The position numbers and the translations under genes are program-made. Below are positions 1 to 64,000 of a DNA stretch of 64,000 bases, one piece after another. Source of the stretch: Thalassotalea atypica (GTDB lineage: Bacteria; Pseudomonadota; Gammaproteobacteria; Enterobacterales; Alteromonadaceae). The DNA lies in the NCBI RefSeq assembly GCF_030295975.1, contig NZ_AP027364.1:2046001-2110000 (forward strand). The letters are read 5' to 3'. The notes beneath the pieces are model-generated. The model did no database searches, was not told the DNA's origin, and worked only from the letters and a program-made list of their open reading frames with translations. Positions within the stretch are counted from its first letter, which is position 1, and each line of letters opens with the position of its first letter.

Positions 1-1785
1 CAGTGGTTTAACAAACAAACACAAGGGATAGAAAAAGAGTGGGTCCAAGGGTTGCTGCGCCAATGCAGCCTTGATTCAGCAGAAACATTGATAGGGCAGA
101 AGTCATATAAACCAAACTACTACATGTTAACGGCGGAAGACATGAAAACTATCTCCAAAAAAGATGAATCGAATAAAGCGCCAAACAATTTAACTATGGA
201 AGTTGAATTTCCACAGAAAATATTGGATACCCTGAAACTAGTACAAGATAAACCATTTCCAACTTATCGACTATTTGCCAAAACATTACATTCTATTTTA
301 AAGGAAGATTTAACATCGCCACAATTCGCGGGTGTAGAATCTCTGGCTAACAAAGGTATAGAGATTAATAATACGGTTTTGGGCAGTGCTGATTGTGGTT
401 GTGTAAAAAATATTGAAGATAATAAAGTAACTTACAACATATATCCTGGTTGGTTGTATTCTGCAGCTGATAAAGAACACGTAGCACCAATGTCGAAGGA
501 TAAAGAAAAAGCAAAGACAGACAAATTAAAGAAAATTGATTACAGCACTATTTCCCGGATAGGTTATCAAGGGCTAAGCCTTAGTGAAAATGGCAAATTT
601 AATCACGAAACAGCTTTAAAGTATTGGTATAAGGCCAGTGAAAAATTTATTAAGCAAGCTAACCAGCACTACAGTAAAAAGGATATTATCGTAGAATTAG
701 AAAACTGGAAATCGTGGGATAAATTAACTATTAAGGAAGCGCTTACCAGTTTTAAATACAATATCTTAAACCCTGAACACTATGCTGCCAGCTCCAAATC
801 CATGCCAATAGATGGTGTTACTTTATATTTTCCTGACTATTCTTCAGAGTTTAATCTTCAATTATCAGAAATCGCTGATGAATTTATTAGCTTAAAGAAG
901 GATCACGCTGAATTTCATGTCAACGTTTTGCTAGATATAGCAATTTGCGGGGCCAATATCGATTGCTCTACCGCGAAATTGAACACACCACTAGTTGACT
1001 TGAAAACGTGTGAAATTGCCATTGGTGGAAAAATTAAGAAGCAAGAAGAAAGTAGCCGATGCGCTGTGGTTAAATCGGAGGGCGCCACGATAGAAGAGCA
1101 AGAGGCCGCTAAACACAAAGTCGATATGGAAACATTAAATTACGTATTGATTTATTTACCAGAGAAAACAACCGAAACCAAAAAGCACTTACGAAGAGTA
1201 ATAGAAAACACCTTTAAAGGAGAAGGTCGTAGTAAAATGTTAAATAAAATCATCCCTATCATAGTGCCTTACGACTTATCTCAAGAACAGAGTTTCGAAC
1301 AAGTTGAAGATGATATCGTCTATGCGAAACATAATTTTGGCGGCATTGGTTTTTGGCCACTTCCACTTGAGGGAGAGCCTTCGTTCAAAAAACTACAGGG
1401 TATTATCAACACGCACCTTTTTAACAATGCCGAACAAAAATACATAGAGAAACTTGTTAGTAAAGTACTGCCTATAGAAATGTGTGATTTCATCTGCACT
1501 CAGCGGGGGTACTTCAGAACCGTATTAGGGACGCTTGTGTTTTTTCTAGTCGTTTCTGCTTTCGCCAAAAGCTCATCATGTTATGTCTGCAAAATTATTG
1601 AACAATACCAACGTACGTATTTATCTTCATGGATTGCTACTTTAGTTTTGGTACTTGCGATGCTTGGTTGTGATCGATTTTTTCAAGAACATGCAGACAA
1701 AGCAATGTCTGGGGTGGTTGTCACAATTGTGTTTTATTTTATTGGCAACTACATTATTAATATCAAAAAAAAGCAGTTGCCGTGA
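1..1785 (+). CDS. Hypothetical protein with C-terminal membrane segments, 5' end outside window
   Basis: The reading frame is open from the first base of the window, so the gene starts upstream; a TTG at 52 is the first possible start inside but is not convincing because 17 codons before it are also open. About 594 codons are visible. The body is hydrophilic and lysine-rich with no family I recognise. The last 90 or so residues carry three hydrophobic stretches (around FRTVLGTLVFFLVV, WIATLVLVLAMLGC and VVVTIVFYFIGNYI) and end in a basic IKKKQLP tail, so it is probably membrane-anchored at its C-terminus. Several cysteines lie in the middle and near the membrane segments. It precedes a DUF4157 gene by 90 bp on the same strand, and may belong to the same accessory block. 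Function unknown. Confidence 0.75.
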   Translation, partial: QWFNKQTQGIEKEWVQGLLRQCSLDSAETLIGQKSYKPNYYMLTAEDMKTISKKDESNKAPNNLTMEVEFPQKILDTLKLVQDKPFPTYRLFAKTLHSILKEDLTSPQFAGVESLANKGIEINNTVLGSADCGCVKNIEDNKVTYNIYPGWLYSAADKEHVAPMSKDKEKAKTDKLKKIDYSTISRIGYQGLSLSENGKFNHETALKYWYKASEKFIKQANQHYSKKDIIVELENWKSWDKLTIKEALTSFKYNILNPEHYAASSKSMPIDGVTLYFPDYSSEFNLQLSEIADEFISLKKDHAEFHVNVLLDIAICGANIDCSTAKLNTPLVDLKTCEIAIGGKIKKQEESSRCAVVKSEGATIEEQEAAKHKVDMETLNYVLIYLPEKTTETKKHLRRVIENTFKGEGRSKMLNKIIPIIVPYDLSQEQSFEQVEDDIVYAKHNFGGIGFWPLPLEGEPSFKKLQGIINTHLFNNAEQKYIEKLVSKVLPIEMCDFICTQRGYFRTVLGTLVFFLVVSAFAKSSSCYVCKIIEQYQRTYLSSWIATLVLVLAMLGCDRFFQEHADKAMSGVVVTIVFYFIGNYIINIKKKQLP

Positions 1786-1875
1786 TTGTACTAATAGCGG
1801 CAGCTATGTGGATTAAAATATAGGTAGAACAGTTGTCAGGTGTTAATCAACATGCTGTGTTAATCGAATGGATAA

Positions 1876-2520
1876 ATGATGAAAACATACAGTGAACAAT
1901 CTCGACAAGTTGCCAGTAAAGTAAAGGCCAATTCAAATAGCTATAGTCAAAATAACAAAAGCGGCAGTCACTTTTTTACGGATAAAAGGGCTACTACCGC
2001 TATTCAGAGGCAATTAAAGTCTGCAGCCAATGCTACAACTTTAGTACAAAAACATGCCTTAGAAGATGAAGAATTTGATGAAAGTAAATTGCACCAGAGG
2101 AAATTGAAATCAGTACAGCAACAGCTTAGTTATTTACAGTCAGATTGTTCAAAAACAACACCACCTATGCAAAAAACATCCAACAAAACGGGTTTACCCG
2201 ACAACCTGAAATTAGGGATGGAAAACCTATCGGGCATGTCATTGGATCACGTTAAAGTTCACTACAACTCAGCTAAACCGGCAGCCGTTCAGGCTCATGC
2301 ATATGCACAAGGTAGTGAAATTCACCTAGGGAGTGGTCAAGAAAAACACTTGCCCCATGAATTAGGACATGTTGTACAACAAGCTCAAGGTAGGGTACAA
2401 GCGACGACAAATGTCGATGGGGTAGCGGTAAATGACAATCCTTCGCTTGAAAATGAGGCGACAGAGCTTGGGAATAAAGCATTACAGCGAGCGACAAACA
2501 AAAAACACTTAATTGAGTAA
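1876..2520 (+). CDS. DUF4157 domain protein (HExxH), eCIS-associated type
   Basis: This 214-residue protein has a low-complexity, polar N-terminal half rich in Gln, Ser and Lys, followed by a DUF4157 domain from about residue 106 to 195. The domain signature is visible: GLPDNLKLGMENLSGMSLD, then VKVHYNS, then PHELGHVVQQAQGRVQ with the zinc-protease-like HExxH at H161-H165, and the closing NPSLENEA. In other bacteria DUF4157 proteins are often encoded next to extracellular contractile injection systems, polymorphic toxins or their effectors; whether they are active proteases is not settled. No signal peptide is seen. Two tandem ATGs (1876 and 1879) are possible starts. No injection-system structural gene is visible here, so that link depends on what lies left of the window. 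Confidence 0.85.
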   Translation: MMKTYSEQSRQVASKVKANSNSYSQNNKSGSHFFTDKRATTAIQRQLKSAANATTLVQKHALEDEEFDESKLHQRKLKSVQQQLSYLQSDCSKTTPPMQKTSNKTGLPDNLKLGMENLSGMSLDHVKVHYNSAKPAAVQAHAYAQGSEIHLGSGQEKHLPHELGHVVQQAQGRVQATTNVDGVAVNDNPSLENEATELGNKALQRATNKKHLIE

Positions 2521-2536
2521 TAAAAAGAGAAATCAA

Positions 2537-3961
2537 ATGGACTTTAGTTTGTCAAAGCGCTCCTCGTTTGTTTTGTTCATATTATTGACGGTGTTTAACG
2601 GAATAGCCGTGGATTATGCAATTGCAGAAGACAGTCATGCTATTGAGCGGCTTGCGAATCTAAGTCAACTTAATGCTGACAAATTAGCGTTAAATTATCA
2701 AAGTATTGGTGCTGTAATAGCGGACGATTATAGTGTTCTAAGGGACGAAATAAGCAACTATCAAAAATATCATTTTGATGGATCTTTCTCGGCTGTACTT
2801 GCAGATTTCAGCCAATCAATCAATTTCTCGTTAGTACAATTCCATAAGGATGCTTTATTTAAAAGTACTAAATTTCGACATGACGTTAAGTTCGAATGGG
2901 CCAAGTTCAAAGGAGAAGCTAACTTTTCTCATAGCCGTTTTTACGGTGAAGTTGGCTTCTATCAATCCGGTTTTGAAGGTCATTCCGTTTCATTTTATGG
3001 TAGCCAATTTTCTGGAGAAACAGACTTTAGTGGCTCGGTATTTGACGGTGCATTCGATTTTTCGAATATAACGGCTTATCAATCGATTACATACTACAAC
3101 AGCCAATTTAATAAGGAGGCCACTTTTTATAATAGTCGGTTTAATCAGCAAGTCGATCTAAGTCATAGTACTTTCAGAGGCGATGTGAGTTTTTCTCGTG
3201 CAATATTTATACGCTATTTGAATTTAGAAGGCGTTAAATTTATGGGGAGAATTAACTTTTACGGTGCTCGACTACCTGAAAAATTAAACCTTACTGGCCT
3301 TCATGAACTTGAGCATATTTTAGATTTAACAGTAGCCAAACCTCCTGCATACGGAGAACAGACAGCAATCAATTTGCTGGGTGCAAACATCAACAAAATT
3401 AAAATTAACTACCAAGATTTCAAATTATATTTCCCAAGTAACACAACCGCAAAGAATCGTTCTGACGTATATGCCGCTTTATTGAATGACTTTGAGCAAA
3501 GGGGAATGTATGAAGATTATCGAAAACTTTCAATAGAGCAGCAACGCTATGATTTTAAAATAAATAATCAGTGGTTAAGAGACAAGATTGAGCATTATTG
3601 GTGGGATTACGGTTTTGATAGAGGACGTATTTTTGTTTGGATTGCTATTTTCATACTATTGTATACCGCAATTAATAATTTTTTTGTCATTTGGTTGATG
3701 GAAAATGCCTTTGCTGTGACCTTTTTACTACCCCTTATTAAAAGAATGCCTGCGCACAAAAACATATTAATACGCTACGTGATGAGCTTCCCTTTGTGCC
3801 TTATATACACCATCGTTATTTTCTTTGCCGGTATTCTTGGAATTAAATACGAATTTACGCATTTTAGAAGTGATCATGTACTTGTTAACGTATACATCTT
3901 TTTCACCATGGCTACAGGATTGATATGTGCCATGTTCATACTCAACTATTTAATCAAGTGA
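2537..3961 (+). CDS. Pentapeptide-repeat protein with C-terminal membrane domain
   Basis: I place the start at ATG 2537 rather than the TTG at 2513, because it follows an AGAGA ribosome site and opens directly into a signal-like segment (KRSSFVLFILLTVFNGIAVDYAIA). The 474-residue protein then has roughly residues 90-260 made of degenerate pentapeptide-type repeats with aromatic and small residues at regular spacing (for example ANFSHSRFYGEVGFYQSGF and ATFYNSRFNQQVDLSHSTF), which should form a right-handed beta-helix. After a charged linker with DKIEHYWWDYGFDRGR come three or four hydrophobic segments to the C-terminus, resembling the membrane domain that some pentapeptide proteins share with ion channels, though I see no clear pore filter. 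It lies between the DUF4157 gene and a sensor-domain gene with close spacing, suggesting one transcript. Ligand and role unknown. Confidence 0.8.
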   Translation: MDFSLSKRSSFVLFILLTVFNGIAVDYAIAEDSHAIERLANLSQLNADKLALNYQSIGAVIADDYSVLRDEISNYQKYHFDGSFSAVLADFSQSINFSLVQFHKDALFKSTKFRHDVKFEWAKFKGEANFSHSRFYGEVGFYQSGFEGHSVSFYGSQFSGETDFSGSVFDGAFDFSNITAYQSITYYNSQFNKEATFYNSRFNQQVDLSHSTFRGDVSFSRAIFIRYLNLEGVKFMGRINFYGARLPEKLNLTGLHELEHILDLTVAKPPAYGEQTAINLLGANINKIKINYQDFKLYFPSNTTAKNRSDVYAALLNDFEQRGMYEDYRKLSIEQQRYDFKINNQWLRDKIEHYWWDYGFDRGRIFVWIAIFILLYTAINNFFVIWLMENAFAVTFLLPLIKRMPAHKNILIRYVMSFPLCLIYTIVIFFAGILGIKYEFTHFRSDHVLVNVYIFFTMATGLICAMFILNYLIK

Positions 3962-3972
3962 TCGGATTGAAT

Positions 3973-4761
3973 ATGTCTCAACATAAAGAACTACAGCTGA
4001 ACTTACCCGATATTACTTGGCTATGGATCAGTTTATTTATTTTATCTATTACATTATGTATTTCACTTTGGCTTTTTTCTAACGATATAACTTCAGAAAG
4101 GCAGGCGCTAGCACATCAGGTGGAATACACTAATTTAAGCAATGATCTTTCTAACGCGTCAGACTACCTAACCACCGAAGTGCGGGCATTTGTAATGAAT
4201 GGGGCAAGTAAACATCTTCAAAATTATTGGGTTGAAATAGATAAGACTCGAACGAGAGAAAAAGTACTGGACCGACTGGAATATTTAGGTGCACCTAGTA
4301 AGGAATTAGCTTTATTGGAACAAGCCAAAAGAAACTCTGACAATTTAGTGTTAACAGAAATACGAAGTATGAAATTGATACTTTTGGTGATTGGTGTTCC
4401 AGAACAAATGATGCCAAATGCAGTTCGTGAGTTTCGTCTAACCGTTGATGACTATGCATTATCTGATGGTGAAAAGGTAAAAAAAGCCCGCGAGATTATG
4501 TTTGATGAACAATATTATCAAACGAAGTTACAGATCATGAACCCTATAAGTACCTTTATTGAGACCATGCAAAATAGAGTCAGTAGAAATGCTCAAGATG
4601 TTAGGTATAGAACCGATTGGATGCTAACACTAATCATGGTTTTATCATCATTAATACTTTTCTTATTAATTTCTGTTGTTTGGATTCAGTTATTTATGGC
4701 CAAGAATGCTGAAGAAAACATTGCAGCAAAGGTAAATTTGAATAGTGACTTAAACGAATGA
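3973..4761 (+). CDS. Membrane-anchored chemoreceptor-type sensor domain without an output domain
   Basis: I choose ATG 3973, 11 bp after the previous stop, over ATG 3925, which would overlap the upstream gene. The 262-residue product has an N-terminal membrane helix (LWISLFILSITLCISLWLF), a helical periplasmic domain of about 180 residues, and a second membrane helix near residue 215-240, ending after about 20 cytoplasmic residues. The periplasmic part has phrases familiar from the ligand domains of some chemoreceptors and sensor kinases (VRAFVMNG, YWVEID, LGAPSKELALLEQAKRNSD, EIRSMKLI, MFDEQYY). No HAMP, methyl-accepting or kinase domain follows, so this is a stand-alone sensor module. It is 122 bp upstream of an ion channel homologue, so it might modulate that protein; this is inference. 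Confidence 0.75.
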   Translation: MSQHKELQLNLPDITWLWISLFILSITLCISLWLFSNDITSERQALAHQVEYTNLSNDLSNASDYLTTEVRAFVMNGASKHLQNYWVEIDKTRTREKVLDRLEYLGAPSKELALLEQAKRNSDNLVLTEIRSMKLILLVIGVPEQMMPNAVREFRLTVDDYALSDGEKVKKAREIMFDEQYYQTKLQIMNPISTFIETMQNRVSRNAQDVRYRTDWMLTLIMVLSSLILFLLISVVWIQLFMAKNAEENIAAKVNLNSDLNE

Positions 4762-4883
4762 ACGTGAATATTTACCAAGCAAATACAACGAGTCGTTGCG
4801 CAAACGTCGTACTGTCGCGACATAGGGGCTAATTGATGTCATTGCCGATCACTTTAATAACTTACAATAGAGGTTGAGAAAAC

Positions 4884-5981
4884 ATGTTAGCGAGTAACGG
4901 AAGACTTATAACCATTGTATGGATAATCTTTTTAACAATATTTTATTTAACTTCGGGTTACATTGCGACCACCCGAATTTATGATGACAAAGTAGAATCT
5001 GAGCAAAGGCAGAAACAGCGAATTGACCCAAAAATGACTGAAAATGGGAAAACCCAAGTAAATGCACAGGCGTTGTTACAACAGGCTAACGACGATTATG
5101 ATGAAGTTATTGTAGGTATTTATGCGGATCGTATTATCGATCTCTCAGCTAAACTAACCGGGTGGAGTGTTGATTTTTACATCTGGTTTAACTGGGATAA
5201 TGAAGCGTTAAATCCTGGAGAAACATTCCAAATAGTTGACGGCGAAATTAAGTCAAAAGTACGCCTTAAAAACATGAGTCATGATGGCCAATATTATGCG
5301 TTGTACCGAGTAAAAGCGCGAATTACTAAATTTTTTAATGTGGTTAGTTACCCACTCGATCATCATATGTTGTCTATCCATATTGAAGATAAAAAGCATC
5401 CATGGCATATGCTTCGTTATGTTCCTGATCAACGTGCAACGACTTATAGTTCACGAATAAAAGTACCGGGTTACAAACTAACCAACGTTGATATTATCTC
5501 CAAACCTCATGCGTACAAGACAAATCGTGGTAACCCAGCCCTACCTGATAATTATCAAGCCGTTTATTCACAAATCACCTACGGAATAAATATCGAACGC
5601 CCTGATTGGGGGCTTTATTTTAAAATGTTCCAAGGGTTATTTGCCTCTGTTGCGATTGCCTTATTGGCTTTCATTCTAGGTTCTTCCGCAAAAGAGCGGT
5701 TTAGTTTAGGTGTAGGTGCATTTTTTGCCTCTGTCGGTAGCAGCTACATGAACATGAATCACTTACCTGGTGTTGGTATTGTTACCCTTATTGATATGGC
5801 TAATGGCTTGACGATGGGGACGATATTTTTAACATTGCTAGGCTCTGCCTTATCTTCAGGTATAGCGAGCAACGAGAACCAGCAAAGCATAGCAAAACTT
5901 TTTAACCGCGTTAGCTTAATTTTCTTTATCGGGGGCTTCGTCTCTGTACATCTGTTGATGGCACTTATCGCCGCGAGTTAA
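4884..5981 (+). CDS. Pentameric ligand-gated ion channel homologue (Cys-loop superfamily type)
   Basis: The 365-residue protein has an N-terminal signal or anchor helix (residues 8-30), an extracellular beta-rich ligand-binding region (about 65-240) and four C-terminal membrane helices. Superfamily marks are visible: VDFYIWFNW early in the binding domain; the Pro-loop NVVSYPLDHHMLSIHIED around residue 156, matching the F/Y-P-x-D core of the Cys-loop but with no flanking cysteines, as in other bacterial members; M1 from about 244; and M2 beginning KERFSLGVG at 270, like the ERxSLG start of M2 in animal receptors. M2 is glycine- and serine-rich and ends at a conserved proline. M3 and M4 follow after a short loop. 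A GAGG-like site precedes the ATG. Ligand and ion selectivity cannot be read. It is the last gene of the left-end block. Confidence 0.85.
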   Translation: MLASNGRLITIVWIIFLTIFYLTSGYIATTRIYDDKVESEQRQKQRIDPKMTENGKTQVNAQALLQQANDDYDEVIVGIYADRIIDLSAKLTGWSVDFYIWFNWDNEALNPGETFQIVDGEIKSKVRLKNMSHDGQYYALYRVKARITKFFNVVSYPLDHHMLSIHIEDKKHPWHMLRYVPDQRATTYSSRIKVPGYKLTNVDIISKPHAYKTNRGNPALPDNYQAVYSQITYGINIERPDWGLYFKMFQGLFASVAIALLAFILGSSAKERFSLGVGAFFASVGSSYMNMNHLPGVGIVTLIDMANGLTMGTIFLTLLGSALSSGIASNENQQSIAKLFNRVSLIFFIGGFVSVHLLMALIAAS

Positions 5982-6067
5982 TCGGTTTAAGGCCCTCAAT
6001 TAGTAGTGATGTTATAAATAAGGCCACTTATTTGAGTAGCATTTAAACCTTAACCTAAACTATGCGG

Positions 6068-6073
6068 TATAAT
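6068..6073 (+). promoter_or_regulatory. Candidate -10 box (TATAAT) for the DUF2750 gene
   Basis: A perfect TATAAT lies 29 bp before the preferred ATG at 6103. The -35 region is poor (TTAAAC or AAACCT at a non-ideal distance), so only the -10 is offered. Confidence 0.45.
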
Positions 6074-6102
6074 CTCACCATTAAATATTAATGAGAAATC
6101 GC

Positions 6103-6468
6103 ATGACACAAGAAAGTAAAAATGTACTAACGCAGTTTTTAGACGCTGTGAAGGAATCACAGGAAATCTGGGCGCTGCAAGAAAAAGATGGTGAGGACTG
6201 GGTGGTATTGGACTCAATCAACTTTGAAAACGCTGAAGCTATGCCATTATGGTCAAGTAGCGACTTAGCAATGGTGCACTGTGTTGAAGAGTGGGCTGAT
6301 TATGTTCCAAATAAAATTTCATTGTCCGACTGGTTTGAGTTTTGGGTCGAAGACTTAAATGAAGATGACATCATTATTGGTGTTAATTGGGCGGGTGATG
6401 AAACTTGTTTAGAAGTTGAATTGGCCGACTTTACTCAAGCGCTAGCGGAGATCGAATCGTTTAAATAA
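6103..6468 (+). CDS. DUF2750 domain protein
   Basis: This small acidic cytosolic protein (121 residues from ATG 6103) matches the DUF2750 family: an N-terminal helix (VLTQFLDAVKESQEIWALQE), a central strand with EAMPLWSS, and the C-terminal SLSDWFEFWVEDL and VNWAGDE segments. An ATG 12 bp upstream (6091) is also in frame, but GAGA at a better distance favours 6103. The family has no established function. It stands alone: the ion channel gene upstream is separated by about 120 bp with its own TATAAT, and the next gene is convergent. Confidence 0.85.
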   Translation: MTQESKNVLTQFLDAVKESQEIWALQEKDGEDWVVLDSINFENAEAMPLWSSSDLAMVHCVEEWADYVPNKISLSDWFEFWVEDLNEDDIIIGVNWAGDETCLEVELADFTQALAEIESFK

Positions 6469-6542
6469 ATAGCTCTATTTTGTTCGCAATTTTTGTAACA
6501 GTACCATGACGAAAGTGATAACTCTCGCCATGGTGTCTATTT

Positions 6543-7541
6543 TTATAACTTAACAATCAACTTGCCTTTATTTTCACCAGTAAAAAATAAGTTTAAGCCT
6601 GTCATTGCAGATTCAAGTCCATTAAGCACATGCGTGCGATGTTTTATTTTTCCTTGCATCACATAAGGTGTCAATTTGGCCAATAACGCTGGCACTTCAC
6701 CAAAATGATCTGGCATCGCAAAACCTTGAACGGTTAAACGTTTTTTAATCATTGGGATCCAGTTAGGGCCGGGCGTTGGTACGGGTTTAGGATAATCTGC
6801 AATCATGCCACATACGGCGATTCGTCCATGAGTATTCATGCGCTCAAAAACGTGTTGTTGAATAGGGCCGCCCGTATTTTCAAAATAGATATCGATACCG
6901 TTTGGTGTTAGCTCAGCGAGCTTTTGTTCGAGGTTATCGGTTTTGTAATTAATGGCACCATCGAAACCAAGTTCATTTACAATCCAATTAGCTTTCTCAT
7001 CGGTGCCAACAACACCAACAACCGTTAAACCGTCAGCTTTTGCTAATTGGCCCACAATTGAGCCAACAGAGCCCGCAGCGCCCGAAACGACTATTGTCTC
7101 GCCAGCTTTTGGTTTCCCAATGCTATACAAGCCCTGAGTTGCGGTCAGGCCGGGCAGGGCAAACACTGATAAAATAGCTTCATCGGGTAATGGGGCTTCA
7201 ACTTTATTTAAACCTTGTCCATCGGATAGGATCAACTCTTGCCAGCCCAATAAACCCATAACGCGATCGCCAACGTTAAAGCCTTCATGATTACTCTCTA
7301 TGATTTCACCGATACCTGAGCTACGCATCACCTCACCTAATGCTACAGGTGGAATATAACTTTCAGTATCAGGGCTCATCCAACCGAACATCGCTGGATC
7401 GAGCGACATATGTGTTTGCTTTACCAAAAACTGACCAGCACCTACAGTTGGTCGTTCTTTTTGTACTACTTCAAACCAATGTGGTCCAACGGGGCCGCCA
7501 TCAGGACGGGCGACTAAATTAATAGCTGTAAATGTACTCAT
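6543..7541 (-). CDS. NADP-dependent oxidoreductase, MDR family (curcumin/prostaglandin reductase type)
   Basis: The 332-residue protein is a zinc-independent medium-chain reductase of the CurA/prostaglandin-reductase branch. It has the N-terminal catalytic domain with LDPAMFGWMS and ALGEVMRSSGIGE, then a Rossmann domain with VVSGAAGSVGSIVGQLAK (nucleotide-binding glycine motif near residues 150-165), IDIYFENTGG and the C-terminal GENKGKLIVKL. No structural-zinc cysteines are seen. Such enzymes reduce alpha,beta-unsaturated ketones or aldehydes with NADPH. It is the last gene of the acyl-CoA catabolic run, 66 bp downstream of the patatin gene, so it may reduce an enone intermediate or detoxify unsaturated carbonyls. 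The exact substrate is not predictable. Confidence 0.88.
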   Translation of the reverse strand: MSTFTAINLVARPDGGPVGPHWFEVVQKERPTVGAGQFLVKQTHMSLDPAMFGWMSPDTESYIPPVALGEVMRSSGIGEIIESNHEGFNVGDRVMGLLGWQELILSDGQGLNKVEAPLPDEAILSVFALPGLTATQGLYSIGKPKAGETIVVSGAAGSVGSIVGQLAKADGLTVVGVVGTDEKANWIVNELGFDGAINYKTDNLEQKLAELTPNGIDIYFENTGGPIQQHVFERMNTHGRIAVCGMIADYPKPVPTPGPNWIPMIKKRLTVQGFAMPDHFGEVPALLAKLTPYVMQGKIKHRTHVLNGLESAMTGLNLFFTGENKGKLIVKL

Positions 7542-7607
7542 GTATTGTTCCTGTTAACTTTGCTTTTATTTGAACGTTTTAAATAACTAATCTAGGTTTG
7601 TGCCGTG

Positions 7608-8711
7608 TTAATCTGTTAACAATGAAATGGGCTTTATCATTTCAATTGATTGATTATCTACAAAAGTACGAAATGCCTCGCCAAGTCGTTCACTCGCCTC
7701 TAGCACTTGATACCAATAGTTAATACGTGCTTGTGACGACATTTTGGTAAAGTCTGTTCTATCGGGTATTTTATTGTGCGGTAGTGAATTAATAAATTGC
7801 TGAGTAGGGCAAATAAGTACGGTATTTTTGTAATGCTGTGCTCGTACCTTTCGTGATGAACTTTTGTCAAACCAACCGGCTTTAATTGTTGAACTAAAGT
7901 GGGGATATAACGTTAATCCGTCATTGTTGATATCGAAATCAAAATGATAATCAATAATTCCACCATCTCTGTACATACCCGAAGGGCAGCCGCTTATATC
8001 TGGAATGCCTTCCATCACCATAGGGATAGAGCCTGACGCCATCAGCGCATCTTTGATGTTGGCTTCGGTTAAATGAATAATTGTAGTTGGAATGTTATCT
8101 GGATCTTGAATGTCTAAAGTCGAGCTTTTGGGTTGAAAAATAAAGCGCTCATATTGAGCTTTAAGCAATGGACGACTAATCTTATTTCTAAGGTAACTCC
8201 CTGTAAGCCCCAATAATTGCAGTGCTTTTCGCTCAGATGCAACCAGCCCATTAGACTTTGCAACGATAAAGTGAGCCCTAAAGATGGGGTTGTTAATGAT
8301 TTCAGTTGTACCATTATCACCATAAACATAGTCGAGCAGCTCTCGGCCTTTTTGAGTGATTTCAGCAGGTTTAGCATCATCTGAATAGACCGTGTCCGCG
8401 TAGCGATAAGCTAGACGCTTTATAGCGGCAACCGGATCGTTTTGTGCAAAACAGGCAGCCCTAAAAGCACCCGCACTAGATCCTATTATATTCAGTGGTT
8501 GTTGACGTCCTTTGAAAAACTCTCCAAAAACGTACTGGTCTAGCCCAAAAAGTGTAAACCATTTTGGCCCGCCGCTAGCGCCCAAAAATGAATTAAACAT
8601 ACTGGCAGAGAATCCATTTTCTAAGATTGTTTTGTGCGCGTTTTCACCCGCATAAATTTCTATCATGTGTTCTTTATACTTCGTTTTTTGAGTGGAAAAA
8701 TCAACCTGCAT
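7608..8711 (-). CDS. Patatin-like phospholipase/acyl hydrolase
   Basis: The protein (367 residues) has the patatin fold landmarks: the oxyanion-loop-like GASGGPKWF near residue 44, the nucleophile elbow GSSAG with Ser79, and the Asp of the catalytic dyad in RDGG (D249). No signal peptide is seen, so it acts inside the cell, probably on membrane or storage lipids, releasing fatty acids. Its ATG at 8711 overlaps the stop of the CoA-ligase gene by one base (TAATG), which implies translational coupling; a second in-frame ATG at 8666 with its own AAAGAA site is an alternative that would remove 15 residues not typical of the family. Release of fatty acid next to an acyl-CoA ligase makes functional sense. 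Confidence 0.87.
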   Translation of the reverse strand: MQVDFSTQKTKYKEHMIEIYAGENAHKTILENGFSASMFNSFLGASGGPKWFTLFGLDQYVFGEFFKGRQQPLNIIGSSAGAFRAACFAQNDPVAAIKRLAYRYADTVYSDDAKPAEITQKGRELLDYVYGDNGTTEIINNPIFRAHFIVAKSNGLVASERKALQLLGLTGSYLRNKISRPLLKAQYERFIFQPKSSTLDIQDPDNIPTTIIHLTEANIKDALMASGSIPMVMEGIPDISGCPSGMYRDGGIIDYHFDFDINNDGLTLYPHFSSTIKAGWFDKSSSRKVRAQHYKNTVLICPTQQFINSLPHNKIPDRTDFTKMSSQARINYWYQVLEASERLGEAFRTFVDNQSIEMIKPISLLTD

Positions 8712-10378
8712 TACGCAGGTTGAGGTCGTAGTTCTTTACGTAAAATCTTGCCTACATTGGTTTTCGGCATTTCATCGATAAACTCGACTTGCTTAGGCAC
8801 CTTATAGTTGGTCAAGTATTTGTGGCAATGCTCGATAACCGCATTTTCATCAATTTCGGGGTCAGTTTTAACGATATAGACTTTCACGAGCTCGCCAGTC
8901 GCCTCACAAGGAATGCCTATAGCGGCTGCCTCTAGTATTCCTTCGTGCATTACGATGACTTCTTCAATTTCATTGGGGTATACATTAAAGCCTGAGACAA
9001 TGATCATGTCTTTTTTACGATCAACGATAGTAAAATGTCCGTCAGTGTCTACCGTTGCAATATCGCCAGTTTTTAACCAGCCATCTTCTAACACTTCGGC
9101 AGTTGCATCAGGTCTATTGTAGTAGCCTTGCATTACTTGTGGGCCTTTAACCCACATTTCACCAGGCTCACCAAATTCAGCGTCTTTGCCTTCATCGGTG
9201 ACTAAACGAATGTCTGTAGATGCAGCAGGGATACCAATCGTGCCGTTATATTCTTCTTGGTTATAGGGACTCATGCTGACCATTGGCGCACATTCTGTTA
9301 AGCCATACCCTTCGAGTAGTCTAGTTCCTGTCACTTTTTGCCACATTTCTGCAACGGGGCGTTGTACCGACATACCGCCGCCTAACGCAACTTTTAATTG
9401 GCTAAAATCGAGCTTATCGAAACCTTCAGTATGCAGTAAGCCATTAAATAACGTATTCACACCGGTAATGGCGGTAAATGGGTATTTAGCCAACTCTTTG
9501 ACAAAGCCCGGCATGTCTCTAGGGTTGGTGATCAGTAAATTTTTGCCTCCGTAACAAAGGAAGGATAGGCAGTTCGCGTTGAGTGCAAAGATATGATAAA
9601 GCGGCAATGCTGTAACCATAAACTCATTGTCGTTATCAAAAACAGGTCCTGTCATCGCGTTAGATTGTTCAATGTTAGCAATCATGTTGCGATGGGTGAG
9701 CATTACGCCTTTCGATGCGCCCGTAGTACCGCCCGTATATTGTAAAAAGGCTAAGTCTTCACTATTGACAGTAACAGGTGTTAAAGAAAGGTTTTTGCCT
9801 TTTTTTAATACAGCGTTAAATTTTAATGCGTTAGGCAGGCTAAAGCTTGGCACCATTTTTTTGATGTATTTAACCGCGCTGTTCACCATGATGCCTTTTA
9901 AGCCACCCAAGCGATCCCCTAGACCTGTCAATATGACGTGTTTTACGTTTGTGCTATCAATGACTTGTTCTAACGTTGACGCAAAATTTTCAATAATTAA
10001 AATACCTTTAGCGTCAGAATCTTTAAGTTGATGTTGAAGTTCTCTGGAGGTATAGAGCGGATTAACGTTTACCACGGTTAAGCCTGCCAATAATGCGCCA
10101 AATAACGCAACAGGGTATTGCAAGGTATTAGGCAGCATAATGGCAAACTTATCACCTTTTTCGAAGCCTAACGTTTGTTGCAGGTAAGCGGCAAAATTTG
10201 TTGCTTGCTCGGCAAGCTCACTATAGGTGATTTCCGCGCCCATATTGATATAAGCAGTGTTCTCACGGTGCATCGATGTGTACTTTGTGAACATCTCTGG
10301 GATAGACTGATATTTATCGGGATTTATTTCAAAGGGAACACCGGGTGGATAACTTTTTTCAAGCCAAAACTTTTCCAT
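8711..10378 (-). CDS. Long-chain fatty acid--CoA ligase (FadD type)
   Basis: The 555-residue enzyme belongs to the ANL adenylating superfamily. Motifs in order: the P-loop-like YTGGTTGASKGVMLTH (about residue 215), LPLYHIFALN, GYGLTECAPMVS (A5 region), WLKTGDIATVD with the ATP-contacting Asp, KDMIIVSGFNVYPNEIEE, and the catalytic lysine region TNVGKILRKELR near the C-terminus. It would activate a free fatty or other carboxylic acid to its CoA thioester using ATP, the entry step for the genes upstream in the same operon (thiolase, SDRs, hydratase, dehydrogenases). Length and motif set match E. coli FadD; substrate chain length cannot be inferred. A 127 bp gap separates it from the thiolase gene, so an internal promoter is possible. 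Confidence 0.92.
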   Translation of the reverse strand: MEKFWLEKSYPPGVPFEINPDKYQSIPEMFTKYTSMHRENTAYINMGAEITYSELAEQATNFAAYLQQTLGFEKGDKFAIMLPNTLQYPVALFGALLAGLTVVNVNPLYTSRELQHQLKDSDAKGILIIENFASTLEQVIDSTNVKHVILTGLGDRLGGLKGIMVNSAVKYIKKMVPSFSLPNALKFNAVLKKGKNLSLTPVTVNSEDLAFLQYTGGTTGASKGVMLTHRNMIANIEQSNAMTGPVFDNDNEFMVTALPLYHIFALNANCLSFLCYGGKNLLITNPRDMPGFVKELAKYPFTAITGVNTLFNGLLHTEGFDKLDFSQLKVALGGGMSVQRPVAEMWQKVTGTRLLEGYGLTECAPMVSMSPYNQEEYNGTIGIPAASTDIRLVTDEGKDAEFGEPGEMWVKGPQVMQGYYNRPDATAEVLEDGWLKTGDIATVDTDGHFTIVDRKKDMIIVSGFNVYPNEIEEVIVMHEGILEAAAIGIPCEATGELVKVYIVKTDPEIDENAVIEHCHKYLTNYKVPKQVEFIDEMPKTNVGKILRKELRPQPA

Positions 10379-10505
10379 TCTTCCTTCCTTCTAATCGCAT
10401 TCGTGTAATAATTATTTATTCTATTTTTATAAGTTTTTATGTTTTATCAGTGATTTTATACAACTTATTGCTCATTTTAACCACAGATAAGACCAGTATT
10501 ACATG

Positions 10506-11687
10506 CTAAAGCACTTCAAACAATCCCGCCGCTCCTTGACCACCGCCTATACACATACTGATAACCACATATTTAACGCCACGTCTTTTTCCTTCGATAA
10601 GCGCATGCATTACCATACGAGCACCGCTCATGCCGTAGGGGTGGCCAATGGAGATAGCACCGCCATTTACGTTTAGCTTATTTTCATTAATGCCGAGTGT
10701 TTTTGCGCAGTAGTCCACTTGAACCGCAAACGCTTCATTGATCTCCCAAAGACCAATGTCATCGATGGTTAAGGTATGGCGTTTTAGAAGTTTCGGGATA
10801 GCATAAATTGGACCTATGCCCATTTCGTCGGGGTCACAACCTGCAACGGCCAAACCAACATATTTGCCAAGTGGAGCCAAACCTCGCTGCTCAGCAAGGT
10901 CTTTTTCCATTAATACTACCGCAGCAGCACCATCAGATAGTTGCGATGCGTTACCACCCGTAATTGTGCCATTGTTGTTTACTGCGTTTAATGAGGATAA
11001 ACCTGCTAACGTGGTATTTGAGCGATTACCTTCGTCTTGCGATAATGTGACTTCTACTTTAGATGTTTCCCCCGTGGCCTTATCAAATGCTACTTTCGTA
11101 CAGGTTACCGGCACAATTTCGTCATTAAACTTACCAGCAGACTGCGCAGCCGCAGTACGTAGTTGTGACCTTAGCGCATATTCATCCTGTGTTTCGCGTG
11201 ACACGTTATAGCGCTCAGCAACGATTTCAGCGGTGTCTAACATTGGCATATAAACAGCAGGTGTTAAGGCTTTAACTTGTGCATCAACGGCCTTGAACAT
11301 ATTCATTTTGTCTGTTTGCGCTAATGATATAGATTCACAGCCACCAGCGACGATAACTGACGAACCATCAACAATAATTTGCTGTGCACCTGCGGCAATC
11401 GCCATTAACCCTGAAGAGCATTGTCTATCGATTGTCATACCAGCCACTGATGTGGGTAATCCAGCAGCCATTGCAGCTTGGCGACCAAAGTTCATTCCTT
11501 GAGTCCCTTGTTGAATTGCAGCGCCTATTATGCAATCGTCAACTTCATCACCTGAAATGCCTGAGCGCTGAACAGCCGCTTTTATCGCATGTGCGGCTAA
11601 TGAAGGTGAGGTCAAGTTGTTAAATGCACCTTTATATGCTTTGCCAATGGGTGTTCTTGCTGCTGAAACTATTACTGCTTCTCTCAC
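10506..11687 (-). CDS. Thiolase, acetyl-CoA acyltransferase
   Basis: A complete 393-residue thiolase. The acyl-accepting nucleophile is Cys90 in DRQCSSGL; the other catalytic residues are His349 in [12 protein letters not shown] and Cys379 in [15 protein letters not shown]. It cleaves 3-ketoacyl-CoA with CoA to acetyl-CoA (or propionyl-CoA) and a shortened acyl-CoA, the last step of beta-oxidation. It lies between an SDR gene (15 bp upstream) and the acyl-CoA ligase, all in the same direction. Sequence alone does not separate a degradative from a biosynthetic role, but the neighbours argue for degradation. Confidence 0.93.
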
Positions 11688-11702
11688 GACTATAGTCCTT
11701 TT

Positions 11703-12620
11703 CTAGTTTTTGCTTGCTAGGTAAGCCATGGCTTTGCCTACAAATTTTTCGCCTTGCTCAACGCCTGATTGTGGTGCTTTTTGATGTTCAATATTTGAAA
11801 TTTCTGACAAAGCAGCTCGAACACTTTCTGGGGTTTGTTGGCGGGCAGGAATAAAAGTGCCGTCGGTCTCAAACATCGAAGCACTGGCATAGCCGCCAGC
11901 ACCAGCGGCTAAAATCATTCGATTTGGCGCGTCGTCATCACATAGGGTTAGCGCGCCTGCCGTCACTGACTCAGGGGAAAGTAATTTAACTAAATCTTCT
12001 GGCATCAAATCTTCTGTCATGCGAGTGCCTGCTGTTGGGGCAAGGGCATTGATACGAATATTATTTTTAGCACCTTCTAGTACTAAGGTGTTCATTAGTC
12101 CGAGCACGGCCATTTTTGCCGCGCCGTAATTTGATTGTCCGAAGTTTCCGTACATACCGCTTGAAGAGGTAGTCATGACAATGCGGCCATAATTTTGCTC
12201 GCGCATGATGTCCCATACTGCCTTAGTACAATTAACGCTGCCCATTAGGTGAACATCAACCACCAATTGAAACTCTTCAAGGGACATTTTGGTAAATGAT
12301 TTATCGCGTAAAATACCGGCATTGTTGATCAGAATGTCTACCCGTCCCCATTTCTCCATGGCTTGCTGAACCATGTCTTGTACTTCATCAAAATTAGCTA
12401 CGTTAGCACCATGGCTAATGGCGTCGCCACCGGCCTGCTTTATTAATGCTACGACTTCTTCAGAGGCGGCCGAAGATTGTCCCGTACCGTCTCTTGCACC
12501 GCCTAGATCATTAACTACAACTTTTGCTCCTCGAGCGGCTAACTCTAATGCGTGTGAACGGCCCAAACCATTCCCTGCGCCTGTAACTATAGCGACTTTT
12601 CCTTTGAAACTAATTGTCAT
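11703..12620 (-). CDS. SDR-family 3-hydroxyacyl-CoA dehydrogenase (HSD17B4 type)
   Basis: The 305-residue protein has the classical SDR pattern: TGAGNGLG cofactor loop at residues 13-20, a NDLGGARDGTG stretch typical of the dehydrogenase half of peroxisomal multifunctional enzyme 2, NNAG at 99-102, and the catalytic Tyr165/Lys169 in NYGAAKM. It is longer than usual SDRs (about 250) because of a C-terminal extension seen in this subgroup. It probably oxidises a 3-hydroxyacyl-CoA to 3-ketoacyl-CoA with NAD+. It sits between the MaoC hydratase and the thiolase, which would supply its substrate and use its product, reproducing as separate genes the order of activities in the eukaryotic multifunctional enzyme. 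Confidence 0.9.
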   Translation of the reverse strand: MTISFKGKVAIVTGAGNGLGRSHALELAARGAKVVVNDLGGARDGTGQSSAASEEVVALIKQAGGDAISHGANVANFDEVQDMVQQAMEKWGRVDILINNAGILRDKSFTKMSLEEFQLVVDVHLMGSVNCTKAVWDIMREQNYGRIVMTTSSSGMYGNFGQSNYGAAKMAVLGLMNTLVLEGAKNNIRINALAPTAGTRMTEDLMPEDLVKLLSPESVTAGALTLCDDDAPNRMILAAGAGGYASASMFETDGTFIPARQQTPESVRAALSEISNIEHQKAPQSGVEQGEKFVGKAMAYLASKN

Positions 12621-12669
12621 TTTGATCGGTTCCTATCTTTTGTGTTTTTATGTAGATGCAGGGAATTGG

Positions 12670-13131
12670 CTATTTCACCATTTGAATTGAAATCCACTCT
12701 GCAATGAGGGCCGGGGTATCTACACCTTCTATTTCAATGCTTACTTCTGTTTTTAATCGATATTGGCCAGGTTTCTTTTCTTCAATTTCTAACGTTTTAG
12801 CATGTGAGCGAATGCGACTATTAACAGTGACGGGTTGCAAAAAACGGATTTTGTCAAAACCGGAGTTAATACCCATGTAAAAGCCATCAATAATGACAGT
12901 GTTTTGCTCAGCAAAATGTGAAAGCATTGATAACGTAAGAAAACCATGTGCAATGGTAGAGCCAAACGGTGTTTGTTTAGCTTTCTCAGGATCAATGTGA
13001 ATAAATTGGTGATCTCGCGTGCAATCGGCAAATTGATCTATTTGCTCTTGCGTTACTTGGTGCCATTGTGTTGGCTCCGCTTGGAAACCGATGTAGTCGT
13101 TTATATCGCTTTTGTTGATCATGGTCGGCAT
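12670..13131 (-). CDS. MaoC-family enoyl-CoA hydratase
   Basis: A 153-residue hot-dog-fold protein with the hydratase-2 signature: FADCTRDHQFIHIDPEKA followed by GSTIAHGFLTLSML, where the Asp and His of the D-x(4)-H pair lie. Enzymes of this family add water to trans-2-enoyl-CoA giving the R-3-hydroxyacyl-CoA. The gene is in the middle of the catabolic run, 49 bp from the SDR gene and 52 bp from the start of the large acyl-CoA dehydrogenase side, fitting the step between dehydrogenation and oxidation. I see nothing unusual in it. Confidence 0.9.
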   Translation of the reverse strand: MPTMINKSDINDYIGFQAEPTQWHQVTQEQIDQFADCTRDHQFIHIDPEKAKQTPFGSTIAHGFLTLSMLSHFAEQNTVIIDGFYMGINSGFDKIRFLQPVTVNSRIRSHAKTLEIEEKKPGQYRLKTEVSIEIEGVDTPALIAEWISIQMVK

Positions 13132-13183
13132 GTTGACTCCTAGAATTAGTTTCGTTGTATCGCTTGCTATTATTGTTAGATGG

Positions 13184-14989
13184 TTAAAACCATGCGTCCT
13201 GCATGTCGTGAGTTGTGCTGTCTAACTCACTAAGTATTTTTGACCAATGCTCTACCTTAGGCAGTTCAAACTTGAAGAAATACTTCATAGCTTGCAATTT
13301 ACCTTGGTAAAAATGTTGCTCATTTTCGTGTTGTGCTTTCGAAAGGGCCGTTTTGGCTATCATGGCTTGTTTTAACCAAATCCATGCGATAGTGACATGA
13401 CCAAAAAACTCTAAATACTTCACAGAGTTGGCTAAAACAAGGTCGATGTTTTTTTCGCCCATTGCGGTTAATAGCGTATTGGTGGTGTGTTTTAATGTTG
13501 AAACTGCGCTCTTAAGCTGCTCAGCATACGGAGTTAGTTCATCATATTTGCTGGCGAGGGCAATGGTTTTGTTTACTTCAGTCAAAGTAGCAATGTAACC
13601 CTTTAGATTATTCATCGGTACTTTGCGAGCAAGCAGATCTAATGACTGAATACAAGTCGTCCCTTCGTGTATCGGGTTTAATCGGTTATCGCGATAAAAC
13701 ATTTCGACTGGATGTTCGTTAATATAACCGTGACCGCCAAGTACTTGTATCGCCAAGTCATTGGCTTTAGGCCCGTACTCTGATGGCCATGTTTTAATGA
13801 TTGGTGTTAAAAAGTCCAATAACAAATGTGCCTGCTCTCGTTCTTCTTTTGTAGGCGCGGTGTGTTCGTCATCTGATAGCTGACTACCATATAAAACCAA
13901 GGCCAAAGCACCTTCTGTGTAAGACTTTTGTGCAAGTAACATACGCTTTACGTCCGCATGTTCGATGATGTTAACCATCGGAGATAGAGGATCTTTACAT
14001 GATGGCAGGCGTCCTTGTGGACGGTTTCTGGCATAATCTAGTGAGTAGTTGTAACCTGCAAGACCAAAAACTGCGCCACTGGTACCCACCATGACGCGTG
14101 CTTCGTTCATCATATGGAACATGTATTTAAGGCCGTGGTTTTCTTCACCGACTAAATAGCCGACAGAGCCTTCTTGCTCGCCAAAACTAAGTGCAGTCGA
14201 TGTTTGCGCACGACCACCCATTTTGTGGAATAAACCAGACAGGGCGACTTCGTTGTCTTTGCCTAAGCTACCGTCATCATTAACTAGATATTTAGGTACA
14301 ACAAATAAAGAGATCCCTTTAATTCCTTTTGGTGCACCTTTCACGCGAGCAAGCACTAAATGTACGATGTTCTCATTTAAAGTATGATCGCCACCGGAAA
14401 TGAATATTTTTGATCCTGAAATACGATAATTACCGTCATCAGTTTTAACTGCACTGGTTGATAAATCAGCCAAGCCTGAGCCTGCGCCTGGCTCGGTCAT
14501 AGCCATAGTGCCTGCAAAACGTCCGTCTCGCATCGGACGAACCCATTTCTCGATTAGTTCATTGCTACCATGTGCTTGCAACAAATTGGCGTTTGCATTG
14601 GTTAGTGCGGTATAGCCCATGCTGTTGCCACCCGCGATGGAAAGATACGCTCCTGCAACACTTGCAACGATAGGGGGTAATTGCATGCCACTAAATTCAT
14701 AGTCAGCGGTAGCAGAAGCTAAGCCTGATTCAATGACTGCGTCGATTGCCGGTTTTAATTCTGGGATCAAGCTAATCTCTTTGCCATCAAATGTTGGTTG
14801 GTGAATATCAAGTTTTTGTCTGATAGGTAGAAAGTGCTTTTCGGCGATCACTTTGGCTGTGTTTATCACCTCATTGAAGGTATGACGATCATGATCTTGA
14901 TAACGTTCACGCTTATTTAGCGACTCCGTATCAAAAAATTCATACAGCATAAAATCCAAGTCGCGTTCGTTAAGCATGGGGGCAGTCAT
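13184..14989 (-). CDS. Acyl-CoA dehydrogenase, long (about 600-residue) FadE5-like type
   Basis: I put the start at ATG 14989 (MTAPMLNERDLDFML), giving 601 residues; an upstream start at 15070 would overlap the preceding SDR gene and adds a cysteine- and proline-rich stretch unlike the family. The flavin dehydrogenase core is clear: AMTEPGAGSGLADL (FAD/acyl binding), KIFISGGDH, MMNEARVMVGTSG and QVLGGHGYINEHPVEMFYRDNRLNPIHEGTT. The extra C-terminal helical domain (after about residue 450) is that of the larger prokaryotic enzymes related to very-long-chain dehydrogenases. It would introduce the 2,3-double bond into an acyl-CoA, passing electrons to ETF. Second dehydrogenase of the operon, the other being the shorter type at 16927. 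Confidence 0.92.
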   Translation of the reverse strand: MTAPMLNERDLDFMLYEFFDTESLNKRERYQDHDRHTFNEVINTAKVIAEKHFLPIRQKLDIHQPTFDGKEISLIPELKPAIDAVIESGLASATADYEFSGMQLPPIVASVAGAYLSIAGGNSMGYTALTNANANLLQAHGSNELIEKWVRPMRDGRFAGTMAMTEPGAGSGLADLSTSAVKTDDGNYRISGSKIFISGGDHTLNENIVHLVLARVKGAPKGIKGISLFVVPKYLVNDDGSLGKDNEVALSGLFHKMGGRAQTSTALSFGEQEGSVGYLVGEENHGLKYMFHMMNEARVMVGTSGAVFGLAGYNYSLDYARNRPQGRLPSCKDPLSPMVNIIEHADVKRMLLAQKSYTEGALALVLYGSQLSDDEHTAPTKEEREQAHLLLDFLTPIIKTWPSEYGPKANDLAIQVLGGHGYINEHPVEMFYRDNRLNPIHEGTTCIQSLDLLARKVPMNNLKGYIATLTEVNKTIALASKYDELTPYAEQLKSAVSTLKHTTNTLLTAMGEKNIDLVLANSVKYLEFFGHVTIAWIWLKQAMIAKTALSKAQHENEQHFYQGKLQAMKYFFKFELPKVEHWSKILSELDSTTHDMQDAWF

Positions 14990-15047
14990 AGTATTTTCTT
15001 GTTCCGATTTTATTTTAGCGTTAAGTGATTGGCGTAAAGGGGGGCAA

Positions 15048-15809
15048 TTACATTGCCGAAACGCCACCACATACTGCGATACATTGGCCTGTCATATAAG
15101 TATTTGCAGGTGAAAGCATAAGTAGTATCGTTGCAACAACTTCTTTTGGCTCTGCTAATCTCTTCATCGGCGCGCGACGTGCAAAGGTACTTTGCAAGTC
15201 ATCGTCTGCCATATCGGTAACCATATTGGTTAAGGTAAAAAATGGGCAAATAGCGTTTATTCTGATATTGCTTGCGGCATATTCAACAGCACCAGTTTTT
15301 GTTAGCCCAACAACAGCATGTTTTGCGGCAGAATAGGATGCAACCATCGGCGCGCCACCTAAACCTGCCATTGAACTGACATTTAATATGGCGCCGCTGT
15401 CTTGTTTTAGCATTTGTTCGATTTGAAAGCGCATGCCAAATTGAACACCTTTAACATTAACGCCAAATTGCCTATCCATGGTTGCTTCATCGGTTAAATG
15501 AAGTGGCGACATAGCGGGTGCTATACCTGCATTATTCACGGCAATATCCACTCGACCAAACACTTCGACGGCCTTATCGACCATGGCCTTACAGTCCTCT
15601 GATTTTGAAACGTCACAGCCCATTGCAACGACTTCAGCACCATTGGCGTTAATATCTTCGCCCACTTTCATCACTGCATCTTCTTTAACATCACTAATCA
15701 CAAGGCGTGCACCACGCTGTGCAAATTCTTGTGCTAACAATTTGCCAAAGCCTTGAGCTGCGCCAGTAATCAAAACTACTTTGGATTGAAAATCTAACAA
15801 GCTGTCCAT
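15048..15809 (-). CDS. SDR-family oxidoreductase
   Basis: A 253-residue classical short-chain dehydrogenase: ITGAAQGFGK cofactor loop near residue 14, NNAGIAP around 92, Ser in NVSSMAG and the catalytic YSAAK at about 160, with the C-terminal YMTGQCIAVCGGVSAM where the family usually has a V-D-GG motif. It probably oxidises or reduces a hydroxy/keto group on an acyl-CoA or related intermediate. It lies between the kinase-like gene (27 bp) and the large acyl-CoA dehydrogenase. The operon has three SDRs, implying more hydroxyl oxidations than simple beta-oxidation needs, or different chain classes. Confidence 0.88.
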   Translation of the reverse strand: MDSLLDFQSKVVLITGAAQGFGKLLAQEFAQRGARLVISDVKEDAVMKVGEDINANGAEVVAMGCDVSKSEDCKAMVDKAVEVFGRVDIAVNNAGIAPAMSPLHLTDEATMDRQFGVNVKGVQFGMRFQIEQMLKQDSGAILNVSSMAGLGGAPMVASYSAAKHAVVGLTKTGAVEYAASNIRINAICPFFTLTNMVTDMADDDLQSTFARRAPMKRLAEPKEVVATILLMLSPANTYMTGQCIAVCGGVSAM

Positions 15810-15836
15810 GAATTATTCCTTTCGTCTATAAATTAT

Positions 15837-16904
15837 TTATTTGTTATTTTGTGCTTTGTGTTCTTTAATGACACCCAAGGCCATTTGTGCCAATGGCTCT
15901 ACAAATGCGCCAATTTTACTGGCATTGTCATTTGAAGCATTGCCTTGGCTCGCGCGTTTAGCTACGCCTTGAACTATGGCTGCAAGGCGGAAAAAACTGA
16001 ACGCTAGATAAAAGTGCCAGTTGTCTATGCGATCAATACCCATTCGTTGACAGTATTTATCAACATACTCTTGTTCTGAAGGAATCCCTAACGCCGCGCG
16101 GTCGATACCAAGTAACCCATCAGCAGCACCTAAACCTTGAGGCATACGCAGTTGCATACACTGATAGGCCAAATCAGAGTAGGGATGTCCTAATGTTGAT
16201 AGCTCCCAATCAAGCACTGCGATTATTTCTGCACTGCCTTTGGCAAACATGATGTTATCAAGGCGATAATCGCCATGGACTAAACAGAGTTTACCGTCAT
16301 CTTCTGGCGTATTTACGTTTAGCCATTCGCTTAATTGGTCGACGGCTTCAATTTTATGGGTTTCAGATGCACGATACTGCGTAGTCCATCTCGCAAGCTG
16401 TCGTTCAAAGTAATTACCCGACTTGCCGTATTCTGTTAGGTTCGCTTTAGATAAATCAACACTGTGAATGGCGACTAGTGTCTTGTTCATCGCATCGTAC
16501 ATATCGCTGCGCTGCTCATTTGTCGTGATTTTTTCTAAAGCTGCATCCCAGAATATATTGCCATCACAAAATTCCATGACGTAAAACATTGAACCTATAA
16601 CATCAATGTCTTCACAAAGGTGAAATACTTTAGCTACCGGCACGTCAGTATTAGACAGGGCGTTGATAACCTGATACTCACGATCGACAGCGTGCGCTGA
16701 TTTAAGTAACTTCCCTGGCGGTTGTTTACGTAGAACGTACACGCCAGAGTTCGCGATTAGCCTAAATGTAGGGTTTGATTGCCCGCCCGCAAACTTCTCC
16801 AACGTGATTGGGCCTTCAAAGCCATCAATATTCGCCGTAAGGTATTGCGTTAGCTTTTCGATATCAATTTGTTTTGTTGTACTATCGACACTCTGTTGTG
16901 ACAT
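15837..16904 (-). CDS. APH-family phosphotransferase (ACAD10/11 kinase-domain or LvaA type)
   Basis: The 355-residue protein has a kinase fold of the aminoglycoside-phosphotransferase family: GGQSNPTFRL (nucleotide loop, about residue 40), VLRKQPPG with the ATP lysine, the catalytic loop LVHGDYRLDNIMF and the metal-binding IAVLDWELSTLGHPYSDLAY. This branch is the one fused to an acyl-CoA dehydrogenase in animal ACAD10/ACAD11 and found as LvaA in levulinate-degrading Pseudomonas, where it phosphorylates 4-hydroxyacyl-CoA. Here it is encoded 22 bp downstream of the ACAD11-like dehydrogenase gene, so the pair likely performs the same two-step removal of a 4-hydroxyl group. Antibiotic resistance is unlikely given the context. 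Confidence 0.86.
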   Translation of the reverse strand: MSQQSVDSTTKQIDIEKLTQYLTANIDGFEGPITLEKFAGGQSNPTFRLIANSGVYVLRKQPPGKLLKSAHAVDREYQVINALSNTDVPVAKVFHLCEDIDVIGSMFYVMEFCDGNIFWDAALEKITTNEQRSDMYDAMNKTLVAIHSVDLSKANLTEYGKSGNYFERQLARWTTQYRASETHKIEAVDQLSEWLNVNTPEDDGKLCLVHGDYRLDNIMFAKGSAEIIAVLDWELSTLGHPYSDLAYQCMQLRMPQGLGAADGLLGIDRAALGIPSEQEYVDKYCQRMGIDRIDNWHFYLAFSFFRLAAIVQGVAKRASQGNASNDNASKIGAFVEPLAQMALGVIKEHKAQNNK

Positions 16905-16926
16905 GCTTTTCCTCGTTAATGCGTTT

Positions 16927-18141
16927 TTATTGAGCGTATTTTTTTGCCAGGTTTCGACCTAGCTGCATCATATGTACTTGATCAGGCCCGTCTGCTAATC
17001 GTAATGTGCGCAGGGCGGCAAACATATGAGCCAAAAAGGTATCTTGACTAACGCCTACTGCGCCATGACACTGAATAGCACGGTCTAACACGTCTAGTGC
17101 CATATTCGGTGCAATTATTTTTATCATCGCGATTAGATCTTGAGCTGCTTTGTTACCTACAGTATCCATTTTTTCAGCGGCTTGTAAGGTTAATAATCGA
17201 GCTTGTTCAATTTGACAGGCAGACATGGCCATATCTTCACGTACGGATTGTTGTTTGATCATTGGCTGACCAAAGACAACACGCTCAGAAACGCGTTTGC
17301 CCATGGCTTCTAAAGCACGTTGAGCTGCACCAATACAACGCATACAGTGATGAATACGTCCTGGCCCTAACCGGCCCTGGGCGATTTCAAACCCTTTTCC
17401 TTCACCAACGATAATGTTACCTACAGGCACACGGACATTATCAAAGATAATTTCTGCATGACCTTCTGGTGCATCGTCATAGCCAAACACTTTCATCGGA
17501 CGAACCACTTTTACGCCCGGCGTGTTCATAGGGACTAATACTTGGGATTGCTGAATATAACGGTTGGCATTGGTAGGATCCGTTTTACCCATAACGATCA
17601 TGATTTCGCATTGCTTACGACAAGCACCGCTGATGTAAAACTTACGTCCGTTGATGACGTATTCATCGCCATCACGCTCAATTAAGGTTTCAATATTGGT
17701 TGCATCACTCGATGCGACTTCTGGCTCAGTCATTGCAAACGCAGAGCGTATTTCGCCGGCGAGTAATGGCTCAAGCCATTGCTTTTTCTGCTCTTCATTA
17801 CCATATTTTGCTAAAACTTCCATATTGCCTGTATCTGGTGCAGCGCAGTTGAACACTTCAGAGGCCCAAATCACTTTACCCATTTGCTCAGCAAGTGGTG
17901 CGTACTCTAAGTTGGTTAGCCCCGCGCTATATTTTCCGTAACTAACGGGCAAAAATAAATTCCATAAACCTTGTTCTTTTGCAATGGCTTTAAGCTCTTG
18001 CATTAACGGAGGTGTATTCCACGGGTCGTTGGCTACTTGTTCATGCATTGCTTGTTCATTGGGATAGACATATTCGTCCATAAATGCACAAACACGTGTT
18101 AATAAGTCTTTTACTTTGTCGCTATATTCAAAGTTCATCAT
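16927..18141 (-). CDS. Acyl-CoA dehydrogenase (ACAD10/11 or LvaC type)
   Basis: The 404-residue flavoenzyme shows [46 protein letters not shown] and the C-terminal [19 protein letters not shown] and [10 protein letters not shown]. The [10 protein letters not shown] and [10 protein letters not shown] segments are typical of the subgroup fused to a kinase domain in ACAD10/11. In that subgroup the enzyme acts on a phosphorylated 4-hydroxyacyl-CoA, with loss of phosphate, rather than only making a 2-enoyl-CoA. It is directly upstream of the APH-type kinase gene. Two tandem ATGs (18141 and 18138) are possible starts. Assignment to family is firm; the substrate is inferred from the neighbour. Confidence 0.9.
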
Positions 18142-18198
18142 TGTATTCCTGTAGTTTCAACTATTGTCGATTAGCCATTCTTGTTTACTGGCTTATGT

Positions 18199-18969
18199 TT
18201 AGCCGATCAAATATCCGCCATCGACATTGATGCTTGTGCCTGTTGTATAAGTTGATGCATTCGAAACTAAGTACAACACAGTTCCGGCCATTTCACCTGG
18301 CTCAGCGACACGCTTCATAGGCACATGGGCCATTGCTTGTTTTAAAATTTGTGGATTGTTAACCAGTGTAGATGCAAATTTTGTATCTGTAGCGCCAGGT
18401 AGTAGGGCATTAACGCGGATATTAAACTGTGCGCATTCTTTAGCGAACGCTTTAGTCATGGAGATAACGGCGGCTTTGGTGATTGAATAAATCCCTTGGA
18501 AGTCGCCTGGTGTCACGCCGTTAATTGAAGCAACGTTAACAATGGCACCTCCGCCACTTTCTTTCATCAGTTTTGCTCCTTGCGTCGACATGAAAAAATA
18601 ACCACGAATATTCACATCAACGGTTTTTTGAAAAGCGCTCAAATCAGTTTCTAAAATGTGACCAAAATAAGGATTGGCCGCTGCGTTATTAACGAGGATA
18701 TCTAAACGACCGTGTTCTTTTTCTATTTGAGCAAAAATTGAGTCAATTTGATCCATTTCACCAATATGACAAGGAATCGCCTGTGCATTACCGCCTGCTT
18801 CTATAATTTGGTCAACAACCAGTTGGCAGCCTTCTAGCTTACGACTCGATACAATGACGTGTGCACCACTTTGTGCAAGTGTTTTAGCAATGTGCTCGCC
18901 AATACCTCGACTTGCGCCTGTAACAAGCGCGACTTTCCCGGTTAAATCGAATAGTTGCTGGTTGCTCAT
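18199..18969 (-). CDS. SDR-family oxidoreductase
   Basis: A 256-residue classical SDR: TGASRGIGEHIAK at residues 17-29, NNAAANPYFG around 91, NVASINGVTPGDFQG with the catalytic Ser, and YSITKAA with Tyr/Lys near 155; the C-terminus has TGTSINVDGGYLIG, the usual V-DGG ending. Its NNAA-NPYFG and ING-TPG phrases are common in SDRs linked with ACAD10/11-like genes. It is first after the histidine phosphatase in the operon, 57 bp from the acyl-CoA dehydrogenase. Likely oxidises a hydroxyacyl-CoA; substrate not determined. Confidence 0.88.
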   Translation of the reverse strand: MSNQQLFDLTGKVALVTGASRGIGEHIAKTLAQSGAHVIVSSRKLEGCQLVVDQIIEAGGNAQAIPCHIGEMDQIDSIFAQIEKEHGRLDILVNNAAANPYFGHILETDLSAFQKTVDVNIRGYFFMSTQGAKLMKESGGGAIVNVASINGVTPGDFQGIYSITKAAVISMTKAFAKECAQFNIRVNALLPGATDTKFASTLVNNPQILKQAMAHVPMKRVAEPGEMAGTVLYLVSNASTYTTGTSINVDGGYLIG

Positions 18970-19005
18970 AAAAGTTCTCTCTCTATTTAAATGTAATTCG
19001 TTGTG

Positions 19006-19722
19006 CTAACGAAACGTTGCCCAATTATTACCTTTTTGTTCTAAGTGACTGTAATTATTGAAGTAATCAATACTTAACTTGTTCTTTGAAAACAAAATCT
19101 TGGTGACACTGGTGTTTCGTATCATTTGGTTGAGTTTAAGGCTGTAGCTGTCGTCAAGCTGCAGGATATGTTGCACGATGACCGAAATTGGGCCGCCTGA
19201 GGTAAACACCATAATATCTTTGGGTTCTTCTTTAACTTTGCTTTTCGTCGCTAGACTTTGTTCGATGACTTGATATAAACCAGACACGCAACGCTGTTTA
19301 AATTGTTGCCAGTTTTCTTGATAATCATGTTGATATTCTGGTGACATCCAGCGTTCAATTGCACTATTAAACTCGATGTTAAATGCTTGTTTTGGTGCTG
19401 CTAGGTTGGAGAAAAATGTATTCATTACTTCAAAGTTAGCCCATTCTGGATTGTAACGAGTAATGATTTCTAGGTGATCAAATTCGTTAAATTCTTCAAG
19501 CTCTTTTGAAGAGACTTGTGACTTTTCAAAACCTTGACAAAAATGTTGATGAGTTTGTCGGTGGCGCAATAAGCTGCCCGTGTAACAGGTTGTTGGTGGC
19601 GTTTGTTGTTGCCAAAAACTCCCGAGTATTTCGGCTTGCTTCATGCCTTTATCTGATAATTGATCGTAATCAGCCTGACCAAAAGAGGCTTGACCATGTC
19701 GTACTAAATAAAGAGCAGCCAC
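19006..19722 (-). CDS. Histidine phosphatase family protein
   Basis: The 238-residue protein starts with the branch-1 phosphatase motif YLVRHGQASFG, whose His (residue 9) takes the phosphoryl group; a second basic patch follows in GSLLRHRQTHQHF and the late FTSGGPISVIV segment replaces the common GG-x-R-H motif by TSGGP with no His directly after, so the second catalytic His is not obvious. It is the first gene of the minus-strand operon, 162 bp from a divergent LysR gene. In this setting it may remove phosphate from small molecules made by the operon's kinase, but that is a guess; families of this type have broad substrate ranges. Confidence 0.82.
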   Translation of the reverse strand: MAALYLVRHGQASFGQADYDQLSDKGMKQAEILGSFWQQQTPPTTCYTGSLLRHRQTHQHFCQGFEKSQVSSKELEEFNEFDHLEIITRYNPEWANFEVMNTFFSNLAAPKQAFNIEFNSAIERWMSPEYQHDYQENWQQFKQRCVSGLYQVIEQSLATKSKVKEEPKDIMVFTSGGPISVIVQHILQLDDSYSLKLNQMIRNTSVTKILFSKNKLSIDYFNNYSHLEQKGNNWATFR

Positions 19723-19883
19723 GTATTCCCTATACCTTGTTGTTGAAACTAAATGCCAATCGTTAATTTATCCTAAGCTTGCTATTAAAATTAAACAAAT
19801 GAATAATGTGAATAACAAACTATAAGTTTTACGAATACATAGGTGTTTAGTAGTCGCTCAATTAAAAGATAAACAGAGGTATC

Positions 19884-20777
19884 ATGAAAGTAGATCTAAA
19901 TTTATTTACGGTGTTTGAAGCGATTTATTGTGAAGGTAATATCAGTAAAGCCGCTTCGGCCTTGAATCTGTCGCAACCGGCGGTAAGCCATGCGTTGGCA
20001 AAACTGAGAGTACATTTTGATGATAAGCTTTTTGTAAGGCAGGCTAATTTAATGCGGCCCACTGCTTTGGCTAAAAACGTTATTGTCGATGTTCGGGAGT
20101 CGTTACGCCAATTGCAGCTAAGTCTAGTTCAGTCGCGCCATTTCGAGCCAGAAAGCTCAAGAAAGGTTTGTACGGTTTCTTTACTCAGTGCTTTAGATGC
20201 ATCGTTATTACCAAAGTTTATGGAACGCCTTAGTCAAAACGCTCCCCAAATTAACTTGATCAGCAATAGAGTAAGACGTAGTGAGTTAGAGAATAAACTT
20301 TCAAGCGGTGAAATAGATTTTGCACTTGATATTTTACTGCCAGTCAACGACAACGTAATGCATAAACAAATCAAAAGCGATAGGTTAGTGGCGGTTGCAC
20401 GGAAAGACCATCCAGCACTTACACAAGCGTTCGATCTTGATAATTATTTGTCTCAATCTCATGTATTGGTTTCGTCAAGAACCTCTGGCCCTAGTATTGA
20501 AGATTTCGAACTAGGCCGCTTAGGCTTACAGCGTAAGATAGGGCTAAGGTGCCAGCACTTATTTTCGGCTTGTCGCATTATTGCCACCAGTAATATGATG
20601 TTAACGCTGCCAGAAAATGCCGCCAAAATTTACAGTGAACTGCTAGACCTTACAATTATTGATATTCCTGTCGAACTTCCTAGTATTGATGTGCACTTAT
20701 ATTGGCACTTAAATGTCGATAAAGACCCTGCAAACATTTGGCTTCGAGAGCAGATGATTAAAGCAGTTCTTAGCTAA
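19884..20777 (+). CDS. LysR-family transcriptional regulator
   Basis: The 297-residue protein opens with a winged helix-turn-helix (LNLFTVFEAIYCEGNISKAASALNLSQPAVSHALAKLR) in residues 4-40, with the family's FVR segment soon after, and a substrate-binding domain from about 90 to the end (VRRSELENKLSSGEIDFALD, HVLVSSR). It is transcribed away from the acyl-CoA operon with 161 bp between the two starts, the classic arrangement for a LysR regulator controlling its divergent neighbour. Effector unknown; a CoA ester or the operon substrate is the natural guess. Confidence 0.9.
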   Translation: MKVDLNLFTVFEAIYCEGNISKAASALNLSQPAVSHALAKLRVHFDDKLFVRQANLMRPTALAKNVIVDVRESLRQLQLSLVQSRHFEPESSRKVCTVSLLSALDASLLPKFMERLSQNAPQINLISNRVRRSELENKLSSGEIDFALDILLPVNDNVMHKQIKSDRLVAVARKDHPALTQAFDLDNYLSQSHVLVSSRTSGPSIEDFELGRLGLQRKIGLRCQHLFSACRIIATSNMMLTLPENAAKIYSELLDLTIIDIPVELPSIDVHLYWHLNVDKDPANIWLREQMIKAVLS

Positions 20778-20887
20778 ATTAGATCAAAGTATTTAAAGAG
20801 GTATTCAAAATGCATCTTTAGGTGTATAATATGCGCCAAATAGACAAAGACGATGTAAATTGGATCGTTAGACTAGACGGTAAGCTT

Positions 20888-21505
20888 ATGAGTATTACAA
20901 CTCAACAAAAATCATTAGGCATATTTCCTCGTTCTTGGAGCGAAGATAAAGCTGGTAGAATCCCTGGGAACATTCCTATTTGGGTTGGTATTTTGTCTGA
21001 GCTAACAGAGTTCGGCATATTTTTTGTTGCTTATTTTATTGCAAAATATCATTACCCGGAGGCTTTCTCAGAAGGCCCTAAATATCTCCATACCAGCATT
21101 GGTGTTACCAATACCTTAGTCTTGTTATCAAGTAGCTATTTTATGGCCAAAGCAATGGCCAACATTAGAGTTGACAATTTTAAGCGTTGTGAACGCTACT
21201 TATGGCTAGCCGTGGCATGTGGTGCTACCTATTTAATTTTAAAAACCTATGAGTTTTATTGGAATGATTTAGAAAATATTCACACCAATACCAGCACGTT
21301 TTTTACTGTTTATTACTACATGACCTTTAACCACTTTTTACATGTAGGTTGGGCAGCCTGTGCGGTTGTATACGTGATTTTTCGCTTGCGTTCAGGCGCG
21401 TATTCAAGCAAAGAACATTCAGGGCTTGAAGCACTTGCCGTTTATTGGCACATGATTGATTTAATGTGGATCCTTATTTTTCCGCTGTTATATGTACTAA
21501 GGTAG
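20888..21505 (+). CDS. Cytochrome c oxidase subunit III family protein (NorE-like)
   Basis: From ATG 20888 the product has 205 residues and five hydrophobic helices. RIPGNIPIWVGILSELTEFGIFF is the characteristic first helix of NorE-type subunit III proteins, followed by TLVLLSSSYFMAKAM, YLWLAVACGATYLILKTYEFYW, MTFNHFLHVGWAACAVVYVIF and AVYWHMIDLMWILIFPLLYVLR with the conserved H and W residues. Starts at 20822 (GTG) or 20831 (ATG) are in frame but add a polar lead not typical of the family. A subunit IV-like gene follows at once, but no catalytic subunit (NorB or CoxA) is nearby. Such pairs are linked to nitric oxide reductase assembly or activity in some bacteria; here the partner is unknown. 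Confidence 0.85.
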   Translation: MSITTQQKSLGIFPRSWSEDKAGRIPGNIPIWVGILSELTEFGIFFVAYFIAKYHYPEAFSEGPKYLHTSIGVTNTLVLLSSSYFMAKAMANIRVDNFKRCERYLWLAVACGATYLILKTYEFYWNDLENIHTNTSTFFTVYYYMTFNHFLHVGWAACAVVYVIFRLRSGAYSSKEHSGLEALAVYWHMIDLMWILIFPLLYVLR

Positions 21506-21513
21506 GACAGATC

Positions 21514-21765
21514 ATGAAATTTGGAAAATTAGAAATATTTTGGCTCGGCCTTATTGGTATAACGTTGTTAAATACCTTTGTTGGTGAAAACTTTAGTTCA
21601 ACAGTTTTGGTGAGCGTGTTAATTGCTTTGACGGTAATGTACAAAGGATTAGTGGTGATTGATCATTTTATGGAACTTAAAGGAGGGCACAAAAATTTGC
21701 GCTTTTTAATGCGCGCTTATCTGATTTTATTCCCATCATTGATTGTCGTTTCGGCATTTTTCTAA
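21514..21765 (+). CDS. Cytochrome c oxidase subunit IV family protein (NorF-like)
   Basis: An 83-residue membrane protein starting at ATG 21514 behind a good ribosome site (GGTAGGA). Three hydrophobic helices are visible (IFWLGLIGITLLNTFVG, TVLVSVLIALTVMYKGLVVID and MRAYLILFPSLIVVSAF), with HFMELKG and the basic residues typical of prokaryotic subunit IV. It follows the subunit III-like gene by 8 bp and is surely co-transcribed with it. Together they look like NorEF. The gene is complete; a longer reading from 21466 overlaps the upstream gene and is not needed. Confidence 0.83.
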   Translation: MKFGKLEIFWLGLIGITLLNTFVGENFSSTVLVSVLIALTVMYKGLVVIDHFMELKGGHKNLRFLMRAYLILFPSLIVVSAFF

Positions 21766-21956
21766 CAATGTCTATTCGTTTTTACTAACGAAAATTTACT
21801 CACGTATTAGGTGTCGAAGGTTATTCTGGCACCAAATAAGAAAGAATCTTCCTTTCTACCATGAATGTAAGCAACATACTTACTTTTGTGCCCCTGAATT
21901 AATCAAAAATTAATTAACCATCTGATTGGTAAAGAAAAGATGAATAGGCTAGCTTG

Positions 21957-22333
21957 ATGAACAATGAATAAATCAAGGAAGCTTATTTTGAAATTGAGCA
22001 GCTTTTTTCTCAGTTAGAACAGTCTGAGAATAACCATGATGCCTATTGTCTAAAAGTAGTAGATAAAAATTGCCTTTTTCAGGCTGTGGGAGTCGTTATC
22101 AATATTTGCGCATGGAACATACGAGGTTATTAATGGGCTTTGGGTTAATAAAAGTCTAGATCTAAAGGCGAAGGTGAAAAGGTAATTCACGAGATCGTAT
22201 ACTAGGATCTGAGAGAGGCTGGAAACGAATTGATGTGTCTGCACCTGCGCGTGAGAAGTGGGATCGTACGTTTAAGTTTTATGAGAAAAACGGTTTTACA
22301 TTCACTGGACGAAAGCTAAAAGTTTGCTTGTAA
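21957..22333 (+). pseudogene. Decayed GNAT-like acetyltransferase gene
   Basis: No intact gene lies between 21766 and 22500, but pieces of one protein can be read in order across changing frames: EAYFEIEQLFSQLEQSENNH from 21978, HGTYEVINGLWVNKSLD around 22110-22165, KGEGEKVIHEIVY then a stop then DLREAG around 22163-22220, and GWKRIDVSAPAREKWDR followed by FKFYEKNGFTFTGRKLK to a stop at 22333. The last segment is the typical C-terminal acetyl-CoA-fold end of a GNAT protein (FYEKNGF). At least two frameshifts and several stops are present, so it is inactive. The first third is weakly supported. Confidence 0.65.
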
Positions 22334-22500
22334 GTAGACTTATCAAGCGACTCGGCTAAGTTACTAAGAACCGACGAGCTATTTGGCAGCTTTCTTTTGC
22401 AACACATTTTTACAAGTAATATTTAGCCACGTATGGCGTTGTTATTTGTCATCAGAGATACTCAAACAATAATTCTATAAAAATAACATCAATACGGATA

Positions 22501-23193
22501 ATGCTAATGACATTGCAAAAATGGGGCGGGGTTGCCGCAATTACTGAGGCTTGTACTTATATATTTGGGTTCATCTTATTTTTCGGCGTACTAGATGCCA
22601 GTGGGCACAATACGCCAGAGCAGTATTTAGAGTTTTTTATTGAGAATAGAGACACCTATTTTATCGGTTACCTTGTCAGTGGCATTTTATTTAGCTTTGC
22701 GCTCATCATTCTAGTTCAATCGATTTATCAACGTTTTAAGGATGCTTCTCCAGAGTTTATGAAATTTACCACTACAGTGGGTTATCTGTGGGTATGTATA
22801 GTACTAGCAAGTAGTTTTATATTTCTGACCAGTCTTGGCGCAATTGCCAAATACCATGCATTAGATCCCGAACAAGCGTTGGCAATTAATCGTAGTATTT
22901 CCATCGTTGTGGATGCGCTGGGAGGCGGCATTGAATTAGTAGGCGCTGTATGGGTGCTTGCTATTAGTTATGTCGGTTTAAAAAATAAAATATATAGCGC
23001 TTTACTGCATTATTGGGGCGTACTGGTTGGTGTTGCGGGCATTTTAACGCTTTTTTCTGGCCTTTCATTTTTATCGCAAAATCCATTTTTCGAACTAACC
23101 ACGGCTATTTTCGGTTTAGGGCAAATTCTTTGGTTTTTAGTGTTAGGTCTCGCAATGTTACGAGATTCTACTGATGAAATTGAATCTACATAG
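22501..23193 (+). CDS. Multi-pass membrane protein, DUF4386-like
   Basis: A 230-residue protein with six hydrophobic helices and short loops, starting MLMTLQKWGGVAAITEACTYIFGF. The N-terminal helix with a GG and an E, the central ILVQSIYQRFKD and the NRSISIVVDALGGGIELVGAVWVLAIS helix resemble DUF4386 membrane proteins, whose function is not known. No ligand-binding or catalytic motif is evident. It is not closely linked to neighbours: 167 bp downstream of the decayed acetyltransferase and 117 bp before the dioxygenase-like gene, with an AT-rich upstream region. Confidence 0.75.
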   Translation: MLMTLQKWGGVAAITEACTYIFGFILFFGVLDASGHNTPEQYLEFFIENRDTYFIGYLVSGILFSFALIILVQSIYQRFKDASPEFMKFTTTVGYLWVCIVLASSFIFLTSLGAIAKYHALDPEQALAINRSISIVVDALGGGIELVGAVWVLAISYVGLKNKIYSALLHYWGVLVGVAGILTLFSGLSFLSQNPFFELTTAIFGLGQILWFLVLGLAMLRDSTDEIEST

Positions 23194-23310
23194 TCAATAA
23201 CAGAGATCATTAAAAGTTAGATAAACTGCCGTGGCTATTTATTTTGATGTGTTTATTTGTATGAGTTGCTTATTAATTAAATTGGTTTAGATATTAAGGA
23301 GATAGTCTAA

Positions 23311-23931
23311 ATGACATTATTTACTCGCAGAAGATTACTAAAAGGTTTTGCGGCGATTACGGGTTTAACCGTACTTTCACGCAGTGCGGTTGCTCAAGTG
23401 TTAACACCTAGCGCAACGGAGGGACCTTTTTACCCAAACTCATCAATGCGGTTTGACGACATAGACAACAACCTCGTGAAGATCAAAGGCAAAGTAGAAC
23501 AAGCGGGTGGTGAAATCATCCACCTTAAAGGCAAGATCTTAGATAGAAAAGGAAACCCTTTGGCAAAGCACCGCATCGAAATCTGGCAGTGTGACGTTAA
23601 TGGCAGGTACCTACATTCTGGTGATAGTAGACACGATGGCTATGACAATGGCTTTCAAGGATTTGGCCATGATATTACCGATGGAAACGGCAATTATAGA
23701 TTTACCACTATAAAGCCTACCGTTTACCCTGGCCGTACACCGCATATTCACGTCAAAGTACTTGATAGCGACCACGAATTGTTAACGACACAATTTTATA
23801 TTTCGGGCGATAAAAACAATGACAATGACGGCCTGTATCGAAGGATGTCAGCAGAACAAGCCAAAAGTGTTTCTATGGTTTTCGTTGAGCATGGAAACGT
23901 TGTGGAAACCAATATTGATGTGATTGTGTAG
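23311..23931 (+). CDS. Exported intradiol ring-cleavage dioxygenase-like protein
   Basis: The 206-residue protein begins with a twin-arginine-like signal (TRRRLLKGFAAITGLTVLSR, cleavage near AVAQ), then an intradiol dioxygenase core: ATEGPFYPN, GKILDRKGNPLAKHRIEIWQCDVNGRY, and VYPGRTPHIHVKV. Both iron-ligand tyrosines (in GRY and in VYPG) and both histidines (HIH) are present. Cytosolic relatives open catechol or protocatechuate between the hydroxyls; exported members are less well known and may act on aromatic or lignin-like compounds. No other aromatic-degradation gene is near. A strong AAGGAG site precedes the ATG. Functional iron site is likely, substrate unknown. Confidence 0.86.
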   Translation: MTLFTRRRLLKGFAAITGLTVLSRSAVAQVLTPSATEGPFYPNSSMRFDDIDNNLVKIKGKVEQAGGEIIHLKGKILDRKGNPLAKHRIEIWQCDVNGRYLHSGDSRHDGYDNGFQGFGHDITDGNGNYRFTTIKPTVYPGRTPHIHVKVLDSDHELLTTQFYISGDKNNDNDGLYRRMSAEQAKSVSMVFVEHGNVVETNIDVIV

Positions 23932-23989
23932 AAGTGTTGTAGTTAGGCTACCAGATATAAATTAATGATAAAATAAACAAGGAGTTAAT

Positions 23990-24196
23990 ATGTCAAATAA
24001 ATGGAAATGTCCTAAATGCGATTGCCGAGAATTTGATACTGATACTATTGCTACTACGGGCAGTGGTTGGTCAAAAATATTTGATATGCAAAATCGTAAA
24101 TTTACAGCGGTAATTTGCTCGAATTGCTCTTACACAGAGTTTTACCGAGGCAAGACAAGCACGCTCGGTAATGTTTTTGATTTATTTACTCATTAA
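23990..24196 (+). CDS. Small zinc-ribbon protein (DUF2082-like)
   Basis: A 68-residue protein with one zinc ribbon: WKCPKCDCREFD at the N-terminus and VICSNCSYTEFYRG later give two C-x2-C knuckles. The phrase SKIFDMQNRKFTAVICSNCSYTEFYRG and the ending LGNVFDLF fit a family annotated as putative nucleic-acid-binding zinc ribbons. An AAGGAG ribosome site lies just before the ATG. No functional partner is evident; the initiator tRNA array follows on the other strand. Confidence 0.8.
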   Translation: MSNKWKCPKCDCREFDTDTIATTGSGWSKIFDMQNRKFTAVICSNCSYTEFYRGKTSTLGNVFDLFTH

Positions 24197-24252
24197 TTCT
24201 GACAATCTATGGAAATATATTTGCTTGCTTAATTAAAGAAATAGAAAAGAAT

Positions 24253-24305
24253 TGGTTGCGGGAGCCACTGTTTTAGAAAAGAGTGAACTGACGACCTAAG
24301 GTCGT
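24253..24305 (-). pseudogene. Truncated initiator tRNA remnant
   Basis: On the minus strand the last part of the initiator tRNA is recognisable: the acceptor strand with GGCTCCCGCAACCA and GGTCGTCAGTTCA from the variable and T arm. Between them the T-loop end is replaced by a 17-base segment able to fold (CACT with AGTG, TTTT with AAAA). The 5' half is missing; in its place GGTCGT is mirrored to form ACGACCT/AGGTCGT. It cannot make a working tRNA. Confidence 0.7.
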
Positions 24306-24351
24306 ACATAATGAAATGAATACTTATTAAGTTTCAGAATTAGATAAAAGT

Positions 24352-24428
<77 letters not shown>

Positions 24429-24490
24429 TCCGAATGGTTTAAGTGAACACTTAAACAAGCCTTAGAAGTTTTAATTCATTCTAAAAGAAT

Positions 24491-24567
<77 letters not shown>

Positions 24568-24624
24568 TCCGAATGACCTACAAAAAGTAGGAAAGCCAAG
24601 TTGTTTTAATTCAAACTTAAGAAT

Positions 24625-24701
<77 letters not shown>

Positions 24702-24757
24702 TCCGAATGACCTACATTTGTAGGAAGCCAAGTTAGTTTTAATTCAAACTTAAGAAT

Positions 24758-24858
24758 TGGTTGCGGCAGCCAGATTTTAAAATAAACATGACGACCTTCG
24801 GCTATTCTTTTATATAACAGCCCGACGAGGTTGAACTTTTAGGCTGCTCCATCCCGCG
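24758..24858 (-). pseudogene. Loop-replaced initiator tRNA copy (101 bases)
   Basis: Aligned with the intact copies, all outer parts agree except one base in the acceptor stem (G67 for C67), but three blocks differ: the T loop (4 bases replaced by 11), the anticodon loop and its closing pair (7 by 18) and the D loop (5 by 11). The total length rises from 77 to 101. The CAT anticodon is gone; the new anticodon region can form GGCTGTT/AATAGCC. It cannot decode AUG, but acceptor stem and CCA are kept. Either a pseudogene or a structured RNA of other use. Confidence 0.8.
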
Positions 24859-24920
24859 TCCGAATGATTTAAGTTTTCACTTAAATAAGCCTTAGAAGTT
24901 TTAATTCACTCTAAAAGAAT

Positions 24921-24997
<77 letters not shown>

Positions 24998-25313
24998 TCC
25001 GACGCAGTATATAAAAAGATTATAGACTACTTAGATTTCAAGAAAATGTTTGTAAAAACTGCTTCCTTGAAAGCGAGGCGTATCATAGTGATCTCTATTT
25101 GAATTTGCAAGACGTTTCATGAAAAAAATAACAATTAACGCCTTATTGTTTAAAGATAATACAGATTGCTCAACCATTGTGCGAAGCAATATCTATTTGG
25201 CTAATTTCAAGCTACCTTATCGCTCGTTTTTAAGCGGTGAAATAGTAAGTCACATTCAGTTTATATTTCATTATGTTAATTAAACGTAGATAAGTTCTAA
25301 TTTTTGCCGAACA

Positions 25314-25344
25314 TTGAGACAAACACTTAAGGTTTAAGTATAAT
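25314..25344 (+). promoter_or_regulatory. Probable rlmKL promoter
   Basis: TTGAGA at 25314-25319 and a perfect TATAAT at 25339-25344, with a rather long 19-base spacer, lie 30 bp before the rlmKL start. The region from 24998 to 25313 has no convincing gene. Confidence 0.5.
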
Positions 25345-25374
25345 CGCCGCCATTATTTCTTGTGGAAATTCGCC

Positions 25375-27507
25375 ATGTTTCGTTATTTAGCTTTAACCTC
25401 TCCAGGTATTGAAGTACTCCTTGCAGATGAAGTTAAAACATTAGGTGCTACTAATGTAGTGCAAAAGCCTGAGGGCGTGTATTTTGATGGTGATCTTGCG
25501 ACAGGTTATCACATTTGTTTATGGACTCGATTTGCAACACGAATCCTTCTGAGAATTGGAGAAGGCGATGCCAGCTCGAAAGATAAATTGATCGAAAGTG
25601 CCAATGCGGTAAATTGGTCTGGTATTTTTGCTCCTGAGCATACGTTTGCTATTGATTTTGTAGGTAAAAGCGAAGACATACGTAACACGCAATTTGGTGC
25701 GTTAACGGTTAAAGATGCTGTGGTTGATCATTTCATGGCATTAAATGATGAAAGGCCATCAGTTGACAAAAATCAACCAGACGTTCGATTTCAAGCCCGT
25801 CTATTAAAAGATAACATCGCTATATATCTTGATTTTTCTGGTCGTAGTTTATTTCAGCGTGGATACCGAGAGCATACCGGTGCTGCACCACTTAAAGAGA
25901 ACCTAGCAGCAGCGATGGTAAAACGCTCTGGTTGGCTAGAAGATACAAGTAAGCCTCTTGTGGATCCTATGTGCGGTTCAGGCACGGTTGTTATCGAAGC
26001 TGTGTCTATGGCGGCGAAACAGGCGCCAGGACTTGCTCGTACTGTGTGGGGTTTTGATAACTGGCTTGATCATGATGAAGCCTTATGGCAATCAAAAGTC
26101 ATTGAAGCACAAGAAGCTTCAGAAAAAGGTTTAGACAATTATACGGGCAAAGTTTACGGTAGCGATCTAGATAGCAGAGTGCTAAATACCGCAAAACAAA
26201 ATGCCAGAAATGCTGGCTTTTCTGCCAACATAGAATTTAGTGTGAAAGACGTAAACAGAGTCGATAATGTTTTTTCAACACCTGGAGTTCTGCTGTTTAA
26301 CCCTCCTTACGGTGAGCGTATTGGTGAACTACCTGAGCTTGTAGAGAGCTTTGCCATGCTTGGGCAAAAACTCAAACAACAATATCAGCAATGGCAAGTT
26401 GCAATACTTACGGCGAATAAAGAATTGTTGGCGATGCTAAAGTTGGCGACGACAAAACGATATAAGTTTAAAAACGGGCCGTTGGATTGTCAGTTTGCTT
26501 TGTATCATATGAATGAAAAACAGGTTGAGCGAGACGCGGTAACTGGAAATATTGATTTAAGTGATCAAAATTCTGATTTTGCTAATCGCTTAAAGAAAAA
26601 CATTAAAACGCTTAAAGGTTGGGTTAAATCGGAAGGTATCGAGTGCTACCGTTGTTACGACGCCGACATTCCAGAGTTTAATGTTGCGGTCGATTTATAT
26701 GGCGATTATTTAGTGATCCATGAGTACGCTCCACCTAAAAATATCGAGCCTGAAAAAGCCGCTAAACGCCTACAAGAAGTAATATTTTGGGCTCCTAAAA
26801 TCACTGGTGTTGATACCAGCAAAGTGGTATTAAAAACACGAGCAAAACAAAAGGGTGCTAGTCAGTATCAGCGTGTAGATAAGAAAAATCAAAGCCTTGT
26901 CGTCAATGAGTATGGCGCAAAGCTAAAAGTTAACCTTTGGGATTATCTCGATACGGGTTTGTTCTTAGATCATCGCAAAACACGTCAAATGGTCGCTAAA
27001 AAGTCAAAACATAAATCACTGTTGAATTTATTTGCCTACACGGGCTCCGTTTCTGTGCAAGCTGCTTTACATGGTGCTTCGCAAGTGACAACGGTTGATA
27101 TGTCAAAAACCTACTTGCAATGGGCTGAAGAGAATTTTGCACTTAACAAACTGGTGGGACATAAATATCAGTTTATACAAGCAAACTGCTTACAATGGCT
27201 TAAAGAGCAAAGCGAAAAGTACGATGTTGTGTTTATTGATCCTCCAACGTTTTCAAACTCTAAACGCATGGAAGATACGTTTGACGTACAACGTGATCAC
27301 GTTGCTATGTTGACAGATGCGCTCAATGTATTAGCAGATAACGGTGAGATTGTTTTTACTAATAACAAGCGCAACTTCAAAATAGATACAGATGCGCTGC
27401 AAGCAATTGGTCTTAAAGTCGAGAGTTTAACAGAAAAAACGCGTGACAAAGATTTTGCTCGAAATAAGCACATTCATAATAGTTGGTCTTTGAAAAGAAT
27501 TAAGTGA
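25375..27507 (+). CDS. rlmL: Bifunctional 23S rRNA methyltransferase RlmKL (m2G2445 / m7G2069)
   Basis: The start is ATG 25375 (MFRYLALTSPGIEVLLADEV), matching the family N-terminus; a TTG at 25360 adds five residues without need. The 710-residue product is close to E. coli RlmKL (702). It has an N-terminal THUMP domain, a first methyltransferase domain with DPMCGSGTVVIEA and the catalytic FNPPYGER (about residue 310), and a second domain with LFAYTGSVSVQAALHGA, TVDMSKTYLQWA and the FIDPPTFSNSKRM motif. The two halves methylate G2445 and G2069 in the large-subunit rRNA during assembly. A glutaredoxin-like gene and uup follow, a common order in Alteromonadales. Confidence 0.95.
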   Translation: MFRYLALTSPGIEVLLADEVKTLGATNVVQKPEGVYFDGDLATGYHICLWTRFATRILLRIGEGDASSKDKLIESANAVNWSGIFAPEHTFAIDFVGKSEDIRNTQFGALTVKDAVVDHFMALNDERPSVDKNQPDVRFQARLLKDNIAIYLDFSGRSLFQRGYREHTGAAPLKENLAAAMVKRSGWLEDTSKPLVDPMCGSGTVVIEAVSMAAKQAPGLARTVWGFDNWLDHDEALWQSKVIEAQEASEKGLDNYTGKVYGSDLDSRVLNTAKQNARNAGFSANIEFSVKDVNRVDNVFSTPGVLLFNPPYGERIGELPELVESFAMLGQKLKQQYQQWQVAILTANKELLAMLKLATTKRYKFKNGPLDCQFALYHMNEKQVERDAVTGNIDLSDQNSDFANRLKKNIKTLKGWVKSEGIECYRCYDADIPEFNVAVDLYGDYLVIHEYAPPKNIEPEKAAKRLQEVIFWAPKITGVDTSKVVLKTRAKQKGASQYQRVDKKNQSLVVNEYGAKLKVNLWDYLDTGLFLDHRKTRQMVAKKSKHKSLLNLFAYTGSVSVQAALHGASQVTTVDMSKTYLQWAEENFALNKLVGHKYQFIQANCLQWLKEQSEKYDVVFIDPPTFSNSKRMEDTFDVQRDHVAMLTDALNVLADNGEIVFTNNKRNFKIDTDALQAIGLKVESLTEKTRDKDFARNKHIHNSWSLKRIK

Positions 27508-27547
27508 TCACGAGTGACACTCAGTTAATGCAGGAACTTATATAGAG

Positions 27548-27787
27548 ATGTTAAACGCATTTATTTTATATAGCAGTGAAGGGTGCCACTTGTGCGAAGA
27601 CGCGCTTGCGCTTTGCCATCAAGTACCTAGTCAAATACTGTTAACCGTAGTTGATATTGTTGAGCATAATGATCTGGTTGAACAATATGGCCAGCATATT
27701 CCTGTCCTACAGCGTGACTTTGATGGCAAAGAGCTGTTCTGGCCTTTTGATTTAGCCACGCTATGTAAATTTATTGAAGAGAAATAA
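27548..27787 (+). CDS. Glutaredoxin-family small thiol protein (DUF836)
   Basis: A 79-residue thioredoxin-fold protein with the redox motif GCHLCEDA at residues 11-18 (C-H-L-C) and the cis-proline loop HIPVLQRD near residue 57. It matches the glutaredoxin-like DUF836 family often found between rlmKL and uup. It probably reduces disulfides or glutathionylated targets in the cytosol, but its partner is unknown. Eight bases separate it from uup, so the two are co-transcribed. Confidence 0.87.
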   Translation: MLNAFILYSSEGCHLCEDALALCHQVPSQILLTVVDIVEHNDLVEQYGQHIPVLQRDFDGKELFWPFDLATLCKFIEEK

Positions 27788-27795
27788 AACCTAAG

Positions 27796-29703
27796 ATGGA
27801 ATTAATCAGAATTACTAATGCCGAACTCGCTTTTGGTGAAGATAAAATACTAGATGACGCCGATGTCCGTATTAACAAAGGTGAAAGAGTTTGTTTAGTG
27901 GGGCGTAACGGCGCCGGTAAGTCTTCATTACTTAAAGTGATAAGCGGCGAAAGTCAACTCGACGATGGTCAGATCATCAATTTAAATAACATTAAAATAG
28001 CAATGTTAGCGCAAGATCCACCAGAGTCTTGTGAGCTGAGTATTTTTGATTATGTATCATCAGGTTTAAAAGAAAACGCCACGCTTATCCAAAAATACCA
28101 CGACTTAGTTAACCTTGTCGCCACTGAACCTTCAGAGAACAATTTAGAAAAACTATCATCAGTTCAATTACAACTTGAACAAGCCAATGCATGGCAAGAT
28201 GAACAGCGAATAGAGCAAGTAATGTCTATTTTATCGCTCGACGCTAATCAAAAAGTCAGTGATTTATCCGGAGGTTGGCTTCGAAAACTAGCGCTTGCAC
28301 AAGCGTTAGTTACAAACCCTGATGTATTGTTGCTTGATGAGCCCACTAACCACTTAGATATTAAAAGTGTTCTGTGGTTAGAGAACTTTTTAAAAGACTT
28401 TACCGGTACTATTGTATTTATTAGTCACGACAGGGCATTCATTCGCTCTTTAGCGACACGTATTGTTGATTTAGATCGTGGCAATCTCACTAGTTACCCT
28501 GGTAACTACGATACTTATGTAGAGCAAAAACAACATGATTTACAAGTTGAAGCACAGCAGAATGCGTTGTTTGATAAACGCTTAGCAGATGAAGAAGTGT
28601 GGATCAGACAAGGTATTAAAGCGAGGCGTACACGTAATGAAGGCCGCGTAAGAGCATTAGAGAAGCTCAGGGTTGAGCGTCAGCAACGTAGAGAGCTTCG
28701 CTCTCAAGGAGATATGCAAATCTCCAGTGGTGAGCGTTCAGGTAAATTAGTGTTTGAGTCTGAAAACTTGTCTATGTCATTTGGTGACAAGCATGTTATT
28801 AAACAGTTGGATTTGTTGATTAGCCGAGGCGATCGTTTAGCGCTTATTGGAGCTAACGGAACAGGTAAATCAACGTTGATTAAGCTGCTGATGGAACAAA
28901 TTCAGCCAAGCTCTGGAAAAATGCGAGTTGGTGTTAATTTGGATATCGCCTACTTTGATCAGCATCGTGAACAACTTGACCCGATGAAAACAGTGCAAGA
29001 CACCGTTGCAGACGGTAAGCAAGAAGTGATGATTAATGGTCGCTCTCGGCATGTCTTAGGTTACTTACAAGATTTTCTATTTAGTCCAAAACGTGCTAGA
29101 ACGCCTGTTCGAGCGCTTTCCGGAGGAGAGAAGAACAGATTATTACTGGCACGTTTGTTTTTACGACCAAGTAATCTATTGATTCTCGATGAGCCAACTA
29201 ACGACCTAGATATAGAAACACTTGAACTTTTAGAAGAAGTTGTTGCCAATTATAATGGCACGGTCATTTTAGTGAGCCATGATCGGGATTTTGTTAATAA
29301 TTGTGTTAATACCTGTTTGTATTTCGACGGTAGTGGCAGTATAGAACAAATTGTTGGTGGTTATGATGATGTAGACCAACACCTAGAATATAAAGCAAAA
29401 CAAGCTCAAGCGTTAGAAAAAAAATACGCGCCTACTGTTGAAGATAAGGCTGTTAAAGTAGCAACTAAACAACAGGTAAAGAAAAAATTATCTTATAAAG
29501 AGAACAGAGAGCTTGAGTCTTTGCCAAATGAAATAGATAATCTGGAATCTTTAATTGCTTCACTACAAGAACAAGTGAATGATCCAAACTTCTTTTCGCA
29601 AGAAAATGAAGCAACGACAAAAATATTGAACCAGCTAACTGAAAGTGAGTCAAAGCTCGAGGCTGCCTATGAAAGGTGGCAAGAGTTAGATGCTAAACAA
29701 TAA
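27796..29703 (+). CDS. uup: ABC-F ATPase Uup
   Basis: The 635-residue protein has two ABC nucleotide-binding domains and no membrane segments. Domain 1: Walker A GRNGAGKSS (about 37), signature LSGGW, Walker B VLLLDEPTNHLD. Domain 2: GANGTGKST (about 353), signature LSGGEKN, LLILDEPTNDLD. The linker and a charged C-terminal coiled coil (KKLSYKENRELESLPNEID) are those of Uup. ABC-F proteins of this type act on the ribosome, and Uup also influences precise excision of transposons and branched DNA. It is downstream of rlmKL and upstream of the DUF3466 gene. Confidence 0.93.
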   Translation: MELIRITNAELAFGEDKILDDADVRINKGERVCLVGRNGAGKSSLLKVISGESQLDDGQIINLNNIKIAMLAQDPPESCELSIFDYVSSGLKENATLIQKYHDLVNLVATEPSENNLEKLSSVQLQLEQANAWQDEQRIEQVMSILSLDANQKVSDLSGGWLRKLALAQALVTNPDVLLLDEPTNHLDIKSVLWLENFLKDFTGTIVFISHDRAFIRSLATRIVDLDRGNLTSYPGNYDTYVEQKQHDLQVEAQQNALFDKRLADEEVWIRQGIKARRTRNEGRVRALEKLRVERQQRRELRSQGDMQISSGERSGKLVFESENLSMSFGDKHVIKQLDLLISRGDRLALIGANGTGKSTLIKLLMEQIQPSSGKMRVGVNLDIAYFDQHREQLDPMKTVQDTVADGKQEVMINGRSRHVLGYLQDFLFSPKRARTPVRALSGGEKNRLLLARLFLRPSNLLILDEPTNDLDIETLELLEEVVANYNGTVILVSHDRDFVNNCVNTCLYFDGSGSIEQIVGGYDDVDQHLEYKAKQAQALEKKYAPTVEDKAVKVATKQQVKKKLSYKENRELESLPNEIDNLESLIASLQEQVNDPNFFSQENEATTKILNQLTESESKLEAAYERWQELDAKQ

Positions 29704-29720
29704 GTGAGATTAAGAAATAC

Positions 29721-31466
29721 ATGAATAAGATGTTTAAGTCATTGGTTGCCCTGAGTGTTGCTAGTGCATGTACAATTACCATAGCAAATGCTGCCACGTA
29801 TGAAGTTTTCGACAAAGGGGATGTTGACTCACTTAAGTACACCTATTCACATACTGCGAATGAATCCGGAGATGCGGCGATATCAGGTACAGATGTGTAC
29901 AATTTTCCGGTTCAATTTCAATATCTAGATGATGATGATTTTGATGATATTGAATCACTTGCAGACAGGCAACATGAACTGGTTCATGAGTTAGAAGATT
30001 TAGAAGACTTCGAAGCGTTAAAAGCGGGCAACCCTACAGCGAACGATTTGTCTTGGGCAATTCGTTTTCTTGAAGCAAATGGAAGCAGCTTATATCAGAA
30101 AGTAGGTGATCAAGTTTCCATGGTAAATGACGGCAGCCAGAGTACTGAATTTGTTGTTTACGATAAGCCATTTGAAGGCACTGACACGTTAACGCGATCA
30201 ACTAAGGACAGTATTGCAGGTATTACCAATGAAGGGTGGGTATACGGAACAGGCTCAGCACCTTATTTCCCTGAGCCTTTTACTGAAAGTGATGGTGATG
30301 AAGTAACTCATTGGATCCGAGACTTCCAAGAACGTGGTTATGTTTCACCTGATATGGGACAAACAATATTCGAACTCGTACCACCTGAAGCAAGTTTTGC
30401 TGGCGGGCGTTCAGCTTTTTTAGATGCAACTAATCGTACCGCTGTAGGTTATGTCAGTAACAAGCTTAATACTGATTTAGTGGAAGATTACATTTTGGAT
30501 ACCACTGGTGGGTGTTCTGATCCTGATGTACTTGAAGATTTACCATTTAATGCCTGTGTTCAAAACCAGGCGAACAATCTTTACCACTTAATGGCCTATC
30601 AATGGAACTTTAGTGATGATGGTCAGCTTCTCGATGAGAAAGAACTCGGTTTGTTAGTGACACCTCATGAAAATGATGATCGAATTTTCCAGAGTTATGC
30701 TCAATCGGTGAATTCACATGGCGTTGCAGTAGGCTTCTCACACGGTTGGATAGATGAAAAAGAAACGACGCCAAGTGACAATGAAGCTCGTTCATTTTAT
30801 GCCGTAGTATTTAAAGATGGAGAAGTGATTAGCTTTACACCTGATCACAACGAGCATTTTGACTCACGTGCGTACGATATAAATGATAGTGGTATCGCTG
30901 TAGGCCATGTAAATACTTATATTAACGGCAATTTACGTACAAAGTTCTATTATGTTGATACTAATGCTCCAGCATCAGAAATGGCCTTTGTTTCACCAAA
31001 TGATTTCTTTGAGGGCTCGTCAAGTACAGCACGTGCGATAAACGAAAATGGCTTTATTGTAGGTGAGGGGGAAGTTGAAACTCATAATGATAGTGCATCA
31101 AACCCACGCCGTACCCATGCTTTTTTATATGACATTGCCGAAGATAAGTTTACTGACTTGAATTCGTTTTTAAGCTGTAATTCAGATTACACCATTATTG
31201 AAGCACGTGATATTAACGAATTAAATGAAATTTCAGCCACAGCTATCGTGAAAGCGCCTAGAAGAGATTCGAAAGGCGAATTAATGTTAGGTGAAGACGG
31301 TGAACAGCTGGTTGAAGATGTTGTTCGTGCAGTTACCTTAAAGCCTATCCCAGGTGAAGTCGAAGACTGTTCTAAGGTTGAAGATAAAGTTGAACGCAAA
31401 GGTGGCGCTTTGGGTTGGGGCTTATTAGGTTTATTAATCAGCTTTGGCTTTAGACGCAAAGCTTAG
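29721..31466 (+). CDS. DUF3466 family exported protein with a C-terminal sorting-like tail
   Basis: The 581-residue protein has a signal peptide (KMFKSLVALSVASACTITIANA), a long acidic ectodomain with repeated phrases (GITNEGWVYGTG, AVGYVSN, GVAVGFSHGW, SGIAVGHVNT, NENGFIVGEGE) like the HAF-type beta repeats, and a C-terminal GG-ALGWGLLGLLISFGFRRKA tail: a glycine motif, a hydrophobic helix and basic residues, resembling GlyGly-CTERM sorting signals. DUF3466 proteins are typical of Vibrio, Shewanella and Colwellia, and usually follow uup. Function is not established; surface exposure is likely. A strong terminator follows it at 31489. Confidence 0.88.
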   Translation: MNKMFKSLVALSVASACTITIANAATYEVFDKGDVDSLKYTYSHTANESGDAAISGTDVYNFPVQFQYLDDDDFDDIESLADRQHELVHELEDLEDFEALKAGNPTANDLSWAIRFLEANGSSLYQKVGDQVSMVNDGSQSTEFVVYDKPFEGTDTLTRSTKDSIAGITNEGWVYGTGSAPYFPEPFTESDGDEVTHWIRDFQERGYVSPDMGQTIFELVPPEASFAGGRSAFLDATNRTAVGYVSNKLNTDLVEDYILDTTGGCSDPDVLEDLPFNACVQNQANNLYHLMAYQWNFSDDGQLLDEKELGLLVTPHENDDRIFQSYAQSVNSHGVAVGFSHGWIDEKETTPSDNEARSFYAVVFKDGEVISFTPDHNEHFDSRAYDINDSGIAVGHVNTYINGNLRTKFYYVDTNAPASEMAFVSPNDFFEGSSSTARAINENGFIVGEGEVETHNDSASNPRRTHAFLYDIAEDKFTDLNSFLSCNSDYTIIEARDINELNEISATAIVKAPRRDSKGELMLGEDGEQLVEDVVRAVTLKPIPGEVEDCSKVEDKVERKGGALGWGLLGLLISFGFRRKA

Positions 31467-31488
31467 TCTTTATTGTAGACGTTATATT

Positions 31489-31516
31489 AAAAGGCGCTTA
31501 AGGCGCCTTTTTTATT
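31489..31516 (+). terminator. Rho-independent terminator after the DUF3466 gene
   Basis: AAAGGCGC pairs with GCGCCTTT across a short loop and runs into a T tract, 23 bases after the stop codon. Confidence 0.85.
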
Positions 31517-31657
31517 TGTTCATACCAATAAAAAAGATCAAATTAAAAGTCAATTCAATTCAGCATCTTAATAAAAATGCCCGATCATCACATTGAATTA
31601 TTTTGATTCCTTAGCTATTCGTTAAAGTGGTGACTAAATACAAAGGAGATATTATTG

Positions 31658-31834
31658 ATGATGAAAAGACAGAAAAGAGATCGTCAAGACAGAGCTTATT
31701 CAAGGGGATATCAAGCTGGCGTAGCAGGAAAATCAAAAGAAACATGTCCGTATCAAACTACAGAAATTAAATCGGAGTGGCTAGGCGGTTGGCGGGAGGC
31801 AATTTCGGATCGGCAACAAGGCCTTTACAAGTAA
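31658..31834 (+). CDS. rmf: Ribosome modulation factor
   Basis: A short gene (58 residues from ATG 31658, or 57 from ATG 31661) easily missed because of size. The protein reads MKRQKRDRQDRAYSRGYQAG, then GKSKETCPY and SEWLGGWREA, agreeing with E. coli RMF nearly throughout and only slightly longer at the C-terminus. RMF binds stationary-phase ribosomes and drives 100S dimer formation. An AAAGGAG ribosome site 9 bases before ATG 31658 favours that start. It stands alone between the terminator of DUF3466 and a shared terminator with convergent fabA, as in related genomes. Confidence 0.93.
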   Translation: MMKRQKRDRQDRAYSRGYQAGVAGKSKETCPYQTTEIKSEWLGGWREAISDRQQGLYK

Positions 31835-31850
31835 TTTTTTCATTCATAAA

Positions 31851-31876
31851 AAAGCCCAGCAATACTGGGCTTTAGC
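31851..31876. terminator. Bidirectional terminator between rmf and fabA
   Basis: AAAGCCCAG / CTGGGCTTT (31851-31859 with 31865-31873) forms a 9-bp stem with a CAATA loop, with A and T runs on both sides, so it can serve both convergent genes. Confidence 0.85.
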
Positions 31877-31895
31877 ATTTAAACGACTATTTTCT

Positions 31896-32411
31896 TTAGA
31901 ATTTAGTTGTATCTTCGAATAAACCAACTTTTAGATCTTTAGCTGTGTAAATCACTTTACCGTCTACTGACACGGTACCATCAGCGATCCCCATAAATAA
32001 CTTGCGTTTAATTACACGCTTTAATTGAATGTTATAGGTAACTTTTTTCGCCGTTGGTAAAATTTGACCTGTGAATTTAACTTCACCTACACCTAAGGCA
32101 CGGCCACGACCTGGACCACCGGCCCATGCTAAATAAAACCCAACTAATTGCCACATAGCATCTAAGCCTAAACAGCCAGGCATTACTGGGTCACCTTTAA
32201 AGTGACAATCAAAGAACCATAAATCAGGTGTGATATCTAATTCAGCAATTATCTCGCCTTTACCGAACTCGCCGCCTTCTTCGGTGATTAGGTTAATACG
32301 GTCCATCATTAACATGTTGTCTTTAGGTAACTTACTATTTCCTTCGCCAAAGTAATCAGTTGTACCCGCCAGCACTAAGTCTTCTTTTGAGAATGCGTTT
32401 TTCTGTTCCAT
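31896..32411 (-). CDS. fabA: 3-hydroxydecanoyl-ACP dehydratase/isomerase FabA
   Basis: The 171-residue protein matches FabA over its whole length. The active-site His70 lies in [16 protein letters not shown] and the catalytic Asp84 in [28 protein letters not shown] and [15 protein letters not shown] are also diagnostic. It dehydrates 3-hydroxydecanoyl-ACP and isomerises the product to cis-3-decenoyl-ACP, the branch point for unsaturated fatty acids, needed for membrane fluidity in cold marine habitats. Single gene, convergent with rmf. Confidence 0.96.
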
Positions 32412-32554
32412 AAATAGTCTTTAAATTGCTTGTGTAAAATCAAAGCGCTACTTTAGCGAACACTTGTACGCTAAACAACTCCGAACAGTTAAAAAGTTGC
32501 ATTTATTTTAGTTATGCGTAACCATTGTGGATGAATAATATTAAGGTTTGAAAC

Positions 32555-32809
32555 ATGACAGAGAAAAAGAAAGCATTAACTAACGCGGAAAAGCAAAAAC
32601 GTTACCGTGAAAGACAAAAAGACATTGGTAAGAAAGAAATGCGTGGCTACCTGTCACCAGAGGCGTTAGAGTGCTATAAATTGATAGCGGAGCAAACGAA
32701 TTGGTCTGACTCGACCATATTAAGCAATGCCGTTCGTCTAACATATGCCGCTTATAAAAACGGCCAAATCGGTTTGTTAAATAATTGGCTGACAAAAAAC
32801 GACTTATAA
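32555..32809 (+). CDS. Small basic protein of unknown function
   Basis: An 84-residue protein beginning MTEKKKALTNAEKQKRYRER, a lysine/arginine-rich N-terminus that looks nucleic-acid binding, followed by a region (RGYLSPEALECYKLIAEQTNWSDSTILSNAVRLTYAA) with the alternating pattern and helix spacing of a ribbon-helix-helix-like domain. I do not recognise a named family. It lies alone upstream of uvrY, divergent from fabA, so it may be a small DNA-binding regulator of local genes; this is inference. The coding frame is well conserved in composition with its neighbours and appears real. Confidence 0.65.
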   Translation: MTEKKKALTNAEKQKRYRERQKDIGKKEMRGYLSPEALECYKLIAEQTNWSDSTILSNAVRLTYAAYKNGQIGLLNNWLTKNDL

Positions 32810-32952
32810 AATCAATTCATTAGCTGAAATATAAAACACTTGGTCGAGTTTTCGTTGAGTTAAGCCACATTTCACTATATATTCAGTTGGATTATAAGAA
32901 TTATTTCGTAGTTTCTAAAAAACTAAATTGAAAAAGTAGAAGGTATTTTCCA

Positions 32953-33597
32953 TTGATTAATGTTTTGCTCGTTGATGATCATGAACTGGTCCGTACCGGA
33001 ATCCGTAAGATACTGGATGATATTAAAGGGATCAAAGTTGTTGGTGAAGCGGAAACGGGTGAGGAAGCTGTTCAATTTTGTCGAAAAGAAGAGCCTGATG
33101 TCGTTTTAATGGACATGAATATGCCGGGTATTGGTGGCTTGGAAGCAACTAAGAAAATTATTCGATATGCACCTGATGTAAAAGTCATTGTGCTCACTGT
33201 TCATAGTGAAGATCCATTCCCGACAAAAGTGATGCAAATTGGCGCAGCGGGTTATTTAACTAAAGGCACTGGTCCTGATGAAATGGTTAATGCAATAAGA
33301 GCTGTTAACAGTGGTCAACGCTATATTACACCTGAAATTGCTCAACAAATGGCACTTAATCAATTTAAGTCAGCTGAAGAGAATCCGTTCAATTCACTGT
33401 CTGAACGTGAGTTGCAAATTATGCTGATGATCACTAGGGGAGAAAAAGTGCCCGACATTTCTGAGCAATTAGTATTAAGCACTAAAACAATAAACAGTTA
33501 TCGCTATAGAATGTTTGATAAATTGAAAGTAAGTAACGATGTTGAGCTAACACATTTGGCTATACGCCACGGAATGTTAAAAACCGAAAAACTCTAA
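32953..33597 (+). CDS. uvrY: Response regulator UvrY/GacA (LuxR-type)
   Basis: The 214-residue product starts MINVLLVDDHELVRTGIRKI at a TTG codon (32953) behind an AAGGT site; no in-frame ATG lies near. It has a receiver domain with the acidic pair DD at 8-9, phospho-acceptor Asp54 in VVLMDMNMPG, Thr/Lys residues in VLTVHSE and YLTKGTG, and a C-terminal LuxR helix-turn-helix (LSERELQIMLMITRGEKVPDISEQLVLSTKTINSYR). This is UvrY/GacA, the partner of BarA/GacS, which switches on CsrB-type regulatory RNAs. The uvrC gene begins two bases after its stop, the classical arrangement. Confidence 0.94.
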   Translation: MINVLLVDDHELVRTGIRKILDDIKGIKVVGEAETGEEAVQFCRKEEPDVVLMDMNMPGIGGLEATKKIIRYAPDVKVIVLTVHSEDPFPTKVMQIGAAGYLTKGTGPDEMVNAIRAVNSGQRYITPEIAQQMALNQFKSAEENPFNSLSERELQIMLMITRGEKVPDISEQLVLSTKTINSYRYRMFDKLKVSNDVELTHLAIRHGMLKTEKL

Positions 33598-33599
33598 CG

Positions 33600-35453
33600 T
33601 TGAATACAGATACTGAAAATACATCAAAACCTACATTTGATCACAAAGCCTTTTTAGCTGCAGTTACCGATAAACCAGGGGTTTATCGGATGTACAATGC
33701 AGAGCAAACGGTTATTTATGTAGGTAAGGCTAAAAACCTTAAGAATAGACTGTCCAGTTATTTCCAAAAAAACGTATCAAGCACTAAAACTAAGTCGTTA
33801 GTCAAACAAATCACTGCTATTGATGTAACAATAACGCACACTGAAGGTGAAGCGTTAATTCTTGAAAATAACTACATCAAAAAATATCAGCCGAAATACA
33901 ACATTCTTTTAAGGGATGATAAGTCTTATCCTTATTTGTTAGTGACCGATCATAAACATCCTCGATTAGCGCTGCATCGCGGAGTCAAACGGATTAAGGG
34001 AGAGTATTTTGGCCCTTTCCCTACAGTTGGTGCTGTTTGGGAATCACTACGCTTAATGCAAAAGCTTTTTCCTGTCAGACAATGTGAAGATTCATACTAT
34101 CGAGCTAGAACCCGTCCGTGTTTACAACATCAGTTAGGTCGTTGCTCAGCACCATGTGTTGATCGAATTACTGAAACGCAATATAAGGAACAGGTAAGTT
34201 TAGCTAAATTGTTTCTTAGAGGGAAAAGTTCAACTGTTGTTGATACATTGGTTGAGAAGATGGAAGTGGCGAGCAGTTCGTTAAATTTTGAAAGTGCAGC
34301 TAAATATAGAGATCAAATTGCAACATTACGGAAAGTGCAACAGCAACAGTTTGTAAGTGGTATTGCTTCAGAATTAGACGTTGTTGGTTTATATAAACAT
34401 AAAGCTCAAGTTTGTGTCCATTTGCTTTTTATTCGTGATCATAAAGTACTCGGCAGCAAAAGCTTTTTTCCTTCCATTCAAGCCGACAATACTGAACAAG
34501 AGATAATTTCAGCATTCATTGGACAACATTATTTAGTCAATGAAGCATTTCACGGATTAATACCCAAAGAAATTGTGGTTGGACAAACCTTAGAACATCA
34601 AAAAGATTTAGAAGGGTTACTCACTGCTCGTGCCAGTTATGAAGTGAAAATTTCGGGTAAAGTTAGAACGGAGCGAGGTCAATACTTAAAACTAGCTATG
34701 ACTAATGCTGAACATGCCTTAGCAGCTAAAAACAGCCATAAAGAGTCTATGCTTTCTCGTTTTACACAACTCAATGCAGTGTTTGAACTTGATCAAGAGA
34801 TTTCAAGGTTAGAGTGTTTCGACATCAGTCATACAATGGGACAACAAACAGTTGCTTCATGTGTAGTGTTTGACCCCAATGGCCCTTTGAAAAGTGAATA
34901 CCGCCGCTACAATGTGACCGGTATCACACCGGGCGATGACTATGCCGCAATGGCTTTTGCATTAAATAAACGCTATGGCAAATCAACTAACGAAAGTGTG
35001 TTACCTGATATCGTGTTTATTGATGGTGGAAAAGGGCAACTTGCTAAAGCGGAACATTTTTTTGCAGAATTGGACTTAGAAAAAATACCGCTGCTTGTTG
35101 GGGTTGCAAAAGGGGAGTCTAGAAAGCCAGGTTTGGAAACGCTAATTTTAGCAGGCAGCCATCAACTTATCTCACTTCCCGCTACATCTCCTGCGTTACA
35201 TCTGGTTCAACATATTAGGGATGAATCTCACCGATTTGCCATAGCAGGACATAGAGCAAAGCGGCAAAAAGTCGCCAAAACGTCAACGCTAGAATCTATT
35301 CCTGGTATTGGTGCAAAGAAAAGACAAGCGTTATTAAAGTATTTAGGCGGGATGCAAGAAGTTAAACAGGCAGATATAGGGACACTAACAAAGGTTCCTG
35401 GTATTAGTGACTCCCTTGCACAGATTATTTACGATGCATTACATGACAACTAA
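33600..35453 (+). CDS. uvrC: Excinuclease ABC subunit C
   Basis: The 617-residue protein has the GIY-YIG nuclease domain (DKPGVYRMYN, VIYVGKAKNLKNRLSSYF) at the N-terminus, the cysteine cluster (CLQHQLGRCSAPCV), the UVR motif near residue 210-240 (ESAAKYRDQIATLRKVQ) for UvrB contact, the RNase-H-like nuclease domain (ECFDISHTMG, DIVFIDGGKGQL) and two helix-hairpin-helices at the end (ESIPGIGAKKRQALLKYLG, KVPGISDSLAQIIYDAL). It makes both incisions in nucleotide excision repair. It seems to start at TTG 33600, as no upstream or early ATG fits; coupled translation with uvrY is likely. Confidence 0.95.
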   Translation: MNTDTENTSKPTFDHKAFLAAVTDKPGVYRMYNAEQTVIYVGKAKNLKNRLSSYFQKNVSSTKTKSLVKQITAIDVTITHTEGEALILENNYIKKYQPKYNILLRDDKSYPYLLVTDHKHPRLALHRGVKRIKGEYFGPFPTVGAVWESLRLMQKLFPVRQCEDSYYRARTRPCLQHQLGRCSAPCVDRITETQYKEQVSLAKLFLRGKSSTVVDTLVEKMEVASSSLNFESAAKYRDQIATLRKVQQQQFVSGIASELDVVGLYKHKAQVCVHLLFIRDHKVLGSKSFFPSIQADNTEQEIISAFIGQHYLVNEAFHGLIPKEIVVGQTLEHQKDLEGLLTARASYEVKISGKVRTERGQYLKLAMTNAEHALAAKNSHKESMLSRFTQLNAVFELDQEISRLECFDISHTMGQQTVASCVVFDPNGPLKSEYRRYNVTGITPGDDYAAMAFALNKRYGKSTNESVLPDIVFIDGGKGQLAKAEHFFAELDLEKIPLLVGVAKGESRKPGLETLILAGSHQLISLPATSPALHLVQHIRDESHRFAIAGHRAKRQKVAKTSTLESIPGIGAKKRQALLKYLGGMQEVKQADIGTLTKVPGISDSLAQIIYDALHDN

Positions 35454-35570
35454 AGTGCAACCCGTGTAGAATAGTTTCAACGTTAAAAAGCAGTATACTT
35501 TTTTTAGTCATATATAAAAAAAGTGTGAAATAGCTCTCTGTAATTAAGCAGAAACAACTTGTGAAGTACT

Positions 35571-36152
35571 ATGTGGACCATTCCAAACCAGATCACCTTA
35601 TTTAGAATCATTCTAATACCTATTTTTATCATTGTTTTTTATTTACCTATTTCGTGGAATAATTTTGGTGCTTTCGCTATCTTTTGGCTAGCAGCTATTA
35701 GTGATGCGCTAGATGGCTATCTTGCGCGTAAGCTAAATCAATCTTCAGCATTTGGGGCGTTCATAGATCCCGTTGCTGACAAATTAATGGTCGCAGCAGC
35801 TTTAATTATGTTAGCCGATGATTATGGAGTTTGGTATATATCCATACCAGCAATGATTATGATCGCTCGAGAAATATTTATTAGTGCCTTACGCGAATTT
35901 ATGTCTTCTCGTGGCAAAAGGGACGTTATTGCAGTTTCAACAATGGGTAAATATAAAACGGCAGCACAAATGTTGGGGATTATGGGTTTAATTTGGCAGC
36001 CTGATTATGATATTCCCCTAATCATTTTTAACTTCCCTTGGGAAATTTTAATGTTTGCAGCATACGGTTTTTACTTTGTTGCTACAATTTTAACCGTTTG
36101 GTCAATGATGTCTTACTTTAAAGCAGCATGGCCGGAGCTAAAAAGCAGTTAG
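35571..36152 (+). CDS. pgsA: Phosphatidylglycerophosphate synthase
   Basis: A 193-residue integral membrane enzyme starting MWTIPNQITLFRIILIPIFI. The CDP-alcohol phosphotransferase signature is complete: DALDGYLARKLNQSSAFGAF continuing to the last two aspartates in IDPVADK. It transfers phosphatidyl from CDP-diacylglycerol to glycerol-3-phosphate, the first committed step to phosphatidylglycerol and cardiolipin. It follows uvrC by 117 bp and precedes the tRNA cluster, as in E. coli (uvrY-uvrC-pgsA-glyW-cysT-leuZ). Confidence 0.95.
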   Translation: MWTIPNQITLFRIILIPIFIIVFYLPISWNNFGAFAIFWLAAISDALDGYLARKLNQSSAFGAFIDPVADKLMVAAALIMLADDYGVWYISIPAMIMIAREIFISALREFMSSRGKRDVIAVSTMGKYKTAAQMLGIMGLIWQPDYDIPLIIFNFPWEILMFAAYGFYFVATILTVWSMMSYFKAAWPELKSS

Positions 36153-36239
36153 TTATTGGTTGTTTTTAGTCACTTATAGTTAAAAAATCATCATTTTAGA
36201 CGCTTTTTAATCAGTTGAAATAAATTTGATATTTAATGG

Positions 36240-36267
36240 TTGACTCGTTTTAAATTCAATGTAGAAT
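36240..36267 (+). promoter_or_regulatory. Promoter of the Gly/Cys/Leu tRNA cluster
   Basis: TTGACT (36240-36245) and TAGAAT (36262-36267) with a 16-base spacer, followed by a GC-rich GCG discriminator typical of stringently controlled stable RNA promoters. A small hairpin GTTGAC/GTCAAC (36277-36293) lies in the leader just before the first tRNA. Confidence 0.78.
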
Positions 36268-36300
36268 GCGTTTCCAGTTGACAGGGAGTCAACCAGTAAA

Positions 36301-36376
36301 GCGGCTGTAGCTCAGTTGGTAGAGCATCACGTTGCCAACGTGAATGTCACGAGTTCGAGTCTCGTTAGCCGCTCCA
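36301..36376 (+). tRNA. tRNA-Gly (GCC)
   Basis: 76 bases with encoded CCA; anticodon loop TTGCCAA. It differs from the three later Gly copies by one D-loop base (AGTTGG rather than AGCTGG). Confidence 0.96.
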
Positions 36377-36442
36377 ATTTCTTTCTTATCGTAAGGTTTG
36401 AAAGATGATCTAAGGAAATACTATCCAGTTGTAGTGAAATAT

Positions 36443-36516
36443 GGCGGGTTGGCAGAGTGGCTATGCAGCGGATTGCAAATCCGTGGACCTCGGTTCGACT
36501 CCGGGACCCGCCTCCA
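36443..36516 (+). tRNA. tRNA-Cys (GCA)
   Basis: 74 bases with encoded CCA; anticodon loop TTGCAAA. It is the only copy in this cluster and lies four bases before a Leu gene. Confidence 0.96.
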
Positions 36517-36520
36517 CAAT

Positions 36521-36606
36521 GCCCGGGTGGTGGAATTGGTAGACACAAGGGATTTAAAATCCCTCGCTGAATAAGCGTGACGGTTCAAGTCCGTCTCCGG
36601 GTACCA
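36521..36606 (+). tRNA. tRNA-Leu (TAA)
   Basis: 86 bases with a long variable arm (CGCTGAATAAGCG) typical of class II tRNAs, anticodon loop TTTAAAA and encoded CCA. Three identical copies occur here. Confidence 0.96.
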
Positions 36607-36668
36607 TTTCACATACATTGGTTGTATAGAAGAAATGTAGATTAGCGTCTACAGTGTTGAAAATTTAA

Positions 36669-36744
36669 GCGGCTGTAGCTCAGCTGGTAGAGCATCACGT
36701 TGCCAACGTGAATGTCACGAGTTCGAGTCTCGTTAGCCGCTCCA
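36669..36744 (+). tRNA. tRNA-Gly (GCC)
   Basis: 76 bases, anticodon GCC, encoded CCA. Its upstream flank (AAAATTTAAG or similar) is shared with the next Gly gene, indicating recent tandem duplication. Confidence 0.96.
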
Positions 36745-36789
36745 ATTTCAACAGTAAAAGTCTTTATTTTTAAGGCAAGAAAAATTTAA

Positions 36790-36865
36790 GCGGCTGTAGC
36801 TCAGCTGGTAGAGCATCACGTTGCCAACGTGAATGTCACGAGTTCGAGTCTCGTTAGCCGCTCCA
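36790..36865 (+). tRNA. tRNA-Gly (GCC)
   Basis: 76 bases, identical to the copy at 36669, with encoded CCA. Confidence 0.96.
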
Positions 36866-36907
36866 AAATTTTACTATTCGTTCGAGATGAAAATTAGGCA
36901 ATTCGTT

Positions 36908-36993
36908 GCCCGGGTGGTGGAATTGGTAGACACAAGGGATTTAAAATCCCTCGCTGAATAAGCGTGACGGTTCAAGTCCGTCTCCGGGTACCA
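36908..36993 (+). tRNA. tRNA-Leu (TAA)
   Basis: 86 bases, identical to the copy at 36521, with encoded CCA. Confidence 0.96.
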
Positions 36994-37014
36994 TTTCATC
37001 TTTGAACATATGAA

Positions 37015-37090
37015 GCGGCTGTAGCTCAGCTGGTAGAGCATCACGTTGCCAACGTGAATGTCACGAGTTCGAGTCTCGTTAGCCGCTCCA
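37015..37090 (+). tRNA. tRNA-Gly (GCC)
   Basis: 76 bases, identical to the copies at 36669 and 36790, with encoded CCA. Confidence 0.96.
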
Positions 37091-37154
37091 ATCTCCCTTT
37101 TAGTTATTAAAAGAACTAGGTGATCCAATACTTAGTATAAAAAACTTCCCTTAT

Positions 37155-37240
37155 GCCCGGGTGGTGGAATTGGTAGACACAAGGGATTTAAAATCCCTCG
37201 CTGAATAAGCGTGACGGTTCAAGTCCGTCTCCGGGTACCA
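37155..37240 (+). tRNA. tRNA-Leu (TAA)
   Basis: 86 bases, identical to the other two Leu copies. Last gene of the cluster; no strong terminator is evident right after it, only an AT-rich stretch. Confidence 0.96.
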
Positions 37241-37565
37241 TTTTATTACTGTCATATCAGTTCGATAATTTCAATAACTTCATACTCTTAAAACCTACGT
37301 TTATAAACGTAAGCAATAAATCGATTTCTAACTAATGAATACTCAATTCAACTTTAAAAAATTAGATTTCTAACAATTGATTTTGCAAAATATACTGTTT
37401 TGATTAGTAAAAAAACTAAAAACTACCCTTCTAAATTTTCGGAATATTCAGCGCTATTTGTAAATTTAATCTACTATAAAGGTTGGAAAACATAAATATA
37501 TTGTTTGTTATGGACAATTAGTGGCTCAAGGATGACTTTGTAATAATCTTTAAGTTGTTATTTTT
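37241..37565. other. Intergenic region with a 16-base perfect palindrome
   Basis: This 325-base AT-rich gap holds no convincing gene. TACGTTTATAAACGTA at 37297-37312 is a perfect palindrome that could be an operator or a short hairpin at the end of the tRNA transcript. The region before the chemoreceptor ATG is very AT-rich without a clear consensus promoter. Confidence 0.5.
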
Positions 37566-40334
37566 ATGATGAATCTACGAAGTTTAAAAGTAAAATTTAT
37601 ACTGATTTTCATTGCGATAGGTTTAACTCCAGCAATAGTTACTAGTGTTATTTCTACAATAAATAGCTCAACAGATGTAACAGAGAAAGTTTATAACCAA
37701 CTTACCGCGATTAACCAAATTAAAAAGCAGGCCATTGAAAACTACTTTGCTGAACGGCAAGGGGACATGGGAGTTCTTATCAATATTGCCGATACCATGC
37801 AACAACAAGCTTTTATGAAGTTATCGGCAATAAACAAACTTAAAAAATCTCAGCTTAGTGATTATTTTATTAACAATACTGTTCAATTGGAAATTCTTGC
37901 AAAAGAAGAAAGTACTCACCAAGCTATCACTGAATTAGTTAATAATTTTTCAAATAAGAATCAATGGCAAAACTCACTTAATAAATACGATAAAAATTAT
38001 AAACCGTTGTTGTCGTATTTTGGCTGGTACGATTTTTTTATCATTAGTACTAAAGGTACCATTGTTTATTCTGTCGCTCGAGAAAATGATTTAGGGAAAA
38101 AAATTCCTGAAGATTTAGCGGACAGTTCACTCTATCAAGCTTTCAATTTAGCCAAGCAATCGGGGACTGTAGAAGCTAAATTTGCTGACTTTCTTCCCTA
38201 TGCCCCCAGTAATAACGACCCTGCTGCATTCGTAATTAAACCAGTAGAGGTGAATGGAAAACGTATTGGTTACATTGCTTATCAGCAACCATTGGATAGA
38301 ATTAATAGCATTTTAGGTGATAGGGAAGGAATGGGGATATCGGGTGAGTCATATCTTGTTGGTCAAGATAAACTCATGCGCTCAGACTCTTACTTAAACC
38401 CGACAGAATATTCTGTTATAGCCTCTTTCGCTAATGAAAATAAGGTACAAACACAGGCTGCGCAAAATGCATTGAATGGAATAAAAAACACCGATGTCAT
38501 TATGGATTATAACGGTAATCCTGTAGTGAGTAGTTGGGATTATATTGATATTGGTAGTGGTGTACGTTGGGCAATAATTTCCGAAATTGATGTCTCTGAA
38601 GCATATAACCCTAAAACAGCTAATAATGAAGATTTTTATAAAAGTTATATTGAAAAGTATGGCTATTATGATTTATTTCTGATCGAACCAAACGGTCATA
38701 TATTTTACACAGTAACCAAAGAGGCTGATTTTAATACAAATATTTTAACGGGTAAATATTCAACTTCCAATTTGGGCCGTTTAATTACAGACATTAAACA
38801 AAGCAAGCAATACGGTTTTGTTGATTTTGCTCCTTACGAACCTAGCAACGGTGATCCTGCCTCATTTATTGCACAGCCTTTACTAAACTCTGATGGACAA
38901 ACCATGATGTATGTTGCTTTGCAGTTGCCACTTGAGGGTATACAAAAAATTATGGGCATTAGGGAAGGCATGGGAAAAACGGGGGAAAGCTATTTAGTCG
39001 GTAATGATTTGAGAATGCGTAGCAATTCATTTCTTGATCCTAAAGGTCATAACGTCAAAGCAAGCTTTGCGGGTTCGATCACAGAAAATGGCGTCGACAC
39101 TGAAGCTGCTAAAAGAGCTCTTAATGGAGAAAAAGGCACCGATATTATCATTGATTATAATGGCAACCCGGTACTTTCGTCCTTTGATCATATAGAGTTT
39201 GGTCATTTTAATTGGGCGATATTATCGGAAATCGATGAGCCAGAAGCGTTTGCCTCAATTCGCACTAATACGCTATTTATGGTCATCTTAATGATGACCA
39301 TAATTGCTGTGGTGGTGTTAATAGGTTTATTTGTTGCTAAACGAATTACTACCCCAATTATTGACATTTCAGTTGTCGCACAAAAAGTAGCCCGTGGCGA
39401 CTTAACCATGGAAGTTGAACAATCATCTAATGATGAGGTAGGTCAACTACAGGGAGCTATTAGCAAAATGATAGCCAACTTATCTCGAATGGTTAGCAAT
39501 ATATCAGGGATAGCCATTCAACAAGCTTCTACTTCTGAAGAGCTTGCGGCAATAACTACGCAAACAAGCACTACGGTTAGCGAACAACAGGCGATTTCAG
39601 AGCAACTCGCTGCGGCGATGCAGGAAATGGGGGCAACCGTTAATGAAGTCGCCGCTAGTACGACGAGTACATCATCTGCGGTCAATAATATTAAAGAAAA
39701 AGTAAATGATGGTGCGAGTAAGTTAGACGGAACATATCACTCAATCGTATCAATGACTGAACACATTCAGCAGTCGGAGTTAAGTGTTCAACAAGTACGA
39801 AAAGATTTCGATCAAGTTGTTAATGTTCTCGGTGTAATAAAAGGTATTGCCGATCAAACGAATTTATTAGCACTAAATGCTGCGATTGAAGCGGCTCGTG
39901 CTGGTGAACAAGGTCGAGGTTTTGCGGTAGTCGCCGACGAAGTTCGTCAACTTGCACAAAGAACGCAAGATTCAACTAAAGAGATAGACGATATGATCAA
40001 TACCATCATGGATGGTGCTAATTCATCAGTTGAAGTTATGGCAAGTAGCGTAACCCAAGCTAATTCTGTACAGGAACATGCTAAAGAAGCTAGAGATCTT
40101 AATCAAATAATAGCAGGTGATATAAATGAAATTAGTGATCTAAGTGCGCAAATAGCCACTGCTGCTGAAGAACAATCAGTGGTTGTAGAAGAAATTCTAC
40201 AAAACGTTGAAACGTTAAACTCAGGAGTAACTGAAACAAGTCATGCAACTGATAATATTTCAGAATCAAGTGTAGAGCTAGCTCGTTTAGCAACCGAGTT
40301 GGAAAAAGAATCAACCGCATTTAAAACCAAATAA
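37566..40334 (+). CDS. Methyl-accepting chemotaxis protein with a duplicated Cache-type sensor
   Basis: The 922-residue receptor is much longer than usual (about 550-680). After a membrane helix (residues 8-28) come helical segments, then two homologous sensor modules: one from about 150 to 345 and one from about 365 to 560. Each has a YDxF/YDLF opening, an [15 protein letters not shown] loop, REGMGxxGESYLVG, MRSxS, and VIxDYNGNPV. A second membrane helix (about 568-590), HAMP domain ([22 protein letters not shown]) and the full methyl-accepting signalling domain follow, with the hairpin tip [39 protein letters not shown] intact (quoted here as the conserved tip region around residues 755-795). 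It would control swimming; ligand unknown. Confidence 0.92.
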
Positions 40335-40360
40335 CTAGCTAATAAATAAAGGTGTGTACC

Positions 40361-41026
40361 ATGAATAAATTTAAGCTTCTCAATATGTCGTCAATGGTAA
40401 TATTATCTTCGCTAATTGCAATACCAACATCGGTTTATGCCGTTGATGGTTTGTATGCAAATGTTGGTTTTACTAATAGTTATTTGTGGAGAGGTCTAGA
40501 ACAGACTAACGGAGATTCTGCGATATCGGGTGGTATTGATTATGAAAGTCAATCAGGGTTTTATGTAGGTACATGGGTTTCTAATGCGGATTGGGATAAA
40601 GAAATGACCTATGAACTTGATTTTTATGGTGGTTACACAGGAGTGATAAAAAATTTAAGTTATGATGTAGGTTTTGTACATTATGCATACCCAGATAGTC
40701 TAAATGATGTAGATTTTACCGAAGTAAATGCAAGTGTGGCTTATGGTGCTATTACATTTGGATATGCCGTATTAGCCAATGCAGAAGGTGTCGATTTTGG
40801 TGACGATTCATACATTTCTCTGGATGCAGACTTCACAGTAGCGTCGGGTATTGGATTATCCTTGCATGTAGGAGCAGGTACAGATGATTTTTATGCAGGG
40901 GAATCGTTTGTTGAATATGGTGCCAGTTTGAGTAAAAATGGCTTTTCATTTGGAGTATCAAATACTGATTTAGATAATGATGATGTGAAGTTTATCATTT
41001 CTTATGTAATTGATATTGATTTATAA
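40361..41026 (+). CDS. TorF-family putative outer-membrane porin
   Basis: From ATG 40361 (behind AAAGGTG) the product has 221 residues, with a signal peptide ending near VYAVDG and a beta-barrel-like remainder of alternating aromatic and polar residues: GLYANVGFTNSYLWRG, then SGGIDYES, FYVGTWVSNADW, YELDFYGGYTG, and a C-terminal SFGVSNTDLDN and IISYVIDIDL. The opening (NVGFTNSYLWRGLEQT) is the hallmark of the family annotated as TorF or Gcw_chp. Function is not established; a role in outer-membrane passage is supposed. It follows the chemoreceptor by 26 bp and may be co-transcribed. Confidence 0.84.
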   Translation: MNKFKLLNMSSMVILSSLIAIPTSVYAVDGLYANVGFTNSYLWRGLEQTNGDSAISGGIDYESQSGFYVGTWVSNADWDKEMTYELDFYGGYTGVIKNLSYDVGFVHYAYPDSLNDVDFTEVNASVAYGAITFGYAVLANAEGVDFGDDSYISLDADFTVASGIGLSLHVGAGTDDFYAGESFVEYGASLSKNGFSFGVSNTDLDNDDVKFIISYVIDIDL

Positions 41027-41380
41027 GTATTAACTCGTTTAAATTTTGGTTTAATAAGACGTTATACTGATTTGATACGTATATTTAGCAATGTTAACTT
41101 TCATAAATAATATTTATAGTGAAAATCAAATAACATTTAAACATAAACTCTTCACAGTTTCCTTAATTCAAGAATTTAAAACCCGCCATTGGTAAGGGCG
41201 TGTCGATGTAGCCTCAATCCCCTGAACTAGCGCGTATTATTCTACATCACTTAATTCCGATGAGAATTCCTAAACTAATTGATAAAAGTTCTGTAAATTT
41301 TTTGTATTTTCTTTCTAATTCATAATAATAACGACCATACTAAAGATAAGTTTGCTTTGTTATTGGGTTCATGTCGTTAA
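41027..41380. other. Intergenic region without recognised gene
   Basis: About 350 AT-rich bases separate the porin gene from the binding-protein gene. Both strands lack a plausible open frame, and I see no strong terminator or RNA-like fold; a short GC-richer island near 41180-41235 has no recognised identity. Confidence 0.4.
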
Positions 41381-42112
41381 ATGAATCGTGTTATTTACAC
41401 ATTATTATTAGTTTTAGTTACCTGTAGGACTTTGGCGAATGATACATCTTTCGTATTGAAATATGATCTTTCAGGTTCCAGTAGCTGGATCCCATACTAT
41501 ATTGATAACAAAGAAACCCCAGGGATTTTAGGTGAGTTAATCCCACTTATACTTGAAGAAGCGAATATAGAAGGTCGTCAAGTAACATTGCCTCCTAAGC
41601 GTACTAATTTAGCCTTACAACACGGTATATTGGACTTTGATACAGTCAGCCCTAGCTGGCTTAATAAAGAAGAGATGTCAGCTAACTATGTTTTTAGTAA
41701 ACCACTTATTGCTATTCAAGAGTTTATCATTTATTTGCCTAACACCTTTGAAGAGTTACCATCTAAATCAATTATTCTTGGAGAAGAAGTAGGGACAATA
41801 AGAGGCTACTATTACCATGACGATGACAAATTTATTCGTGCTGATTTTAGCTCTGAAAGGGAACTAATATTTGCGCTTTATTCAAAAAGAATTAAGTATG
41901 CAATCATGGGGGATTTGCCCGCCATTTATTGGTCTTCTAAATTAAGAATTCCCGTTAGTTTTGGTCCAAATCATTCAGCTGGAAAACTACACATCAGATT
42001 AAGAGCAGATATGAAAGGGCTCTTACCTCGTATTAATGACGCAATTCAAAGAATAAAAGCTGACGGCAGGATTAATCTAATTTTGAATAAATACCAACTT
42101 ATAAATAAGTAG
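41381..42112 (+). CDS. Periplasmic substrate-binding protein, SBP family 3-like
   Basis: The 243-residue protein has a short signal peptide (IYTLLLVLVTCRTLAND) and a two-lobed binding-protein fold of the family-3 type: PGILGELIPLILEEANIEG with the usual helix after the first strand, PPKRTNLALQHGILDFDT, and C-terminal DAIQRIKADGRINLILNKY. No permease or ATPase gene is nearby and there is no membrane or signalling domain, so it is an orphan periplasmic protein rather than part of a visible transporter. It may feed a sensor such as the chemoreceptor upstream, but this is a guess. The next gene starts 24 bp downstream. Confidence 0.8.
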   Translation: MNRVIYTLLLVLVTCRTLANDTSFVLKYDLSGSSSWIPYYIDNKETPGILGELIPLILEEANIEGRQVTLPPKRTNLALQHGILDFDTVSPSWLNKEEMSANYVFSKPLIAIQEFIIYLPNTFEELPSKSIILGEEVGTIRGYYYHDDDKFIRADFSSERELIFALYSKRIKYAIMGDLPAIYWSSKLRIPVSFGPNHSAGKLHIRLRADMKGLLPRINDAIQRIKADGRINLILNKYQLINK

Positions 42113-42136
42113 ATTGTAAAAATAAGAGATTCATTC

Positions 42137-42829
42137 ATGTATACAACTCTTAAATATATCATTACGTTTCCGATATGGTTTGTTCAAGCGATATTAGTAA
42201 AACAGCGGGCTATAAAACTACCCGAAGCCGCAGGCACAAGGATGCACCAAATTGATGACGTTCCTTGCGTCGCTGTAATTGGTGATTCTGTGGCTGCAGG
42301 CGTAGGTGTCGAAGACATTAATAGCTCATTGGTTGGCGCATTAAAAAACAAACTTATGAAATTAACGACTGATAATATCTCATGGTATGTATATGCGAAA
42401 TCAGGAGATAAATTAAAAGACTTAACAGCGAAACTAAATGATATAGATGTGCAAGCTGATTACATCGTCATTTCAATTGGTGTTAATGATGTTACGGCGT
42501 TTACATCTGCTGATAAGTGGCAATATACCATGCGTCAATTATTTCAAAAGTTAATTACTCAAAGCCCTAACAGCAAAATACTCTTATTGGCTATTCCTCC
42601 AATGGAGCAATTTCCTCTTTTACCAAATCCACTTGCCAAAGTGCTTGGCTCCCGAAGTAAAAAATTAAATTTGGTTAGTGAAGCGCTTTGCCAGAAATTT
42701 CATCAAGTGAGCTTTATGAGGGTGGATATTGAAGCGGATGAAAGCTTGTTTGCGATAGATGGATACCACCCTTCAGCAAAGAGCTGCAAAATGCTAGCCA
42801 ATAAAATAGTTGATGAATTGTTAAGCTAA
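42137..42829 (+). CDS. SGNH/GDSL-type hydrolase
   Basis: A 230-residue protein with an N-terminal hydrophobic segment (YIITFPIWFVQAILV) that probably anchors it to the inner membrane. The SGNH blocks are all present: VIGDSVAAGVG with nucleophile Ser51, the Gly/Asn of ISIGVNDVT (block III), and DGYHPSAKS with the Asp208/His211 pair. Members hydrolyse esters of lipids, sugars or small molecules; substrate cannot be told. It lies 24 bp after the periplasmic binding-protein gene, suggesting one transcript. Confidence 0.87.
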   Translation: MYTTLKYIITFPIWFVQAILVKQRAIKLPEAAGTRMHQIDDVPCVAVIGDSVAAGVGVEDINSSLVGALKNKLMKLTTDNISWYVYAKSGDKLKDLTAKLNDIDVQADYIVISIGVNDVTAFTSADKWQYTMRQLFQKLITQSPNSKILLLAIPPMEQFPLLPNPLAKVLGSRSKKLNLVSEALCQKFHQVSFMRVDIEADESLFAIDGYHPSAKSCKMLANKIVDELLS

Positions 42830-43069
42830 ATTTTTTGCATTCTCGATTGACTAGTTATTTTGTCTATAATCATTTATATGGGTCTTTATTAATCAATAGC
42901 TGAATATTTATGCATCATAAAACTCACTATTCACCTAATAAATGTTCACTATCACGCATTGGTGATTAGTGTAAATGCTCTTTTTCGTTTAGCTTTAGAC
43001 CATGAAGCAAATTAATTTGCTTATATTGCATCGCAAATCAAAAATCATTTTCTTCTCGGAGATACGCAT

Positions 43070-44320
43070 ATGTCTAATAAAGTAACGGTTCCAAGTGAAG
43101 GCTCAAAAATTACCTTAGATAACGGATGCTTAGTTGTCCCACAAAACCCGATCATTCCTTACATTGAAGGCGATGGAATTGGAATTGACGTTACTCCGCA
43201 AATGATGAAAGTAGTAAATGCAGCGGTAAATAAAGCATATCAAGGGGAACGCAGAATACATTGGATGGAGGTGTATGCAGGAGAAAAAGCAACGCAGGTG
43301 TATGACTCTGAAACATGGTTACCTGAAGAAACCCTCGAAATGTTCAAAGAGTATCGAGTTGGCATCAAAGGCCCATTAACCACCCCTGTTGGCGGTGGTA
43401 TTCGCTCATTGAATGTAGCACTACGTCAGGTACTGGATTTGTACGTGTGTCAACGTCCTGTGCAGTGGTTTACTGGTGTCCCAAGCCCAGTTAAACATCC
43501 TGAAGCTGTGGATATGGTTATTTTTAGGGAAAACTCTGAAGATATTTACGCAGGAATTGAATACAAAGCCGGTACGGAAGACGCGACTAAGGTTATTAAC
43601 TTCCTAACAGAAGAAATGGGTGTGTCTTCTATAAGATTTGTTGAACAATGTGGTATTGGTATTAAGCCAGTGTCAAAAGAGGGAACTGAGCGGCTAGTGC
43701 GTAAAGCAATACAATACGCTATCGATAATAATCGTGATTCTGTAACACTAGTTCACAAAGGCAACATCATGAAGTATACCGAAGGTGCTTTTAAAGACTG
43801 GGGCTATCAATTGGCACATGATGAATTCGGCGCTGATATACTGCATGGTGGACCGTGGTTATCATTAACCAACCCGAATACAGGTAAAGAAATTATCATT
43901 AAAGACGTGATTGCCGACGCAATGTTACAGCAAATATTACTTAGACCTGAAGAGTATGACGTTATTGCAACGTTAAACTTAAATGGGGATTACCTTTCAG
44001 ACGCTCTCGCAGCACAAGTAGGTGGGATAGGCATTGCTCCTGGTGCAAATATCAGTGATGAAGTTGCTGTATTTGAAGCGACACATGGCACTGCGCCTAA
44101 ATATGCGGGACAAAACAAAGTAAATCCTGGCTCCGTTATTTTATCGGCGGAAATGATGTTACGGCATATGGGGTGGGTAGAGGCTGCAGATTTAATGCTA
44201 AAAGGTATGTCAGGCGCAATCGGCGCCAAAACGGTGACTTATGATTTTGAACGTTTAATGGAAGGAGCGACATTGGTGTCTTGTTCAGAATTCGCTGAAG
44301 AAATTATAAATCACCTATAA
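43070..44320 (+). CDS. icd: NADP-dependent isocitrate dehydrogenase
   Basis: The 416-residue enzyme is the same length as E. coli Icd. [18 protein letters not shown] opens the fold; [13 protein letters not shown] holds Ser113 (same number as the E. coli site phosphorylated by AceK); [33 protein letters not shown] and the C-terminal [27 protein letters not shown] follow. It oxidises isocitrate to 2-oxoglutarate in the TCA cycle, producing NADPH. GGAG lies before the ATG. The gene is single, with a perfect inverted-repeat terminator between it and convergent cspD. Confidence 0.96.
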
Positions 44321-44345
44321 AAGCTTAAAGTTACAAAATAAACTA

Positions 44346-44376
44346 TAAAAAAACACAGCTTAAGCTGTGTTTTTTT
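44346..44376. terminator. Bidirectional terminator between icd and cspD
   Basis: A near-perfect palindrome, AAACACAGCTT/AAGCTGTGTTT, with A and T runs on the two flanks, can stop both convergent transcripts. Confidence 0.88.
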
Positions 44377-44401
44377 GCTTTGAAACGCAGATTCAGCTAA
44401 A

Positions 44402-44623
44402 TTAGCTTTCTGAATCTTTTTCTGATGGCTTTATGCTTGCAGCATGGTGACCTTTGGGACCTTCATTGAGCTCGTAGTTAACGTCCTGTCCTGCTTTAAG
44501 AGTTCTGTAACCGTCCATTTGAATAGTGGAGTAATGAGCGAAAATGTCTTCACCACCGTCTTCAGGTCGGATAAAACCGAACCCTTTAGCATTGTTAAAC
44601 CATTTTACTGTACCGTGAGCCAT
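44402..44623 (-). CDS. cspD: Cold-shock domain protein CspD
   Basis: The 73-residue protein has the cold-shock domain with RNP1 (KGFGFI) and RNP2-like (DIFAHYS) motifs: GTVKWFNNAKGFGFIRPEDG. The C-terminal ASIKPSEKDSES tail and the place next to clpS-clpA identify it as CspD, the stationary-phase member which in E. coli binds single-stranded DNA and blocks replication. It is divergent from clpS with 214 bases between, an AT-rich region that may hold both promoters. Confidence 0.92.
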   Translation of the reverse strand: MAHGTVKWFNNAKGFGFIRPEDGGEDIFAHYSTIQMDGYRTLKAGQDVNYELNEGPKGHHAASIKPSEKDSES

Positions 44624-44837
44624 ACTTCTACTTCCTTCTTTTTCCTGCGGTATATTTTCGTTACGCTTCCATAAGTGTTGTTGCGCGACGAAAAGATGAC
44701 TAAAAATTAGTCACTTCTAAATCGTAGATAAAATATGGAATTAGTCAAGAGAATTACAAAAATATTTACAAATTTTTAATGTTTGTAAATTCGAAAAAGA
44801 ATGAGCAAAATTAACTAGTAGAGACTAAAATAAATTT

Positions 44838-45158
44838 ATGAGTAACTGGAAAGAATTAACAGAATCACAGGCAATTGAAGAGGAGCTAGTAAAGGAACGA
44901 TTAGAAGAGCCTCCTCGATACCATGTGATTTTGTTAAACGATGACTACACACCAATGGATTTTGTAGTTGAAGTTCTAAATCGGTTTTTTAACATGGACT
45001 CTGATAAGGCGACCGATATTATGTTGACGATTCACTACAAAGGTAAGGCCCGTTGTGGCACATTTACTGCAGAAGTTGCAGAGACAAAAGTAGATCAGGT
45101 CATTCGTTTTGCTATCGAAAATGAACACCCGTTGCAGTGTTCAATGGAGCAAGCATAA
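44838..45158 (+). CDS. clpS: ATP-dependent Clp protease adaptor ClpS
   Basis: The 106-residue adaptor matches the E. coli protein in length. The N-end residue pocket is seen in [20 protein letters not shown] and the ClpA-contact helix in [18 protein letters not shown]. ClpS binds proteins with N-terminal Leu, Phe, Tyr or Trp and hands them to ClpAP. It is 27 bp upstream of clpA and a few genes from bpt and aat, which make such N-terminal residues. Confidence 0.96.
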
Positions 45159-45185
45159 AATGCAAGGTATTGATTGGAGTAACCT

Positions 45186-47444
45186 ATGCTAAATAAAGAT
45201 TTAGAAATTTCGTTAAACCTAGCTTTCCGTCAAGCTAAGGAGTCTCGACACGAATTTATGACGGTAGAGCATTTATTACTTGCATTATTGGATAACCCTT
45301 CTGCAATTGATGCACTTAAAGCTTGCGGTGCAGATATGCCTAAACTGCGTAAAAGCCTGTTGGAATTTATTGGTGAAACGACCCCCGTTATTCCAGTTGA
45401 AGAAGAGGAAAGAGAAACTCAGCCAACTTTAGGTTTTCAGCGTGTATTACAACGCGCTGTATTTCATGTCCAATCTTCAGGCAAGAGTGAAGTAAACGGT
45501 TCAAATGTATTAGTTGCCATTTTCAGCGAGCAAGAATCTCAAGCAGCCTATATCCTGAAAAAATCAGATATTACACGCTTAGATATTGTTAATTATATCT
45601 CTCATGGTATTTCAAAAGTTGATCACGGTGAGCCAGGCCAAATTTCAGATGATATTGAACCGCAAACTGAAGAAGAACCACGTGTTGTAGAAAGTTTCGC
45701 CGTTAACCTAAATGATGAAGCCAAGAAAGGTAATATTGATCCGCTTATTGGCCGTGATGACGAAACAGAGCGAACACTTCAAGTGTTAAGCCGTCGTAGA
45801 AAAAATAATCCGTTGTTTGTTGGTGAAGCAGGTGTTGGCAAAACAGCTATCGCCGAAGGACTAGCGAACTTAATTGAGTCGGATAAGGTACCTGACTTTT
45901 TAAATGGGGCAACTATTTATTCGTTGGACATGGGGGCATTACTTGCTGGCACCAAATATCGTGGCGATTTTGAAAAACGGTTTAAGTCGTTATTAAAAGA
46001 ATTAGAACAAGATAAGAAAGCTATTTTGTTTATTGATGAAATTCACACCATTATTGGCGCTGGTGCAGCATCTGGCGGTATGATGGATGCGTCTAACTTG
46101 ATCAAACCTTTATTATCTGGCGGTAAATTACGATGCATCGGTTCAACAACCTATCAAGAGTATCAAAGTATTTTTGAAAAAGATCGCGCATTAGCTAGAC
46201 GTTTCCAAAAAATTGATATCGCTGAGCCAAGTGTTGATGATACCACGAAAATACTGTTGGGTTTGAAAGACAAGTATGAAGCCCATCACGGTATTCGATA
46301 TACCAATAAAGCATTGCGTGCGGCTGCACAATTAGCTGACAAATATATTAACGAACGTTTTTTGCCGGACAAGGCCATAGACATCATTGATGAGGCTGGA
46401 GCAAAGCAACAATTGGTAGCACCATCTAAGCGTAAAAAAGTGATCAACAATCATGAAATCGAATCTATTGTTGCAAAAATAGCCAGGATACCGGAAAAAT
46501 CTGTATCTTCGACGGAAAAAGATAGCCTTAAAAACTTAGATCGTAATCTAAAATTAGTAGTGTTTGGTCAAGATCATGCCATTGAAGAACTTTCTTCAGT
46601 TATACGTTTATCTAGGGCAGGGTTAGGTAATGAGCAAAAGCCTGTAGGTTCATTTCTATTTGCTGGCCCTACTGGTGTTGGTAAAACAGAGGTTACACAG
46701 CAATTGGCTAAAACTATGGGATTGGAGTTACTTCGTTTTGATATGTCTGAATATATGGAAAAACATGCAGTTAGTCGCTTAATTGGCGCACCTCCTGGAT
46801 ACGTTGGATATGAGCAAGGTGGGCTGTTAACTGATGCCGTTATAAAACACCCTCATTGCGTTGTATTGTTAGATGAAATAGAAAAAGCCCATGAAGACGT
46901 TTACAACATCTTATTACAAGTTATGGATCACGGAACACTGACTGATAATAATGGTCGTAAGGCTGACTTTAGAAACGTAGTGATTGTACTAACAACCAAT
47001 GCGGGTGTGCAAGAAACTACACGCCAATCAATTGGTTTTAAACAACAAGATCACAGTGTCGATGCTATGAATGAAATCAATAAAGTGTTTACGCCAGAAT
47101 TTAGAAATCGATTAGATAACATTGTGTGGTTTAATCATTTATCGACCGAAGTGATTAATCAGGTGATCGATAAATTCATTGTTGAGCTTCAAGCACTTCT
47201 TGATGAAAAAGGTGTGTCGTTAGAGCTAACTAAAGATGCTAAAGCATGGCTAGCAGACAAAGGCTATGATAAGGCCATGGGTGCTCGCCCAATGGCACGC
47301 TTAATTCAAGAGCAGCTCAAGAAACCATTAGCTAACGAATTGTTGTTCGGTGACCTTACTCAAGGTGGCGTGGCTAAAGTTGGCGTGAAGAAAGGAAAGC
47401 TCGTCATCAACACGGAAAGTAAAAAGGAATTAGTCGAGCACTAG
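45186..47444 (+). CDS. clpA: ATP-dependent Clp protease ATP-binding subunit ClpA
   Basis: The 752-residue AAA+ unfoldase has an N-domain that binds ClpS (residues 1-140), then D1 with GEAGVGKTA (about residue 213), the Walker B IDEIHTIIGAG and sensor motifs, and D2 with AGPTGVGKTEV (about 495), VVLLDEIEKAHEDV and the IGL-type ClpP loop region (RQSIGFKQQDH, around 620). It unfolds N-degron and ssrA-tagged substrates for ClpP, whose gene is not in the window. It is separated from convergent infA by a terminator. Confidence 0.96.
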   Translation: MLNKDLEISLNLAFRQAKESRHEFMTVEHLLLALLDNPSAIDALKACGADMPKLRKSLLEFIGETTPVIPVEEEERETQPTLGFQRVLQRAVFHVQSSGKSEVNGSNVLVAIFSEQESQAAYILKKSDITRLDIVNYISHGISKVDHGEPGQISDDIEPQTEEEPRVVESFAVNLNDEAKKGNIDPLIGRDDETERTLQVLSRRRKNNPLFVGEAGVGKTAIAEGLANLIESDKVPDFLNGATIYSLDMGALLAGTKYRGDFEKRFKSLLKELEQDKKAILFIDEIHTIIGAGAASGGMMDASNLIKPLLSGGKLRCIGSTTYQEYQSIFEKDRALARRFQKIDIAEPSVDDTTKILLGLKDKYEAHHGIRYTNKALRAAAQLADKYINERFLPDKAIDIIDEAGAKQQLVAPSKRKKVINNHEIESIVAKIARIPEKSVSSTEKDSLKNLDRNLKLVVFGQDHAIEELSSVIRLSRAGLGNEQKPVGSFLFAGPTGVGKTEVTQQLAKTMGLELLRFDMSEYMEKHAVSRLIGAPPGYVGYEQGGLLTDAVIKHPHCVVLLDEIEKAHEDVYNILLQVMDHGTLTDNNGRKADFRNVVIVLTTNAGVQETTRQSIGFKQQDHSVDAMNEINKVFTPEFRNRLDNIVWFNHLSTEVINQVIDKFIVELQALLDEKGVSLELTKDAKAWLADKGYDKAMGARPMARLIQEQLKKPLANELLFGDLTQGGVAKVGVKKGKLVINTESKKELVEH

Positions 47445-47470
47445 TTTTTCAAGTTCTAAATAGCGGACAA

Positions 47471-47500
47471 AAAAAAAGCCCTGTTATTACAGGGCTTTTT
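47471..47500. terminator. Bidirectional terminator between clpA and infA
   Basis: AAAAAGCCCTGT pairs with ACAGGGCTTTTT around a TATT loop, with A and T runs on either side, between two convergent genes. Confidence 0.9.
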
Positions 47501-47520
47501 CATAAGATAATGAATTTTAA

Positions 47521-47823
<303 letters not shown>

Positions 47824-48525
47824 CTATTTATTTATGATTTGCCACGTTTGGTTGATTAATCTTTGGTGCGGGAAATATTTGTTTTTATAGTTCATCTTTT
47901 TACAATCATCTATTTGGTAACCAAGGTATAAAAATGGTTTTTGTAAATTGACGCTAGTTTCTATTTGTTTGAGAATGGAATAAACACCGAGACCAGATTG
48001 TCGATAGGTTGGATCATAAAAAGTATAAACCGCTGATAACCCGTCTTTAAGTTCGTCTGTCACTGCGACACTTATTAATTTGTTGCTGTCCCATATTTCA
48101 ATATACCGTACCGGGCACACAGTGCAGTTTACAAAGCCGGCAAATTGTTCCTTAGTTGCCGGGTACATAGCCCCATCACTATGTATGGTATTGATGTACT
48201 GTTCGTACAACGGATAATAGTTATCTTGAACAGTATCAGAAATTTTTATATTGAACTGGGCATTTTTTTTGAGTAAACGCTTTTGACTCTTACTTGGCGT
48301 AAATAGTTCACACATTACTCTTAACGAATGACAAGCCGTACATGCTTGGCAATGAGGGCGGTATATTTGATCGCCACTACGTCTAAAGCCTTGATGCATC
48401 AGCCAATTGTAATGGGACTGGTCATGAAACCGTTCATCTACTGCAATTAGCAGTCGTTCGTTTTTGTTCGAAAGGTAGTTGCAAGGAAACTCTTGTGTTA
48501 TCCCTAGTTTAAAATCTTGAGTCAT
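47824..48525 (-). CDS. bpt: Aspartate/glutamate leucyltransferase (Bpt)
   Basis: The 233-residue protein is an arginyltransferase-like enzyme of the Bpt type. N-terminal CxxC-type cysteines are visible (CNYL and HCQACTACHS), followed by YEQYINTIHSDGAMYP and the C-terminal GNAT-like VYTFYDPTYRQSGLGVYSI and YLGYQIDDCKKMNYKNKYFP. Bpt transfers Leu from tRNA to N-terminal Asp or Glu, making them destabilising residues read by ClpS. E. coli lacks it, but Vibrio and Alteromonadales have bpt beside aat, as here (3 bp spacing). Confidence 0.94.
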   Translation of the reverse strand: MTQDFKLGITQEFPCNYLSNKNERLLIAVDERFHDQSHYNWLMHQGFRRSGDQIYRPHCQACTACHSLRVMCELFTPSKSQKRLLKKNAQFNIKISDTVQDNYYPLYEQYINTIHSDGAMYPATKEQFAGFVNCTVCPVRYIEIWDSNKLISVAVTDELKDGLSAVYTFYDPTYRQSGLGVYSILKQIETSVNLQKPFLYLGYQIDDCKKMNYKNKYFPHQRLINQTWQIINK

Positions 48526-48528
48526 TTA

Positions 48529-49248
48529 CTACTTCAATGTTAAAGGCCGAGCGTGCCAAAACTGATTTGACAATTCAACGTTAAGTACTTCTTGTTTTAA
48601 GGATATAAATTTATTTCTTGAAATACTAACACAGCCCATATCTTGTAGAAATTCATTGGATATTTGGCAATCAATAAATGAGATATTTTGCTCTGCAAGT
48701 AGTTGACACATTGCTACAAGTGCAAACTTTGATGCATTAGCCTTTCTATAGAACATTGATTCACCAGAAAACAGTCCATTTATGGCGACACCATATAGCC
48801 CACCGACTAATTCATCTTCTAACCAAACTTCGATAGAGTGTGCGTAGCCAAGTTGGTGGAGCTGCTGATAAGCAAGTTGCATCTCGTTGACGATCCAAGT
48901 GTCTTCTTTTCTAAAGGGAGCGTCTGCGCATAATGAAATAACTTGATCAAAGGCGGTGTTTAACGTTATTTGGTACGGTTGTCGATTAATGAATTTTCTT
49001 AAGGTACGGTTTATTTTGATTTCACGAGTAAAAATAATTGCCCTTGGATCCGGAGACCACCACATAATGGGCTCCCCGTCACTATACCAAGGGAATATGC
49101 CGTGATTGTAAGCATTTAAAATACGAGGAGGAGAGAGATCGCCACCAACAGCTAATAACCCATTTGGATCTGGCAAGGCGTTATTAACAGGAGGAAAATC
49201 CAGACTCTCTTCAGATAAGAAAGTAAGAGTCTGGTTTACATTGGTCAT
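48529..49248 (-). CDS. aat: Leucyl/phenylalanyl-tRNA--protein transferase
   Basis: The 239-residue enzyme has the family marks FPPVNNALPDPNGLLAVGGD, FPWYSDGEPIMWWSPDPRAI, AYQQLHQLGYAHSIEVW and FSGESMFYRKANASK. It adds Leu or Phe from tRNA to proteins with N-terminal Lys or Arg, giving ClpS substrates. It overlaps functionally with Bpt directly downstream. trxB begins 16 bp upstream on the same strand, so trxB-aat-bpt is probably one transcript. Confidence 0.95.
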   Translation of the reverse strand: MTNVNQTLTFLSEESLDFPPVNNALPDPNGLLAVGGDLSPPRILNAYNHGIFPWYSDGEPIMWWSPDPRAIIFTREIKINRTLRKFINRQPYQITLNTAFDQVISLCADAPFRKEDTWIVNEMQLAYQQLHQLGYAHSIEVWLEDELVGGLYGVAINGLFSGESMFYRKANASKFALVAMCQLLAEQNISFIDCQISNEFLQDMGCVSISRNKFISLKQEVLNVELSNQFWHARPLTLK

Positions 49249-49264
49249 CAGTCGTTTTATGACC

Positions 49265-50242
<978 letters not shown>

Positions 50243-50301
50243 TTAATTGATTGGGATTCTAAGGAAATATATCAAGAGGGTAAAATAACTTTTAGACAAA
50301 T

Positions 50302-50337
50302 AAAAAGAGCGCAACTTATAAAGTGCGCTCTTTTTTT
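50302..50337. terminator. Terminator between ald and trxB
   Basis: AAAAAGAGCGCA pairs with TGCGCTCTTTTT around an AT-rich loop. It lies downstream of ald (minus strand) and upstream of trxB, so it likely ends the ald transcript. Confidence 0.8.
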
Positions 50338-50392
50338 TACACTATTCACCTTTTAACGGATGAGCAGTGTATTTTAAGTGCAATTATGCACA

Positions 50393-51514
50393 TTAAACAG
50401 ATGCGATTGCGTCTTGTGGCGCAGTAAATTCAAAACCTAAGTTTTCCGCAACTTCTTTTACGGTAACTTTGCCATCAATAACGTTTAAACCGTTTAGCAA
50501 GTGCTTATCATCTTGTAAAGCTTGCTTATAGCCTTTGTTGGCTAAGTTAATGATGTATGGCAATGTGGCATTATTTAATGCAAACGTTGACGTGCGAGGT
50601 ACAGCGCCTGGCATGTTAGCTACACAGTAATGAACAACATCATCAATGATGAACGTTGGGTCGGCATGGGTTGTTGCCGTGGAAGTCTCAATACAGCCAC
50701 CTTGATCTATAGCAACATCAACAATGGCAGAGCCAGGCTTCATGTTCTTTATGTGCTCTTTAGTGACTAATTTTGGCGCCGCAGCACCTGGAATTAATAC
50801 GCCACCAATAACTAGATCTGCTTCAAGCACATGTTTTTCTAAAGCGTCAGCTGTTGAGTAAATCGCTTTCACTTTGTTACCGAACTGAGCATCTAACTTA
50901 CGAAGTACGTTAATATTTCTATCAAGAATGACAACGTCAGCGCCCATGCCAACAGCCATTTGTGCAGCATTGTTACCTACCATGCCACCACCAATCACAA
51001 CAACTTTTGCTGGCTCTACACCAGGTACGCCACCTAATAACATACCGCGACCTGCATTAGATTTTTCTAATGCTTGTGCACCAGCTTGAATTGACATACG
51101 ACCGGCAACTTCAGACATTGGTGCTAATAATGGTAAGCCACCAGATGCGTCAGTAACTGTTTCATAAGCAATACAAATTGCTTTGCTTTTAACTAAGTCT
51201 TGAGTTTGAGGTAAGTCAGGGGCTAAGTGTAAATAAGTAAATAATACTTGTCCTTCACGCAACATTGCACGTTCAACCGCTTGTGGCTCTTTTACCTTTA
51301 CGATCATTTCCGCTTGTGCGAAAACTTCTGCAGCTGTGGATAAGATCGTGGCGCCAACTTCAATGTAGTTCTGATCTGTAAAACCAATACCCATACCAGC
51401 ATTAGTTTCGACAATCACACTATGGCCATGGTTAATTAACTCACGTACGCTTGCTGGTACCATACCAACACGATATTCATGGTTTTTAATTTCTTTTGGT
51501 ACACCAATAATCAT
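50393..51514 (-). CDS. ald: Alanine dehydrogenase
   Basis: The 373-residue enzyme shows the complete family pattern: MIIGVPKEIKNHEYRVGMVP at the N-terminus, catalytic Lys and His in AEMIVKVKEP and FTYLHLAPD, the NAD site VVIGGGMVGNNAAQMAVGMG, and DVAIDQGGCIETS. It interconverts L-alanine and pyruvate plus ammonia with NAD. It is divergent from lrp with 138 bp between, an arrangement that suggests Lrp controls it; a Na+/alanine symporter at 60347 fits alanine use. Confidence 0.95.
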   Translation of the reverse strand: MIIGVPKEIKNHEYRVGMVPASVRELINHGHSVIVETNAGMGIGFTDQNYIEVGATILSTAAEVFAQAEMIVKVKEPQAVERAMLREGQVLFTYLHLAPDLPQTQDLVKSKAICIAYETVTDASGGLPLLAPMSEVAGRMSIQAGAQALEKSNAGRGMLLGGVPGVEPAKVVVIGGGMVGNNAAQMAVGMGADVVILDRNINVLRKLDAQFGNKVKAIYSTADALEKHVLEADLVIGGVLIPGAAAPKLVTKEHIKNMKPGSAIVDVAIDQGGCIETSTATTHADPTFIIDDVVHYCVANMPGAVPRTSTFALNNATLPYIINLANKGYKQALQDDKHLLNGLNVIDGKVTVKEVAENLGFEFTAPQDAIASV

Positions 51515-51652
51515 AATTTTAAACTCTCAGGCTTATTTGAATTGAAATTACCAACTAGTATAATGATGTTTTTATAGAATAACTTGCTGTTATTTGTTAG
51601 TTTGCGATATATAGAACTAATGAAATGCGCAAATAAAGAATAAAAAACTATT

Positions 51653-52132
51653 ATGATGTCTACAGTCAAACAAATTGATCGCATCGATCGTAATATTTTA
51701 GATGAACTTCAAAAAAATGGTCGCTTATCGAATGTTGAACTATCAAAAAGAGTAGGCTTGAGTCCAACGCCTTGTCTAGAACGCGTAAAACGGCTTGAAA
51801 ACGAAGGTTATATTTCAGGCTACAAAGCGATCTTAAACCCTGAGCTACTCGACGCGGCGTTACTGGTTATTGTTGAGATCACGTTGACTAAAACTAGTCC
51901 TGATGTGTTTGATGATTTTTCGAAGGCAGTTCATGAACTCGATGTTATACAGGAGTGTCATTTAGTTTCAGGTGACTTTGATTTCTTATTAAAAACACGA
52001 GTTAAAGACATGGCCGCTTATCGTCAATTATTAGGTGATACCCTATTAAGATTGCCTGCAGTGAGTGAAAGTCGTACATATGTGGTCATGGAAGAAGTAA
52101 AATCGTCTAATGTTTTGCCGATCAGACGATAA
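51653..52132 (+). CDS. lrp: Leucine-responsive regulatory protein Lrp
   Basis: The 159-residue regulator has the N-terminal helix-turn-helix (IDRNILDELQKNGRLSNVELSKRVGLSPTPCLERVKRLENEGYI) described here by its position in residues 8-52, and the RAM ligand domain (ECHLVSGDFDFLLKTRVKDM). It is the ftsK-linked Lrp of E. coli type, a global regulator of amino-acid metabolism. Two ATGs (51653 and 51656) are possible. The gene is divergent from ald and 57 bp before ftsK. Confidence 0.94.
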   Translation: MMSTVKQIDRIDRNILDELQKNGRLSNVELSKRVGLSPTPCLERVKRLENEGYISGYKAILNPELLDAALLVIVEITLTKTSPDVFDDFSKAVHELDVIQECHLVSGDFDFLLKTRVKDMAAYRQLLGDTLLRLPAVSESRTYVVMEEVKSSNVLPIRR

Positions 52133-52189
52133 GTCGTTTTCTATAGCGTAATAGTTTGTTATTTTAGGTAGTTATAAAAAGAAATTACT

Positions 52190-54691
52190 ATGGTTGCCAT
52201 ATTGTCTTCAGAATCTCGAAAATTATCAGGAGCTCAACGCTTACTTGAAGCAGGGTTGTTATTTTGCACCGTCATTGCAATGTACCTTATGTTAGCGCTA
52301 TTTACTTTTGACCCTGCAGATCCTGGTTGGTCTCAAACAGGGTACAAAACACCGGTGAGAAATTTAGGTGGCTCTGTTGGCGCCTATTTGTCTGATTTGC
52401 TGTTAAATTTTTTCGGTGTTATCGCATATAGCTTACCCTTTGTTATTGCTTTTATTGGCTGGTTACTCTTCCAAAAATTCTATCGATTGATGCAATTAGA
52501 TTACTTAACCCTTGGCCTCAAGTTTATCGGCTTCTTTATGTTTTATATTGGCGTGACATCATTAGCCAGTATGAACTTTGACGATATCTTCTATTTCTCT
52601 GCGGGAGGGATATTAGGCGATATAATAAGCGGTACCTTTATCGTGTACCTTTCCTTTGTAGGCAGTACGCTTTTATTTTTGATGTTAACGTGTACAGGCT
52701 TTGTATTTCTTACAGGTATTTCATGGCTTACTATTATTGATAACATAGGCCAATACACCATATCAGCCGCTTTATTCCTTATTGCTTTACCCAAATTATT
52801 GCAAGACAAATTTGGCACAAGTGATATTGAACCTTCTTTTAGTGACTCGGCTAAATTAGTTGGTGCACAAGAACAAAGCCTTAAAGATGAAGCTAACAAA
52901 GAGCTTGATGAAAGTCGTGAAAGAGTAAGAGATGCATTTGGACAAACAGAGGTTTTAGCTCAACAAGACAATGATGATGAAGTTATTCCGAATGAAGAAC
53001 GTATTGAACCCTTTATTGAAATTGACGATTTACTTAATGAGCCTCTATCCGTTAATGTCCAGGAAAATGTCAGTAAAGAAGAAATTGCAGCAGCATTTGA
53101 ACCAGTAGAGAAAATACAGGTCGAAGAGCCAGCCACTCTGCATGACAAAATTCATCAGCAGTTGGCAAACGCAAAAGAAAGTGAACCGGATTATGTTTCA
53201 TTACCGTCTTTAGATTTACTTGACCGGTCTGATCGCGTTAAAAACCCAATTGATAAAGAGCAATTGGATAAAGTTTCTAGGCTAGTTGAAGCCAAATTGA
53301 TTGAATTTGGTGTTAAGGCGGATGTGGTTGATGTTTTTCCAGGGCCCGTCATTACGAGGTTTGAGCTTGATTTAGCTCCTGGTGTAAAGGTTAGTAAAAT
53401 CACTAACCTTTCAAAAGATATTGCACGTTCTCTATCTGCTAAAAGTGTTCGTGTTGTTGAAGTGATTGAAGGTAAGTCAGTCATTGGTATCGAACTACCG
53501 AACAAGAATCGAGACACGGTATTTTTCGCAGATGTATTAGCCTGTGAAAAGTTTGAACAGTCACCGTCGAATTTAGCAATGGCCATTGGTAGTGACATCT
53601 CAGGAAAGCCTGTTGTAGCTGACTTGGCTAAAATGCCTCATTTGTTAGTGGCAGGAACGACGGGGTCGGGTAAATCTGTAGCAGTTAATACCATGATCGT
53701 CAGTATATTGTATAAATCTTCACCTGAAGATGTGCGCATGATCATGATTGATCCTAAGCAAGTAGAATTGTCAGTGTATGACGGTATACCTCATTTACTT
53801 TCTGAAGTGGTAACAGACATGAAAGAGGCGTCAAACGCGCTTAGGTGGTGTGTTGGTGAAATGGAGAGGCGCTATCAGTTAATGTCTAAATTGGGCGTAA
53901 GAAACCTCAAAGGATATAATGAAAAAGTTACTACTGCGATTACTGCAGGCGAGCCGATTATTGACCCCTTATGGCAACCTAGTGATGCCTTTAGCCAAAC
54001 ACCACCAACTTTGGAGAAACTACCTTCTATTGTGATCATCGTTGATGAATTTGCCGATATGATGATGATTGTGGGTAAAAAAGTTGAAGAGCTTATCGCA
54101 CGTATAGCCCAAAAAGCGCGTGCAGCTGGCATTCACTTAATTCTTGCAACTCAAAGACCTTCTGCAGATGTTATTACCGGATTAATTAAAGCAAATATCC
54201 CGACACGTATGGCATTACGAGTACAATCACGTATTGAGTCGAGAATTATTCTCGACCAACAAGGCGCGGAGCAACTCTTGGGGATGGGGGATATGTTTTA
54301 TCTGCCACCAGGAGAAGCCGTTCCAATTCGAGTGCATGGTGCTTTTGTTGATGATCACGAAGTGCACGCCGTTGTCAGTGATTGGAAATCTCGAGGCGAG
54401 CCTAACTATGTAGAAGAAATATTGTCAGGTGAGAATGATCAAGACATCCTACTTCCAGGTGAGCAAGCAGAAGCGACGGAAGATGATGAGTTAGATGCGC
54501 TTTATGATGAAGCATTAAGTTTTGTCACAGAAACTCGCCGTGTATCAATATCAAGTGTCCAACGTAAATTCAGAATTGGTTACAATAGGGCCGCACGTAT
54601 CGTGGAACAAATGGAAAATCACGGGGTCGTATCTACTCCAGGGCACAATGGGGCGCGTGAAGTAATAGCGCCACCTCCAGTAAAAGAATAA
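52190..54691 (+). CDS. ftsK: DNA translocase FtsK
   Basis: The 833-residue protein has an N-terminal membrane domain with four or five helices (residues 20-200), an acidic linker of about 190 residues much shorter than that of E. coli, the alpha/beta translocase domain with Walker [14 protein letters not shown] (about residue 489) and Walker [13 protein letters not shown], and the C-terminal gamma winged helix ([20 protein letters not shown]). It coordinates division with chromosome dimer resolution at dif by XerCD. Followed by lolA 11 bp downstream. Confidence 0.95.
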
Positions 54692-54702
54692 ATAAAGAAT
54701 TT

Positions 54703-55419
54703 ATGATTATAAAATTGAAAAAATCGTTAGTATTTCCCATTACATCAATCATTATGGCTGGGAATGTATTGGCACTTCCTTTAGCGACAGCCAATATAGC
54801 TAAGCCAAACATTACCTTGCTTAATGAAAATTCAAGTAGCGTTAAAAAAGCGAGTCAAGATGAAATTGATAAAGCTAAGTTATTGGAAATATTAAGTAAA
54901 ATTACTTCCTTTACGGCTGATTTTGAACAAAGTATCTATGATGAGGAAAGTAACGCGTTACAAGTATCTATAGGGAATATTATCGTTAAGAAGCCAAACC
55001 TTGTGAATTGGCACACAAAATCTCCCGATGAAAATCAAATACTTTCTGATGGTAAGTCACTATGGTTGTTTGATCCATTTATCGAACAAGTTACCGCGTA
55101 TGCTTTAGATGCGTCTTTGACTAATACGCCGATTTTACTACTTTCGAGTAATGACCAATCCTTGTGGCAACAATATGATATAAAACAAACGGCCATAATG
55201 GAATTTGTGATTAAATCAATCGATGATAACTCGCAAGTCAAAGAATTAACGATAGTATTTGATGAAACTGGTACAGCGATCAAAAAATTTATCATATTGG
55301 ATGCAACAGGACAGCGCAGTGAAATAGCTTTATCTGCTTTTACGTTAAACCCCGCATTAAGCAATCAGATATTTAATTTCGTTGTACCAGAAGGTGTTCA
55401 ATTAGATGACCAGCGATAA
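54703..55419 (+). CDS. lolA: Outer-membrane lipoprotein carrier LolA
   Basis: The 238-residue periplasmic chaperone has an N-terminal signal region (IIKLKKSLVFPITSIIMAGNVLALPLA) and then the LolA fold: ITSFTADFEQSIYD, the strand-rich VKKPNLVNWHTKSPDENQILSDGKSLWLFDPFIEQVT and the C-terminal [15 protein letters not shown]. It shuttles lipoproteins from LolCDE to LolB. It is longer than E. coli LolA by about 35 residues, mainly between signal and mature fold. Its 3' end overlaps rarA by 14 bp. Confidence 0.93.
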   Translation: MIIKLKKSLVFPITSIIMAGNVLALPLATANIAKPNITLLNENSSSVKKASQDEIDKAKLLEILSKITSFTADFEQSIYDEESNALQVSIGNIIVKKPNLVNWHTKSPDENQILSDGKSLWLFDPFIEQVTAYALDASLTNTPILLLSSNDQSLWQQYDIKQTAIMEFVIKSIDDNSQVKELTIVFDETGTAIKKFIILDATGQRSEIALSAFTLNPALSNQIFNFVVPEGVQLDDQR

Positions 55420-56758
55420 CGGTACCTTAGACTTATCATTTGAAGAGCAGGGAAGCTTTAAACCGCTAGCGGCAAAGCTACGACCTAAGCAATTAAGTGA
55501 TTATGTAGGTCAACAGCATATCTTGGGCAAAGGCTCGCCTTTACGCGTCGCAATTGAAAACAAACAATGTCAATCGGTTATATTTTGGGGACCTCCTGGC
55601 ACAGGCAAAACAACGCTTGCAGAGATAATCGCGACGCATTCTGATGCCGAAATTGAACGAGTATCAGCGGTAACATCAGGCATTAAAGAAATTCGACAAG
55701 CCATTGATAATGCCAAATCACGTCTAATTCATCATCAACAACGAACTGTTTTGTTTGTTGATGAAGTACACCGCTTTAATAAAAGCCAACAAGATGCCTT
55801 TTTACCACACATAGAAGATGGCACGGTTATTTTTATTGGTGCGACCACAGAAAACCCAGCATTTGAGCTTAATCGAGCACTATTGTCGAGAACACGCCTA
55901 TACACACTTAATAAGTTAACAGCGCAAGACCTTGAATTAGTACTGAAAAAAGCAATAGAAATAGAACAGGTCGATCGAAATTGTACGGTTGAATTTCAAC
56001 AACAAGCAAAAAAAAGCTTAGTTACCATCGCTAATGGCGATGCGAGGCGGTTGCTTAATCTCTTTGAGAATTGTCTTGATATTTATCCGAGTGAAACACT
56101 AATAAACATCAATGAAGCGTTAATACTGGAAATCAGCGGCAGTAATATCCCGTTGTATGATAAAGGTGGTGATGCTTTTTATGATTTGATTAGTGCATTT
56201 CATAAATCTGTACGGGGCTCCGACCCTGATGCTGCCTTGTATTGGTATTCAAGAATTATTATTGCAGGTGGCGATGCTTTGTATGTTGCTCGTCGGCTGC
56301 TCGCCATTGCTAGTGAAGATGTGGGTAATGCAGATCCTCGTGCCTTGCAAATTGCTATTAGTGCTTGGGATACATTTCAACGTGTTGGACCGGCTGAAGG
56401 AGAACGCGCTATTGCCCAAGCTGCAGTCTATATGGCACTTGCACCTAAAAGTAATGCCGTATATACAGCATTTAAACAGGCACAAACGTTAGCGAAGGAA
56501 ACATCAGCTTTGGAAGTACCGTTTCACTTAAGAAATGCGACGAGTTCAATAACTGAAAAGCTTGGTCATGGAGCTGGTTATAGGTACGCTCATGATGAGC
56601 AGAACTCATTTGCGGCTGGCGAGAATTATTTCCCGCCAGAAATAGCAGATACTAGGTTGTACCAGCCAACGGACAGGGGATTGGAAAAACAGCTCAAAGA
56701 AAAACAACGATACCTTGATGAATTAAATAGGCAAAGTGATGAGCAGCGCTATAAGTAA
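55406..56758 (+). CDS. rarA: Replication-associated recombination ATPase RarA
   Basis: The 450-residue AAA+ protein shows [20 protein letters not shown], Walker [14 protein letters not shown] (about residue 59), Walker [16 protein letters not shown], sensor [18 protein letters not shown] and the C-terminal tetramerisation part ([19 protein letters not shown]). RarA (MgsA) acts at stalled replication forks. Start at 55406 overlaps the end of lolA, and its own end overlaps crcB, so three genes are translationally coupled. Confidence 0.95.
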
Positions 56759-57134
56759 TCTAAATTTGTATTTTTTCGTTGCCATAGGAGGAGCCTGCGG
56801 TGCCAGTTTACGGTTCTTTTTTTCACAAATAATCTTAAATTGGCTCGGAAAAGGATTCCCTTTTGCAACATTGATGGTTAATATTTCCGGCTCGTTTATA
56901 ATGGGCCTTTTATACGGGTTGATTGAACAAGGTACAATTGAGCTTGGTGTATATCGCACGCTCATAGGAATAGGGTTTCTAGGTGCCTTTACCACATTTT
57001 CAACGTTTTCATTAGATACTTTGTTGCTGATGCAACAAGGTGAAATTTTTAAAGCAATGGCGAATATTGTTTTTAATGTTGTGTTTTGCGTGAGCGCTGC
57101 GGCATTAGGAATGTTTATCGTCTCTAACCAATAA
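56736..57134 (+). CDS. crcB: Fluoride channel CrcB/Fluc
   Basis: The 132-residue membrane protein has four helices: [19 protein letters not shown], then [40 protein letters not shown] and [12 protein letters not shown]. The NxSG-F (N-I-S-G-S-F) and TTFSTFS signatures form the dual-topology fluoride pore. It exports F- to protect the cell. The start overlaps rarA by 23 bp; a later Met is absent before the first helix, so the overlap is likely real. No fluoride riboswitch is visible upstream, since the gene is embedded. Confidence 0.93.
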
Positions 57135-57142
57135 ACAAGTGA

Positions 57143-58446
<1,304 letters not shown>

Positions 58447-58479
58447 ATATATAGACAATCATATTCATGTCGATTTGAT

Positions 58480-58516
58480 AAATGCCAGTATGCTGTGTGC
58501 TACTGGCATTTTTGTT
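58480..58516 (+). terminator. Second terminator after serS
   Basis: AAATGCCAGTA pairs with TACTGGCATTT around TGCTGTGTGC, followed by a T-rich run, about 45 bp beyond serS. Together with the first it makes a double stop. Confidence 0.8.
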
Positions 58517-58627
58517 TTCAGTGGTTTTGAATGTGTTTTAACGAAACAATACTTTTGATCGAATTAAAAAAGGCTATCTCAGGTCATATCTGCTGTAAGC
58601 GTTATCAACCGTATAAAAGAGGGTGTT

Positions 58628-59110
58628 TTGTTTAAAAGTCTTGCCATACAAACAATCATATTTATCTGCATTTTTCAGTTTACTTCATTCATTCGTGAAA
58701 CCAGTATGCTTTCGACGGATAGCCCTGTTAATACAAACCATACATTGCCAACGTTACATGGTGAAGAAATTACCCTGAGTTCCGACAATAAGCCTTTGGT
58801 GGTGTATTTTTTTGCGCCTTGGTGTCAAGTCTGTCACGCAAGTATTGGTAATTTACAATCTATTTATGAAAAGAACGATGCTATTGATGTGATAGCGGTT
58901 GCTATGGATTTTACATCTCAAGCAGAAGTAGAAAAATTTACCCGCCAGCATAAATTAACCTTTCCAATCGCACTGGGCGATCATCGCACCAAATCAAATT
59001 TTAAGGTACAAGGTTACCCCAGTTATTATGTTATAAATGAACAAAATTTAATCGCTAGTAAATCAATGGGCTACTCCACAGAGCTAGGGATCTACTTAAG
59101 ATCACTTTAA
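58628..59110 (+). CDS. Thioredoxin-like thiol-disulfide protein (TlpA/ResA type), membrane-anchored
   Basis: The 160-residue protein starts at TTG 58628 behind a good AGAGGG site; no ATG precedes the membrane segment (KSLAIQTIIFICIFQFTSF). The periplasmic part has a redoxin fold with the redox pair FFAPWCQVCHA, VIAVAMDFTSQAEVEKFT and the cis-Pro loop GYPSYYVIN. Proteins of this group reduce disulfides in periplasmic proteins or in cytochrome maturation; the target here is unknown. It stands alone between serS and the M14 gene. Confidence 0.85.
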   Translation: MFKSLAIQTIIFICIFQFTSFIRETSMLSTDSPVNTNHTLPTLHGEEITLSSDNKPLVVYFFAPWCQVCHASIGNLQSIYEKNDAIDVIAVAMDFTSQAEVEKFTRQHKLTFPIALGDHRTKSNFKVQGYPSYYVINEQNLIASKSMGYSTELGIYLRSL

Positions 59111-59177
59111 CGCTTCTGATCTAATAGTTGTTTGTGTACACTTAGGCTTTCATTACTGATGGTATAAGAATTAAGTT

Positions 59178-60302
59178 ATGCAAATATCTGATAATTTTGA
59201 TAGCGGCAACATTCGTGTAATCGATATCTCTGATCCAAAAAATATCCAACTAGAAATTAAAAAAGATAACCAATCTGAATTTTACCAATGGTTTCACTTT
59301 AAACTGCATAACAATGAGCATCAAGAGCACGTAATGCATATTAATAATGCAGGTCAATCAGCTTATATTGAAGGCTGGGAAAATTATCAAGCCGTAGCGT
59401 CTTATGATCGTGAGCATTGGTTTAGAGTACCTACAGAGTTTGATGGCGCTAAACTCACCATCAGCTTTATGCCAGAACACGACTCTATCTATTTTGCCTA
59501 CTTTGCACCATATAGCTACGACCGTCATCAAGACCTCATTCACAATGCTCAGTTACATATTGATTGTCAGTTACAGGTGTTAGGGCAAACTCATGATGGC
59601 CGTGATATGTCTCTGTTAAAAATTGGAGAAGAAGGCGAGGGTAAGAAAATTATATGGTTAACGGCAAGACAGCACCCCGGTGAGTCTATGGCCGAATGGT
59701 TTATGGAAGGTTTTATTGACCGTTTACTCGATGAAGACGATGGTGTTGCGCGTTCTTTGTTAGATAATGCCGTGTTTTATTTAGTGCCCAATATGAACCC
59801 AGACGGGAGTGTTAGAGGCCATCTTAGAACCAATGCAATTGGTGTGAACTTAAACCGTGAGTGGCAAGAGCCTTCAATGGAAAAATCACCAGAAGTATTC
59901 CTCGTTAGAAATAAGATGAAAGAAACCGGCGTTGATATGCATCTTGATATTCATGGTGATGAAGCATTGCCGTTTAACTTTGTTGCGGGCTGTGAAGGGT
60001 GCCCTTCATATGACGAAAGACATCATCAACTAGAAGAGAAATTTAAGGAAATACTTCTCGCGGTTACCCCAGAGTTCCAAGATGACAAAGGATACGACAA
60101 AGATGAGCCGGGTAAGGCTAATCTGACAGTGGGTAGTAATTGGGTAGGCGAGAATTTTAAATGTTTGGCTTATACCGTAGAAATGCCTTTTAAAGATAAT
60201 GATTTATTGCCTGACTATGCTGTAGGTTGGTCGGATGCACGCAGTGCAATATTTGGCCGTGATATGCTAACGGCAATATATCATGTTGTAGAAAGTATAT
60301 AA
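59178..60302 (+). CDS. M14-type cytosolic carboxypeptidase
   Basis: A 374-residue protein: an N-terminal beta-sandwich (residues 1-120) followed by a zinc carboxypeptidase domain. Zinc ligands are visible as His166 and Glu169 in TARQHPGESMAEWF and His255 or His259 in HLDIHGDE; NPDGSVRGHLRTNAIGVNLNREW supplies substrate-binding Asn/Arg, and TVEMPFK the general base Glu. This arrangement is that of the cytosolic carboxypeptidase (AGBL/Nna1-like) subgroup, with members in Shewanella and other marine bacteria. It may remove C-terminal residues from peptides or proteins; bacterial role not known. Confidence 0.88.
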   Translation: MQISDNFDSGNIRVIDISDPKNIQLEIKKDNQSEFYQWFHFKLHNNEHQEHVMHINNAGQSAYIEGWENYQAVASYDREHWFRVPTEFDGAKLTISFMPEHDSIYFAYFAPYSYDRHQDLIHNAQLHIDCQLQVLGQTHDGRDMSLLKIGEEGEGKKIIWLTARQHPGESMAEWFMEGFIDRLLDEDDGVARSLLDNAVFYLVPNMNPDGSVRGHLRTNAIGVNLNREWQEPSMEKSPEVFLVRNKMKETGVDMHLDIHGDEALPFNFVAGCEGCPSYDERHHQLEEKFKEILLAVTPEFQDDKGYDKDEPGKANLTVGSNWVGENFKCLAYTVEMPFKDNDLLPDYAVGWSDARSAIFGRDMLTAIYHVVESI

Positions 60303-60346
60303 CCAATTAATTTTACTAATAATTATAATAATTCGGAGTTTAAATT

Positions 60347-61825
60347 TTGTTAGAATTCGTTCAATCACTAAATAGTGTGATTTGGAGCCCAGCGCTTATT
60401 TACTTATGTTTAGGTGCAGGTTTGTTCTTTTCCATCATTACACGCTTTGTACAAATCAGGCATTTTCGAGAAATGTGGCGTCTGCTGCTATCAGGCAAGA
60501 GTTCAGAAAAGGGGATTTCATCGTTTCAAGCACTAGCCGTATCTCTTTCTGGTCGCGTCGGTACCGGTAATATTGCAGGCGTTGCCGCTGCAATTGGTTT
60601 TGGTGGTCCGGGTGCTGTTTTTTGGATGTGGGTCGTTGCCTTTTTAGGCGCTGCAACAGCGTATGTTGAATCGACTAATGCACAAATATACAAAGAAGAA
60701 GAAGACGGTATTTATCGTGGTGGTCCAGCTTATTACATTGAAAAAGCTATGGGACAAAAGTGGTATGCATGGATATTTGCTTTTTCTACTATTCTAGCGT
60801 GTGGAGCGTTACTTCCAGTAGTGCAATCAAATGGTATTGGTGACTCACTTGTTAACGTATTTGGTAATGGTGGAACAGTTAATTCTTTCTTAGGTGAACT
60901 GGCGTTAACTAAAGTATACGCAGCGGTTTTCATCGTATTACTGTTAGGCTTTATCATTTTTGGTGGTGTTAAACGCATTGCTAGCTTTACGCAGGTTGTC
61001 GTGCCGTTTATGGCATTAGCTTATATTATCATTGCCTGTTCAATTATTGCGCTTAACCTTGATATGTTACCTGGCGTGGTTTCTTTAATCATTACTGATG
61101 CCTTTTCACCTATGGCTGGTGTAGGCGCAGCTATTGGTTGGGGCGTAAAACGTGGTGTTTATTCAAACGAGGCGGGACAAGGTACTGGCCCTCATGCAGC
61201 AGCATCGGCAGAAGTAGACCACCCTGCGCAACAAGGTTTAGTTCAAGCATTCTCAGTGTATATTGATACTTTGTTTGTATGTTCGGCTACAGCGTTTATG
61301 ATCTTGATAACACAGCAGTATAATGTTGTGCCTGATGGAGCGACTGAAGCTATAGTTAGTAATATCGCTTTAGCTACGGAAATTAATGGACCTGCATTTA
61401 CTCAACTAGCCGTAGATAGTGTATTACCGGGTGTAGGTAAACCATTTATCGCCTTAGCCTTATTTTTCTTTGCTTTTACCACCATCTTGGCTTATTTCTT
61501 TATCGCTGATAATAATATTTCTTATATCAACAGAACCTTTAAGAAACCATTCCTTCGGTTTGTCTTAAAAATCGGAATTATGGCAGCAGTATTCTACGGT
61601 ACCGTAGCTGAACCAAGCGCTGCTTGGGTATTAGGTGATATTGGTGTTGGCTTAATGGCATGGTTAAACATCATAGGTATATTAATAATATTCTTTATGG
61701 CAAAACCGGCAATCAAAGCCTTAAGAGATTACGAAGCGCAACAAAAAGCTGGTGTTGAAAAATACACCTTTGATCCTGAAAAGCTTGGGATTAAAAACGC
61801 AGAGTTGTGGCAAAACAAAAAATAA
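60347..61825 (+). CDS. Sodium/alanine symporter, AGCS family
   Basis: The 492-residue transporter (start TTG 60347, GGAG 8-10 bases before) has about 11 membrane helices. AGCS marks: FQALAVSLSGRVGTGNIAGVAAAIGFGGPGAVFWMW continues the family's first signature (described by its place at residues 63-100), RGGPAYYIEKAMG, and SNEAGQGTGPHAAASAEVDHP. It imports alanine or glycine with sodium. With ald at 50393, the window has both uptake and oxidation of alanine, although they are not in one operon. Confidence 0.92.
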   Translation: MLEFVQSLNSVIWSPALIYLCLGAGLFFSIITRFVQIRHFREMWRLLLSGKSSEKGISSFQALAVSLSGRVGTGNIAGVAAAIGFGGPGAVFWMWVVAFLGAATAYVESTNAQIYKEEEDGIYRGGPAYYIEKAMGQKWYAWIFAFSTILACGALLPVVQSNGIGDSLVNVFGNGGTVNSFLGELALTKVYAAVFIVLLLGFIIFGGVKRIASFTQVVVPFMALAYIIIACSIIALNLDMLPGVVSLIITDAFSPMAGVGAAIGWGVKRGVYSNEAGQGTGPHAAASAEVDHPAQQGLVQAFSVYIDTLFVCSATAFMILITQQYNVVPDGATEAIVSNIALATEINGPAFTQLAVDSVLPGVGKPFIALALFFFAFTTILAYFFIADNNISYINRTFKKPFLRFVLKIGIMAAVFYGTVAEPSAAWVLGDIGVGLMAWLNIIGILIIFFMAKPAIKALRDYEAQQKAGVEKYTFDPEKLGIKNAELWQNKK

Positions 61826-61851
61826 TGAATTAATTATAAATTAATCAAGAT

Positions 61852-61878
61852 AAAACGCCCGCAAGGGCGTTTTTTTTG
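61852..61878 (+). terminator. Terminator after the symporter gene
   Basis: AAAACGCCC / GGGCGTTTT with a GCAA tetraloop and a T run, 27 bp past the stop codon; the GCAA tetraloop adds stability. Confidence 0.9.
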
Positions 61879-61914
61879 GTTAAAATACAGCATAAAATTT
61901 TTATAGAGAAAACT

Positions 61915-62241
61915 ATGGCCATAATTAACTGTCCTGCTTGCAATAAGAAAATTTCAGATAAAGCTAAAACTTGTAACCATTGCAGTGTTGCGTTACAAAA
62001 TATTGATCAAGACAAATTAAAAGCTATAGAACTCGAACAGCGTCTTAAGAAAAAGCAGTCATTAATGAATCAATCGTTTTTTGCCATGCTGCTTTTTTGT
62101 GGTGGTTTTTTATTCTTATTTTGGCAAAACGCCCAACCTGGTAGTTGGCAGTATATTACCTCAATTACGAGTACAGTCCTTGGCTTTATTATGTACCTTG
62201 TAACTCGTGTTAGGCTTATCCTCATAAAGCGGAAAAAATAG
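61915..62241 (+). CDS. Zinc-ribbon membrane protein
   Basis: From ATG 61915 the protein has 108 residues: an N-terminal zinc ribbon (INCPACNKKISDKAKTCNHC, two C-x2-C pairs), a short coiled region (KAIELEQRLKKKQSLMNQ) and two membrane helices (FFAMLLFCGGFLFLFW, ITSITSTVLGFIMYLVT). A longer reading from 61876 has no support because it starts inside the terminator. Function unknown; it is five bases upstream of the YeaC-like gene and may be co-transcribed with it. Confidence 0.8.
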   Translation: MAIINCPACNKKISDKAKTCNHCSVALQNIDQDKLKAIELEQRLKKKQSLMNQSFFAMLLFCGGFLFLFWQNAQPGSWQYITSITSTVLGFIMYLVTRVRLILIKRKK

Positions 62242-62246
62242 ACATT

Positions 62247-62522
62247 ATGGATTTAATACAAGTAGTTGATAATTTAACTGAAGAGATGTATTTACGTTTT
62301 AAAAGTGCAGTAGAAACAGGAAAGTGGCCTGAAGGAGCACCTGTTGAGCAAAGCCAACGTGAATCCGCAATGCAAATAGTAATGGCGTATCAAGCACGTC
62401 GACTCGACATGGATGAAATTTTCTCGGTTGGCTCTAACGGTGAAATCGTTGACAAGACTAAATCTCAATTAAGAAGAGAGTTCAAAGAAAAAGACTCTAT
62501 TGCTAGGTTTAAAGATTTATGA
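62247..62522 (+). CDS. DUF1315 (YeaC-like) protein
   Basis: A 91-residue soluble protein matching the YeaC/DUF1315 family: ITTEM-like NLTEEMYLRFKSAVETGKWPEG opening, SQRESAMQIVMAYQARRLD core and a charged C-terminus (LRREFKEKD). Function not known. Its stop overlaps the ATG of the next gene (ATGA), so the two are translationally coupled, as commonly seen for this gene before a DUF349 protein. Confidence 0.88.
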   Translation: MDLIQVVDNLTEEMYLRFKSAVETGKWPEGAPVEQSQRESAMQIVMAYQARRLDMDEIFSVGSNGEIVDKTKSQLRREFKEKDSIARFKDL

Positions 62523-64000
62523 TTTTTTCTAAATTATTCAATTCTAAAGCGCAGTGGCAACACAAAAACAGTAATATTCGTATTGCGGCTATCAAAGACG
62601 AACTTCAATTATCAAATAGCCAGGATGTGCAAGTACTTAAGCGACTAGCATCCGAAGACGAAAATGATCTTGTTCGACGAAGTGCGTTAATCAAATTAAA
62701 TGACTTTTCCGTTTGGCTAAAGGCATTTGAGCAAGAGAAAAATAGCAGCGTAAAGAATTTTGCATACGATAATTTGATCAATATCTTAGCCAGTGATTCT
62801 TCTGATGTGTATTCAAAAGAAAATAAGCTCTCTTATATTGAGCAACATATTACCACTAGCATGGCTGAAAAAGTGTTAGAGAAGGCCAATTGTAGTACGA
62901 TCATAATTGCGCTGATTGATAAAATTAACAAACCTCAGACATGGCCCAGCTTGTTTGTGAAGAAAACTGATCTTACTGTGCAGCAGTATATTTTAAGTCA
63001 AACATCTGACATCAATACACTAGAAAAATTACTTAAGAAAGCGGATGGTGACGCAGTTAAGTCGTTGATCAAAGAAAAACTTGCAATTATAGCACTGGAA
63101 AAAGAAAAGCCGGTTAAGTTGTTAAAAGATACGCAAATGGTGTTGTCTAAACTGTTAGCTTTAAAAGAACAAAATGATTACGAATTAGTGTTAGAAAAAA
63201 GAACCTTGTTAAATGATGAGTGGAATTGGTTAGTACAGGATTTTGCTTGTTTATCTCAATCAGATAAAGAACAAGCATTAATTAAATACAGCACCATCAA
63301 TGAACAATTAGATAAAGCCTTTGCTCACATAAAAGAGCAGTTTGAACAAGCCCAGATCGTTAGAAAGCTTGATGAGCAAAAAGAACAAACTATAAAGGAA
63401 TTTAGGGAAAAACTGTCTACTTATAACCAGTTAATTGCTAATGCGGTATTTGAAAACCAAGAGATTGATGAAATTGCTTTAAAAAATGAACTTGATGAAA
63501 TCCTGGTCGAAATAGAGCATTCAGCGCTCAATAACAAGGAAAAATCAAATTTTACTGAACAATTTAGTAAGCAATTACAAAAATTAGAACAAATTCCAGA
63601 GATAGCTGAGTCTGTTACAAAAGCGACACACCTTATTTCTAAAATTTCTCAACAGTTGCCTCCAGAAACGATGGAACAGTTTACTGAACGTTCAGCTTAT
63701 TTTAATGAGTGGCAAAAACAATGGCGAGCAGTTGAAGCGGTCATTAGTGGTGTGATTCCTCAATCTATCGCTGATGCTAAAGCTCAGATTGACAATCAAT
63801 GGCGAGAGGCATTGGCACCATTACAAAAAGAACAAAAACAATTGTTCAATCAGGCTCAAAAGAAAGTAGCAGAATTAAAACGGTTGATATCTACAGGTAA
63901 ATACAATGCTAGCTTTGGCGTTTTCAAACGACTTAAAAAAATATTTGAACAATTATCTAACCACCACCAGCACCGTTTACAACGTGACTATGATCAATTA
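62519..64000 (+). CDS. DUF349 family protein, 3' end outside window
   Basis: The frame opens at ATG 62519, overlapping the previous stop by four bases, and stays open for 494 codons to the window edge, so the gene continues rightward. The N-terminal part starts MIFSKLFNSKAQWQHKNSNI, with helical HEAT-like segments (VQVLKRLASEDENDLVRRSA). From about residue 375 the sequence becomes a long charged helix with repeated features of DUF349 (FNEWQKQWRAVE, NQWREALAPLQKEQKQLFN, LKRLISTGKYNASFGVFKRL), where W-x(3)-W spacing is typical. Proteins of this type are common in gammaproteobacteria; their biochemical role is not established. Confidence 0.85.
   Translation, partial: MIFSKLFNSKAQWQHKNSNIRIAAIKDELQLSNSQDVQVLKRLASEDENDLVRRSALIKLNDFSVWLKAFEQEKNSSVKNFAYDNLINILASDSSDVYSKENKLSYIEQHITTSMAEKVLEKANCSTIIIALIDKINKPQTWPSLFVKKTDLTVQQYILSQTSDINTLEKLLKKADGDAVKSLIKEKLAIIALEKEKPVKLLKDTQMVLSKLLALKEQNDYELVLEKRTLLNDEWNWLVQDFACLSQSDKEQALIKYSTINEQLDKAFAHIKEQFEQAQIVRKLDEQKEQTIKEFREKLSTYNQLIANAVFENQEIDEIALKNELDEILVEIEHSALNNKEKSNFTEQFSKQLQKLEQIPEIAESVTKATHLISKISQQLPPETMEQFTERSAYFNEWQKQWRAVEAVISGVIPQSIADAKAQIDNQWREALAPLQKEQKQLFNQAQKKVAELKRLISTGKYNASFGVFKRLKKIFEQLSNHHQHRLQRDYDQL

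Follow-up and report, generated by a model that had tools for sequence, protein, structure and literature searches.

The window analyzed here, a 64,000-nucleotide stretch of Thalassotalea atypica DNA, contains a tandem array of tRNA-fMet units that runs on the minus strand from 24997 to 24253. In 5′ to 3′ order the array comprises one intact gene (24921-24997), an aberrant copy (24758-24858), three identical intact genes (24625-24701, 24491-24567, and 24352-24428), and a 3′-half fragment (24253-24306). All four intact genes are called by ARAGORN. The aberrant copy, hereafter the element, spans 101 bases from C1 (24858) to the CCA (24758) and is a rebuilt tRNA-fMet copy of a design that we term class I. 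The fragment, the sixth copy and likewise damaged, is termed type B; it is the 3′ half of tRNA-fMet with a hairpin (ACGACC-TTA-GGTCGT) and an expanded T loop, and ends in GGCTCCCGCAACCA. The neighboring rlmL gene (25375-27507, plus strand) diverges from the array and marks its position in other carriers. Elements of this kind sit between intact genes in sense orientation, often alternating with them. The minus-strand spacers at 24429-24490, 24568-24624, 24702-24757 (between the element and the next tRNA), and 24859-24920 have a common loop, TGAATTAAAAC, between short inverted repeats. A second tandem tRNA cluster at 36301-37240 on the plus strand consists of repeated Gly-GCC and Leu-TAA genes and one Cys gene, with no rebuilt copies seen by eye.

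Direct comparison with the intact copy at 24625-24701 (minus strand) bears out the original observation: the element derives from tRNA-fMet and departs from it at one acceptor base and in three blocks that have been replaced, all on the minus strand. The D block GGTAG (5 bases) is replaced by AAAAGTTCAAC (11 bases), and the rebuilt D region, TAAAAGTTCAACC at 24829-24841, constitutes the near-invariant signature of class I. The anticodon block CATAAC becomes GTTATATAAAAGAATAG at 24802-24818, a change from 6 to 17 bases rather than the 7 to 18 counted originally; with its flanks this insert, whose sequence varies between genomes, forms an extended GGGCT...AGCC hairpin. The T block GTTC (4 bases) becomes the variable TGTTTATTTTA (11 bases, 24778-24788), a block absent from several class I copies, which have a T loop of normal length. 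Finally, C67 in the 3′ acceptor strand is changed to G (24767), a position at which 29 class I copies carry T (17), C (7), A (3), or G (2). The original prediction confined the blocks to loops. The three blocks do fall at loops, but each also removes one loop-closing stem base, namely G22, C39, and G53. With its CAT block replaced, the element lacks an anticodon and cannot decode, as had been proposed, and the view that the changes are non-random and related to structure is supported.

The element goes unreported by both ARAGORN and Rfam: the former calls only the four fMet genes in the array, and two Rfam searches report these same intact genes and leave the element unmatched. Neither a CAT anticodon in a seven-base loop nor a canonical D stem with GG in the D loop is present. 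The CCA is retained, and the window copy allows five acceptor pairs. An intron-containing tRNA was considered and rejected, because the anticodon itself is gone and there is no intact anticodon with a removable insert at 37/38; in contrast, archaeal tRNAs found among the pattern matches described below carry their insert behind the anticodon. We file the element as belonging to no known family and as failing as a tRNA. A limited literature search found no description of rebuilt fMet copies.

When a 151-base stretch around the element was searched for in 60 related genomes, other genera proved to hold copies with altered loops that match it strongly, namely those in genomes G009 (89%), G013 (81%), and G007 (80%). 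A pattern for the enlarged anticodon arm matched 15 of 295 genomes of the family in 7 of 52 genera, three of these genomes (G007, G093, and G135) having other designs. A related pattern, applied to one genome per species over 84,980 species, returned 65 stretches, 11 of which belong by reading to the same class. Named class I carriers are Colwellia piezophila, C. psychrerythraea ND2E, Colwellia sp. RSH04, C. maritima, C. echini, C. marinimaniae, C. polaris, and C. ponticola, joined by a Colwellia MAG, an uncultured Colwellia, and an uncultured Alteromonadaceae. Ordinary tRNAs make up part of the remaining stretches, fitting the pattern by way of a repeated CCGAAGG, an N gap, or an internal duplication; the rest are insert-bearing archaeal tRNAs, other designs, and chance matches that lack tRNA context. 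A phage origin was rejected, as a single viral contig matched the pattern and did so without tRNA context.

Stem conservation is partly imposed wherever patterns require stem letters, as do the anticodon-arm, type B, and 84,980-species patterns; the 60-genome search does not demand the anticodon arm, nor does a less biased pattern, GCGGGATGGAGCAGNNNNH, which asks for nothing beyond the 5′ end and a D loop that lacks its normal G. This latter search located 27 places in 19 of the 295 genomes: 20 class I places (13 genomes, four genera), six of a second design that we term class II, and one unrelated place (G167). Each class I place carries TAAAAGTTCAACC or a near form of it, and the anticodon hairpin is present in 20 of 20. 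Given that two designs were found, random decay is not expected as their source. In four genera, the named Colwellia among them, class I elements lie in fMet arrays adjacent to rlmL, and their distribution is patchy. By pattern, they occur in 11 of 39 genomes of one Colwellia genus and in none of six sampled congeners of the window genome with either the anticodon-arm or the D-loop pattern, and a 3′-half element is present in three of those six (G002, G003, and G004). This distribution speaks against plain vertical conservation.

Conservation of the inserts across species had been put forward as a mark of function, and related strains without them as a sign to the contrary. The D-region insert is indeed common to four genera, whereas the anticodon insert keeps its hairpin but not its sequence; the six congeners lack the element, but other genera carry it. 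The palindromes in the anticodon and T inserts are what template switching in this genome would leave behind, and an assembly artefact was a further concern. Yet the D-region insert and the overall design recur in other genera and the window genome is a single contig, which makes an assembly error very unlikely and leaves the originally suggested one-off template switch without support; we regard such explanations as extremely improbable. Template switching may have given rise to the ancestor or to the anticodon inserts. We conclude firmly that the element is not a one-off but a member of a small family of shared array units without an anticodon.

Class II was located by the GCGGGATGGAGCAGNNNNH search at six places in five genomes (G254, G093, G290 twice, G126, and G018) of the Pseudoalteromonas group and one other genus, and its D-arm pattern occurs in 19 of 80 genomes of G290's genus, taken as Pseudoalteromonas because the core of L190 equals that of Pseudoalteromonas rubra L098. 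The D arm reads AATGAT-AA-ATCATT, with the variants GATGAT/ATCATC and AACGAT/ATCGTT. In a set of 21 distinct elements, into which G093 and G018 were brought from the GCGGGATGGAGCAGNNNNH search, the outer D pairs are changed on both sides in G093 and G018, two copies show a C-A mismatch, and the T region is a hairpin (for example, TCGTCGG-TTC-CCGACGA) in 13 as counted by eye. These elements (L098 3910-3995; L172, L175, and L185-L214) lie about 100 bases before intact fMet genes: the intact gene starts 102-126 bases downstream in 18 of the 21 and 214-215 bases downstream, behind another element, in two, and the one remaining stretch reads N.

The type B design, a 3′ half with an expanded T loop, has matches in 37 of the 295 genomes and 14 of the 52 genera, counting one genome (G031) with a plain 3′-end duplication without new loop sequence. 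Type B elements often lie behind an intact gene, with six in tandem in G027, and their stem letters are CACT/AGTG in some and CCCT/AGGG in others. Nine Marinobacter, Alcanivorax, and Saccharospirillum records contain fMet 5′ halves in which the anticodon block has been replaced and a near-complement of the anticodon arm follows (L105 5616-5870 and 6080-6230; L136 6230-6760; L093, L104, L116, L121, L135, L146, and L153); the two examined in full context lie upstream of an intact gene. Several marine gammaproteobacterial lineages intersperse their fMet arrays with rebuilt copies lacking an anticodon, in a few recurring designs.

Other departures from the ordinary fMet gene were seen along the way. 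L008 (381-475), L047, and L080 hold fMet copies with enlarged anticodon loops and no class I D region; some of their anticodon inserts are similar to the T-loop inserts of type B (CTCTTCATAA, CGCTAATACAA), as though a single short sequence had entered different loops. In L128 (Pseudomonas brassicacearum) and L115 (a Burkholderiales MAG), the anticodon-variable-T region is duplicated in tandem within fMet genes. Downstream in L105 are repeated tRNA 3′ ends with terminator-like hairpins.

Conservation within class I was examined in an alignment (A2) of 29 distinct copies from 16 genomes, most rows of which came from the patterns that require stem letters. It was drawn from 34 extracted sequences after leaving out L008, L046, L047, and L098 (other designs) and L117 (a contig end). 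Twelve of the genomes fall in genera g1, g4, g8, and g62; the other four are named records (L106, L122, L152, and L155) with elements identical to those of g62 genomes. Between genomes, the 5′ acceptor strand is 96% identical, positions 8-15 97%, the new D region 92%, the anticodon insert 57%, the two sides of the lower anticodon arm 99% and 95%, the T arm 61%, and the 3′ acceptor strand with tail 77%. The window copy is 95% identical to the other copies in the D region and 49% identical in the anticodon insert. For comparison, its rlmL product shares 64-66% identity over 298-330 residues with those of 15 other carriers, and fourfold sites are 30-48% identical. A D region nearly fixed beside a changing anticodon insert is, at the level of sequence, the remaining evidence of apparent constraint, and part of this contrast could stem from a mutational hot spot in the insert.

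Conservation of the D region as sequence also suits a site that acts at the DNA level and lies within a tRNA copy by coincidence; this could be a promoter, a protein-binding site, or a site for recombination or an integrase. Many copies show TATAA-like cores roughly 15-17 bases from TTCAAC when read in alignment, and partial tRNA genes are known as marks of integrated elements (PMC9897764). A promoter scan, however, finds no promoter-like site inside the element, the seven neighboring proteins scanned include no integrase, transposase, or other mobile-element gene, and the changes fall in tRNA loops. A DNA-level role is accordingly an improbable one.

The original prediction also allowed for a selected RNA that keeps its acceptor end, and this receives little support. 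The acceptor helix is paired in 86.2% of cells, and pair 3-70 is lost in 10 of the 29 copies. Between genomes, identity falls from 96% in the 5′ strand to 77% in the 3′ acceptor stretch. In its favor, the AACCA end is kept in 23 of 29, and the acceptor stem is predicted (pair probability >0.5) in 14 of 29. Frequent weakening of acceptor pairs 3-70 and 6-67, together with the loss of the normal D loop and anticodon in both class I and class II, is consistent with spare copies whose folding and processing were blocked by selection against a harmful, faulty initiator tRNA, with no further function. Under this account any disabling mutation would suffice and outright deletion would be the simpler route, but a single D sequence has been retained, and folding still predicts the acceptor stem in those 14 copies. 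We give this account a slim chance.

In the structural predictions, the canonical D stem has a pairing probability of at most 0.01 in all 29 folded class I copies. On A2, a cloverleaf with an extended anticodon arm is paired in 88.4% of cells, with 73.9% for its D stem and 96.9% for the lower anticodon arm, and the rebuilt D stem GAGC/GUUC is paired in 99.1%. A fold in which this rebuilt D stem is joined by pairing of linker ACCU with AGGU below the anticodon stem reaches 95.4% overall, and an RNAalifold structure, whose 5′ strand closes on the D region, reaches 97.6% without two weak distal pairs. The cloverleaf with large loops was rejected against these two structures, in a comparison of fit rather than a proof given that pair numbers differ across the folds (23, 21, and 19). 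A D-arm/anticodon-strand hairpin combined with the T stem is paired in 94.8% of cells. Two-sided changes occur mainly in the T stem and mirror those of normal genes, so covariation lends little independent support. The single-strand fold of the window copy is no better than that of shuffles (z -0.72) and minimum-energy folds differ among the 29 copies; hence no fold is claimed from energy.

One pairing stands out in these predictions. Across 19 distinct inserts, the four bases that open the insert are paired to GAGC in 63 of 76 cells; shuffled inserts average 28.9 (sd 3.7), and 0 of 1000 shuffles scored as high, in a control that ignores ancestry and pairing with the other side of the arm. The corresponding helix of 10-17 with 37-44 is paired in 94.0% of cells. 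According to this model, the GGGCU-RYUY strand has two possible partners, GAGCAGYY of the D arm on its 5′ side and UAGCC of the anticodon arm on its 3′ side, and so offers two mutually exclusive hairpins. Because of this pairing, the element might be imagined as a dedicated RNA switch derived from initiator tRNA, possibly controlling output of the fMet array, with the 5′- and 3′-type elements as genome-encoded tRNA halves that flank tRNAs. We consider so specific a role quite unlikely.

Spacers of other genera match most of the length of the window spacers at 24702-24757 and 24568-24624 at 82-98%, as illustrated by 98% identity over 57 bases in C. ponticola and, for 24702-24757, by up to 93% over 58 bases. 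Matches were sought in 26 loci, six congeners included, and neither spacer has a match at E up to 0.001 in the searched congener loci, some of which are cut by contig ends. Array units thus seem to pass between genera, and rlmL saturation is therefore not a fair clock. Moreover, in 25 of the 27 copies that could be tested, out of 29, the T stem (49-52) is identical to that of a normal fMet gene in the locus, and the letters before the D block agree likewise (25 of 27, read from the same table). As far as sequence can tell, these identities show that the ends of the elements are overwritten by normal copies of the host.

Such exchange invites a neutral explanation, in which an old, dead fMet copy persists and spreads because tandem arrays recombine, both inside a species and across species. 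Normal copies would patch its ends by conversion, and copies overwritten in the core would revert to normal and go uncounted. Host-like T stems, spacers up to 98% identical to those of other genera with none found in the searched congener loci, a patchy distribution, and a loosely kept acceptor and T arm all fit a pseudogene lineage, which accounts for the patchiness, the overwritten ends, and the common spacers at least as well as a structured RNA does. What it explains less readily is the core. The D region has no donor among the normal copies and is nearly fixed beside a changing anticodon insert, the anticodon hairpin is kept at all 20 class I places, and similar rebuilding with other sequences has occurred in other lineages. 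A check of the whole genome for a possible donor located TAAAAGTTCAACC at two sites, one of them the element. We deem neutral persistence the main alternative, plausible though less likely than a structured RNA.

We tentatively favor the view, at a probability of roughly 0.48, that the array transcript contains the element as a structured RNA segment that does not decode and that selection and recombination together maintain. We infer this function from three features: constraint on the D region, retention of the anticodon arm, and rebuilding in parallel in other lineages. The same D region and anticodon hairpin recur at 20 of the 27 places with an altered D loop, in a search that did not demand the anticodon arm, and parallel rebuilding with other sequences is exemplified by class II, with its two compensated variants, and by the Marinobacter-type 5′ halves. 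Counted against a structured RNA are the differing folds, the z of -0.72, the patchiness, and the spacers common to other genera. Under the structured-RNA reading, the rebuilt unit would be transcribed together with the array tRNAs and would act as a structured non-decoding segment of the tRNA precursor. Its D and anticodon arms would fold independently instead of forming a tRNA elbow, and the unit would be neither charged with methionine nor used in initiation; it may instead steer the folding and processing of neighboring tRNAs, or be released as a small RNA. The family represents either an unrecognized RNA element tied to initiator-tRNA production or an unusually clear case of arrays that make, keep, and trade pseudogenes between species.

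Several known systems resemble parts of this picture. In the Escherichia coli tyrT tandem repeats, associated with rtT RNA, partial copies of the tRNA-Tyr 3′ end are repeated behind the intact gene, a likeness that extends to type B elements only, as these too are tRNA 3′-end copies repeated behind an intact gene. The rtT repeats derive from tRNA-Tyr and contain only its last bases, whereas class I copies are full length with rebuilt arms, and the rtT Rfam family has no match over 20000-30000 at E up to 1. Photobacterium phosphoreum possesses a repetitive tRNA-Pro/tRNA-His cluster said to hold pseudogenes; by description alone, this is likewise a marine gammaproteobacterial tandem array with pseudogenes, made up of other tRNAs. 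Mobile elements leave partial tRNA genes, often mis-annotated, beside intact copies (PMC9897764), and both these and the element are tRNA-gene derivatives next to intact copies. Relative to the fragments described there, the element is full length, has rebuilt loops, and is interspersed in an array, and its seven neighboring proteins include no mobile-element gene; the integrase or island expected beside an attachment fragment is thus missing among them. Finally, tRNA-Other of Bacillus cereus is a pseudo-tRNA inactive in translation that lies within a larger regulatory RNA (PMC3399842). It is a single gene at a genomic island, with no array and no fMet origin, and it is alike to the element of T. 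atypica in being a non-decoding, tRNA-like element.
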